From: Syntrophomonadaceae bacterium
GTDB lineage: Bacteria; Bacillota; Syntrophomonadia; Syntrophomonadales; Syntrophomonadaceae
Direction: 5' to 3'
Assembly (NCBI GenBank): GCA_028698695.1
Contig: JAQVWB010000002.1
Location: 1-46,358, forward strand
DNA length: 46,358 nt
In this document: positions 1-46,358 of the stretch, one piece after another
How positions within the stretch are numbered: position 1 is the first letter of the stretch
How the letters are laid out: each line of letters begins with the position of its first letter
Translations under genes and position numbers: made by a program
Notes under the pieces: model-generated
What the model was told of the DNA's origin: nothing
Database searches by the model: none
Seen by the model: the letters and a program-made list of their open reading frames with translations, nothing else

Positions 1-246
1 ACTGAAATAGCTTGGGTTCTTCGTAGAATGATATACTGCTATGGCAGAAAAGATGCTCTGTTAAAAAAAGTGCCCATTGAAAGATTGTTTATGAATATAG
101 TAGATATTCTAAGGGTTTTCTTTCTCGTGTTGGATCACGGCGATCCCGATATCGATGAAAATATCAGGTTATACATTTCCGCGAAATTAACTGATGCTAC
201 TTGGGGTGTTAATTCTCGAACACGCGAATACTTGCATAAAATGTAA
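1..246 (+). CDS. C-terminal part of an unidentified protein, open at the left window edge
   Basis: Frame is open from base 1 (TEIAWVLRRMIYCYG...) to a TAA at 244-246, followed by a hairpin and T-run. Confidence 0.45.
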   Translation, partial: TEIAWVLRRMIYCYGRKDALLKKVPIERLFMNIVDILRVFFLVLDHGDPDIDENIRLYISAKLTDATWGVNSRTREYLHKM

Positions 247-253
247 GTCCATC

Positions 254-283
254 AAAGAGCCGCTGTTCGAGCGGCTTTTTTTA
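254..283 (+). terminator. Rho-independent terminator
   Basis: GAGCCGCTGTTCGAGCGGCTTTTTTT hairpin plus T-run. Confidence 0.75.
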
Positions 284-341
284 TGATTGTAATTAAACAT
301 TAATAAGTTAAAATAGCGCTTAAAAACAAGGGGAGTTTTTC

Positions 342-956
342 ATGTCATTAAGCAGTCGTGAGAACAATATACGCAGAATAATTAATATGGAAGACCGTGT
401 ATGTAACTGTGACAGGTGTAAAAATGTAACTCCCTGTGTTAGAAAGCCATCATTAGGTAAAGGGGAGCTTGAACCTGAGTTATTACTGGTATTTGAAAGC
501 GAGAGTCTGAGTAGGGAAGAAGTACTAAAGCTAAGGAACATAATAAAAGAAGGTTTAAATATAGATAAAATTTATCATACCTATCTGGTCAGGTGCCAAC
601 CTAAAGTATGTACCAGTCGCAACAATGTAAACCATTATTCATTTCCAAGATTAATTGATAATGACTCTAATTGTCTGTTAACAGGACAGAGCTGCTCAGG
701 GATACCAGTGCCATCCAATAACGATGAAATAATAGCCTGCATGCCTTTTCTGATTGAGGAAATTCAGATTTTAAATCCAAAATATGTTCTGCTAATGGGA
801 GACCGTGTAAGTATGTTTGTTTTAAAATCATTTGGATATTATAATCATATAACAGAATCTTGCTATGAATATGAAAACATGAAAATTATGGTAACAGTAG
901 ACCATAATAAATTTTCAGACCATGAATGCCAGCTCTTAAAAATGCATCTGAATTAA
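342..956 (+). CDS. Uracil-DNA glycosylase superfamily-like protein, divergent
   Basis: Cys-rich N-terminus CNCDRCKNVTPC; IYHTYLVRCQPK and CMPFLIEEIQILNPKYVLLMGDRV resemble family 4/5 UDG segments. RBS AAGGGGAG upstream. Confidence 0.55.
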   Translation: MSLSSRENNIRRIINMEDRVCNCDRCKNVTPCVRKPSLGKGELEPELLLVFESESLSREEVLKLRNIIKEGLNIDKIYHTYLVRCQPKVCTSRNNVNHYSFPRLIDNDSNCLLTGQSCSGIPVPSNNDEIIACMPFLIEEIQILNPKYVLLMGDRVSMFVLKSFGYYNHITESCYEYENMKIMVTVDHNKFSDHECQLLKMHLN

Positions 957-1423
957 TCTATCGAGTTAGTTTTTTATCAGAATCAGTAAGCGGTCATAAA
1001 TAAGATATTGGGAACAGGCTTTGGTAGTAAAGGTGTGAGAATTCGATTCCGTGTCGACTTTAATTCTACATTAATCTACAAACAAGTCAAGGCTCTTGCT
1101 GAAAAAATGCAAATATTTACGAAAGAGGAAGGTCAGGAAGATATTTTACTTTCATATATTCCTGATTAGGAAACTTGAGATATTAACAACCTTTCCCTGA
1201 TCCTTCATAACAGTTATTATCAATGTATGACTCTGGCACATATGGTTATATTTTTTATAGCACCGGATGTTTTATTGACACCGTAGTGTCCATATTGAGC
1301 TGATGAGTTATTTCTTTGTGTGGAAAAATGAAAGGGGGTAACGCATAATTAATTAACCAGGGAGATATTCTATGGTTATGTATTATCGTAATATTTAGGA
1401 AAAGAAAGGGGTATTGCTGCTAA

Positions 1424-3865
1424 ATGAATTTTGTGTTATCAAACAAAGCAACCAAAGCATTAATGGGTATGTTTGCCAGCCTTATGATGCTTTTGGCATA
1501 TCCTGCGGTTGCACTGGCTGGTGAAGCCAACCTGGTTCTGCCAGTACTGGATTCAAATCAAAACAATCTTTTAATAATTGGTATAGTAGTTTGCATACTG
1601 GGTATGCTCTTTGGTTTATATCAATTTAAGAGAGTTGAAAAGTTTCAGGCTCATCAGTCCATGCTGGATGTCGCAGCCACCATTTATGAAACTTGTAAAA
1701 CCTATCTGTTGCAACAAGGTAAACTTCTTATAATCTTATTCGCCTTTATTGGTTTCTGTATTGCTTTCTATTTTGGATTCCTGCAGGAAATGCCGGTTAG
1801 TAGTGTTTTACTAATTCTGGCCTGGACTGTAATAGGCATTCTGGGTTCTTACAGTGTTGCCTGGTATGGAATTCGTATGAATACTTTGGCAAACAGTCGT
1901 ACGGCATTTGCTTCATTGGAAAGAAAGCCTTTAAAGGTTTTAAACATAGCTTTGGATGCCGGTATGAGTATAGGTGTTTTGCTGGTTTGCGTAGAATTAA
2001 TAATGATGTTAATCATTTTATTATTTGTTCCCCGTGAATTGGCTGGTGCAAGTTTCATCGGTTTTGCTATTGGTGAATCTTTAGGCGCCAGTGCTCTGCG
2101 TATTGCCGGTGGAATATTTACCAAGATAGCTGATATCGGTTCTGATTTAATGAAAATCGAATTTGGAATTAAAGAAGATGATCCGAGAAATCCTGGTGTT
2201 ATTGCTGACTGTACAGGTGATAACGCTGGTGATAGTGTAGGTCCTACTGCTGATGGTTTTGAAACTTATGGTGTTACCGGAGTTGCTTTGGTAACATTTA
2301 TAATTCTGGCTGTAGCTCCTGCCCTGCAAACAGCACTGTTAACCTGGATATTTGTTATGCGTGTAATGATGGTTATAACCTCGATTGCTTCCTTCTATAT
2401 CAACAAAGCTGTTTCTCAAGCCAGATTTGCTAACAGTGAAGATTTTGATTTTGAACAACCACTAACCAGCCTGGTTTGGATTACTTCTGTTATTTCCATA
2501 ACTGTTACTTTTGTAGCCAGTTACTACCTAATTGGACCAGCTTCTACAGTTAGTCCTGAATTACAGATTATTTGGTTGCCACTTGCAGCCATTATCAGTA
2601 TAGGAACCCTTGGAGCAGCTTTGGTTCCGGAGTTTGTTAAGGTATTTACCAGCCCTAATTCCAAGCATGTTGCGGAAGTTGTAAAGGCCTCCCGTGAAGG
2701 AGGAGCTTCCCTGAATATCTTATCCGGTCTGGTAGCCGGTAACTTTAGCGCCTTCTGGATTGGTATGGTCTTTTTAGGACTAATGTTTGCCGCTTATTTT
2801 ATTAGTGGATTCGGCTTAGCCTCTATAATGATCTATCCGTCCATATTTGCTTTCGGTTTGGTGGCTTTTGGTATGCTGGGAATGGGGCCTGTTACTATAG
2901 CAGTTGACAGCTACGGTCCGGTTACTGATAATGCACAATCAATTTATGAACTATCCTTAATTGAAACTCTGCCTGACATTGAAAAAAACATTAAAAAAGA
3001 GTTCGGTTTCCAGCCTGATTTTGAAAAAGGTAAATATTATCTGGAAGCTAATGACGGTGCCGGTAATACTTTTAAAGCTACTGCTAAACCGGTTTTAATT
3101 GGTACGGCTGTTGTTGGAGCTACCACGATGATTTTCTCCCTGATCCTGGTTATTCAGCAGGTATTGGATGTTGATCCGGCAACCATTTTAACTATACTCA
3201 ATCCATATACAATTTTAGGCTTCTTAGCAGGTGGAGCGGTTATATACTGGTTTACCGGAGCCTCAACTCAGGCAGTTACTACTGGTGCATATAGAGCAGT
3301 TCAGTACATTAAAAAGCATATAAATCTTGATCCCGATGCCAGTCAAAAAGCCAATACTGAAAACTCAGTTGAAGTGGTAAGAATTTGTACTCAGTATGCT
3401 CAGGCTGGTATGTTCAATATTTTTATAGCTATTTTCTCTTTTGCATTAGCGTTCGCTTTCCTGGCTGCACCAAAAACTACTGAAGATTCGGTAGCCTTGT
3501 TCGTAGCCTACTTGATTTCTATCGCAGTGTTTGGTTTGTTCCAGGCGGTATTTATGGCTAATGCCGGCGGTGCCTGGGATAATGCCAAGAAAGTAGTTGA
3601 AGTGGATTTACAGGAAAAGGGTACACCATTACATGATGCTACCGTTGTTGGTGACACTGTAGGCGACCCGTTTAAAGATACTTCTTCAGTTGCTTTGAAT
3701 CCAATTATTAAATTCACCACTTTGTTTGGTTTGCTGGCCATGGAAATTGCTATCGATGATGCCTTTAGAGATATTGCACCATATATAGGGATAGCATTCC
3801 TGGCAATTGCAATATTCTTCGTATGGCGTTCCTTCTATGGTATGAGGATTCCTTCCGGAGATTAA
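1424..3865 (+). CDS. hppA: Membrane-bound ion-translocating pyrophosphatase, divergent subfamily
   Basis: EDDPRNPGVIADCTGDNAGDSVGPTADGFETY, DSYGPVTDNA, GNTFKA, GGAWDNAKKVVE and GDTVGDPFKDTS motifs; many TM segments. Confidence 0.93.
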   Translation: MNFVLSNKATKALMGMFASLMMLLAYPAVALAGEANLVLPVLDSNQNNLLIIGIVVCILGMLFGLYQFKRVEKFQAHQSMLDVAATIYETCKTYLLQQGKLLIILFAFIGFCIAFYFGFLQEMPVSSVLLILAWTVIGILGSYSVAWYGIRMNTLANSRTAFASLERKPLKVLNIALDAGMSIGVLLVCVELIMMLIILLFVPRELAGASFIGFAIGESLGASALRIAGGIFTKIADIGSDLMKIEFGIKEDDPRNPGVIADCTGDNAGDSVGPTADGFETYGVTGVALVTFIILAVAPALQTALLTWIFVMRVMMVITSIASFYINKAVSQARFANSEDFDFEQPLTSLVWITSVISITVTFVASYYLIGPASTVSPELQIIWLPLAAIISIGTLGAALVPEFVKVFTSPNSKHVAEVVKASREGGASLNILSGLVAGNFSAFWIGMVFLGLMFAAYFISGFGLASIMIYPSIFAFGLVAFGMLGMGPVTIAVDSYGPVTDNAQSIYELSLIETLPDIEKNIKKEFGFQPDFEKGKYYLEANDGAGNTFKATAKPVLIGTAVVGATTMIFSLILVIQQVLDVDPATILTILNPYTILGFLAGGAVIYWFTGASTQAVTTGAYRAVQYIKKHINLDPDASQKANTENSVEVVRICTQYAQAGMFNIFIAIFSFALAFAFLAAPKTTEDSVALFVAYLISIAVFGLFQAVFMANAGGAWDNAKKVVEVDLQEKGTPLHDATVVGDTVGDPFKDTSSVALNPIIKFTTLFGLLAMEIAIDDAFRDIAPYIGIAFLAIAIFFVWRSFYGMRIPSGD

Positions 3866-3893
3866 TCAATTGTTCGAAAACCAAATATAAAGC

Positions 3894-3940
3894 AGGGCTG
3901 TTTCTAAAGCGATTATCGCTGGTGAAACAGCCCTTTTTTT
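3894..3940 (+). terminator. Rho-independent terminator after hppA
   Basis: AGGGCTGTTTC...GAAACAGCCCT with an inner AGCGAT/ATCGCT stem, then TTTTTTTT. Confidence 0.85.
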
Positions 3941-4101
3941 TTGCTCCGGACATAGCCGGATTCAGAGGAAATATAACATCATAACGAAGTCTTGCTGATT
4001 TATGGAAATACTTAACTGCTTGTGGTTGGTCAATCCAGTTCTTTTGGGGGGAGAGTTTGAATAAAAATTGTTCAATAAGGATATGTTGGAGGACAACCGC
4101 A

Positions 4102-6807
4102 ATGTCAGCAATTATATTCCATCAGATGAACAGAGAAGAGGTTTTGATATCTCTAAAAACATCTCATGAGGGGTTATCAGAAAATGAGGTAAACAGAAGA
4201 CAGCAACTTTATCCCAATAAGCTGCCGGGCGGTAATGCAATAAGCCCTGTCAGCATGCTTTTAAATCAATTTACAGATACTATGGTTTTAGTATTATTGG
4301 GAGCAGCAGTTATTTCCGGTGCTATTGGTGCAATGGTTGATACACTTACTATTCTGGCTATTATCGTGCTTAATGCTGTATTAGGCTTTATTCAGGAGTA
4401 CCGGGCGGAAAGATCTTTGGAAGAGATTAAACAATTGACTTCTCCTGCAGCAATTGTAATACGGGGTAATAAACGCTATAAGGTGGAGGCATCTTCGTTG
4501 GTGCCAGGAGATATAGTTATATTGGAAACCGGGGACAAAATACCGGCAGACGCCCGTTTGTTGACAGCCTACAGCATGGGAGTCGATGAGTCTGCTTTAA
4601 CTGGAGAATCTATAGCAGTTGAAAAAGATGCAGATAATATACTGGCAGAGGAAACTTCACTGGCAGAAAGAATCAATATGGTTTTTATGGGTACATCAAT
4701 TGTTCGCGGACGAGGTACCGCAGTTGTAGTTGCTACGGGCATCGATACCATAGTAGGTGAAATAGCTCAAATGATTCAGCAAACGGTTAAGAATATGACT
4801 CCTTTACAACGAAAGTTGGATCAACTGGGTAAGAATTTAATTGCTGTTTGTATTGTAGTATGTGCAAGCGTAGCTATGTTGGGTATATATCGGGGAGAAC
4901 CTGTAATGGCTATGTTGTTAACGGGTATAAGTCTGGCGGTTGCAGCTATTCCGGAAGGACTACCAGCTATTGTTACTATAGTTCTGGCCGTAGGGGTCCA
5001 AAGAATGGCTAAACAAAACGCCGTTATTCGAAAACTGCCAGCAGTTGAAACTCTGGGTTGCACAACAGTTATTTGTTCTGATAAAACTGGCACTCTTACT
5101 CAAAACCGAATGACAGTTACGCGAGTATCCACTTTTGACGATATATATGAAATTAGAATGGATAATAATATTCCCGAGTTTATAAACCTTTCCAATACGG
5201 CTTTAAATATAAAGGACCCGGTTATGGATAGATTATTGAAGGTAGCTTATCATTGTAACAATGCTGTCAGTGAATTCAAACAGAATGGAAATTTTAGTGG
5301 AGATCCAACAGAAATAGCATTAAAAAAATTAGCTGATAAAGAAGGAGTTAATAAATCTGTTAAGCGATTATTGGAAATCCCTTTTGATTCAGATCGAAAA
5401 CGAATGAGTGTAATCGTTGAGGATAACGACCAGGTATTACTTTATTGTAAAGGGGCTTTGGATAGCTTAATACCTTTATGTTCTTCTATCTATAAACAAG
5501 GGAAAATACAAAAATTATCCCGTCATGATTTACAGCAATTTATAGAGTTGCAAAGTAAATGGGCTGCAGAAGCCCTTAGGGTATTAGGCTTTGCTTACCG
5601 GGAATTAAAAAACACAGAAGCGGGCAATTGTACTGAAGAAGAATTAGAAAACAATTTAGTATTATTGGGGATAGTAGGAATGATTGATCCTCCGCGACCT
5701 GGAGTAGCAGATTCGGTAGCTGTTTGTCAACAAGCTGGCATAATACCAATTATGATAACTGGAGATCACCCCGATACTGCTCTGGCTATAGGCAGGATGA
5801 CTGGTATTACGAACCAAAATGAGGTTATAAACGGGATACAAATTGATAAAATGTCCGACAGGGAGTTATATGACCGGGCTCTAAAAAGTCGTGTATTTGC
5901 CCGTGTTACCCCTCAGCATAAGTTTAGGATTGTAACTGTAATGCAAAAGCGACGGCAAGTCGTAGCTATGACTGGAGATGGGGTTAATGATGCTCCGGCA
6001 GTTAAAGCTGCTGATATTGGAGTTGCCATGGGCAAGACTGGTACTGAAGTAACTCGTGAAGCTTCATGTATGGTTTTAACTGATGATAATTTTTCCACTA
6101 TTGTTGCAGCGGTTTATGAAGGCAGGGCCATTTATGATAATATTCGCAAGTTCCTCAGATATTTGTTAGGATGCAATATTGGTGAGATACTGGTAATGTT
6201 CCTCGCATCACTTCTATGTATGCCACTACCCTTGTTGCCAATTCAAATACTCTGGGTTAATCTGATAACTGATGGTTTGCCGGCAATGGCTCTGGGAATG
6301 GAACCGCCGGAAAAAGGAATTATGGAACGACCTCCGCGACCTGTAAATGAAAGTATATTTGCCCGGGGGTTGGGATGGAAAGTTTTTAATCGGGGGATAT
6401 TTATAGCAGTAATAACGCTCACCAGTTTTATTACAGGTATGCTTTATTGCAAAATGAATGCAATTAATGATTTGAGTTTACCACAAACAATGGCCTTGAC
6501 TACTCTGGTATTATCACAGTTATGTTATGTTTTTGAATGTCGATCTGAAACCCGGTCGCCGTTTGAATTAGGAATTGGCGGCAATAGATTTTTGCTGGCA
6601 GCAGTTTTTTGTTCGTTAATTATGCAGCTAATTGTGTTATATACACCTTTTGCCCAAAAAATATTCCATACAGTAGCCCTGAATTCATGGCAATGGGCTG
6701 TAATTATATCTCTGTCATCGTCCAGATTGTTATTTGCCTATATCAGATATTTAAGCAGAAGAATTTTTGTTTCAGGCTCTAATTATGTTAAAATTAATGC
6801 CAGATAG
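4102..6807 (+). CDS. Cation (Ca2+-type) transporting P-type ATPase
   Basis: DKTGTLT, IPEGLP, TGD, GDGVNDAPA and NLITDGLPAMALGMEPPE motifs. ATG at 4102 has GGAGGA upstream, so the track start 4057 is probably too early. Confidence 0.93.
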   Translation: MSAIIFHQMNREEVLISLKTSHEGLSENEVNRRQQLYPNKLPGGNAISPVSMLLNQFTDTMVLVLLGAAVISGAIGAMVDTLTILAIIVLNAVLGFIQEYRAERSLEEIKQLTSPAAIVIRGNKRYKVEASSLVPGDIVILETGDKIPADARLLTAYSMGVDESALTGESIAVEKDADNILAEETSLAERINMVFMGTSIVRGRGTAVVVATGIDTIVGEIAQMIQQTVKNMTPLQRKLDQLGKNLIAVCIVVCASVAMLGIYRGEPVMAMLLTGISLAVAAIPEGLPAIVTIVLAVGVQRMAKQNAVIRKLPAVETLGCTTVICSDKTGTLTQNRMTVTRVSTFDDIYEIRMDNNIPEFINLSNTALNIKDPVMDRLLKVAYHCNNAVSEFKQNGNFSGDPTEIALKKLADKEGVNKSVKRLLEIPFDSDRKRMSVIVEDNDQVLLYCKGALDSLIPLCSSIYKQGKIQKLSRHDLQQFIELQSKWAAEALRVLGFAYRELKNTEAGNCTEEELENNLVLLGIVGMIDPPRPGVADSVAVCQQAGIIPIMITGDHPDTALAIGRMTGITNQNEVINGIQIDKMSDRELYDRALKSRVFARVTPQHKFRIVTVMQKRRQVVAMTGDGVNDAPAVKAADIGVAMGKTGTEVTREASCMVLTDDNFSTIVAAVYEGRAIYDNIRKFLRYLLGCNIGEILVMFLASLLCMPLPLLPIQILWVNLITDGLPAMALGMEPPEKGIMERPPRPVNESIFARGLGWKVFNRGIFIAVITLTSFITGMLYCKMNAINDLSLPQTMALTTLVLSQLCYVFECRSETRSPFELGIGGNRFLLAAVFCSLIMQLIVLYTPFAQKIFHTVALNSWQWAVIISLSSSRLLFAYIRYLSRRIFVSGSNYVKINAR

Positions 6808-6857
6808 TATAATTATGCCACCATTAACAGCAACAGCTTTTACAGGAGGAATATGCA

Positions 6858-7736
6858 TTGGTAAAAAGTATGACTGGCTTTGGCAGGAATCAATTAACTG
6901 ATAATGGTTATACAGTATCCTGCGAGATAAGGAGTGTTAATCACCGTTATTTGGATACCAACATTCGTTTATCCAGACGCTATTCCAGTCTGGAAGAATT
7001 GATTATCGAATCTATAAAAAAATATGTTACACGGGGACGAATTGAAATTTCCATTAATATTGAAAGAATTGAAGGCGCCAACAGAAATATCAAGGTTGAC
7101 AAAGAATTGGCCTTAACCTATTATAGTAATCTAAAGGAAATTGCAGAAATACTTAACATTTCTGAGCAAATAAAAGCAATTGACATATTTAGATTACCGG
7201 AAGTCTTTAATCTGGAAGATGAAGAAGAAGACCTCGAAAAATTGTGGTCAGTATTAAATCTTTGTATTGATGTTGCTATGCAGGATTTAACTGTCATGCG
7301 GGACCGGGAAGGCCAAAATTTGGCTAAAGATATCCTGATGCGAAATAATCTAATAGCCGGCATGGTTGAAGAACTGGAAGCACGATCACCACTGGTGGTT
7401 AAGGAGCATACTGAAAAGATCCGCCATAGAATCTCAGAATTAATATCTCAGGAATTAATTGACGAACAGCGTATTTTACAGGAAGCAGCTATATTTGCTG
7501 ATCGTACCAGCGTAACCGAAGAAATTGTAAGGTTAAAAAGCCATGTAAATCATTTGATAGTTTTGATGGACGAGCCTGATTCCAATGGCCGGAAATGTGA
7601 CTTTCTTGTACAGGAGATGTTTAGGGAAGTAAATACCATTGCCTCCAAGGCCAATGATATCGAAATGAATAAAATCGTAGTTAACGCCAAAGCTGAACTG
7701 GAAAAAATACGCGAACAATTACAAAATATTGAATAG
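6858..7736 (+). CDS. yicC: YicC/YloC family endoribonuclease
   Basis: VKSMTGFGRN N-terminus, EIRSVNHRYLDTNIRL and C-terminal VQEMFREVNTIASKAND; TTG start after AGGAGG. Confidence 0.92.
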   Translation: MVKSMTGFGRNQLTDNGYTVSCEIRSVNHRYLDTNIRLSRRYSSLEELIIESIKKYVTRGRIEISINIERIEGANRNIKVDKELALTYYSNLKEIAEILNISEQIKAIDIFRLPEVFNLEDEEEDLEKLWSVLNLCIDVAMQDLTVMRDREGQNLAKDILMRNNLIAGMVEELEARSPLVVKEHTEKIRHRISELISQELIDEQRILQEAAIFADRTSVTEEIVRLKSHVNHLIVLMDEPDSNGRKCDFLVQEMFREVNTIASKANDIEMNKIVVNAKAELEKIREQLQNIE

Positions 7737-7770
7737 AAATAGGAGGTGGACCGGGTTATACCGGTAAATT

Positions 7771-8028
7771 ATGGACATTAAGCTTGTGAACATTGGATTC
7801 GGGAATATTGTAGCCGCCAATAGAATTGTCGCGATTGTAAGTCCTGAATCAGCACCCATTAAAAGAATTATTCAGGAAGCCAGGGAGAAAGGAGTTCTTA
7901 TTGATGCCACTTATGGCAGAAGAACCAGAGCTGTAATTATAGCAGATAGTGCTCATGTTATTCTGTCGGCAGTACAACCGGAAACAGTGGCTAATCGTTT
8001 GTCATCCAAGGATACAGACGAAGCTTAA
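7771..8028 (+). CDS. remA: Extracellular matrix/DNA-binding regulator RemA (DUF370)
   Basis: [37 protein letters not shown]...[13 protein letters not shown]; synteny yicC-remA-gmk. Confidence 0.92.
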
Positions 8029-8050
8029 ACCATTTATAAGGAGTTGCGAC

Positions 8051-8638
8051 ATGTCCAGAAAGGGTATTCTTTTTGTGTTATCCGGACCTTCGGGTGTGGG
8101 CAAGGGGACTATCAGAGAAAAATTATTAGCGGACAGGAGTGACATTCAGGTTTCAATATCGGCTACCACAAGGCCACCACGTGTTGATGAACTTAATGGG
8201 GTGCATTATTTTTTTATGGATGAAGCATCGTTTATACTCAAACAGACCAGAGGTGAGTTTCTGGAATCTGCTAAAGTTTATTCCAATATGTATGGTACCC
8301 CCAGAAATTTTGTGGTAGCTAACCTCATAAACGGCAAGGATGTGCTTTTGGAGATTGATATTCAGGGTGCCCTGCAGGTAAAAGAGAAGATGCCTGAGGG
8401 AATCTTTATTTTTATATCACCACCTACAATTGAGGATTTATTACTAAGATTATGTAAACGGGGCAAGGACTCACTTGAAAGCATAGAAGAACGAATGGCC
8501 TCATGTCGTGAGGAAATGTCTTATATGCCGGATTATGATTATGTAGTTATTAATGATAATTTGGATGAAGCAGTCAAAAGAGTTGAAGCTATAATAATAG
8601 CCGAACGTTGCAAAACCAGGAATCTTATTTTGGAGTGA
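8051..8638 (+). CDS. gmk: Guanylate kinase
   Basis: GILFVLSGPSGVGKGT, SATTRPPR, EIDIQGA; ATG at 8051 with AAGGAG upstream. Confidence 0.95.
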   Translation: MSRKGILFVLSGPSGVGKGTIREKLLADRSDIQVSISATTRPPRVDELNGVHYFFMDEASFILKQTRGEFLESAKVYSNMYGTPRNFVVANLINGKDVLLEIDIQGALQVKEKMPEGIFIFISPPTIEDLLLRLCKRGKDSLESIEERMASCREEMSYMPDYDYVVINDNLDEAVKRVEAIIIAERCKTRNLILE

Positions 8639-8643
8639 TAAAT

Positions 8644-8829
8644 ATGAATACCCCTTCCACAAAAGATATTATTGAAATTGGAAATAGCAAATATGCTGTG
8701 GTTGTTGCGGTTGCTAAACGCGCCCGTGATCTCTCAGAATTAAAAAAAGATAATGAGGATTATCGTTTATCTTCCATGGTTACTGAGGCACTGGAAGAAA
8801 TGCTGACTGGGAAAATTGTAGTTGATTAA
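8644..8829 (+). CDS. rpoZ: DNA-directed RNA polymerase subunit omega
   Basis: NSKYAVVVAVAKRARDL..., short protein between gmk and coaBC; start reset to ATG 8644. Confidence 0.88.
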   Translation: MNTPSTKDIIEIGNSKYAVVVAVAKRARDLSELKKDNEDYRLSSMVTEALEEMLTGKIVVD

Positions 8830-8859
8830 GCCTTAAGATACTGAATAAGGAGGCAGCAT

Positions 8860-10065
8860 ATGGCTAAGACAATTGGCATTGGTGTAACTGGCGGGATAGC
8901 TGCTTATAAAATTGTTGATTTGGTTAGCAAACTGAAAAAAGACGGTTATGAAGTCATAGTAATAATGACTGAGGGCGCTGCCAGGTTTATTACGCCGTTG
9001 ACCTTTAAAACTATTAGTGGCAGAGAAGTATTAACTGATTTGTGGCAGGAGTCCCAGGAGTATAAAGTTCAACATATTGGTATTGCCGAGCAGCTTGATC
9101 TGTTGGTGATTGCTCCAGCGACAGCTAATATGGTTGCTAAAATGGCCCATGGTATTGCTGATGATCTGCTTTCTACGGTAGCATTGGCCAATACTGCACC
9201 AGTTTTAGTTGTACCGGCTATGAATACCAACATGTATTTAAATAAAATAGTTCAGGACAACCTTAGGAAGCTGATTGAATATGGATATCAAGTAATGGAA
9301 CCCGGCACCGGAATGTTAGCCTGTGGAGTGGAAGGTCCGGGGAGATTACCTGATATTGAAGTTATTTATGAACAAATTAATACTATTCTTTGCCCCCGTC
9401 AGGATTTAAGCGGAAAGAAGATAATGGTTAATGCAGGAACTACCTGTGAAGATATTGATCCGGTAAGATTTATTGCTAATCGCGGTACCGGTAAAATGGG
9501 TTACTGTCTGGCTGAAGCTGCTGTTAAACGCGGTGCAGATGTAATTCTGGTAAGTGGTAAATCAACATTGACTCCTCCAGCCGGGGTTGAATTTGTCTCA
9601 GTATGGGGTGCCAATGAAATGTGTGAAGTAATGACAAAATATCAGCCGGAATGTGATGTTATTATTGGTGCTGCTGCCGTTGGAGATTTTGGGGTTGCCA
9701 ATATAGCCGAACAAAAATTGAAAAAAACTGAAAAACGCAACACAAAACTTGTATTGGAACTGGTCGGAACTCCGGATATTTTAAAAGAGTTGGGAAAAAT
9801 GAAAAAATCCAGCCAAATAATGATAGGATTTGCTGCCGAAACGGAAAATATAATTGAGAATGCCCGTAAAAAGTTATCCAGCAAAAATCTTGATTTTATA
9901 GTAGCTAATGATGTTACCATGGAGGGTGCTGGTTTTGCTACAGATACCAATATAGTTACTATTATAACTCGTGACGGACAAATGGTTTCCCTTCCCAAAA
10001 TGACCAAGCAGGAGGTAGCGGGAGCTATTCTTGATAAACTGGTTGAATATGTTAACCAAGAATGA
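8860..10065 (+). CDS. coaBC: Bifunctional phosphopantothenoylcysteine decarboxylase/synthase
   Basis: IGVTGGIAAYK N-terminus, PAMNTNMY, NAGTTCEDIDPVRFIANRGTGKMG. Confidence 0.95.
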   Translation: MAKTIGIGVTGGIAAYKIVDLVSKLKKDGYEVIVIMTEGAARFITPLTFKTISGREVLTDLWQESQEYKVQHIGIAEQLDLLVIAPATANMVAKMAHGIADDLLSTVALANTAPVLVVPAMNTNMYLNKIVQDNLRKLIEYGYQVMEPGTGMLACGVEGPGRLPDIEVIYEQINTILCPRQDLSGKKIMVNAGTTCEDIDPVRFIANRGTGKMGYCLAEAAVKRGADVILVSGKSTLTPPAGVEFVSVWGANEMCEVMTKYQPECDVIIGAAAVGDFGVANIAEQKLKKTEKRNTKLVLELVGTPDILKELGKMKKSSQIMIGFAAETENIIENARKKLSSKNLDFIVANDVTMEGAGFATDTNIVTIITRDGQMVSLPKMTKQEVAGAILDKLVEYVNQE

Positions 10066-10077
10066 GGAGATGAAGAT

Positions 10078-11268
10078 ATGGCAAGGAATTTATTCACTTC
10101 GGAATCAGTTACTGAAGGACATCCTGATAAAGTAGCTGATCAAATTTCAGACGCGATATTGGACGCAATAATTGCTCAGGATCCTAATGCGCGTGTAGCG
10201 GCGGAAACTTTGGTAACAACCGGATTAGTACTGGTTGCGGGTGAGATTACTACCGATTGTTATGTCGATATTACCAAATTAGTCAGAAAAACTATCGAAG
10301 ATATTGGATATACCCGGGCTAAGTATGGTTTTGACTGTGAAACATGTGCGGTGATCACATCATTGGATGAACAGTCTCCTGATATAGCCATGGGGGTCGA
10401 TAAAGCTTATGAGGCCAAAAAAGGTGACATGACTGAAGCAGAAATTCAAGCTATTGGTGCTGGAGATCAGGGAATGATGTTTGGCTATGCCAGTAATGAA
10501 ACGGCAGAATTTATGCCTTTGCCCAGTTTGTTAGCCAACAAAATGTCTGAAAGGCTTACATATGTTCGTAAGGAGGGTATTATTCCTTATTTAAGACCTG
10601 ATGGCAAAACCCAGGTTACAGTCGAATATGAAGGCAATAAACCGGTCAGGATTGATACCGTAGTTGTATCTACTCAACACCATCCGGAAATTGAACCGGA
10701 AACTATTGAACGGGATATAATTGAGCATGTAATTAAACCGATAATTCCCGCTGAAATGCTTGACAGCCAAACCCGTTACTTTATTAATCCCACGGGTAGA
10801 TTTGTTATTGGAGGTCCTCAGGGAGACTGTGGACTTACTGGCAGAAAGATTATTGTTGATACCTATGGTGGAATGGCCCGTCACGGCGGCGGTGCTTTTT
10901 CCGGGAAGGATCCTACCAAAGTAGACCGTTCGGCAGCTTACGCGGCTCGTTATGTGGCTAAGAATTTAGTGGCTGCGGGTGTAGCTGATCGTTTGGAAAT
11001 TCAATTAGCCTATGCCATCGGTGTTGCTCATCCAGTATCTATCCGGGTAGAAACCTTTGGAACTGGCAAAATTGATGAAGATGTCATAGTCGAATTAGTA
11101 AAGCAGCATTTTGACCTAAGACCGGCTGCTATAATTCGTGATTTACAATTGCGTCGGCCCATATTTAAAAAGACTGCTGCCTATGGACATTTTGGACGTA
11201 ATGAACCTGAATTTACTTGGGAAAAGACTGATAAAGCTGAAGCAATAAAAAAACAGACCGGCTTGTAA
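10078..11268 (+). CDS. metK: S-adenosylmethionine synthetase
   Basis: [52 protein letters not shown]. Confidence 0.98.
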
Positions 11269-11281
11269 ATAATTGAAACAA

Positions 11282-11306
11282 AAAGGCGGGCTATCCCGCC
11301 TTTTTT
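11282..11306 (+). terminator. Terminator after metK
   Basis: GGCGGGCTATCCCGCCTTTTTT. Confidence 0.85.
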
Positions 11307-11364
11307 CTTTATATGTTTTTTAAATGTAAATATCTGATAAGTTGACATTAATTTAGGTGATAAA

Positions 11365-13749
11365 ATGTATTATGTGGATATTTTAATAGATGAACCCTCC
11401 AGAGCATTAGATCGTACATTTACATATTTGCTACCGGAAAATTTACTTGATCAGGCGGCTATAGGTAAAAGAGTTCTGGTTCAATTAGGGAATAGCTGGC
11501 GGGAAGGCTATATATTAAAAATACATAACCGGACCTCTCTGAGTAAAGTAAAACCAGTTCATAAAGTGCTTGATGAGGATACAGTAATTGACAGCACCCT
11601 TTTCGAACTGGCTGAATGGATGAGCGAACAATACATTTGCTCTCTCAGTCAGGTACTGGAAAGTATGCTTCCCTCCGTGTTGAACAAACCGAGGGAACAA
11701 TTTGTTATTCCAATATCAAATCGGGAACAGCTTAAAAAATATGATAAAGGAACTGATAAATCCTTATCTGTTTTATTGGAACATCTCAGCAACGGGAAAG
11801 AAATATCGCTGAAAGAAGCATTGAATCTTGTTGATCGTGCAGAACTTGATGCTATGCAATCAAGTGGTTTAATATATATTGGTAAAGAATACAAAGGCTA
11901 TCGGGAAAGTAAAGTTGGTTATGCATATAAGCTGAACAGTGCATCTGGATTGGTATATTCTGAAGATTTAGAGAGAAAAGCACCACGACAGGCGGAAATA
12001 ATAAACCTGCTAAAAAACACGGATTGGATCGCGCAGGAAGAACTGGAGAAGAATTATCCCCGTTCGAGTATTTCTGCTTTATTAAAAAAAGGCTATATAG
12101 AAATAATCAGACAATCTGCACAAATAACAGCGGCTAAATATGAACTAAATGTTGAACAAAAGCAGGTTATTAATACTATTAATGAATCGGTAAATGATAA
12201 TCAACCAGTCGAATACCTGCTGTACGGAGTGACCGGAAGCGGTAAGACCGAAGTATATATTAGTGCTGCCAAACATGCTATAAAGAATAACAAACAGGTT
12301 ATTGTGCTGGTTCCTGAGATTGCTCTGACCAGACATTTAATAAGTGTATTTGCCGAACGCATCCCCAGAATTCAGGTAATTCATAGTGATATGCCTGCTC
12401 TGGAAAGATATGATGCCTGGCAGAGAATTCGCAGTGGTGAAGTTGATTTGGTATTGGGTACCAGATCAGCAATATTCGCACCTTTAAGCAGGCTGGCATT
12501 AATTATTATTGATGAAGAACAGGAACATACTTATAAACAGGCTGAAACTCCCAGATATGATGCCCGGGAAGTAGCCCGTAAAAGGAGTTTGATACATTCA
12601 GCCGTTCTCGTAACCGGTAGCGCTACCCCTTCAATTGAAACCTATTGGAGAGCAATGTCCGGTAAAGCAGCCCTATTGGAATTGAACTATCGGGTTGAAG
12701 GCATACCGTTGCCCAAAATCATAATTGAAGATCGTAAGCGAACTGATAATTTAAGACGAGGAATATTTACAGCTCTTTTATTGCAAAGCATAAAATATAC
12801 ATTAGATAACGGGGAACAATGCATATTATTTCTGAATAGACGCGGTTATTTGCCCATGACGATATGCCGCCAATGTGGTAAGATAGCTACGTGTCCGGAT
12901 TGCTCAGTTGGTCTGAATTATCATAAAGATTTAAATAATTATGTTTGTCATTACTGTAATTACAGAACCACAGAACTTGTACCGTGTTCCTGCGGAAGCA
13001 GTTATTTGGATAGTATTGGTTATGGCACTCAGCGGGTAGAAACTGAAATGAAAGAGTTGTTTCCGCAGGCTGGGATCAAGCGTTTGGATTGGGATAGCAG
13101 TCGCAAGCGCGGCAGTCAGAAAAAGATTCTTGACCAGATGAAAAATGGAGAGATTGATATACTAATTGGTACGCAGATGGTTGCCAAAGGCTTTGATTTC
13201 CCGCGGGTATCACTGGTAGGAATAGTTGATGCCGACGCCATGCTCTCTTTACCTGATTTCAGAGCGGGAGAAAGAGCCTTTCAGTTGATGGTACAGGCTG
13301 CCGGACGTGCCGGCCGGGGATTAATACCTGGAGAGGTAATAATACAAACTTATCAACCTGAAAATGCAATTATTCAATTAGCTGCCAGTCAGGATTATAA
13401 GAGTTTTTATGCTTATGAGATAAAATGGCGCCGGGATTTAGATTATCCGCCGTTTACGACGCTGTTAAGGTTCGTAGTAAGTCATCGGGAAGAAGAATTA
13501 GCCCGTACAGGCATAGAGGAGATTAGGAAGCGTATAGAAGAAGCACTTGATTATTATGAGGGAGAACTGCAAATATTGGGTCCCGCTCTTTGCCCAATTT
13601 ATAAAATAGGTAATCGTTTTCGTTATCAGTTGCTGTTAAAGAGTAATAATGAATTATTATTACGAAGCGTTGGAGCATATATTGCTGATAGCAGCCGACC
13701 TGATAATGTGAAAATTGAAATTGATATTAATCCAGTCAGTATGATGTAA
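11365..13749 (+). CDS. priA: Primosomal protein N' (replication restart helicase)
   Basis: GVTGSGKTEVY Walker A, DEEQ box, paired-Cys zinc region CRQCGKIATCPDCSVGLNYH...CHYCNY, QAAGRAGR. Confidence 0.96.
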   Translation: MYYVDILIDEPSRALDRTFTYLLPENLLDQAAIGKRVLVQLGNSWREGYILKIHNRTSLSKVKPVHKVLDEDTVIDSTLFELAEWMSEQYICSLSQVLESMLPSVLNKPREQFVIPISNREQLKKYDKGTDKSLSVLLEHLSNGKEISLKEALNLVDRAELDAMQSSGLIYIGKEYKGYRESKVGYAYKLNSASGLVYSEDLERKAPRQAEIINLLKNTDWIAQEELEKNYPRSSISALLKKGYIEIIRQSAQITAAKYELNVEQKQVINTINESVNDNQPVEYLLYGVTGSGKTEVYISAAKHAIKNNKQVIVLVPEIALTRHLISVFAERIPRIQVIHSDMPALERYDAWQRIRSGEVDLVLGTRSAIFAPLSRLALIIIDEEQEHTYKQAETPRYDAREVARKRSLIHSAVLVTGSATPSIETYWRAMSGKAALLELNYRVEGIPLPKIIIEDRKRTDNLRRGIFTALLLQSIKYTLDNGEQCILFLNRRGYLPMTICRQCGKIATCPDCSVGLNYHKDLNNYVCHYCNYRTTELVPCSCGSSYLDSIGYGTQRVETEMKELFPQAGIKRLDWDSSRKRGSQKKILDQMKNGEIDILIGTQMVAKGFDFPRVSLVGIVDADAMLSLPDFRAGERAFQLMVQAAGRAGRGLIPGEVIIQTYQPENAIIQLAASQDYKSFYAYEIKWRRDLDYPPFTTLLRFVVSHREEELARTGIEEIRKRIEEALDYYEGELQILGPALCPIYKIGNRFRYQLLLKSNNELLLRSVGAYIADSSRPDNVKIEIDINPVSMM

Positions 13750-13761
13750 GGAGGAAAACCA

Positions 13762-14220
13762 TTGGCTGTTTATAAAATATTAGATGATACTCATGAAGTG
13801 CTTAGAGCTAAATCAGTGCCGGTAACAAATATTAATGCCGGCGTATTGAGAGTGCTCGATAATATGAAAGATACTTTATATGCCTTTGATGGGGTAGGGT
13901 TGGCTGCACCTCAAATTGGAATCTCCAGGCGCATAATCGTAGTTGATATCGGAGATAATTTCCTGGAACTAATTAATCCCCAGATAATCAGTATGAGCGG
14001 GGAATGCTCCGGACGGGAAGGTTGCTTAAGCTTGCCGGGAATTGTTGCTATGATTAACCGTCCTGCCAATGTAACTGTAAAAGCATTAAACCGGAATGGT
14101 GGGGAAATTGAGATAGAGGCCGATGATCCATTAGCCCGGGCTTTACAACATGAAATTGACCATCTTGATGGGATACTTATTACTGATCGGGCTACTTCTA
14201 TCCGCCGTGAAAAGCCTTAA
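13762..14220 (+). CDS. def: Peptide deformylase
   Basis: GVGLAAPQIG, EGCLSLPG, QHEIDHLDG motifs. Confidence 0.97.
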   Translation: MAVYKILDDTHEVLRAKSVPVTNINAGVLRVLDNMKDTLYAFDGVGLAAPQIGISRRIIVVDIGDNFLELINPQIISMSGECSGREGCLSLPGIVAMINRPANVTVKALNRNGGEIEIEADDPLARALQHEIDHLDGILITDRATSIRREKP

Positions 14221-14237
14221 TTCAGGAGGGTCCAATT

Positions 14238-15179
14238 TTGAAAATTATATTTATGGGTACTTCGGAATTTGCAGTACCTTCTCTGCAAGCAATCATAAAT
14301 AATGGATATGAAATATTAGGGGTTGTAACGCAACCGGACCGCCCCCGTGGCAGAGGACATAAATTACAGCCAACCCCAATAAAAGTCTATGCTCAAACTT
14401 GTGATTTGCCAATTATGCAATTTAATAAAATAAAAAGTCAGGAAGCCATTGAATGGTTTCAGGTACTACAGCCGGAAATTGTGGTGGTAGTATCTTATGG
14501 GCAGATTATTCCGGCAGAAATTATTAATTTACCTGAGTATGGATGTATAAACGTACATGCTTCTTTATTACCCGAATACAGAGGAGCAGCACCAATACAA
14601 AGAGCTATAATGGATGGTAAAACCAGGACCGGAACTACTATTATGTACATGAATGAAGGCCTTGACACCGGTGATATAATAATGCAAACAGCCGTGGATA
14701 TAGGAATTGATATGACTCATGGTGAATTGGAATCCATATTGGCAAAACAAGGGGCTGATTTATTAATTAAAGCATTACCGGCAATAAAATCCGGAAATAT
14801 CAGCAGGGTAAGGCAGGATGATACACTGGCTTCTTATGCAGCTATGATAAAACCGGAAGACGAAACCCTGGACTGGAAACAGGATGCCTGGTCGTTACAT
14901 AATCGTATTCGGGCTTTGAGTCCCCAGCCTGGTTGTTATACGGTCTATCAAGATGAGAAGCTAAAAATATTTAAAAGTCGCATGATATCAGCAGATGGGA
15001 CAGGTACTCCCGGCCTTGTCTTTTCAGCTACTAAAGAGGGTTTTATTGTTGAAACCGGTCTAGGTACAATTGAGATATTGGAACTTCAGAAAGCTGGCAG
15101 GAAAAGAATGTCGGCGCGAGATTTTATGAACGGCGGGAATATAAAACCAGGAGTGTTAATGGGCTGCCAGGGGGAATAG
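14238..15179 (+). CDS. fmt: Methionyl-tRNA formyltransferase
   Basis: IIFMGTSEFAVPSL, VTQPDRPRGRG, NVHASLLPEYRGAAPIQRAI. Confidence 0.97.
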   Translation: MKIIFMGTSEFAVPSLQAIINNGYEILGVVTQPDRPRGRGHKLQPTPIKVYAQTCDLPIMQFNKIKSQEAIEWFQVLQPEIVVVVSYGQIIPAEIINLPEYGCINVHASLLPEYRGAAPIQRAIMDGKTRTGTTIMYMNEGLDTGDIIMQTAVDIGIDMTHGELESILAKQGADLLIKALPAIKSGNISRVRQDDTLASYAAMIKPEDETLDWKQDAWSLHNRIRALSPQPGCYTVYQDEKLKIFKSRMISADGTGTPGLVFSATKEGFIVETGLGTIEILELQKAGRKRMSARDFMNGGNIKPGVLMGCQGE

Positions 15180-15181
15180 TT

Positions 15182-15934
15182 TTGGAAACCAGGAAAAGGA
15201 TTTATGTGGGGTTATTAAGTGCCAGCCTTTTAGTAATGCTTGCATTGGTTTCACTTATTTGGTTTGTGGTATCAAACCGGGATTTACTGCTCAACCAGAT
15301 AGTGTTAATCATCTTGGCCGTATTGGCAATAATAATGATTGCATTTATGGGAATCGGGATAATTGCCATGGTTATTATGATTATTCGTTCCCGGACTATT
15401 CCATCATTAGAGACTATAAGCCGGGTGGTTAATGAATGGCTGTTTCCTATTACGCTATTATTAGGAAGAGCCTTGGGTATTCAAAAGGAAAAAATTCTTC
15501 GTTCCTTTATATCGGTAAATAATTATTTAGTAAGTTCAAAGTCAGAAACAGCCGCAAAAGGGAAAATTATGATTTTGGCACCGCATTGTCTGCAAAACTC
15601 CGAGTGTCAGCACAAGATTACGGTTGATGTTGAGAATTGCAAGGAATGTGGCAAGTGTAAAATTGGCGATTTGAAAAAAATTGCCCATGAACATGGGGCG
15701 GTTTTAAGGGTGGCAACTGGCGGAACATTAGCCCGCAAATATATAAAAGATACTCGTCCTGCAGCAGTAATAGCAATTGCCTGTGAAAGAGACTTGTCCA
15801 TGGGTATTCATGAAACTAATTTAATACCGGTTATGGGAGTATTAAACTGCCGACCTAACGGACCCTGTTATAATACTGACGTAGAAATAGAAAAAGTTAA
15901 TGATGCTCTACAGGTTATGAGCAAAGGAGGTTAA
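15182..15934 (+). CDS. DUF116 family membrane protein with Cys-rich motif
   Basis: N-terminal TM segments, LAPHCLQNSECQHKITVDVENCKECGKCKIGDL, PAAVIAIACERDL; position after fmt. Confidence 0.85.
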   Translation: METRKRIYVGLLSASLLVMLALVSLIWFVVSNRDLLLNQIVLIILAVLAIIMIAFMGIGIIAMVIMIIRSRTIPSLETISRVVNEWLFPITLLLGRALGIQKEKILRSFISVNNYLVSSKSETAAKGKIMILAPHCLQNSECQHKITVDVENCKECGKCKIGDLKKIAHEHGAVLRVATGGTLARKYIKDTRPAAVIAIACERDLSMGIHETNLIPVMGVLNCRPNGPCYNTDVEIEKVNDALQVMSKGG

Positions 15935-15940
15935 AAAACA

Positions 15941-16618
15941 ATGTATTATTATTTAATACTTGTTCTTCCGGCATTTATTCTTTCATTATATGCACAGTTT
16001 AAGGTTAAATCTACTTTTAACCGTTATTCAGAGGTTAGATCAACCCGGGGTTATAGCGGTGCTGAAGTAGCGGCAACCATATTAAGAAATAATGGCATGT
16101 CAGGAAGCGTTGCTATTGAACCGGTAAGAGGAAGCCTTACCGATCATTATGATCCCAGTACCCGCGTGGTGCGGTTATCTGAAACTGTGTATGGAAGCAA
16201 TTCCATTTCGGCAATTGGAGTTGCTGCTCATGAAGTGGGACATGCTATACAGCATCAGCAACAATATGGACCATTGGAACTTCGGCATAAAATAGTACCG
16301 GTAACTAATATTGCCTCATCTGCTTCCATGCCCATATTATTGATTGGTCTTATTTTTTATAATACTAATTTAATTTTATTAGGCGTTATATTATTTTCCG
16401 CAGTGGTACTATTTCACCTGGTTACTTTACCGGTTGAATTAAATGCTTCGCGCCGTGCAGTAGCTCAATTAAGTGATGCGGGAGTTATAACTAATAATGA
16501 AATACCGATGGTACAGAAGGTATTGGGGGCTGCAGCTTTAACTTATGTGGCAGCTGCTCTGGCGGCGATTGCCAACCTTTTATATTATCTGATGATTTTT
16601 GCCTCCGGTGATGATTAA
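15941..16618 (+). CDS. Zinc metallopeptidase, YugP family
   Basis: AAHEVGHAIQHQ (HExxH) plus several TM segments. Confidence 0.9.
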   Translation: MYYYLILVLPAFILSLYAQFKVKSTFNRYSEVRSTRGYSGAEVAATILRNNGMSGSVAIEPVRGSLTDHYDPSTRVVRLSETVYGSNSISAIGVAAHEVGHAIQHQQQYGPLELRHKIVPVTNIASSASMPILLIGLIFYNTNLILLGVILFSAVVLFHLVTLPVELNASRRAVAQLSDAGVITNNEIPMVQKVLGAAALTYVAAALAAIANLLYYLMIFASGDD

Positions 16619-16638
16619 ATAATTAGGTGATGTAATAA

Positions 16639-18006
16639 ATGAACAAGAAAAAAACAGTAATCAGCCCGGCCAGAGAAACAGCCTTAAATATATTATTTAA
16701 GGTATGTGAACAGGGAGCATATGCCAATATTACCCTGGAAAAACAAATGAGAAACTCTGATTTATCACTGGAAGACCGAAATCTGATTACCGAAATGGTT
16801 AACGGGACTATCCGTATGAGAAAGCACCTTGATTGGGTGCTTGCTCTGTTTATAAAAGGAGATATGAATAAACAGAATCCCTGGTTACGTAATATTTTGC
16901 GGATATCTGCCTATCAACTGTTATTTATGGATAAAATTGCAGAGTATGCCTGTGTTGATGATGCCGTAGAGTTAACGAGAAAGAAGGCAGGTTCGGGTCT
17001 TACCAGTGTAACTAACGGAGTGTTACGAAATATTATTCGTAATCGTGACCGTATTTCATTTCCGCAGGATACAATTGCTGATTTATGTAGTTATTATTCT
17101 CATCCCGAATGGATGGGAGAATTATTTATATCCCAATTTGGTGAAAGAACAACTAAAGATTTATTTATTTATAATAATAAACGGCCTGGACTGGTCATTA
17201 GAACTAATAGCTTAAAAATCTCCCGACCGGATTTATTGGACAAACTCAGGCAGGAAGAGGTAATATGTCATGCTGGCGATAATACCCCCTGGGGTATAGT
17301 GATTGAGTCATTACCTGTGCCAATAGACAAATTAAAAAGTTTTCAGGAAGGTGAATTTTATATTCAAAATGAAGCCTCAATGCTGGCAGCAGCTATAATA
17401 AATGCACAAAAAAATGAACTAATATATGATTTATGTTCCGGTATCGGAGGAAAAACTACACATCTGGGCGAATGCATGAAAAACCAGGGACAAATATTAG
17501 CAGTTGATATTTATAGCCGTAAACTATCTTTGTTAAAAGATAATTGCCTGCGACTGGGTATAACCAATGTAAAAACTGTGGTTGCAGATATATTGGAATT
17601 GGAAACTGATTTGAAGGCAGATAAGGTGCTATTGGATGCACCTTGTTCAGGATTGGGAGTTTTAAATAGACGCTCCGATTCCCGCTGGAATAAAAAATCT
17701 GAAGATATTAAGGAGTTGAGCCAATTACAATCCGCGATGTTGAATAAAGCAGCAAATTTGGTAACTATAGGCGGATATATAATGTATTCCACCTGTACAA
17801 TTATAGAAGAAGAGAATACGCATGTTATAGAATCTTTCCTGGAACAAAACGCAAATTTCATTGCAGTTGATTTCGAATCCCAAATCAAATTTTTCCCATT
17901 GGATGAAATTGATACAGCACAAGCCCGACAGGGTATGCTTACCATTATACCGGGAAAATACGATACGGACGGTATGTTTTATGCCTTATTAAGGAGGATA
18001 GCTTAA
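16639..18006 (+). CDS. rsmB: 16S rRNA (cytosine-5)-methyltransferase RsmB
   Basis: NusB-like N-terminus, LLDAPCSGLGVLNRRSDSRW, YSTCTI. Confidence 0.93.
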   Translation: MNKKKTVISPARETALNILFKVCEQGAYANITLEKQMRNSDLSLEDRNLITEMVNGTIRMRKHLDWVLALFIKGDMNKQNPWLRNILRISAYQLLFMDKIAEYACVDDAVELTRKKAGSGLTSVTNGVLRNIIRNRDRISFPQDTIADLCSYYSHPEWMGELFISQFGERTTKDLFIYNNKRPGLVIRTNSLKISRPDLLDKLRQEEVICHAGDNTPWGIVIESLPVPIDKLKSFQEGEFYIQNEASMLAAAIINAQKNELIYDLCSGIGGKTTHLGECMKNQGQILAVDIYSRKLSLLKDNCLRLGITNVKTVVADILELETDLKADKVLLDAPCSGLGVLNRRSDSRWNKKSEDIKELSQLQSAMLNKAANLVTIGGYIMYSTCTIIEEENTHVIESFLEQNANFIAVDFESQIKFFPLDEIDTAQARQGMLTIIPGKYDTDGMFYALLRRIA

Positions 18007-18008
18007 CT

Positions 18009-19073
18009 TTGAATGCAAAAAAGCAATTATTAGGCTTGAGTTTAACTGAACTGCAGGATTTTATTACTGAGCTAGGTCAACCTGCCTTTAGAGCTCGTCA
18101 GATATATAAATGGATATATGAAAAACAAACTGCTTCTTTCTATGAAATGACTGATTTACCCAGAGAGTTTCGACAACAACTTGATGAAATAGCGGTAGTA
18201 TCAATACCGCGAGTATTAAAGCAAAGGGTTTCCAGTGATGGTACGCGTAAATTTTTAATGGAACTGGACGATAAGAAAAAAATTGAAATGGTTGTGATTC
18301 CACAATCTGCTGAAAAAAACACCCATTATTCGTTATGTATTTCTACTCAGGTTGGATGTCCGGTGGGATGCCAGTTTTGTGCTACCGGCTATTCGGGATT
18401 TCAGAGGAACTTGGAAGCACATGAGATGATTGGTCAATTTTTAGGTTCCAAACGGGAATTAATGAGACGGTTAAAGCAAAATAATGAAAATATTATTTCC
18501 AATATTGTTTATATGGGAATGGGAGAACCGTTTTTCAACTATGATCAGGTGCTAAGTTCAATTCGAATTCTGATTGATCCCCAAGGGGTTAATTTGGGGC
18601 AGCGGCATATTACCATATCTACTGCTGGCGAGGCGGCAGGAATCGAGCGTTTAGCCCGGGAGGACCTGCAGGTAACTCTGGCTATATCCTTACATGCCTG
18701 CAATGATGAATTACGGGATCAGTTGGTTCCATTAAATCGTAAGTATCCACTTAAAAGATTAATGCAGGCAGTTAGTAATTATATTGAAATTACTAATAGA
18801 CGTGTAACTTTTGAATACATCATGTTAGACGAGATTAATGTTCATAAACAGGACGCACAACAATTGATAAAAAATGTAAAACCACTTCTGGCTAATGTAA
18901 ATCTTATACCATATAATGAAGTGGAAACATTACCGTTTAAAAGACCGTCCGGGTACAATGTCCGCCAGTTTTATCAATGGCTGGTTGATGGCGGTTTAAA
19001 TGTTACTATAAGAGAAGAACATGGCAGTGACATCGAAGCTGCCTGTGGCCAGCTATGTATTAAAGAACGCTAA
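18009..19073 (+). CDS. rlmN: 23S rRNA/tRNA (adenine-C2)-methyltransferase RlmN
   Basis: CISTQVGCPVGCQFCATG radical SAM motif, GMGEPFFNYD, C-terminal AACGQL. Confidence 0.97.
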   Translation: MNAKKQLLGLSLTELQDFITELGQPAFRARQIYKWIYEKQTASFYEMTDLPREFRQQLDEIAVVSIPRVLKQRVSSDGTRKFLMELDDKKKIEMVVIPQSAEKNTHYSLCISTQVGCPVGCQFCATGYSGFQRNLEAHEMIGQFLGSKRELMRRLKQNNENIISNIVYMGMGEPFFNYDQVLSSIRILIDPQGVNLGQRHITISTAGEAAGIERLAREDLQVTLAISLHACNDELRDQLVPLNRKYPLKRLMQAVSNYIEITNRRVTFEYIMLDEINVHKQDAQQLIKNVKPLLANVNLIPYNEVETLPFKRPSGYNVRQFYQWLVDGGLNVTIREEHGSDIEAACGQLCIKER

Positions 19074-19117
19074 AAACATAGCTGGTTAACCGCATATATT
19101 TATTTGGGGTGTTGGGG

Positions 19118-19828
19118 ATGAAGGTTGTAGGTATTACTGATATAGGTTTAGTTCGTCAAAAGAATGAGGATAGTTTTCTGATTGATGAAAAAGCCGGACT
19201 TTTTGTAGTATGTGATGGTATGGGGGGACACCGCGCCGGTGAAATAGCCTCAGGCCTAACTATTAACGCTTTTAAGCAAAATAATTACGTAATAAAGTCT
19301 GATCCCGGACAATATCTGATTAATATAATTTGTCAAGCCAACACACAAATATTTGAGATGGGTCAGAATAACGCGGAATTCTATGAAATGGGTACAACGG
19401 TCACTGCTGCCATCGTAACTGACAACTTTTTGACAGTTGCCAATGTTGGTGACAGTAGTTTGTTCCTGATTCGTAATGCCGAAATAACCAAGCTTACTCA
19501 CGATCATACCGTGGCAGAACAAATGGTTAATGATGGGGTACTGCATCGTGATGATATTCGTTCAAGTTCCTATAACCATGTATTAACCAGGGCTATAGGC
19601 ATAGATGTTGATGTTGAAGTTGATATATTTGAACAGGAATTGCTGACAGATGATTTAATATTATTATGCAGTGACGGATTGACAGATATGTTAACTATTA
19701 CTGAGATTGCAGATGTATTTAACAAAAACAAGCATAATATTGAACAAATCGCCGAACAATTATTAAATCTGGCCTTACAAAATGGTGGTAAAGATAATAT
19801 TACTATAGTTCTTTTATGGTTTAATTAG
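19118..19828 (+). CDS. stp: PP2C-type serine/threonine phosphatase
   Basis: DIGLVRQKNEDSF, VCDGMGGHRAGEIAS, GDSSLFLI, GGKDNITIVL; start set at ATG 19118. Confidence 0.92.
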   Translation: MKVVGITDIGLVRQKNEDSFLIDEKAGLFVVCDGMGGHRAGEIASGLTINAFKQNNYVIKSDPGQYLINIICQANTQIFEMGQNNAEFYEMGTTVTAAIVTDNFLTVANVGDSSLFLIRNAEITKLTHDHTVAEQMVNDGVLHRDDIRSSSYNHVLTRAIGIDVDVEVDIFEQELLTDDLILLCSDGLTDMLTITEIADVFNKNKHNIEQIAEQLLNLALQNGGKDNITIVLLWFN

Positions 19829-19835
19829 GGGGTAA

Positions 19836-21650
19836 TTGATTTTGCTGGGAAAGATTTTAGATAATCGTTATGAATTATTGGAGTTAATAGGTGAAGGCGG
19901 AATGGCAATGGTTTATAAAGCCAAATGCCATAGCCTGGATCGTATAGTTGCAGTAAAAATCTTAAAAGAAGAATATTCATGCGACAGTAATTTTGTATCA
20001 AAGTTTAAAACTGAAGCCTACGCAGCAGCCAGTCTTTCTCATCCCAATATTGTTAATATTTTTGATGTTGGTCAGCACGAAGATATTTATTACATTGTAA
20101 TGGAATATATTGAAGGCCAGACCTTAAGCGATTATATATCATTACATAAACCTATGTCAGTTGAGAAAGCGGTAGATATTGCTGTAATGATTTGTGATGG
20201 ATTACATCATGCTCATGAAAGAGGCATTATTCATCGTGATATCAAACCGCATAATATTTTAATAACCTCCAATGGTATGGTTAAAGTGGCTGATTTTGGT
20301 ATAGCGCAGGCAATAACTAAAAATACGATTACATTTGGCGGAAATGTAATTGGCTCAGTACAATATATATCTCCCGAACAGGCTAAAGGTGAACCCCTTA
20401 CGCGGGCTACTGATATATATTCTGTAGGATGTGTGCTTTACGAAATGCTCACCGGGCAATTGCCATATGAAGCAGAAAGCCCAATTACCATTGCTCTGAA
20501 ACACATACACGATGAAACACCTTCGCCGAGGGCAATTAACCAGTTGATACCGGAAAAATTAGATCAAATAGTTGTTAAGGCCATGCATAAATTACCTGAT
20601 AAGAGGTTTTCGACAACAGAAGAAATGCGTAATGCTTTACTTAATACTTATAGTAATGCAGGTCAACATACTAATAAAACAATGGCGGTATCTCCTGTAG
20701 ATGAAGAACAGGGGGGGATTATGAGCAAAAGGAAATTACGCCCGCTGGGCACAATCATAATTATAGCCCTGATTGGTTTATTACTGGGGGTACTAACTCA
20801 AATTAACTGGTTTGGTAAGGAAGTGTCTGTACCGGAAGTAACAAATTTAAAAATTAAAGCCGCAGAAATGGAACTGGAAAAATATGATTTAGAAATGGAA
20901 ATATCTTCAGAACAGTATAATGAAGAATTTGAAAAAGATACGGTAATATCTCAGGATCCTGCATCCGGGCAAAAAGTTAAAACTGGTCGCAAAATAAAAG
21001 TTATTATTAGCAAAGGCCCCGAAATGGCAGAAGTACCAAGAGTAATTGGGGCAGATATTGGTGAAGCAGAAATATTATTAACTAATGAAGGCTTTCAAGT
21101 AGGATTAACCGATAAAGTATTTGATGATAAATATGCAGCCGATTTAGTAACATCACAAAGTCCAAAAGCAGGTGAAATGGCAGAAAAAGGCAGCAAAGTT
21201 GATTTGATGATAAGTAAGGGAGAATCCGAAAGAATAACTATGCCTGATTTAATCGGCAAGGAGTTGGACGAAGCATTACAAACCCTTAAAGATAATGATT
21301 TGACGCGGGGACAAATCAAACGCCAGGAAAGTACCGAATATGTTGCTGATCAGGTCATTGATCAGGATACAGCACCTGGCGTGTTAATCGATGCCAAAAC
21401 CAAGGTCGATTTGACGGTTAGTTCCGGACCAGGTCCGGTTGCTCAGACCAGAGCAATTCAATTTCAGCTGCCAGTTGAACAAGACTTTTATAAGGTAGCA
21501 ATCAGGCTTACCGATGCCCGTGGAGAGCGGGAGATATATAATAAACTGCACAGTGCCGGTGAACAGATAAATGTTGCCGTTAGTTATGTTGGCAGTGCCA
21601 CCATAAATATCCAACTGAACGGTAAACCTTATGACAGTTATAAGCTTTAG
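19836..21650 (+). CDS. prkC: PASTA-domain serine/threonine kinase
   Basis: GEGGMAMVYKAKCH, IIHRDIKPHNIL, VADFGIAQA, TM segment, then about three PASTA repeats. Confidence 0.94.
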   Translation: MILLGKILDNRYELLELIGEGGMAMVYKAKCHSLDRIVAVKILKEEYSCDSNFVSKFKTEAYAAASLSHPNIVNIFDVGQHEDIYYIVMEYIEGQTLSDYISLHKPMSVEKAVDIAVMICDGLHHAHERGIIHRDIKPHNILITSNGMVKVADFGIAQAITKNTITFGGNVIGSVQYISPEQAKGEPLTRATDIYSVGCVLYEMLTGQLPYEAESPITIALKHIHDETPSPRAINQLIPEKLDQIVVKAMHKLPDKRFSTTEEMRNALLNTYSNAGQHTNKTMAVSPVDEEQGGIMSKRKLRPLGTIIIIALIGLLLGVLTQINWFGKEVSVPEVTNLKIKAAEMELEKYDLEMEISSEQYNEEFEKDTVISQDPASGQKVKTGRKIKVIISKGPEMAEVPRVIGADIGEAEILLTNEGFQVGLTDKVFDDKYAADLVTSQSPKAGEMAEKGSKVDLMISKGESERITMPDLIGKELDEALQTLKDNDLTRGQIKRQESTEYVADQVIDQDTAPGVLIDAKTKVDLTVSSGPGPVAQTRAIQFQLPVEQDFYKVAIRLTDARGEREIYNKLHSAGEQINVAVSYVGSATINIQLNGKPYDSYKL

Positions 21651-21659
21651 GGAGGTTTT

Positions 21660-22547
21660 ATGGGCGAAACAGAGCGTGTTTCAGGAGTAGTACTAAAAAA
21701 CTACAGTGGTTTTTATTATGTACAAACAGCTGACAGTACGATTTACGAATGCAAATTACGCGGAAAAATCAAAGAGCAGATTGTTACCGGGGACAGAGTT
21801 ATTATCACTCCTTTGGTAAATGATAAAGGAGTGCTCGAAAACCTTGAAAAAAGGGACAATCTACTTTATCGGCCTAAAATAGCTAATGTTGATTTGCTTC
21901 TTATTGTTATGGCTTATGATCAACCAATCCCCAGTTTAAGCTTATTGGACAGATTAATAATGCTGGCCAATTATAATCGCCTCAAACCTATAATTATTTT
22001 AAACAAATCAGATATTAAAGCTCATGAAAATACCAACTTAATTCTAAACTATTATCCGCGGGCTGGATTCAAAGTTATCAGCGTATCAGCCTATAAACAA
22101 ATTAATCTTAACTTGATAGATGAAGAGATTAAAGATAATATTGCAGTTATGGCCGGACCAAGTGGAGTAGGTAAATCAAGTCTTTTAAATGCTCTGTCCG
22201 AAAAACTGGATATTAAAACCCAAACGGTGAGCTCCAAAATCGGTCGTGGCCGCCATACTACCAGACACGTGGAGTTATATCCTTTGAGAACTAGTGGCTG
22301 GCTGGCGGATACGCCCGGGTTTAGTGTATTGGACATGCCGGTTATGAAGAGTTCTGAATTATCCGCATACTTTCCGGATTTTGAACCCTATTTTTCCAAG
22401 TGTCGCTTTAACAATTGTTTGCATAATCAGGAAACTGAATGTGGGGTTAAACAAGCAGTTACTGATGGAATTATATTATCGAGTCGTTACCAGAACTATC
22501 TGCAGATGCTTCAGGAAGTTATTCAGAAAGAGAGGTGTTATAAGTGA
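21660..22547 (+). CDS. rsgA: Ribosome small subunit-dependent GTPase A
   Basis: NKSD, AGPSGVGKSSLLN (circularly permuted GTPase), DTPGFS, C-terminal Cys/His zinc motif. Confidence 0.95.
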   Translation: MGETERVSGVVLKNYSGFYYVQTADSTIYECKLRGKIKEQIVTGDRVIITPLVNDKGVLENLEKRDNLLYRPKIANVDLLLIVMAYDQPIPSLSLLDRLIMLANYNRLKPIIILNKSDIKAHENTNLILNYYPRAGFKVISVSAYKQINLNLIDEEIKDNIAVMAGPSGVGKSSLLNALSEKLDIKTQTVSSKIGRGRHTTRHVELYPLRTSGWLADTPGFSVLDMPVMKSSELSAYFPDFEPYFSKCRFNNCLHNQETECGVKQAVTDGIILSSRYQNYLQMLQEVIQKERCYK

Positions 22548-23194
22548 TTCTGGTTGCTCCTTCTATATTATCGGCTAACTTTGCTCAACTGGGGAAAGAT
22601 ATTGGCAAAGCGGAAGAATCAGGAGCTGATTGGCTTCATATTGATGTTATGGATGGGCATTTTGTACCTAATCTTACCATAGGTCCGCAGGTAGTAGCGG
22701 ATATTCGCCCCATTACCAATTTGATACTGGATGTTCATTTAATGATTGAGAAACCGGAGAGGTTAATTCCGGCCTTTTGTGAAGCCGGAGCGGATTTAAT
22801 TACAGTTCACAGTGAGACCTGCCCCCATTTGCATCGCACTATTTATCAGATTAAAGAAAAAGGCATTATGGCGGGAGTAGCTATTAATCCGTCTACACCA
22901 ACAGTGATGATTGAAAATATACTATCTGACATAGATTTGGTACTAGTAATGAGTGTTAATCCAGGTTATGGTGGACAGCAATTTATACCTGGTTCGGTTT
23001 CCAAAGTAGCAGCTCTAAAAAATAAGCTGGTTGAACAAGGTATATCTGCTTATCTGCAGGTAGATGGAGGTATTAATGCTCAAACCGGACTGGAAGTAGT
23101 AAAAGCTGGTTGCAATGTATTGGTAGCAGGATCTTACATATTTAAATCAAATGATATTAGTCAGGCAATTAATAGCCTTCATCAACTAGGCTAA
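22544..23194 (+). CDS. rpe: Ribulose-phosphate 3-epimerase
   Basis: APSILSANFAQLG, HIDVMDGHFVPNLTIGP, NPGYGGQQFIP, QVDGGIN; overlaps rsgA by 4 nt. Confidence 0.97.
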   Translation: MILVAPSILSANFAQLGKDIGKAEESGADWLHIDVMDGHFVPNLTIGPQVVADIRPITNLILDVHLMIEKPERLIPAFCEAGADLITVHSETCPHLHRTIYQIKEKGIMAGVAINPSTPTVMIENILSDIDLVLVMSVNPGYGGQQFIPGSVSKVAALKNKLVEQGISAYLQVDGGINAQTGLEVVKAGCNVLVAGSYIFKSNDISQAINSLHQLG

Positions 23195-23251
23195 CTATTG
23201 ACCGCCATCAGCATGAATGCTACTATAATGGCAAATGAATATTATTAAACT

Positions 23252-23362
23252 TTCTTCGGGGATGGGTGAAATTCCCTATCGGCGGTAAAGCCCGCGAGCC
23301 GGCAGGCAGGATTCGGTGAAATTCCGGAGCCGACAGTTATAGTCTGGATGGGAGGAGAGGTT
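23252..23362 (+). promoter_or_regulatory. FMN riboswitch (RFN element)
   Basis: CTTCGGGGATGGGTGAAATTCCC...GGCGGTAAAGCCCGCGAGC...GGTGAAATTCCGGAGCCGACAGTTATAGTCTGGATGGGAGGAGA matches the RFN consensus, upstream of ribD. Confidence 0.96.
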
Positions 23363-23402
23363 TGGTGGTGTGTGAAAACATACCATAACTCTTGGTGTCT
23401 GA

Positions 23403-23432
23403 AACCCGATTTGATATCGGGTTCATTTTATT
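23403..23432 (+). terminator. Likely riboswitch expression-platform terminator
   Basis: AACCCGAT-TTGAT-ATCGGGTT followed by a T-rich tract between RFN and ribD. Confidence 0.7.
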
Positions 23433-23447
23433 TAAGGAGCAGATAAT

Positions 23448-24554
23448 TTGCACTACAGCGATGATTTAAAATATATGCATAGGGCTCTTGAACTGGCTAT
23501 TGTGGCCAGGGGCAGGACACGTCCCAATCCGGTAGTAGGTGCAGTAATAGTAAATGGAGGAGAAATAGTCGGGCAAGGATATCACAAACAGGCCGGAACT
23601 CCTCATGCTGAAGTACATGCTTTGCAACAGGCAGGATTAAGGGCTAATGGGGCGACTTTATATGTTACTCTGGAGCCATGTAATCATTATGGTAAAACTC
23701 CTCCCTGTACAAAAGCGATTATTGAGGCGGGTATAAAAAAAGTCGTTGTTGCCACGCTGGATCCAAACCCGCGGGTATGTGGTCAGGGCATGAAAGCCCT
23801 AACCGAAGCAGGCATAGAAACCACGATTGGAATAATGGAAGCAGAAGCACAAAAAATTAACGAAGCTTTCTTTACAAAAATTATTAAAGGCAGGCCATTC
23901 GTTAGTTTGAAAGTTGCCATGACCCTGGATGGTAAAATTGCAACCTACAGCGGTAATTCGCGCTGGATAACCGGAGAAAAATCGCGTCATTATGTTCATG
24001 AGCTAAGAAATATTTATGATGTAATAATGGTGGGAATAGGTACAGTATTAATGGATGATCCTTTATTAAATACCAGACTAGGTGGTGTTGATAGTCGTGA
24101 TCCTATCAGAGCAATAGTAGACTCAAACTTACAAATACCACTTGTCAGCCAGATTGTGAAAAGTGCCAAAGAACAACCTACTATGGTTTTTTGCAGTAAA
24201 CAGGCTGATAAACAAAGTGAAGCACAACTGATAATCCAAGGCATAGAGGTAATACGCGTAAAAGGTGAAGCGGATAAACTGGACATTGAAGAGATAGTAT
24301 CAATAATTGGGCATAAAGGTTATAACAGCATTTTACTGGAAGGCGGGGCAGGCCTTAATACTGCCATGCTGGAACAACGTCTGATTGATAAGTTATATTG
24401 GTTTATTGCACCCAAAATAATTGGTGGAAGTCAGGCACCGGGACCAATCGGCGGACCAGGAGTATCCATAATGGATGATGCTATTAAATTAGACTCAATA
24501 TCAATAAATAGATTTGGTCAGGATATTATGATAACAGCTTATACAAGGTGGTGA
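23448..24554 (+). CDS. ribD: Diaminohydroxyphosphoribosylaminopyrimidine deaminase / uracil reductase
   Basis: HAEVHAL...TLEPCNHYGKTPPC zinc deaminase motif and reductase domain KVAMTLDGKIAT. Confidence 0.96.
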   Translation: MHYSDDLKYMHRALELAIVARGRTRPNPVVGAVIVNGGEIVGQGYHKQAGTPHAEVHALQQAGLRANGATLYVTLEPCNHYGKTPPCTKAIIEAGIKKVVVATLDPNPRVCGQGMKALTEAGIETTIGIMEAEAQKINEAFFTKIIKGRPFVSLKVAMTLDGKIATYSGNSRWITGEKSRHYVHELRNIYDVIMVGIGTVLMDDPLLNTRLGGVDSRDPIRAIVDSNLQIPLVSQIVKSAKEQPTMVFCSKQADKQSEAQLIIQGIEVIRVKGEADKLDIEEIVSIIGHKGYNSILLEGGAGLNTAMLEQRLIDKLYWFIAPKIIGGSQAPGPIGGPGVSIMDDAIKLDSISINRFGQDIMITAYTRW

Positions 24555-25207
24555 AAAAAATATTTACCGGTATTATTGAAGAAATTGGCAAGCTGAAACG
24601 AATTAATCGTACAGCTCGTTCCTTTCAAATAGAAATTGAAGCTTCCAGGGTTCTGGAAGATGTCAAGCTGGGGGATAGTATAGCCGTTAATGGAGTCTGC
24701 CTGACGGTAACCAGCTTTAACGGATCTTCTTTTACGGCAGATGTTATGCCGGAAACTGTTGATCATACTAATCTAAAACATCTTTACACGGGAAGTCAGG
24801 TAAATTTGGAGAGAGCACTTAGAATTGGTGATCGTCTGGGCGGGCATTTAGTTCAGGGACATGTAGATGCGGTAGGGGTCATATTGCAAAAACAAAAACT
24901 GGATATCGCTATAATTTATCGAATTCAAGCTCCAGTTGATTTACTGCAGTATATTGTACCGAAAGGTTCAATAGCAATTGATGGTATTAGCCTTACAGTA
25001 ATTGATGTGTTTCCGGATAGTTTTACGGTATCTTTGATACCGCATACCGCTCATCTCACTATTTTAGGTAAGAAGACACCCGGAGATTCGGTTAATTTAG
25101 AGAGTGATATAATTGGTCGCTATGTTAAGAGTTTAATGGCAGTAAAGGAAAGTGACAAGCAAAAGCAACTAAGTACAGGATTTCTAGCAGAAAACGGATT
25201 TATTTAA
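24548..25207 (+). CDS. ribE: Riboflavin synthase alpha subunit
   Basis: FTGIIEEIG, duplicated lumazine-binding domains, GGHLVQGHVDAVG. Confidence 0.95.
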   Translation: MVKKIFTGIIEEIGKLKRINRTARSFQIEIEASRVLEDVKLGDSIAVNGVCLTVTSFNGSSFTADVMPETVDHTNLKHLYTGSQVNLERALRIGDRLGGHLVQGHVDAVGVILQKQKLDIAIIYRIQAPVDLLQYIVPKGSIAIDGISLTVIDVFPDSFTVSLIPHTAHLTILGKKTPGDSVNLESDIIGRYVKSLMAVKESDKQKQLSTGFLAENGFI

Positions 25208-25219
25208 GGGGGTAATCAA

Positions 25220-26416
25220 ATGCTTAACACTATAGAAGAAGCCATAAATGAGATTAAAGCCGGGAAGATGATAATTTTAGTTGATAATGAGGACAGAGAA
25301 AATGAAGGGGATGTTATAGTTGCTGCCGAAATGGCTACCCCGGAAGTAATTAATTTTATGGCTTCCTACGCCAAAGGATTAATATGTGTACCTATTATCG
25401 GCGAACGACTTGATGAGTTGGATATTCAGCCCATGGTGCTTGACAATACTGACAATCATGAAACCGCTTTTACAGTTTCGGTTGATTACAAGACTACTAC
25501 AACAGGAATATCAGCCCATGAGCGGGCAGCAACCGTACAGGCTCTGATAAATGAAAACTCGCAACCAGGGGACTTTCGTAAACCGGGACATATATTTCCT
25601 CTGCGCTACAAAGAAGGAGGCGTATTAAGGCGGGCTGGACACACTGAAGGGTCAGTGGATTTGACTAAATTAGCCGGATTATATCCGGCAGCGGTGATTT
25701 GCGAGATTATGAACCCGGATGGTTCTATGGCCAGACTTCCTGAACTTTTAGAGTTTTCACGGGAACATAATATTAAAATAGCCAGCATTGCTGAGTTGAT
25801 TGAATATAGAAGACGCAGTGAAAAATTGATTGTGCGCGTAGCTGAAACCAGGCTGCCTACCGATTTTGGATATTTTACAGCGCTGGCATATGAGTCTTTA
25901 CTGGATGGGCAGGGACATCTGGCTTTGGTAAAAGGAGAATGGGAAGAAGACGAACCGGTATTGGTCAGAGTTCATTCTGAATGTCTTACCGGAGATGTAT
26001 TTGGTTCCAATCGTTGTGATTGTGGTGATCAGTTAGCCAGTGCGATGACCATGATTGAGCGGGAGGGAAAAGGGGTATTGTTATATATGCGTCAGGAAGG
26101 AAGAGGTATCGGTCTGGTTAATAAAATCAGAGCCTATAACCTGCAGGACAGGGGACGCGATACTGTGGAAGCCAATTTGGAATTGGGGTTTCCTGAAGAT
26201 TTGAGGGATTATGGGATAGGTGCTCAAATCCTGGTTGATCTGGGGATTAGGAAAATGAGATTAATGACTAATAACCCCAAAAAAATTAAAGGTTTAGAGG
26301 GATATGGCATGGAGGTAGTCGAAAGAGTACCCATAGAAATTAAAAGCAAAGATGAAAACCGACGCTACCTGCGGACCAAAAAAGAGAAAATGGGCCACCT
26401 GTTGGCAGGATTATAA
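25220..26416 (+). CDS. ribAB: DHBP synthase / GTP cyclohydrolase II
   Basis: [50 protein letters not shown]. Confidence 0.97.
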
Positions 26417-26437
26417 TACTATATAGGAGGAGTAATA

Positions 26438-26902
26438 ATGAGCAAAGTATTTGAAGGAAAACTGGTTGGAGATGGGCACAAAATAGGCATAGTAGTATCC
26501 AGGTTTAATGAATTTATTACTAATAAATTATTATCCGGATGTATGGATGCATTAATCCGTCATAATGTAAGTCCTGATAATGTAGACATAGCCTGGGTAC
26601 CGGGAGCTTTTGAAATTCCGTTTATGGCTCAAATAATGGCTGGTAAGGATTATGATGCGGTTATTTGTCTGGGGGCGGTAATAAGAGGAGCTACGCCTCA
26701 TTTCGAGTATGTTTCCGCTGAAGTAACCAAAGGAGTAGCTCAAGTTGGTTTGAACAGTGGGATTCCGGTTATTTACGGGGTAATTACGGCAGATACTATT
26801 GAACAGGCAATTGAAAGAGCAGGGACAAAAGCTGGCAATAAAGGTGTTGACGCAGCAGTCTCAGCAATTGAAATGGTTAACCTCATTAAACAACTGGGGT
26901 AG
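26438..26902 (+). CDS. ribH: 6,7-dimethyl-8-ribityllumazine synthase
   Basis: [32 protein letters not shown]. Confidence 0.97.
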
Positions 26903-26956
26903 TTTGAAATAGAGGCTTATTATTCAATACCATATAGAATCAAGTATATATTTATT

Positions 26957-27001
26957 GAGGCTATTCTGAAATTAAAGAATTCAGGATGGCCTTCATTGTT
27001 T
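26957..27001 (+). terminator. Probable terminator of the rib operon
   Basis: GAGGCTATTCTGAA...TTCAGGATGGCCTT forms a long stem allowing G-U pairs, then a T-rich tail. Confidence 0.55.
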
Positions 27002-27175
27002 TGTGAAATAAATTAATAAAACTGATAGAGAACAAATATGATTGATTATAATCATTTCATACCCTTCACACCTTGCCTTACAATATCTTTGTATGGTTGA
27101 TTTATTATTATGCTTGCTGTAAAATGACCTATTGTAATCTTTTTTAATATAAAAGCCGGTAAGGAGTTGGACTTT

Positions 27176-28234
27176 ATGGTGATAGGTGGATTATTGTTTA
27201 TCCTGGTATTGGTCCTGGTCTTGCCATTTGCAGTTACGAAAATAGAAGAAAATCTGGAGCTGTTCTTGTTTATAATGGGTATTATGGCTGCTTTAATATC
27301 TGGCATCATGACCAGGGAATTGATTATAAAAGCTCTGGAAGAACCAATTATGATTGCTGCGGCAGTATTCATAGCCGGCTCGCTGTTCTTTTTACTTAGC
27401 CAACAATTTAAACATTTTATGAATAAAATCTTTACCATCATGCCACTTCCGTTAACCATCTTTTTAATATTAGCTCTGTTAGGTCTTTTATCCAGCGTTA
27501 TAACAGCCATAGTTGCCTCAATTATTCTGGTAGAAATAATATTTCTGCTTCCTTTTGAACGTAAACAAAAAGTTATTATTTGTATACTGGCTTGTTTCTC
27601 GATTGGATTGGGGGCAGCCCTTACGCCTATTGGTGAACCGTTGGCCACTATAGCAATATCAAAACTTAATCAGGACTTTTTCTACCTGTTACGATTACTG
27701 GGGAAATTTATTATTCCTGGCGTTATAGTAGTCAGTTTGCTTGGTGCTCTTTATACTGTATGGATACTGCGGCCGAAATCATCTGAAGAGACAATTGATT
27801 TGCATTTAGAAGACAATGGCAATAATGAGATTGAAGAATTTAGAGAGGAAGATACCTGGAGGGGTATCATTATTCGTGCTCTTAAAGTTTATTTATTTGT
27901 GATGGCTTTAGTATTTCTGGGAGAAGGCTTTCAACCATTAATTGATAAGTATGTACTGACCCTGGATTACAGAATATTGTATTGGGTAAATATGATTTCA
28001 GCTGTGTTGGATAACGCTACCTTAACTGCTGCTGAAATTAGTGTCCAAATGAGCGTCATGCAGATAGAAGCCATTTTGATGGGGTTATTGATCAGTGGAG
28101 GAATGCTTATTCCTGGTAACATACCCAATATTATATCTGCTTCAAAACTTAGAATTACCAGTACAGAATGGGCTAAATTCGGGATTCCTTTTGGTTTGGT
28201 AATGATGGCAGTGTATTTTGTGATTTTATTTTGA
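27176..28234 (+). CDS. DUF1646 family membrane protein, putative cation transporter
   Basis: Hydrophobic throughout; LVLPFAVTKIEENLELFLFIMGI and GAALTPIGEPLATIAISKL; RBS AAGGAG. Confidence 0.75.
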   Translation: MVIGGLLFILVLVLVLPFAVTKIEENLELFLFIMGIMAALISGIMTRELIIKALEEPIMIAAAVFIAGSLFFLLSQQFKHFMNKIFTIMPLPLTIFLILALLGLLSSVITAIVASIILVEIIFLLPFERKQKVIICILACFSIGLGAALTPIGEPLATIAISKLNQDFFYLLRLLGKFIIPGVIVVSLLGALYTVWILRPKSSEETIDLHLEDNGNNEIEEFREEDTWRGIIIRALKVYLFVMALVFLGEGFQPLIDKYVLTLDYRILYWVNMISAVLDNATLTAAEISVQMSVMQIEAILMGLLISGGMLIPGNIPNIISASKLRITSTEWAKFGIPFGLVMMAVYFVILF

Positions 28235-28339
28235 TAAAAGACAAATAAGCCTGGCCTGCTTCTGTTGTTTGAACCTGACTTTAACTGATTTAACCTGACG
28301 GTATAAAATTTTGATGACCTTATTATAATGCACATACAG

Positions 28340-28373
28340 AAAGCTGCTAACCTATTACAGTTAGCAGCTTTTA
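28340..28373. terminator. Bidirectional terminator between convergent genes
   Basis: AAAGCTGCTAAC...GTTAGCAGCTTT perfect 12-bp stem. Confidence 0.8.
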
Positions 28374-28392
28374 TTAATTGTGATATTCGATT

Positions 28393-30228
28393 CTAGTAAT
28401 CAAATGCTCCAGCGGGAATTTCCAGTGCGGATGCATCGCCTTCTTTTACGATGTCAGCGATAGTCCATACCTGAGGAACCACATTGTATAAATAGTATCT
28501 TGCTGAGTAGACTTTCCCGGTATAGAATTCGTAATCGTAATGTTCGGGTCCAACTTCTTCGGCACGTTTTTGAGCAATCATGGCTTGTTCCAGAATACAC
28601 CATGCACCATAGACGATGGAACTGGCAGTAAGGATTCGGCGGGAATACAGAGGCATCATATCAATTTTTCCTGCACCCATGAATCCTATAATAGCTGACT
28701 GCAGTTCTGCCAGGGCATCAACTGCTTTACCGAATTTTTCGAATTCCTTTTCGAATCCGGCGGCATTCTTGTTGGCATCCGCAAATGCTTTAACTTCTGC
28801 ATACCATTTAGCATATACGGAACCTTTTTTCATGGTCCATTTGCGGCCAATATAGTCTAAGGACTGGATATAGTTGGTGCCTTCCCAGATGGAGTATATT
28901 TTGCAGTCACGAGCGATCTGGGAAACCGGATATTCTTCGCAAAATCCGTATCCACCATAAGCCTGGATAGCTTCACAGCACAGATTCCAAACTTCGTCGG
29001 TGGGATAAGCTTTGGTCATTGGAGTTACGATTTCGATGAAATCGTTGGCTGCCTGTCTCTTTTCCGGATCCGGATCCTTGGCACGGATATCAAACATGAA
29101 GAAAGTCTTCATGATCATGGCCCGCATTACCTCGACCAGAGCTTTTCCATTTAACAGGGTGCGGCGGATATCCGGATGTTGAATGATGGGAACACGTGGG
29201 CCCTTCATATCAGTCAACGGACGTCCCTGGATACGTTCTTTGGTATAGTCACGGGCATTGTAAACCGCATTGGCGGAACATGCCAGCCCCAGCAGACCGG
29301 TTCCCAGACGGGCAAAGTTCATGCATTGGAACATCTGTGCCATACCTTTGGCTTTGCCGTCTTCTCCTGGAGGATCGCCAATTAAATAGGCACGGCAGTT
29401 ATTATTTTCGCCCATGGCCAGAGAAGCCGTAGCCGAACCAAATTGTCCCATTTTGTGTTCGATACCGGTACACTGAACATCATTGTCTGTCAGAGTTCCG
29501 TCATCTTCTACCCAATATTTCGGAACGATGAACAGCGATATTCCGCTGGTGCCTTCCCGAGCTCCTTCGACTCTGGCCAGGTACAGATGAATGATGTTTT
29601 CAGTAAAATCATTGTCTCCGCCGGTGATGAATATTTTACTCCCTTTGATTTTGTAAACACCAGGCACATCAGTGGGATAAGCTTTGGAGAGAATATCCCC
29701 AACATCGGAACCCGCAGTGGCTTCAGTTAAACACATGGTTCCTGCCCAAGTTCCATCCATCATCTTGGGAAGGAATTTTTCCTTCAGTTCTTCAGAAGCA
29801 AAGGCTTCAATCAGTTCTGCAGAGCCGGTAGTCAAACCAATATAGGGCATGAAAGCCGGATTGCCGGCTGCCAGCATCTCGGTACAGAAGGCGAAGAGGA
29901 ATTGCGGCATGGTCAAAGCATCTTCGCCAAAGCCGATATTGGCAGTTCCCCAGCCATCCTGCTGCAGTTTGTGGAACAGAGGACCAAAGGTAGGTGGTGT
30001 GGTTACTTTGCCATTGGCAAAGCTGCAAGGATTAGCATTTCCATCTTCATTACTGGGTTCAATGATTTCTTTGACCATTTTACGGAAAGGTTCTAGAATG
30101 GATTTTACATCATCCTTGGAATAATAATCAGCAAAATCTTCGTAAGCAAATACTATTTCAGTGGGCAGCCACTCCTGGGCTATAAATTCGAAATCACGAG
30201 TGTTCAAATAAGCAAAATTAGACGCCAT
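28393..30228 (-). CDS. Acyl-CoA dehydrogenase (about 600-aa type with C-terminal extension)
   Basis: MCLTEATAGSDVGDI, KIFITGGD, QAYGGYGFCEEYPVSQIARDCKIYSIWEGTNYIQ. Confidence 0.95.
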   Translation of the reverse strand: MASNFAYLNTRDFEFIAQEWLPTEIVFAYEDFADYYSKDDVKSILEPFRKMVKEIIEPSNEDGNANPCSFANGKVTTPPTFGPLFHKLQQDGWGTANIGFGEDALTMPQFLFAFCTEMLAAGNPAFMPYIGLTTGSAELIEAFASEELKEKFLPKMMDGTWAGTMCLTEATAGSDVGDILSKAYPTDVPGVYKIKGSKIFITGGDNDFTENIIHLYLARVEGAREGTSGISLFIVPKYWVEDDGTLTDNDVQCTGIEHKMGQFGSATASLAMGENNNCRAYLIGDPPGEDGKAKGMAQMFQCMNFARLGTGLLGLACSANAVYNARDYTKERIQGRPLTDMKGPRVPIIQHPDIRRTLLNGKALVEVMRAMIMKTFFMFDIRAKDPDPEKRQAANDFIEIVTPMTKAYPTDEVWNLCCEAIQAYGGYGFCEEYPVSQIARDCKIYSIWEGTNYIQSLDYIGRKWTMKKGSVYAKWYAEVKAFADANKNAAGFEKEFEKFGKAVDALAELQSAIIGFMGAGKIDMMPLYSRRILTASSIVYGAWCILEQAMIAQKRAEEVGPEHYDYEFYTGKVYSARYYLYNVVPQVWTIADIVKEGDASALEIPAGAFDY

Positions 30229-30276
30229 TCAATAATACCCCCCAAATTTCTGGAATTGAGTAGTCAATTCCTTCAT
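30229..30276 (-). CDS. Possible 15-aa upstream ORF abutting the acyl-CoA dehydrogenase start
   Basis: ATG AAG GAA TTG ACT ACT CAA TTC CAG AAA TTT GGG GGG TAT TAT TGA followed directly by the ATG of the dehydrogenase. Confidence 0.25.
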   Translation of the reverse strand: MKELTTQFQKFGGYY

Positions 30277-30536
30277 AATAAGATTCCTGTTGTCTACGGT
30301 TTCCTATAATAATTTTTATATCTCACCTCCTATAAAATAAGCAATTGTTAGATACATTTTATCTACCAGTAATTAAAGTTACCATAAATTATAACATATC
30401 GGAATTTTTAGAAGATAGCCTATATATTTAATTACAAAAGGCATTATCGACACTCCTTATAATTATTTCTCCATCTATTAATGTAAATCCTGTTTTAAAG
30501 GAGCAAAGTTTTAAGATTATTTTTAGAATTAATGAT

Positions 30537-30644
30537 TGATGCCACTGCAAAAATCTGGTTTGGATGTATAAATATGAAGGAATCCTGGTGAGGGAATATT
30601 TATACATCCAAACTGGCGCAGTATACCTTTTTGCAGTGGCATCA
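30537..30644. repeat. 108-bp nested inverted repeat
   Basis: Outer perfect 17-bp arms TGATGCCACTGCAAAAA / TTTTTGCAGTGGCATCA (30537-30553, 30628-30644); inner perfect 18-bp arms GTTTGGATGTATAAATAT / ATATTTATACATCCAAAC (30558-30575, 30596-30613). Confidence 0.9.
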
Positions 30645-30657
30645 TAATTCAGTTATA

Positions 30658-30691
30658 AAGAGATACACCCACTGCAGCAAGTGTATCTCTT
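30658..30691 (-). terminator. Hairpin downstream of the gene remnant
   Basis: AAGAGATACAC / GTGTATCTCTT perfect 11-bp stem with 12-nt loop. Confidence 0.6.
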
Positions 30692-30721
30692 AAAATAATA
30701 TAAACTTATATTAACAATAAA

Positions 30722-30834
30722 TTAAAAAGCCAGCACGCAACTGGGGTAATTATCTTTCAGGTACTTGGCAATTTCAGGTGATTGCAAAGCTGCTCCCAGT
30801 GCCTTGATAGTATCTTTGTAAATGATGCTAAGTT
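30722..30834 (-). pseudogene. C-terminal remnant resembling an NlpA/MetQ-type substrate-binding lipoprotein
   Basis: Minus-strand translation ...KLSIIYKDTIKALGAALQSPEIAKYLKDNYPSCVLAF* resembles the family C-terminus; no matching upstream domain. Confidence 0.45.
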
Positions 30835-31377
30835 TTACAACCTGCCGGGAGGGTCTTTCTGCAATATAATTTTAGTTACGAGGCCACCTCGAACCTGAAA
30901 TACTATACAGCGATTATTATCATTGCCATAAACTGCATCAAAATCATGCAGGTTGTCAACTTTATGCACCGAGGCGTAAGACTGACCATACTTGTCCACC
31001 ACGGAATCAAATGATTCGCCAACCTTGGCCCCTCGGGCAGTAATAATTTGATCATCAGATATATGCATTTTATGCAAAATATCACTATGTTCAGTAAAAG
31101 TAAACAGACAGTCTAAATCATTCGGGGAGTATATGGTACTAAGACCTAGAATCTCCCCATGCGGAAATACTTTTAATACGTCTGCACTGGCAGAACTGCC
31201 AATCTTCAGAGTATTATTGTTGTACGTAAACATGAAATCAGTATCTTCCAGCTCGATACTCTGTTGCGGATATTCAGTCACAAGTTTAGCTTGATTTTGT
31301 GAAATATAAACACCAAAGATAAAAACCAAAACTGCAATTATTATTACAACAGTGAATTCTTTACGAAACATACTCAT
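30835..31377 (-). CDS. Hypothetical protein with N-terminal TM anchor
   Basis: MSMFRKEFTVVIIIAVLVFIFGVYISQ anchor then a soluble domain; RBS AAAAGGAGT upstream. Confidence 0.65.
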   Translation of the reverse strand: MSMFRKEFTVVIIIAVLVFIFGVYISQNQAKLVTEYPQQSIELEDTDFMFTYNNNTLKIGSSASADVLKVFPHGEILGLSTIYSPNDLDCLFTFTEHSDILHKMHISDDQIITARGAKVGESFDSVVDKYGQSYASVHKVDNLHDFDAVYGNDNNRCIVFQVRGGLVTKIILQKDPPGRL

Positions 31378-31505
31378 AATACTCCTTTTCAGTTGAAGAT
31401 GATTAATTTACAGTCAATACTAATAAAACTCCAATAAAGACTATTGTATTAGCTTTTCTCATTTATAATATTATACTGGGAAGGTAAAAGGAAGAGGGTA
31501 ATACT

Positions 31506-32468
31506 TTGAAATCACATTATGAAACTAGACGGGAATGGGGAGATAAAAGATATCATAGTTTAAACTTTTTTCTGCGGGAAAAATTTGGACATAAAGTTTT
31601 TAAAATTCCATTAGATGCCGGGTTTACTTGTCCAAATCGTGATGGAACCCTATCCACTCGAGGGTGTTTGTTTTGTAGTGCTGCAGGTGCAGGGGACTTT
31701 GCCGGTAATCGGGAAGATAGCATTAGTCAACAGTTTACTGAGGTAACCGAAACTATGCATAAAAAATGGTCCGAAGGAAAATATATTGCCTACTTTCAAG
31801 CCTTTACCAATACTTATGCACCCATTTCTGTACTCAGAGAACTATATTATAAAGCTTTACAGCAACCCGGGGTAATTGGCCTGGCTATCGCTACCCGTCC
31901 GGATTGTTTAAATACGCAAGTTTTAGATTTACTGGAGGAAATTAAAGCACAAACCTACTTATGGGTAGAATTAGGCTTGCAAACTATTCATAAAAAAACT
32001 TCTGACCGCATGAATCTACATTATAATTGTGATAATTTTCAAGTGGCGCTAAATAATTTGAAAAATAGAGATATTCCTGTGGTAGCGCATATTATATTGG
32101 GCCTTCCCGGAGAAAGTCATATAGAGATGCAGCAAACCGGTGAATGGTTGGCGAATCAACCCATACAGGGTTTAAAAATCCACCTGTTACATTTAATGAA
32201 AAACACTCAACTAGCCTATGAATATAAAAATAGACCATTTCACTTTCTTACTCAAAGTGAATATGCAGATCTGGTAATAGATTGTTTGGAAATTCTATCT
32301 CCGGATGTGGTTATACATCGCTTGACTGGCGACAGTCCACGCGCTTTATTGATAGGACCTGAATGGAGTCTTAATAAATGGGAGACTCTGAATTATATTG
32401 ATCAAAGATTACTGGAACGGGATACCTGGCAGGGGAAATATTTTAACACCGATATTTCTGCTTTATAA
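31506..32468 (+). CDS. TIGR01212/YhcC family radical SAM protein
   Basis: KIPLDAGFTCPNRDGTLSTRGCLFCSAAGAGDF, AYFQAFTNTYAP, LPGESH; TTG start. Confidence 0.9.
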   Translation: MKSHYETRREWGDKRYHSLNFFLREKFGHKVFKIPLDAGFTCPNRDGTLSTRGCLFCSAAGAGDFAGNREDSISQQFTEVTETMHKKWSEGKYIAYFQAFTNTYAPISVLRELYYKALQQPGVIGLAIATRPDCLNTQVLDLLEEIKAQTYLWVELGLQTIHKKTSDRMNLHYNCDNFQVALNNLKNRDIPVVAHIILGLPGESHIEMQQTGEWLANQPIQGLKIHLLHLMKNTQLAYEYKNRPFHFLTQSEYADLVIDCLEILSPDVVIHRLTGDSPRALLIGPEWSLNKWETLNYIDQRLLERDTWQGKYFNTDISAL

Positions 32469-32506
32469 TACGGGCTGCAAATAGCTTCTACAGTCCTTTT
32501 TATAGC

Positions 32507-32536
32507 TTGACAATGACTTTCACCATATAATATAAT
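32507..32536 (+). promoter_or_regulatory. Sigma-A-type promoter for tRNA-Leu
   Basis: TTGACA - 18 nt - TATAAT upstream of the tRNA. Confidence 0.7.
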
Positions 32537-32565
32537 TGTCATTGCTGAGAACACAAAGTTCTTCT

Positions 32566-32652
32566 GCGGCAGTGGCGGAATCGGCAGACGCGCTAGATTC
32601 AGGTTCTAGTGCCCGTTCGGGTGTGGAGGTTCAAGTCCTCTCTGCCGCACCA
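32566..32652 (+). tRNA. tRNA-Leu (anticodon CAG)
   Basis: GCGGCAG...CTGCCGC acceptor stem, encoded CCA, long variable arm, CTAGA-TTCAGGT-TCTAG anticodon arm, GGTTCAAGTCC T-loop. Confidence 0.97.
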
Positions 32653-32853
32653 TATGAATAATTTGGGAGGTTTAGACCTCCCTTTTCCTGTTTCTGAACT
32701 AAAACAACAGGTATAATATGGTAATTGTGTTTGCACATAATTGTATGATTAGTACAATGATGTTAAAATTATATTATAATTTGATGCATGATCTTTGATA
32801 AGAGAATAGAACATCTGGCACTCCGTTTCTAACACGGGGAGGATGATATAAAG

Positions 32854-33594
32854 GTGCAAGAAACTAAAAAAGTTACTGCAGTATTTGTTGATTATGACAA
32901 TTGGTTTTGGCATATACATAATAAAAATGCCACTAATGACATAGACGACATATTTAAAATAATTAAGGATTATTCAAGTATTGCTCATCTCTCAATTTAT
33001 GCAGATTTCAGTCATGATTTCATAAAAGCTGAAAAAGCAAGATTAGATTTAAAATATCCTCGAATGATTCACGATTGTGGTTCTTATTCTGATAACAATC
33101 AATTTACCAGGAAAGATTTAACCGACTTCTATTTATTAGATGACATTTATCAAACTTTATTTACTAATCCCAGAATAGAGCAGTTTATTTTGGTGGTGGG
33201 GGATGGACATTTTCACAGTGCCATAAGTCATATTAGAATGTTTCACCAAAAGATTGTTGGTGTATATGCTTTAAAAGGAAGTCTCAGTCCACTGATAAAG
33301 AATAATGCTGACTGGTATATTGAGATTGAGCCGCAATACAGTCATGATTTTAGCAAAATATTAAGCACTTTAAAATTTAACGAAGAACGTAATTTCTTTT
33401 CCTTTTTTAATTCAAGCGTAAATCTTAGCAGTAGATATCATAATACGGACCGCAACGAAATTGCACGGGCACTTTCCTATTTAATAGAACATGAATATGC
33501 ACAACAGGAAAAAGTTGAAGTACCTGGGGAAGGTGAAAGACAAGTAATTAAAGTTGACTGGCTAAAAGTTACGCAGGATGGGTTATGGAAATAA
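32854..33594 (+). CDS. NYN-domain (PIN-like nuclease) protein
   Basis: VTAVFVDYDNWFWHI, FILVVGDGHFHSAISHIRMFHQKIVGVYA are NYN hallmarks; GTG start. Confidence 0.8.
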   Translation: MQETKKVTAVFVDYDNWFWHIHNKNATNDIDDIFKIIKDYSSIAHLSIYADFSHDFIKAEKARLDLKYPRMIHDCGSYSDNNQFTRKDLTDFYLLDDIYQTLFTNPRIEQFILVVGDGHFHSAISHIRMFHQKIVGVYALKGSLSPLIKNNADWYIEIEPQYSHDFSKILSTLKFNEERNFFSFFNSSVNLSSRYHNTDRNEIARALSYLIEHEYAQQEKVEVPGEGERQVIKVDWLKVTQDGLWK

Positions 33595-33690
33595 TAAACG
33601 AAATATAATAATGTTATGGGAGGCCAGATTTATCTATTCCTTAAAATCAGGAGTTAAAAAGTACCTGATTACTTTATAATTAAGCAACTT

Positions 33691-33810
33691 TTACAAATTA
33701 TCAATAACCGTTATAAAGATATAATGAATAGCCAGAGCCAGTATCACAGTAAATATTAAAAGTATTACTGCCGCCTTGTTTCTTAATATCCATTGCCATA
33801 CTCTGTCCAT
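33691..33810 (-). CDS. 39-aa single-TM small protein (absent from ORF track)
   Basis: MDRVWQWILRNKAAVILLIFTVILALAIHYIFITVIDNL*, preceded by AGAGGTGAT about 7 nt upstream; 18 nt after the SLH gene. Confidence 0.7.
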   Translation of the reverse strand: MDRVWQWILRNKAAVILLIFTVILALAIHYIFITVIDNL

Positions 33811-33828
33811 TCAATTATCACCTCTATA

Positions 33829-35016
33829 CTAATTCTCGACATATATTTTATAGCGATTGGCCTTTTCATCCCAATCCGTATCAATAATATTATAACGATT
33901 TTCATCATATTTTAACGTACGATTTATTAATGTATATATTTCATCAAACCACTGCAGACGGTTATCATCAATAAAATATATGTTGGAATTATCCAAATAG
34001 CGGTAACTGCCTTCCAGATAAACAGCAACTTCTTCATAATCCCAACTGGTTTTTACATTATCCAGATAGAAAAATATAGTGGATTTATCTATGTAATCAT
34101 CTTCTTCTGTAGCAACTACTAATTGACGATTGTTTGCATTATAATACATTGAAGTTATGGTTTTAGTCTCCCGGCCAAATTTAATCCGTATATTGGCAGC
34201 ATCAATATCATAAATGTTATTGCCAAGTTTAATACGATTTCGGGATAATATTTCAATCTCATCCCAATCGTATGCAGTGCTGCCCCGCAGGATTTGAACC
34301 TGGGCAGGTGAATAATTGCGATTGTCAATTCTTATATTTTCATAATATACATTGGCACTATCAGGTAGTAAATAATCAGTTTTTTCCCCGGATGAATCAT
34401 TTAAGCAGATTTTGTTCTTTGATATCTGGTACAGCAAACGTGAACATATAGTAGCAGCCTGGGCACGAGTTACCTGGCTATCCGGTCTAAAATCACCTGA
34501 AGGATAACCGGATAAGAGACCCTCACTATAAGCAGTGTATATGTAGCCATAATAAGGATTGCCGGTAAGCACTTCGCCATCATTAAAGGGCAATGAACCA
34601 TATACCGGTGACATTTGCAAACAGCGCACGGTTAAGGCGGCTATTTCGGCACGGTTGATTGCCTGATCCGGAATGGGTCCATAGGGATATTCACTGGTTA
34701 TTATAATACCGTGTTTAATTGCCTGTTCAATCTGGGGTTGTGCCCAGTGTGAAGAAATGGTTGAATAATTAGCAGAAGATTTTATTTTCAGGCAGGACAT
34801 CAGCAGAGTTACGAATTCTGCCCTGGTCATTACCTGATCTGGTCGGAAGGTCCCGTCCGGATATCCTTTCAGATGACCAGCCATTGACATAGCCATTATA
34901 TTGCCATAAGCCCAATGGTTATCTATATCATTGTATGCCACTGCATCTTTAGTTGAAAGGCTGACAACCAAAATAATAATAATGACTATGGAAATTATTC
35001 TCTGGTAGAGTTTCAA
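33829..35016 (-). CDS. S-layer homology (SLH) domain protein
   Basis: Signal peptide, then SLH repeats: DNHWAYGNIMAMSMAGHLKGYPDGTFRPDQVMTRAEFVTLL, SHWAQPQIEQAIKHGII...INRAEIAAL, YIYTAYSEGLLSGYPSGDFRPDSQVTRAQAATI. Confidence 0.9.
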   Translation of the reverse strand: MKLYQRIISIVIIIILVVSLSTKDAVAYNDIDNHWAYGNIMAMSMAGHLKGYPDGTFRPDQVMTRAEFVTLLMSCLKIKSSANYSTISSHWAQPQIEQAIKHGIIITSEYPYGPIPDQAINRAEIAALTVRCLQMSPVYGSLPFNDGEVLTGNPYYGYIYTAYSEGLLSGYPSGDFRPDSQVTRAQAATICSRLLYQISKNKICLNDSSGEKTDYLLPDSANVYYENIRIDNRNYSPAQVQILRGSTAYDWDEIEILSRNRIKLGNNIYDIDAANIRIKFGRETKTITSMYYNANNRQLVVATEEDDYIDKSTIFFYLDNVKTSWDYEEVAVYLEGSYRYLDNSNIYFIDDNRLQWFDEIYTLINRTLKYDENRYNIIDTDWDEKANRYKIYVEN

Positions 35017-35162
35017 ACAGTATACCTCCCTGACAAATAAAGAATGCCAAAGTTATTATTCAGTATAACATTGAATAACTTAAAAATTTAATAAGAAGAG
35101 ATTTTAGACTGGTTTTGTATAAAAGAAATTTAATATATACTTATTATTGGAGGGTGATTTAA

Positions 35163-35546
35163 ATGGAAAGTATTAAAATTAGTTTCGAAAAACTGGTTGA
35201 CTGGGCCAGGATTCCCGAATATGAAACCAAAGGTGCAGCAGGTTGTGACATTAGCATAGCTTTACAGGAAGAAGCAGTATTATATCCTCATGAGGTTAAT
35301 GCTTATCCTACCGGTTTTGCGATTAAAATACCGGATGGCTATGAAGCCCAGATTCGCAGTCGTGCAGGAATGGTAAAGAAGGGAATAGCAGTAGCTAATG
35401 CTCCAGGAACTATAGATAGTGAACATCACGCCGAAGTAATTCTATTACTGGTCAATATATCAGATAAGCCGGTAAAATTATTTCCCGGACAAAAGGTAGC
35501 CCAGATGGTATTTCATCCGGTGGTAAGAGCGAGTTTTATTGAATAA
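35163..35546 (+). CDS. Trimeric dUTPase-like protein
   Basis: GAAGCDI, AQIRSRAGMVKKGI, NAPGTIDSEHHAEV, PGQKVAQMVF correspond to dUTPase motifs 1-4; motif 5 absent. Confidence 0.85.
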   Translation: MESIKISFEKLVDWARIPEYETKGAAGCDISIALQEEAVLYPHEVNAYPTGFAIKIPDGYEAQIRSRAGMVKKGIAVANAPGTIDSEHHAEVILLLVNISDKPVKLFPGQKVAQMVFHPVVRASFIE

Positions 35547-35667
35547 AATGGATTGTATTTTGCACAGTATGAAATAATTTACCAATAGCAATTTTCTGTA
35601 TTGTTTAAAAAGAATTGTTTTTTTAGGATTCCTCATAAAGGTTTTTTATCGAACAGGAGGCTAATAA

Positions 35668-36213
35668 TTGAACAAGTTTAGACTGAATAGTGAAGATACG
35701 GTTCTGCTGGTTATCGACCTGCAGGAGAAATTAATGAAAGCCATGGATCAATCAGAAAATGTATATCGATATACCAACTTATTGCTGGATACAGCCAAAC
35801 AACTGCAAATCCCGGTAATTGTCTCCGAACAATATCCGCGTGGACTGGGAAGCACAGTAGAGCAGATTTGTGAACATCTTTCTGAACATCAATTAATTGA
35901 AAAAACTACTTTTTCATGTGGTGAACCATTATTAATTAAAATAGCTGATTTAAAAAGAAATACAGTTATTGTAACTGGCTCAGAAACCCATGTGTGTGTA
36001 TTTCAGACCGTCACAGATCTGCTGGATAAAGGTTATAATGTGCATGTCGTAAGGAATGCTGTATGTTCGAGGTTTAAAGATGATTATAAAAGTGGACTTG
36101 AATTGATGAAGGAAGCCGGTGCAATTATTACTAATGCCGAGACAGTTGTATTTGATTTATTAAAACAGTCGGGGACACCCGACTTCAAAGCAATATCACC
36201 CTTGATTAAATAG
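35668..36213 (+). CDS. Isochorismatase-family cysteine hydrolase
   Basis: LLVIDLQEKLM, VSEQYPRGLGST, VTGSETHVCVFQTVTDLLDKG. Confidence 0.9.
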   Translation: MNKFRLNSEDTVLLVIDLQEKLMKAMDQSENVYRYTNLLLDTAKQLQIPVIVSEQYPRGLGSTVEQICEHLSEHQLIEKTTFSCGEPLLIKIADLKRNTVIVTGSETHVCVFQTVTDLLDKGYNVHVVRNAVCSRFKDDYKSGLELMKEAGAIITNAETVVFDLLKQSGTPDFKAISPLIK

Positions 36214-36229
36214 TTGTGTATACAAATTC

Positions 36230-36258
36230 TTGACAAATGATACTAAAGAACCTATAAT
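36230..36258 (+). promoter_or_regulatory. Consensus sigma-A promoter
   Basis: TTGACA - 17 nt - TATAAT upstream of the EF-G paralogue. Confidence 0.85.
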
Positions 36259-36300
36259 TACTCCTTGGGTGCGTTTTAAGAGAAACATGATAAACCCTTG

Positions 36301-36325
36301 ATACGGCATTGAAACGATGCCGTAT
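36301..36325 (+). promoter_or_regulatory. Leader hairpin upstream of EF-G paralogue
   Basis: ATACGGCAT-TGAAACG-ATGCCGTAT perfect 9-bp stem. Confidence 0.65.
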
Positions 36326-36361
36326 TTCTATTGTAAGCCATACGAGGAGTGAAGAATAGAA

Positions 36362-38383
36362 ATGTTAAAAGATTTGAGGAATATTGGGATTATTGCCCAC
36401 ATAGATGCGGGTAAAACCACCACTACGGAGAGAATTCTATATTATACCGGTCTGACTCACAAAATGGGAGAAACTCATAAAGGAGATAGCGTTATGGATT
36501 TTCTCCCGTATGAAAAAGAACGTGGTATAACGGTTGCTTCTGCTGCAACCAGATGTATCTGGAAGGATACCGCTATTAATATTATTGATACACCCGGACA
36601 TGTTGATTTTACTGCCGAGGTTGAAAGAAGCCTGCGAATTCTGGATGGTGTAGCTGTTATTTTCTGTGCCAAGGGCGGAGTAGAGCCACAGTCTGAAACA
36701 GTATGGCGTCAAGCTGATCGTTATTCCACCCCGCGCATAGCGTATATTAATAAAATGGATGCTGTTGGTGCGGATTTCTTTCGCGTAGTTGGGCAAATTG
36801 AAACTCGGTTGGGTGCTACGCCATTAATATTAACTCTGCCTGTTTTTGAGGGTGATGACTTTACCGGTATCATAGATCTTATCACCTTAAAATACTATAC
36901 TTTCGGTGGAAAGCTGGGAAATGAAATTAAGGAATTTGATATTCCCGCTGCACAGCAGGCCGAAGTAGATAAATGGCGACTTAATCTTGTCGAACAATTA
37001 GCCCAGGAGAATGAAGAGTTATTAGAACTTTATTATGACAATAAACCGCTTCCGGCAGAACTATTATTTGCAACTATTCGTGCCTGTACGCTACAAAATA
37101 TGCTGGTGCCAGTTATATGTGGAAGCTCGTATCGTAATATTGGAGTGCAAATTCTATTAGACGCTATTGTTAATTATTTACCGTCTCCGTTGGACGTTAA
37201 TCCAGCAACTGCTATTAATGGCGATACTGGTGAGGAGTTTAAAATCAAACCGGATGCAGATAAGGATTTGGCGGCTCTGGTATTTAAAATTGTCAGCGAT
37301 CGCCATGTAGGTAAGTTGGCGTTTGCACGTGTATATTCAGGTACCTTGAAGGCAGGCACATATGTTATGAATAGCACAAAAGAGAAGAAAGAGCGAATTG
37401 GCCGGTTAGTAAAAATGCATGCCAATCATCGCGAAGAGACAGAAGAAGTCAAAGCCGGAGATATCGTAGCCATTATAGGATTAAAAGATGTTGGAACCGG
37501 AGATACCCTTTGCTCTGAAAACAATCCTGTATGGTTGGAATCTATTAATTTCCCTGAACCGGTTATCCAAATTGCCATAGAGCCGAAAACCCAGTCAGAT
37601 CAGCACAAACTTAGCGAAGCGTTGGCTCGTATTGCCGGAGAAGATCCGACTTTTAAAATTAGTTATAACAAAGAAACTGGTCAGACTTTGATTTCCGGTA
37701 TGGGTGAATTGCATTTGGAAATTGTATCGGAACGACTGTCCAAAGAGTTTGGAGTTGATTTTAATATAGGACAGCCGCAGGTAGCCTATAAAGAGACAAT
37801 TACCCACAGTGCTGAACACACTACCCGCTATGTAAAGCAAACCGGCGGAAAAGGCCAATTTGCCCATGTAGTTTTGCGTCTGGAACCGGGCGAAGGATTT
37901 GAGTTTGTAAATAAGATTGTCGGTGGGGCAATTCCCCGTGAATATATTCCGGCAGTCGAAGCTGGAGTCAGGCAAGCTCTTGAAGAAGGCGTAATCAAAG
38001 GGTACCCGGTTGTAAATGTAAAGGCAACCATATTGGATGGTTCTTATCATGAAGTAGACTCCTCAGAACTGGCATTTAAGAATGCTGGAATGCTGGCTGC
38101 CCGTGAATGCCTGAAAATGGCTGGACCACAGTTGCTTGAACCAATTATGAAGTTGGAGATTACATCACCGGAAGAGTTTACCGGAAATATTATAAACAAC
38201 ATCAGTAACCGCAGAGGCAAATTGGAATCAATGGAGATGGAGAATAGTACGCAGGTTATCAAGGGGTGTGTTCCTTTGGCAGAGTTGTTTGGATATTCAA
38301 CGGTTCTTCGTTCTTTAACGCAGGGAAGGGCCGGGTTTTCCATGGAGTTTTCTCATTATGAAAAAAGAACGGTAGCGTCATAA
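36362..38383 (+). CDS. Elongation factor G paralogue
   Basis: [34 protein letters not shown] domains III-V; no adjacent rpsL/rpsG/tuf. Confidence 0.93.
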
Positions 38384-38415
38384 GTTTAAAATAATCAGTT
38401 TTAAATAATAAGCTA

Positions 38416-38446
38416 CAAAAGGCAGAACCTCGGGTCTGCCTTTTGT
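38416..38446. terminator. Bidirectional terminator
   Basis: CAAAAGGCAGA...TCTGCCTTTTG perfect 11-bp stem between convergent genes. Confidence 0.8.
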
Positions 38447-38469
38447 ATCGAATATTATAATAACTTCTA

Positions 38470-39501
38470 TCAGGGAGCAGTTACAGAAGCATCCAGAGCA
38501 AATTTAAGTACTTTAGTTAAATCCTTAACTTCCTCGACAGATATATTTCCTGATAGAGTAGCCGCATAACCAACCCCATTAATCTCGAAAACAATTTCAT
38601 TGGGATTTGATTCCGGATTTACTCTAGCTTCATCTCGAGATAAATTATCAGATAGCATAGCAGTTTTTATATCATCAGATTTTGATTGAAGGTTAGTAAC
38701 AATGACCGATAATTCCCTTTGCCCGGCATCACGATAAGAATATTGGGCTGTCCGGTTATCTATTCTATCAGCATTGGTGAAACAATAAGATGCCGGAATA
38801 TTAACAGGATAGGGGAACTCAGCATTAGCAGGAGCGGCTGATATTGGAGCTGGAACAGCACTAACCGATTTACGACTGGGAGTGGCAGACTCAGTATGAT
38901 TATCTGTAACTTGATTATTGGCAATGGGCGCAGAGTAATTTAAAGCCATGGCTACTTGTTGAGGTTCTTTAGATGTTTTATCGGTTGGTTCACTTACAGT
39001 ACCTGCACAATCAAAGAATTGTTTCTCAGCTGAATTTCCCGGAACAGCTTTACCACTATCCACAATCTTAACAGTATTTGCCCGGTTTCCGACCAGGGCT
39101 TCGTCTTTCATTATAATTTCAGGTTGATCAGCAACCTGCAACTGCTTCTCACCAGGTATTAACTGCGGGGCTATTACTATCATAAGCAGCACAATTGCCA
39201 TAAGGGCTGCAGTCCATGCCAGATCACTAATTTTAAAACGTGAAGGGATCGTTTTATGATAAGCAACTGTACCTGACATTCTTGGACTCAGGTTTTCCAT
39301 TACTTTATCAGTAAAATTACCAGATAAAGCGGGAATAGTCGATTTATCAGATAAAACTTCATTTTCTAATTGAGTAAGTTCTGCTTTTAACCGGCATGGT
39401 TCACATTCACGCAGATGGCTTTCAATTTCATTATGAATATCGGGGGACAAACGATTATCACAAAAATCATATATATAACGATCAACGTGCTGACATTTCA
39501 T
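38470..39501 (-). CDS. Membrane anti-sigma factor with zf-HC2 zinc-finger domain
   Basis: MKCQHVDRYIYDFCDNRLSPDIHNEIESHLRECEPCR (HxxxCxxC), TM segment, adjacent to ECF sigma. Confidence 0.85.
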   Translation of the reverse strand: MKCQHVDRYIYDFCDNRLSPDIHNEIESHLRECEPCRLKAELTQLENEVLSDKSTIPALSGNFTDKVMENLSPRMSGTVAYHKTIPSRFKISDLAWTAALMAIVLLMIVIAPQLIPGEKQLQVADQPEIIMKDEALVGNRANTVKIVDSGKAVPGNSAEKQFFDCAGTVSEPTDKTSKEPQQVAMALNYSAPIANNQVTDNHTESATPSRKSVSAVPAPISAAPANAEFPYPVNIPASYCFTNADRIDNRTAQYSYRDAGQRELSVIVTNLQSKSDDIKTAMLSDNLSRDEARVNPESNPNEIVFEINGVGYAATLSGNISVEEVKDLTKVLKFALDASVTAP

Positions 39502-40102
39502 GAAATCCCCCCCTTTCAGATAGTTTACTCATTAAAACTTTTCGTAAAGCTTTTCTGGCCCGATGAATTTTAACTTCTACATTTTCTTTACTAACCCCTA
39601 AAATTTCAGCGATTTCCTGATTCTTTAAGTCCATTTGGAAGCGCAGGGTTAGAACCGCCCGGTAGCCTTCTGGAAGTTCCATAAGGGCACTATTAATAAC
39701 CTCAGCCAATTCCTTTCGTTCAAATAATAGCTGTGGGTCAAAATCATTAATCATTGAATAATTATCATAAGCTTTGCCAAAACTCTCATCAAAACTTAGA
39801 TTAACCACATTTTTCTTTTTCCGTAAAGAACTAATGGCAGTATTTACTGCAATACGGTGTATCCAGGGGCTTAGTTTTTTCTTGCGGTCAAATTGGTACA
39901 TCTTTTCGTATACCAGGATAAAGACTTCCTGACTAATATCTTCTGCCTCCTGATACTGACCTACCAAACGGTAAACCACATGAAATATGGAATTTTTATA
40001 GCGGTTAACCAGCTCTTCAAACGCAGCGGAATCTCCGTTCAGAATTCTGGCAGCTAGCATTTCATCAGTTATCAACTGTTCCAGCTCCTCAACTACGTTC
40101 AC
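39482..40102 (-). CDS. ECF-family RNA polymerase sigma factor
   Basis: NRYKNSIFHVVYRLVGQYQEAEDISQEVFILVYEKMYQFD...PWIHRIAVNTAIS...LPEGYRAVLTLRFQMDLKNQEIAEILGVSKENVEVKIHRARKALRK. Confidence 0.93.
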   Translation of the reverse strand: MNVVEELEQLITDEMLAARILNGDSAAFEELVNRYKNSIFHVVYRLVGQYQEAEDISQEVFILVYEKMYQFDRKKKLSPWIHRIAVNTAISSLRKKKNVVNLSFDESFGKAYDNYSMINDFDPQLLFERKELAEVINSALMELPEGYRAVLTLRFQMDLKNQEIAEILGVSKENVEVKIHRARKALRKVLMSKLSERGGFHEMSAR

Positions 40103-40223
40103 TTAATACTACGACAAACTTATCAACAGCTTACACTAGTATTATGGAAAATGATAGATGAAGGTCTGTGTGAAATATATATATGTTAAACTATGAATAT
40201 AAAATATTGCTAAGGGGTTTATC

Positions 40224-40334
40224 ATGCAATACCAAATGGCTAAAACGGGCAGAATAATCAATAAAAGTGATCATGGAAAAGAAACATTTAAATGGATAAG
40301 TAACTGTGCAGTTAATACTGTTATCTTACGGTAA
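40224..40334 (+). CDS. Possible 36-aa ORF upstream of YaiI/YqxD gene
   Basis: MQYQMAKTGRIINKSDHGKETFKWISNCAVNTVILR* with AAGGGG upstream; ends 6 nt before the next start. Confidence 0.3.
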   Translation: MQYQMAKTGRIINKSDHGKETFKWISNCAVNTVILR

Positions 40335-40340
40335 TGAGTT

Positions 40341-40781
40341 ATGAAAATTATTGTTGATGCTGATGCCTGTCCGGTAAAGGAAACAATAGTTAAAATTGCT
40401 GGTAAACATCAATTGCCGGTTATTATGGTGTCCAGTACTGAACATTTAATTACCACCCCGGGAACTGAAATTGTAATGGTGGACAATTATTCCCAATCGG
40501 CTGATATTTATATTGCCAATCATTGTCAGCCTGGAGATATAGTGGTTACGCAGGATTATGGATTGGCAGCTATTGTTATGGCTCGTGGGGCTAATGCTAT
40601 CAATCCATTTGGAAATATATATACTGACGATAATATTGATCGATTGCTTATGCAAAGATATCTAAACCAGAAAGCGCGTAAAGCCCGGGAAAAGACTAGC
40701 CGTACAAGTCCGCGTACGCGGGAAGACAACAATCGCTTTGAATTCGAATTGAATAAATTGGTAAAAGCCATTGAGAAGTAA
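40341..40781 (+). CDS. YaiI/YqxD family protein (DUF188)
   Basis: KIIVDADACPVKETIVKIA, GDIVVTQDYGLAAIVMARGANAINPFG. Confidence 0.92.
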   Translation: MKIIVDADACPVKETIVKIAGKHQLPVIMVSSTEHLITTPGTEIVMVDNYSQSADIYIANHCQPGDIVVTQDYGLAAIVMARGANAINPFGNIYTDDNIDRLLMQRYLNQKARKAREKTSRTSPRTREDNNRFEFELNKLVKAIEK

Positions 40782-40863
40782 GCTATAATATGCCATATTA
40801 CTTGAGTATTAAATAGTGCAGGTTTATAATTTATGCATTAAGCGGAATGAAAGGAGTTTACTT

Positions 40864-41718
40864 ATGTCTGATCAATGTAAGACTTGTCCCAGTAATGCAG
40901 GATGCTCATCGGATCCTGGTACTTGTGGTGTAGAAACCGAAAAAAACCTTCTCGGTGCATTGAATAATATCAAGAATGTTATTGTAGTAATGAGTGGTAA
41001 AGGTGGAGTAGGGAAATCATCGGTTACTGGCTTATTAGCTACCTCATTAGCGCAGAGGGGTAATAAAGTTGGTATACTCGATGCTGATATAACCGGACCC
41101 AGTCAGCCAAAGGCATTTGGATTGGGGAAAGAAGTTAGTCTTCGTGCAGGGGAATATGGCATTATACCTCCTGAGTCAAAAACAGGCATCAAAATTATGT
41201 CTATAAACTTTTTCCTTCCCAATGAAGATGACCCGGTAATATGGAGGGGGCCTTTATTGGCAGGTGCAGTTAATCAATTCTGGGGCGAGGTAGATTGGCG
41301 TGATCTGGATTACATGATAGTAGATTTACCTCCCGGTACCGGGGATGTACCTTTGACCGTATTACAATCTATACCGGTTGATGGCATTGTAATTGTATCT
41401 TCGCCACAGGACCTGGCTTTTATGGTGGTAAAGAAAACGATAAAAATGACGCAAAAAATGAATATACCCATTATAGGTATTATTGAAAACATGAGTTATG
41501 CTATATGCTCACATTGCCATGAAAAGCTTGAATTATTTGGTAAGAGCAAGGGAGAAGAAGTTGCCCGTGAAACCAATGTGTATTTCCTGGGCGGTATCCC
41601 CTGGGATGCATCGTTCAATGCCCTGGTCGATGAAGGTCGGATCGAAGAATATGATACCAAACCAGTGGCTGAAATAGTGGATAAATTAATTCAAAAGCTG
41701 TCCAGCTTAAAAAGCTAA
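40864..41718 (+). CDS. Mrp/NBP35-type Fe-S cluster carrier P-loop ATPase
   Basis: N-terminal Cys cluster CKTCPSNAGCSSDPGTC, MSGKGGVGKSSVT, YAICSHCHEKLELFG; ATG 40864 after AAAGGAG. Confidence 0.92.
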   Translation: MSDQCKTCPSNAGCSSDPGTCGVETEKNLLGALNNIKNVIVVMSGKGGVGKSSVTGLLATSLAQRGNKVGILDADITGPSQPKAFGLGKEVSLRAGEYGIIPPESKTGIKIMSINFFLPNEDDPVIWRGPLLAGAVNQFWGEVDWRDLDYMIVDLPPGTGDVPLTVLQSIPVDGIVIVSSPQDLAFMVVKKTIKMTQKMNIPIIGIIENMSYAICSHCHEKLELFGKSKGEEVARETNVYFLGGIPWDASFNALVDEGRIEEYDTKPVAEIVDKLIQKLSSLKS

Positions 41719-41899
41719 AGATTGACCCGGAGAGAATAACATGGATTGACCGGAGCAATTATGCATAATCATCTATTCTAAAAAAGATAATTTATTATTA
41801 TTCACTCAAACCTTCAAAAATTGTGTATAATTTTACTATATTCAATCGTCAATAATTTGGTTTGAATAAGTTTGTGACGAGCGGATTGGAGGTTTGATT

Positions 41900-42046
41900 A
41901 TGATTACAAAACTGTTTATGGAATTAAAGACTTTATTTGCAGATTTGGCCTCAACCTTAATTTTGGGTAAAAATCAGGACGCAGCAGAATTAGCCTTGGT
42001 ACTATCTGAAAAAAGCAGAAATCTTGCTGAGGAACTTGCTAAATAG
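41900..42046 (+). CDS. 48-aa small protein (absent from ORF track)
   Basis: MITKLFMELKTLFADLASTLILGKNQDAAELALVLSEKSRNLAEELAK*, TTGGAGG RBS, own terminator. Confidence 0.65.
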   Translation: MITKLFMELKTLFADLASTLILGKNQDAAELALVLSEKSRNLAEELAK

Positions 42047-42063
42047 ATTAAGTATGACTTAAA

Positions 42064-42094
42064 AAAGCCACTACATCATGTAGTGGCTTTCTTT
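42064..42094 (+). terminator. Terminator after the 48-aa ORF
   Basis: AAAGCCACTACAT-C-ATGTAGTGGCTTT then CTTTCT. Confidence 0.75.
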
Positions 42095-42254
42095 CTAGTT
42101 ATTTGTTATAAGTACTTATAATTGCGGGGAGAATACTAAGACTCAAAATGAGAAACACGCAGGGCAATTGCTGGAAAAATCACAAAATTAGAACATTATT
42201 TCTTTTACCCGCCATAATCAAAGAGTTACCATAGTACAATAACGGATAATATAA

Positions 42255-42302
42255 TTGCATATAATCAAATTTTGTTGCATCTTATTGCATTTATGGTATT
42301 AT
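42255..42302 (+). promoter_or_regulatory. Phased TTGCAT repeats and putative promoter of CoA-transferase
   Basis: TTGCAT at 42255, 42275 and 42285; the 42275 copy is 16 nt upstream of TATTAT (42297-42302). Confidence 0.45.
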
Positions 42303-42369
42303 TACATAAAAAGCTGTGTAACAAATTTGAATGTTTGCTACATTGACATTGCAAGGGAGGACAGGTTTT

Positions 42370-43725
42370 ATGTATTCAAAGGAATATCGGGAGAAGTTGA
42401 CAACGCCGGAAGCTGTTGCTGCCAGGGTTCAATCGGGGGATTATGTTAAACTTGGCTATTTTAATGGCAAACCGGTAACCCTAATGGCGGCGCTGGCCGA
42501 TCGACACGAGGAACTGAAAGATGTTAATCTGGTAGGCACGGCTATTGTACCACCGGTACCGGAAGTATTTAAATATCCGGATAGCTTTAATTTTATTGAC
42601 TGGCATTGGTCAAAATTAACGCGTATGATTAGAGAACATGTTGATAATTTGACTTATGCACCAGTCTGCTACCATGCTTGTCCTGAGTTTGTTCGTAATG
42701 GTACCGTTTGCGGAGGCAACCAGATTAAACATGTCTGGCAGCGTGTGGCTCCCATGGATGAACATGGTTATTTCAACTTTGGAACAAATAACTCAGAGTC
42801 TCTTGCCAGTTTTGAAGTTGGAGGCAACAGATGCGTAGAAGTTAATAAGAGTACCCCCATATGTTTGGGCGGTAATCAGGAAAGTGTCCATATCTCAATG
42901 GTTGACTTCATTGTTGAAGCACCTGATGATCAACAAGTCTTTGCCGCACCGGAAATACCACCTCCAACTGATGTGGAAATGAAAATAGCTGACCATTTAT
43001 TGGATTATATTATTGATGGCAGTTGCCTGCAGTTAGGCATTGGCGGACTGCCCAATGCTATAGGTATATTACTTAAAAATACGGATATTAAGAATCTGGG
43101 CGTTCATTCGGAAATGTTTGTTGATGCTTATATTGATATGATAGATTCAGGGCAAATTAATAATTCCCAAAAGCAAATCGACAGACATAAATCAACCTAT
43201 ACTTTTGCTCTTGGAACGCAGCGATTATACGACTGGATGAATTACAATAAAGGTCTGGCCTCCTACAATGTTGATTATATCAATCATCCTTCCGTTATTA
43301 GCCGACTTGATAATATGATTTCCATTAACCAGGCAATTTCGGTTGACCTTATTACACAAATTAGTGCCGAAAGCTCGGGATACAAGCAAATTACTGGTAA
43401 TGGTGGTATGACTGACTTTATTATCGGTGCTCAATGGTCTAAAGGCGGCAAGAGCATCATATGTTTACCTGCTACTCATACTGATAAAGACGGTAATCTG
43501 GTTTCCCGTATTGTTCCTACCTTCCCCCTTGGTACCAGCGTGACTGTTTCACGCCATCTGGTAGATTATATTGCAACTGAATACGGGGTTAAGAAAATGA
43601 AAGCTCAGAGTCAATGGGCAAGAACAGAAGCGATTATTGAATTGGCTCATCCACAATTCCGTGATGATTTAATTAAAGCTGCTCAGGAGGCCAAAATCTG
43701 GCGCAGAAGCAATAAAATTGACTGA
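42370..43725 (+). CDS. Acetyl-CoA hydrolase/transferase family CoA-transferase
   Basis: LGIGGLPNAIG, LGVHSEMFVDAYIDMIDSGQINN, QITGNGGMTDFIIGAQWSKGGKSIICLPAT; ATG 42370 with GGGAGG upstream. Confidence 0.93.
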   Translation: MYSKEYREKLTTPEAVAARVQSGDYVKLGYFNGKPVTLMAALADRHEELKDVNLVGTAIVPPVPEVFKYPDSFNFIDWHWSKLTRMIREHVDNLTYAPVCYHACPEFVRNGTVCGGNQIKHVWQRVAPMDEHGYFNFGTNNSESLASFEVGGNRCVEVNKSTPICLGGNQESVHISMVDFIVEAPDDQQVFAAPEIPPPTDVEMKIADHLLDYIIDGSCLQLGIGGLPNAIGILLKNTDIKNLGVHSEMFVDAYIDMIDSGQINNSQKQIDRHKSTYTFALGTQRLYDWMNYNKGLASYNVDYINHPSVISRLDNMISINQAISVDLITQISAESSGYKQITGNGGMTDFIIGAQWSKGGKSIICLPATHTDKDGNLVSRIVPTFPLGTSVTVSRHLVDYIATEYGVKKMKAQSQWARTEAIIELAHPQFRDDLIKAAQEAKIWRRSNKID

Positions 43726-43742
43726 GTAAGTATTAACGCATG

Positions 43743-43780
43743 ACAATAATAAAGGAGGCCCAGGCCTCCTTTATTATTGT
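43743..43780. terminator. Near-perfect 38-bp palindrome, bidirectional terminator
   Basis: ACAATAATAAAGGAGGCC-CA-GGCCTCCTTTATTATTGT between convergent genes. Confidence 0.8.
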
Positions 43781-43789
43781 CTATTTTTA

Positions 43790-44692
43790 TTACCTGATAA
43801 CAGCCTGATAGTACAGAGAGTTGTTTTCCAGGAATACCTTTGCCTGACCGTTATTACAGAGATAGGAAAGGAAAGCCGATATACCGGTACTTAAACGGAA
43901 ATAATGATTGCGATTAACCTGCAAGCCCTGTCTGACTATGATGTCATGAATAACTGTCTCCAGGCCTGCAGGATTTCTGATTATATCCAGTATTAAATCG
44001 GTTATGGTCAGAAACAAATTATAATTAGCATCTATTAGGTCAGATATATTATCTGTCAATCCACCATGTGACAGATAATAATAAGGAGTTGCAGATTTTA
44101 GTTTTTCAAAGGTTACCAACTGTTTTTGGGGATTGGCCAAATATAGAAAAGGATTGGTCCGGAGTGTTTCTATAGAAATTAAACTATCTCCTACAAATAA
44201 AACCTGATCCGGAGTTATAATTCCCAGTTGCCCCAGACTATGTCCACCCAAATCCAGTATTTCAAAGGTCATGTTTTTAATCTGCTCTGTTCCTGCAGAT
44301 ATTATATTGGTAACCAGCGAATCCTGCGCGGTTAAAAACCTGGCGGTCAATAACTTAAGCGGATAAGCAGAATAAATTGAAAAGGGGGTTAGTATTGGAT
44401 TATTAATAAAGGCAGCTTCAATTGCGGAAGCATATATTTTGCAATTACTCTTATTTTGTATGAAATGGTTGCCCCCGCAATGATCAGCATGGGAATGCGT
44501 ATTAAATATGGCGTAAACTTCCCAGCCGTTGGCAGACAATATTCTAAAAATTTCTTCTGCCTGAGTCTGGTTGGCACCGCTATCAATCAGCAGGCATTGT
44601 CGGTCTTCGAATTTATATATACCGATATTAGCCATATTAGTTTCAATAACATAAGTATTACCAGCGATATGCTCTAATTTCATAAACATCAA
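43790..44692 (-). CDS. MBL-fold metallohydrolase
   Basis: FNTHSHADHCGGNHFI motif, LDLGGHSLGQLGI, VGDSL. Confidence 0.9.
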   Translation of the reverse strand: MMFMKLEHIAGNTYVIETNMANIGIYKFEDRQCLLIDSGANQTQAEEIFRILSANGWEVYAIFNTHSHADHCGGNHFIQNKSNCKIYASAIEAAFINNPILTPFSIYSAYPLKLLTARFLTAQDSLVTNIISAGTEQIKNMTFEILDLGGHSLGQLGIITPDQVLFVGDSLISIETLRTNPFLYLANPQKQLVTFEKLKSATPYYYLSHGGLTDNISDLIDANYNLFLTITDLILDIIRNPAGLETVIHDIIVRQGLQVNRNHYFRLSTGISAFLSYLCNNGQAKVFLENNSLYYQAVIR

Positions 44693-44775
44693 TCCTTCGG
44701 GTATGGGTGACTAAACTGCCGGATTTAACTCTAAAAAATAATGGTCGGATAGGAAACTCAGATTAATAATACTTC

Positions 44776-45762
44776 TTAGCTGCAGATTAATTGAGTAAGC
44801 TTATGCTCATCAGTTTGGGGGAGAAATCTTTGCAACTCCAATTCAGCCAGGCGTTTTTTAATTTCTGATTCACTATACCTGGTTCCAATCAAACCGCGTT
44901 CCAATTCAGTTATATCATGAGCAGAAAAATAATCACCGTATATCCGACAGCTTTTAATCAGGCCATGTTTTACTTCCAGCCTTATATCAATATTTCCCCA
45001 ATCAAAATTACCCGTCTTCTTAACATTATAAGCAGGGGAAGCCCCATAAATCCAATCCCAGGTTGAGTATTTGTCGTTTTTTGAATCATTAACCATTTTC
45101 AAATCATAATCGCTTAATGTATAAGCAGCATTATCTTTTTCTTCATGTAACACTTCTACGGTTAGTATTTTTTTAAATTCCTCTATCGTCAGGGGAGAGG
45201 AGAGATGTTCGCTGATATTGGTAACCCTGCTGCGTACAGACTTTATTCCTTTGGAAGTTATTTTTTCGGTGCTGGGATTTAGAGCCTGAACCATATCTTC
45301 CAATCGGGAATTAAATAAGATAGTTCCATGGTGCATTAATCGCTGTTTGTATTTAAACTGAGCATTCCCGGAAAACTTACGGCCATCAATGGTAATGTCA
45401 TTTCGGCCATTATTTTCAGCTTGTATGCCGATTCTATTTAAAGCCTTGATTACAGGACGCGTAAACTTCGTAAAGTTTGTAAAATCCCTATTCTCATTAA
45501 CAACAAAGGTAAAATTCAGGTTGCCGTAATCATGGTATACAGCACCCCCTCCTGACATGCGGCGTACTACTTTAATATCATGTTCCTCGATATGTGGGGC
45601 ATTTATCTCTTCGATGGTATTCTGGTTTCTGCCTACTACTACAGTGGGTTGATTCTGCCATAAAATAAAATAATTTTGCGTTTCCGGCAAATTTATTACT
45701 GCGTATTCTTCCAGGGCCAGGTTAAAATATGGGTCATGTGAATTATTGATAATTTCTATCAT
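44776..45762 (-). CDS. lplA: Lipoate-protein ligase A
   Basis: NLALEEYAV, WQNQPTVVVGRNQNTIEEIN, VRRMSGGGAVYHDYGNLNFTFV, KFSGNAQ; start reset to MIEIINNSHDPYFN. Confidence 0.93.
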   Translation of the reverse strand: MIEIINNSHDPYFNLALEEYAVINLPETQNYFILWQNQPTVVVGRNQNTIEEINAPHIEEHDIKVVRRMSGGGAVYHDYGNLNFTFVVNENRDFTNFTKFTRPVIKALNRIGIQAENNGRNDITIDGRKFSGNAQFKYKQRLMHHGTILFNSRLEDMVQALNPSTEKITSKGIKSVRSRVTNISEHLSSPLTIEEFKKILTVEVLHEEKDNAAYTLSDYDLKMVNDSKNDKYSTWDWIYGASPAYNVKKTGNFDWGNIDIRLEVKHGLIKSCRIYGDYFSAHDITELERGLIGTRYSESEIKKRLAELELQRFLPQTDEHKLTQLICS

Positions 45763-45867
45763 AAATAACATCCTAACTATATAAAACATTTGTCAGAAAT
45801 AAAGTTTCGGGAGCATATCTGCCTGTTCAAAATACTCCCATTATGACTTCTCCAGTTACATAGTTAA

Positions 45868-46358
45868 TTAACGCTTGGCTGCCAGATGAATTGCCTTGCC
45901 ATGAACATCCAAAAGTGCTTCCATAACTGCTTCACTAAGGGTAGGATGGGGATGTATAGTCCCAACCATATCAGCAACCTTCATATGATTTTTAACCATT
46001 ATAGTGCCTTCCATTATCAAATCACTGGCATGAGGTCCAATTATATGTACTCCTATTATGACATCGTTTTGATTAGCTAATACTTTAACCATACCATCAG
46101 TTTCTCCCATGGTGAGAGCTTTGCCATTAGCAGCAAATTGAAACTTGCCCACCTGGTACTCCATACCGTTGGCTTTGGCCGCTTCTTCACTCATACCCAC
46201 ACTGGCAATCTCAGGAATAGTAAAAACACAGGCTGGTACTGCATGATAGGGCATACGGGCAGGTATTCCGGCCATATGTTCCACGGCAGCTATGCCTTCT
46301 TCGGAGGCCACATGAGCCAGCATTTGTCCACCAATCACATCACCAATGGCATATATGT
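45868..46358 (-). CDS. lpdA: Dihydrolipoamide dehydrogenase, C-terminal part (open at right edge)
   Basis: YAIGDVIGGQMLAHVASEEG, PACVFTIPEIASVGMSEEAAK, HPHPTLSEAVMEA. Confidence 0.95.
   Translation of the reverse strand, partial: IYAIGDVIGGQMLAHVASEEGIAAVEHMAGIPARMPYHAVPACVFTIPEIASVGMSEEAAKANGMEYQVGKFQFAANGKALTMGETDGMVKVLANQNDVIIGVHIIGPHASDLIMEGTIMVKNHMKVADMVGTIHPHPTLSEAVMEALLDVHGKAIHLAAKR

Follow-up and report, generated by a model that had tools for sequence, protein, structure and literature searches.

A nested inverted repeat in a Syntrophomonadaceae genome is probably a short, internally deleted MITE with IS1182-type ends

Analysis of the window (the whole stretch of 46,358 nucleotides examined here, from contig JAQVWB010000002.1 of a Syntrophomonadaceae bacterium) identified a 106-bp non-coding palindrome at positions 30538 to 30643 that is most probably (probability of about 0.88) a short, internally deleted MITE with IS1182-type ends, mobilized in trans by a transposase of the IS1182 family and now stranded. 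The initial annotation had offered a MITE-like element, a structured RNA, and a REP/RIT-type repeat as possible identities. The first of these is supported by the dispersed copies, the ends matching those of full-size insertion sequences, the 6-bp duplications, and the empty sites described below, and a puzzling palindrome at this locus is settled as ordinary transposon debris.

Read directly from the sequence, the element contains two concentric pairs of perfectly complementary arms. The left terminal inverted repeat (plus strand, GATGCCACTGCAAAAA, positions 30538 to 30553) is the perfect complement of the 16-bp right terminal inverted repeat (minus strand, TTTTTGCAGTGGCATC, positions 30628 to 30643) and has one mismatch to the consensus end, GATTCCACTGCAAAAA. 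Inside it, the 18-bp left inner arm (plus strand, GTTTGGATGTATAAATAT, positions 30558 to 30575), which is conserved among copies of the family, pairs perfectly with the right inner arm (plus strand, ATATTTATACATCCAAAC, positions 30596 to 30613). The arms are separated by a 4-nt left spacer (TCTG, positions 30554 to 30557) and a 14-nt right spacer (TGGCGCAGTATACC, read as GGTATACTGCGCCA on the minus strand, positions 30614 to 30627), the latter being subterminal and conserved on one side only in alignments, and they enclose a 20-nt remnant loop (GAAGGAATCCTGGTGAGGGA, read as TCCCTCACCAGGATTCCTTC on the minus strand, positions 30576 to 30595), at which alignment of short and full-length copies places the junction of core loss. 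These spacer and core lengths, as well as the perfect 18-bp inner pair, had been described correctly at the outset; the outer pair, given as 17 bp, is 16 bp long, the additional pair (30537/30644) belonging to a flanking duplication. That target-site duplication, which the initial annotation had not clearly seen, is present with one mismatch (5/6), as ATGATT at positions 30532 to 30537 and ATAATT at positions 30644 to 30649.

The element is intergenic, between the 3' end of a minus-strand ORF (positions 30835 to 31377) and the start of a minus-strand gene for an acyl-CoA dehydrogenase (positions 28393 to 30228), and it contains no ORF of its own, as had been noted. It also does not resemble a simple terminator, again in agreement with the initial annotation: the T and A tracts are part of the stem itself, a T-run after the hairpin is absent on both strands, and the terminator-like hairpin adjoining the element (about positions 30658 to 30693) is separate from it. 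Predicted folding was very stable on both strands (z of −7.7 and −9.2 compared to 200 dinucleotide shuffles, none of which folded as well). The window contains 27 perfect inverted repeats of 12-mers spaced no more than 110 nt apart, compared to 0.75 expected from mononucleotide shuffles, with terminators making up part of this count. None of the 34 arm pairs of the window copy is broken, while about 29% of its unpaired positions (roughly 11/38) differ from a consensus written by hand from the alignment, and at the two arm positions that depart from this consensus both partners differ (GATG/CATC and TGTA/TACA). Intact arms beside changed loops could reflect selective pressure on the ends, correction of one arm by the other, or a parent that was already palindromic, and the pattern does not tell these apart.

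A BLAST comparison of the element to its own genome (G000, a Syntrophomonadaceae MAG of 2.0 Mb in 261 contigs, 80.8% complete) and to related genomes, as had been proposed, recovered diverged copies or fragments at about a dozen dispersed places in the former, at 74 to 91% identity, some of them full length (on C142 and C133) and others partial. Matches among relatives were found in 11 of 61 genomes, every one within Syntrophomonadaceae. The 16-mer of the outer arm, allowing at most one mismatch, occurred in 28 of the 54 genomes of the family, and a reversed control pattern occurred in none. What looked like a 2-kb element in G007:C137 was instead a pair of distinct copies with a gene lying between them.

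The consensus terminal inverted repeat, GATTCCACTGCAAAAA, is common to the family copies and to full IS1182-like elements. In G025, three near-identical elements carry it at both ends as an inverted pair 1,904 bp apart (about 1.9 kb) and encode a 570-aa transposase with DDE_Tnp_1_6 and DUF772 domains (Pfam, above cutoff). The best NCBIfam model for this transposase was IS1182, matched over nearly its full length with an E value of 1.2e-40, although the score of 139.8 bits lies below the curated cutoff of 270. Clear 6-bp duplications, AAGAAT and AACCTC, flank two of the three elements. The G021 assembly (2,936,195 bp in one contig) holds six near-identical elements of about 1.9 kb with GATGTCACTGCAAAAAG ends, 51%-identical transposases, and duplications of 6 to 7 bp; two TAG stops suspected in the transposase of G021 precede its long open frame and do not interrupt it. 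A search for IS1182-family transposases found none in G000 or in its sister species, G001, both assemblies being only about 81% complete, and because none was found in G000 the window copy is probably now stranded. An autonomous partner missing from the same genome is common for old MITEs and does not define them.

In the mechanism that we propose, an IS1182-family DDE transposase would recognize the outer 16-bp arms in trans as terminal inverted repeats and would cut AT-rich intergenic DNA with a 6-bp stagger and join the ends there, giving rise to the 6-bp duplication. The inner arms are the hairpin base of the full-length element, the structured loop core of which was deleted earlier between two CTCC direct repeats, and as a last step the window copy would have become stranded. 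Of these steps, the ends, the duplications, the empty sites, and the deletion junction were observed.

Fetched loci were scanned for paired ends, which yielded 67 candidate elements of the family and its relatives. Perfect 6-bp flanking duplications were found at 31 of the 67, compared to 1.1 expected when flanks were re-paired at random, and the true duplicated fraction is higher, since the 67 include pairs of ends that came together by chance. Empty sites, which the initial annotation had suggested seeking in sister strains, were clean for two sibling copies: the copy at G001:C48 is missing at G000:C234, the copy at G000:C31 is missing at G001:C34, and in each case the site in the sister species has a single copy of the target. 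The window locus in G001 (and in L092, probably the same genome) also has no element but is not a clean empty site, as it holds 36 nt where about 10 would be expected; the window insertion is therefore not cleanly dated, because of the approximately 26 extra nt. Among 69 orthologous acyl-CoA dehydrogenase loci, only L092 could be aligned across the intergenic region, the others being too diverged. A gap in G001:C11 (L199) corresponds to about 2.5 kb of methionine-transporter-like genes, present where the window (about position 30817) has neighboring bases.

The duplications, together with the transposase-type ends, point to a DDE transposon and away from the REP/RIT-type repeat named in the initial annotation. 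A REP/RAYT-type repeat mobilized by an HUH (single-strand) transposase would share the palindromic, intergenic, and repeated character of the element, but it is an extremely improbable source given the target duplications, the DDE-type terminal repeats, and lengths of 106 to 270 bp. HUH/REP elements are not known to make such target duplications.

Full-length relatives of the element are hairpins of about 260 to 270 bp with a GC-rich core in the loop. Short copies in G000 and G009, which belong to two genera, all break between GACTCC and T(G/T)CATATT, and the full form carries two CTCC repeats at this break point. By this alignment, the window copy is an internally deleted member of the family, which lost a structured core of about 150 nt between the two CTCC repeats. 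The short copy in G009 (L104) is flanked by an intact AATTAT duplication, an indication that short copies were mobilized in their short form; alternatively, independent recurrent deletion may account for the shared junction.

Alignment of 35 full-length copies gave 41 predicted pairs in the core, 21 of them with changes on both sides; RNAalifold missed helix P3 in this first alignment. In 28 more diverse cores, for which P3 was placed manually before counting, 24 of 31 pairs were changed on both sides, and both-side changes filled 117 cells compared to 32.6 in shuffles, a signal that was destroyed by sliding the partners. The support for P3 depends on a structure selected after inspection. The core comprises six helices with strong covariation. 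A covariance model of the core detected it in 34 of the 63 class genomes, most abundantly in G034 (at least 51 copies), and in 25 of 399 genomes of a phylum-wide sample, 13 of them outside the order of the host; the E values of this model are rough, but with the threshold unchanged 374 sampled genomes were without a match. In the usual view, MITEs have no conserved interior. Absent from Rfam, strongly covarying, widely spread, and removable, this core is unlike the usual MITE interior, and whether it is required for spread, or acts as RNA or as DNA, is a testable question.

The strong covariation of the full-length core, the very stable fold of the window copy on both strands, and its unbroken arm pairs beside altered unpaired positions would also suit a hairpin that is kept, whatever its origin, for RNA work on behalf of the neighboring genes, such as a processing site or a terminator-like or regulatory stem. 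We regard such a role as very unlikely. Copies lie at unrelated loci, the site is unoccupied in the sister species, the covarying core is missing from the window copy, and no T-run follows the hairpin. The orientation of the core among co-directional neighbors (9 sense versus 8 antisense) speaks against a fixed cis role in one transcript, and a search with Rfam covariance models matched neither the element nor the core. For the window copy, with arms that are transposon ends plus inner arms, the structured-RNA identity raised in the initial annotation is not supported; it bears only on the covarying core that this copy lost.

The core also occurs between other outer ends. In G067 and G030 it lies between GAGACCACTGAAAAAGT ends, several of the G067 copies having GGACGGTCC-like duplications of about 9 bp, and two other IS1182-family elements, one in G022 and one in G021, share these ends and 9-bp duplications. 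Loci of this second MITE subfamily and its partners include L254 to L258 and L285 (G067), L324 (G022), and L327 (G021); the target of the subfamily looks like a GGGACGGTCC motif in repeated form. In G005 (L259 to L261), the same core is enclosed by outer arms of a third kind (GGCGGTGAGG...). In G290 and G313, from another family, most core copies that were read (9 of 11, counted by eye from a table without a formal null model) have a flanking direct repeat of 17 to 30 bp, often a whole terminator-like hairpin (L321, L325, L335, L346, L353 to L358, L361, and L362), and look as if insertion had duplicated the terminator. A search of the open-licence literature found no description of a terminator-duplicating element or of a repeat of the present kind in Syntrophomonas.

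Of the IS1182-family copies examined in G290, 13 of 20 share a single insertion point, an ACGT in the apical loop of the core hairpin, and are found there in either orientation (L325, L335, L346, and L373 to L389; ends CAGACTGTGTG, ACGT duplication). Tentatively, and at somewhat less than even odds, the full-length relatives may contain a previously undescribed structured module, about 140 nt long, that is spreading in Bacillota with a variety of transposon ends: IS1182-type ends with duplications of 6 or 9 bp in Syntrophomonadaceae and, in two genomes of another family, flanks made of a duplicated terminator-like hairpin of about 21 to 30 bp. Compensatory changes would maintain its six helices, and in one genome (G290) its apical loop would be a preferred landing site for an IS1182-family element. 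Such a module, which the window copy has lost, could be mobile as a structured RNA or as a hairpin of DNA.

These loop insertions demonstrate that nesting occurs elsewhere, and the several unrelated outer ends around core hairpins would likewise accord with the window feature being the remains of nested insertions, with a palindrome (the inner part) and a second element (the outer part) having inserted one into the other. Such an origin is nevertheless unlikely for the window copy, as the outer ends, the asymmetric 14-nt spacer, and the inner arms in Syntrophomonadaceae travel together as a unit in many copies, so any nesting would date far back, and today all these parts move as a single element. 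A single internally deleted MITE is the preferred reading, and its affinities lie with known IS1182-type elements.

IS1182-type MITEs have already been described in Methanosarcina acetivorans, where ISMac2-related MITEs are likewise short, non-coding, and multi-copy, with terminal repeats common to an IS1182-family element (PMC3852290). Those elements are 160 to 169 bp long, with repeats of 25 to 26 and a listed duplication of 4 or 0 (PMC3852290). In contrast, the element described here is 106 bp long (about 260 to 270 in the full form), has repeats of about 16 and a duplication of 6, and additionally contains inner arms and, in the full form, the covarying core. The window feature is a further IS1182-type MITE, and its family is new in having a covarying, removable core. 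Among other repeats, bcr1 folds into a conserved structure. Like the present family, bcr1 and other Bacillus cereus repeats are dispersed Bacillota repeats of 100 to 400 bp with mobile-element features, but by their description they are set apart in being tied to TTTAT motifs and limited to the B. cereus group (PMC6542083). REP/BIME elements are also intergenic palindromes but measure 20 to 40 bp and are without transposon-type target duplications (PMC3733652).

Two further structured features were observed in the window: a perfect inverted repeat, with arms of 19 bp and a loop of 2 nt, at positions 43742 to 43781 (GACAATAATAAAGGAGGCC / GGCCTCCTTTATTATTGTC) and an FMN riboswitch at positions 23248 to 23363 (RF00050, 106 bits).
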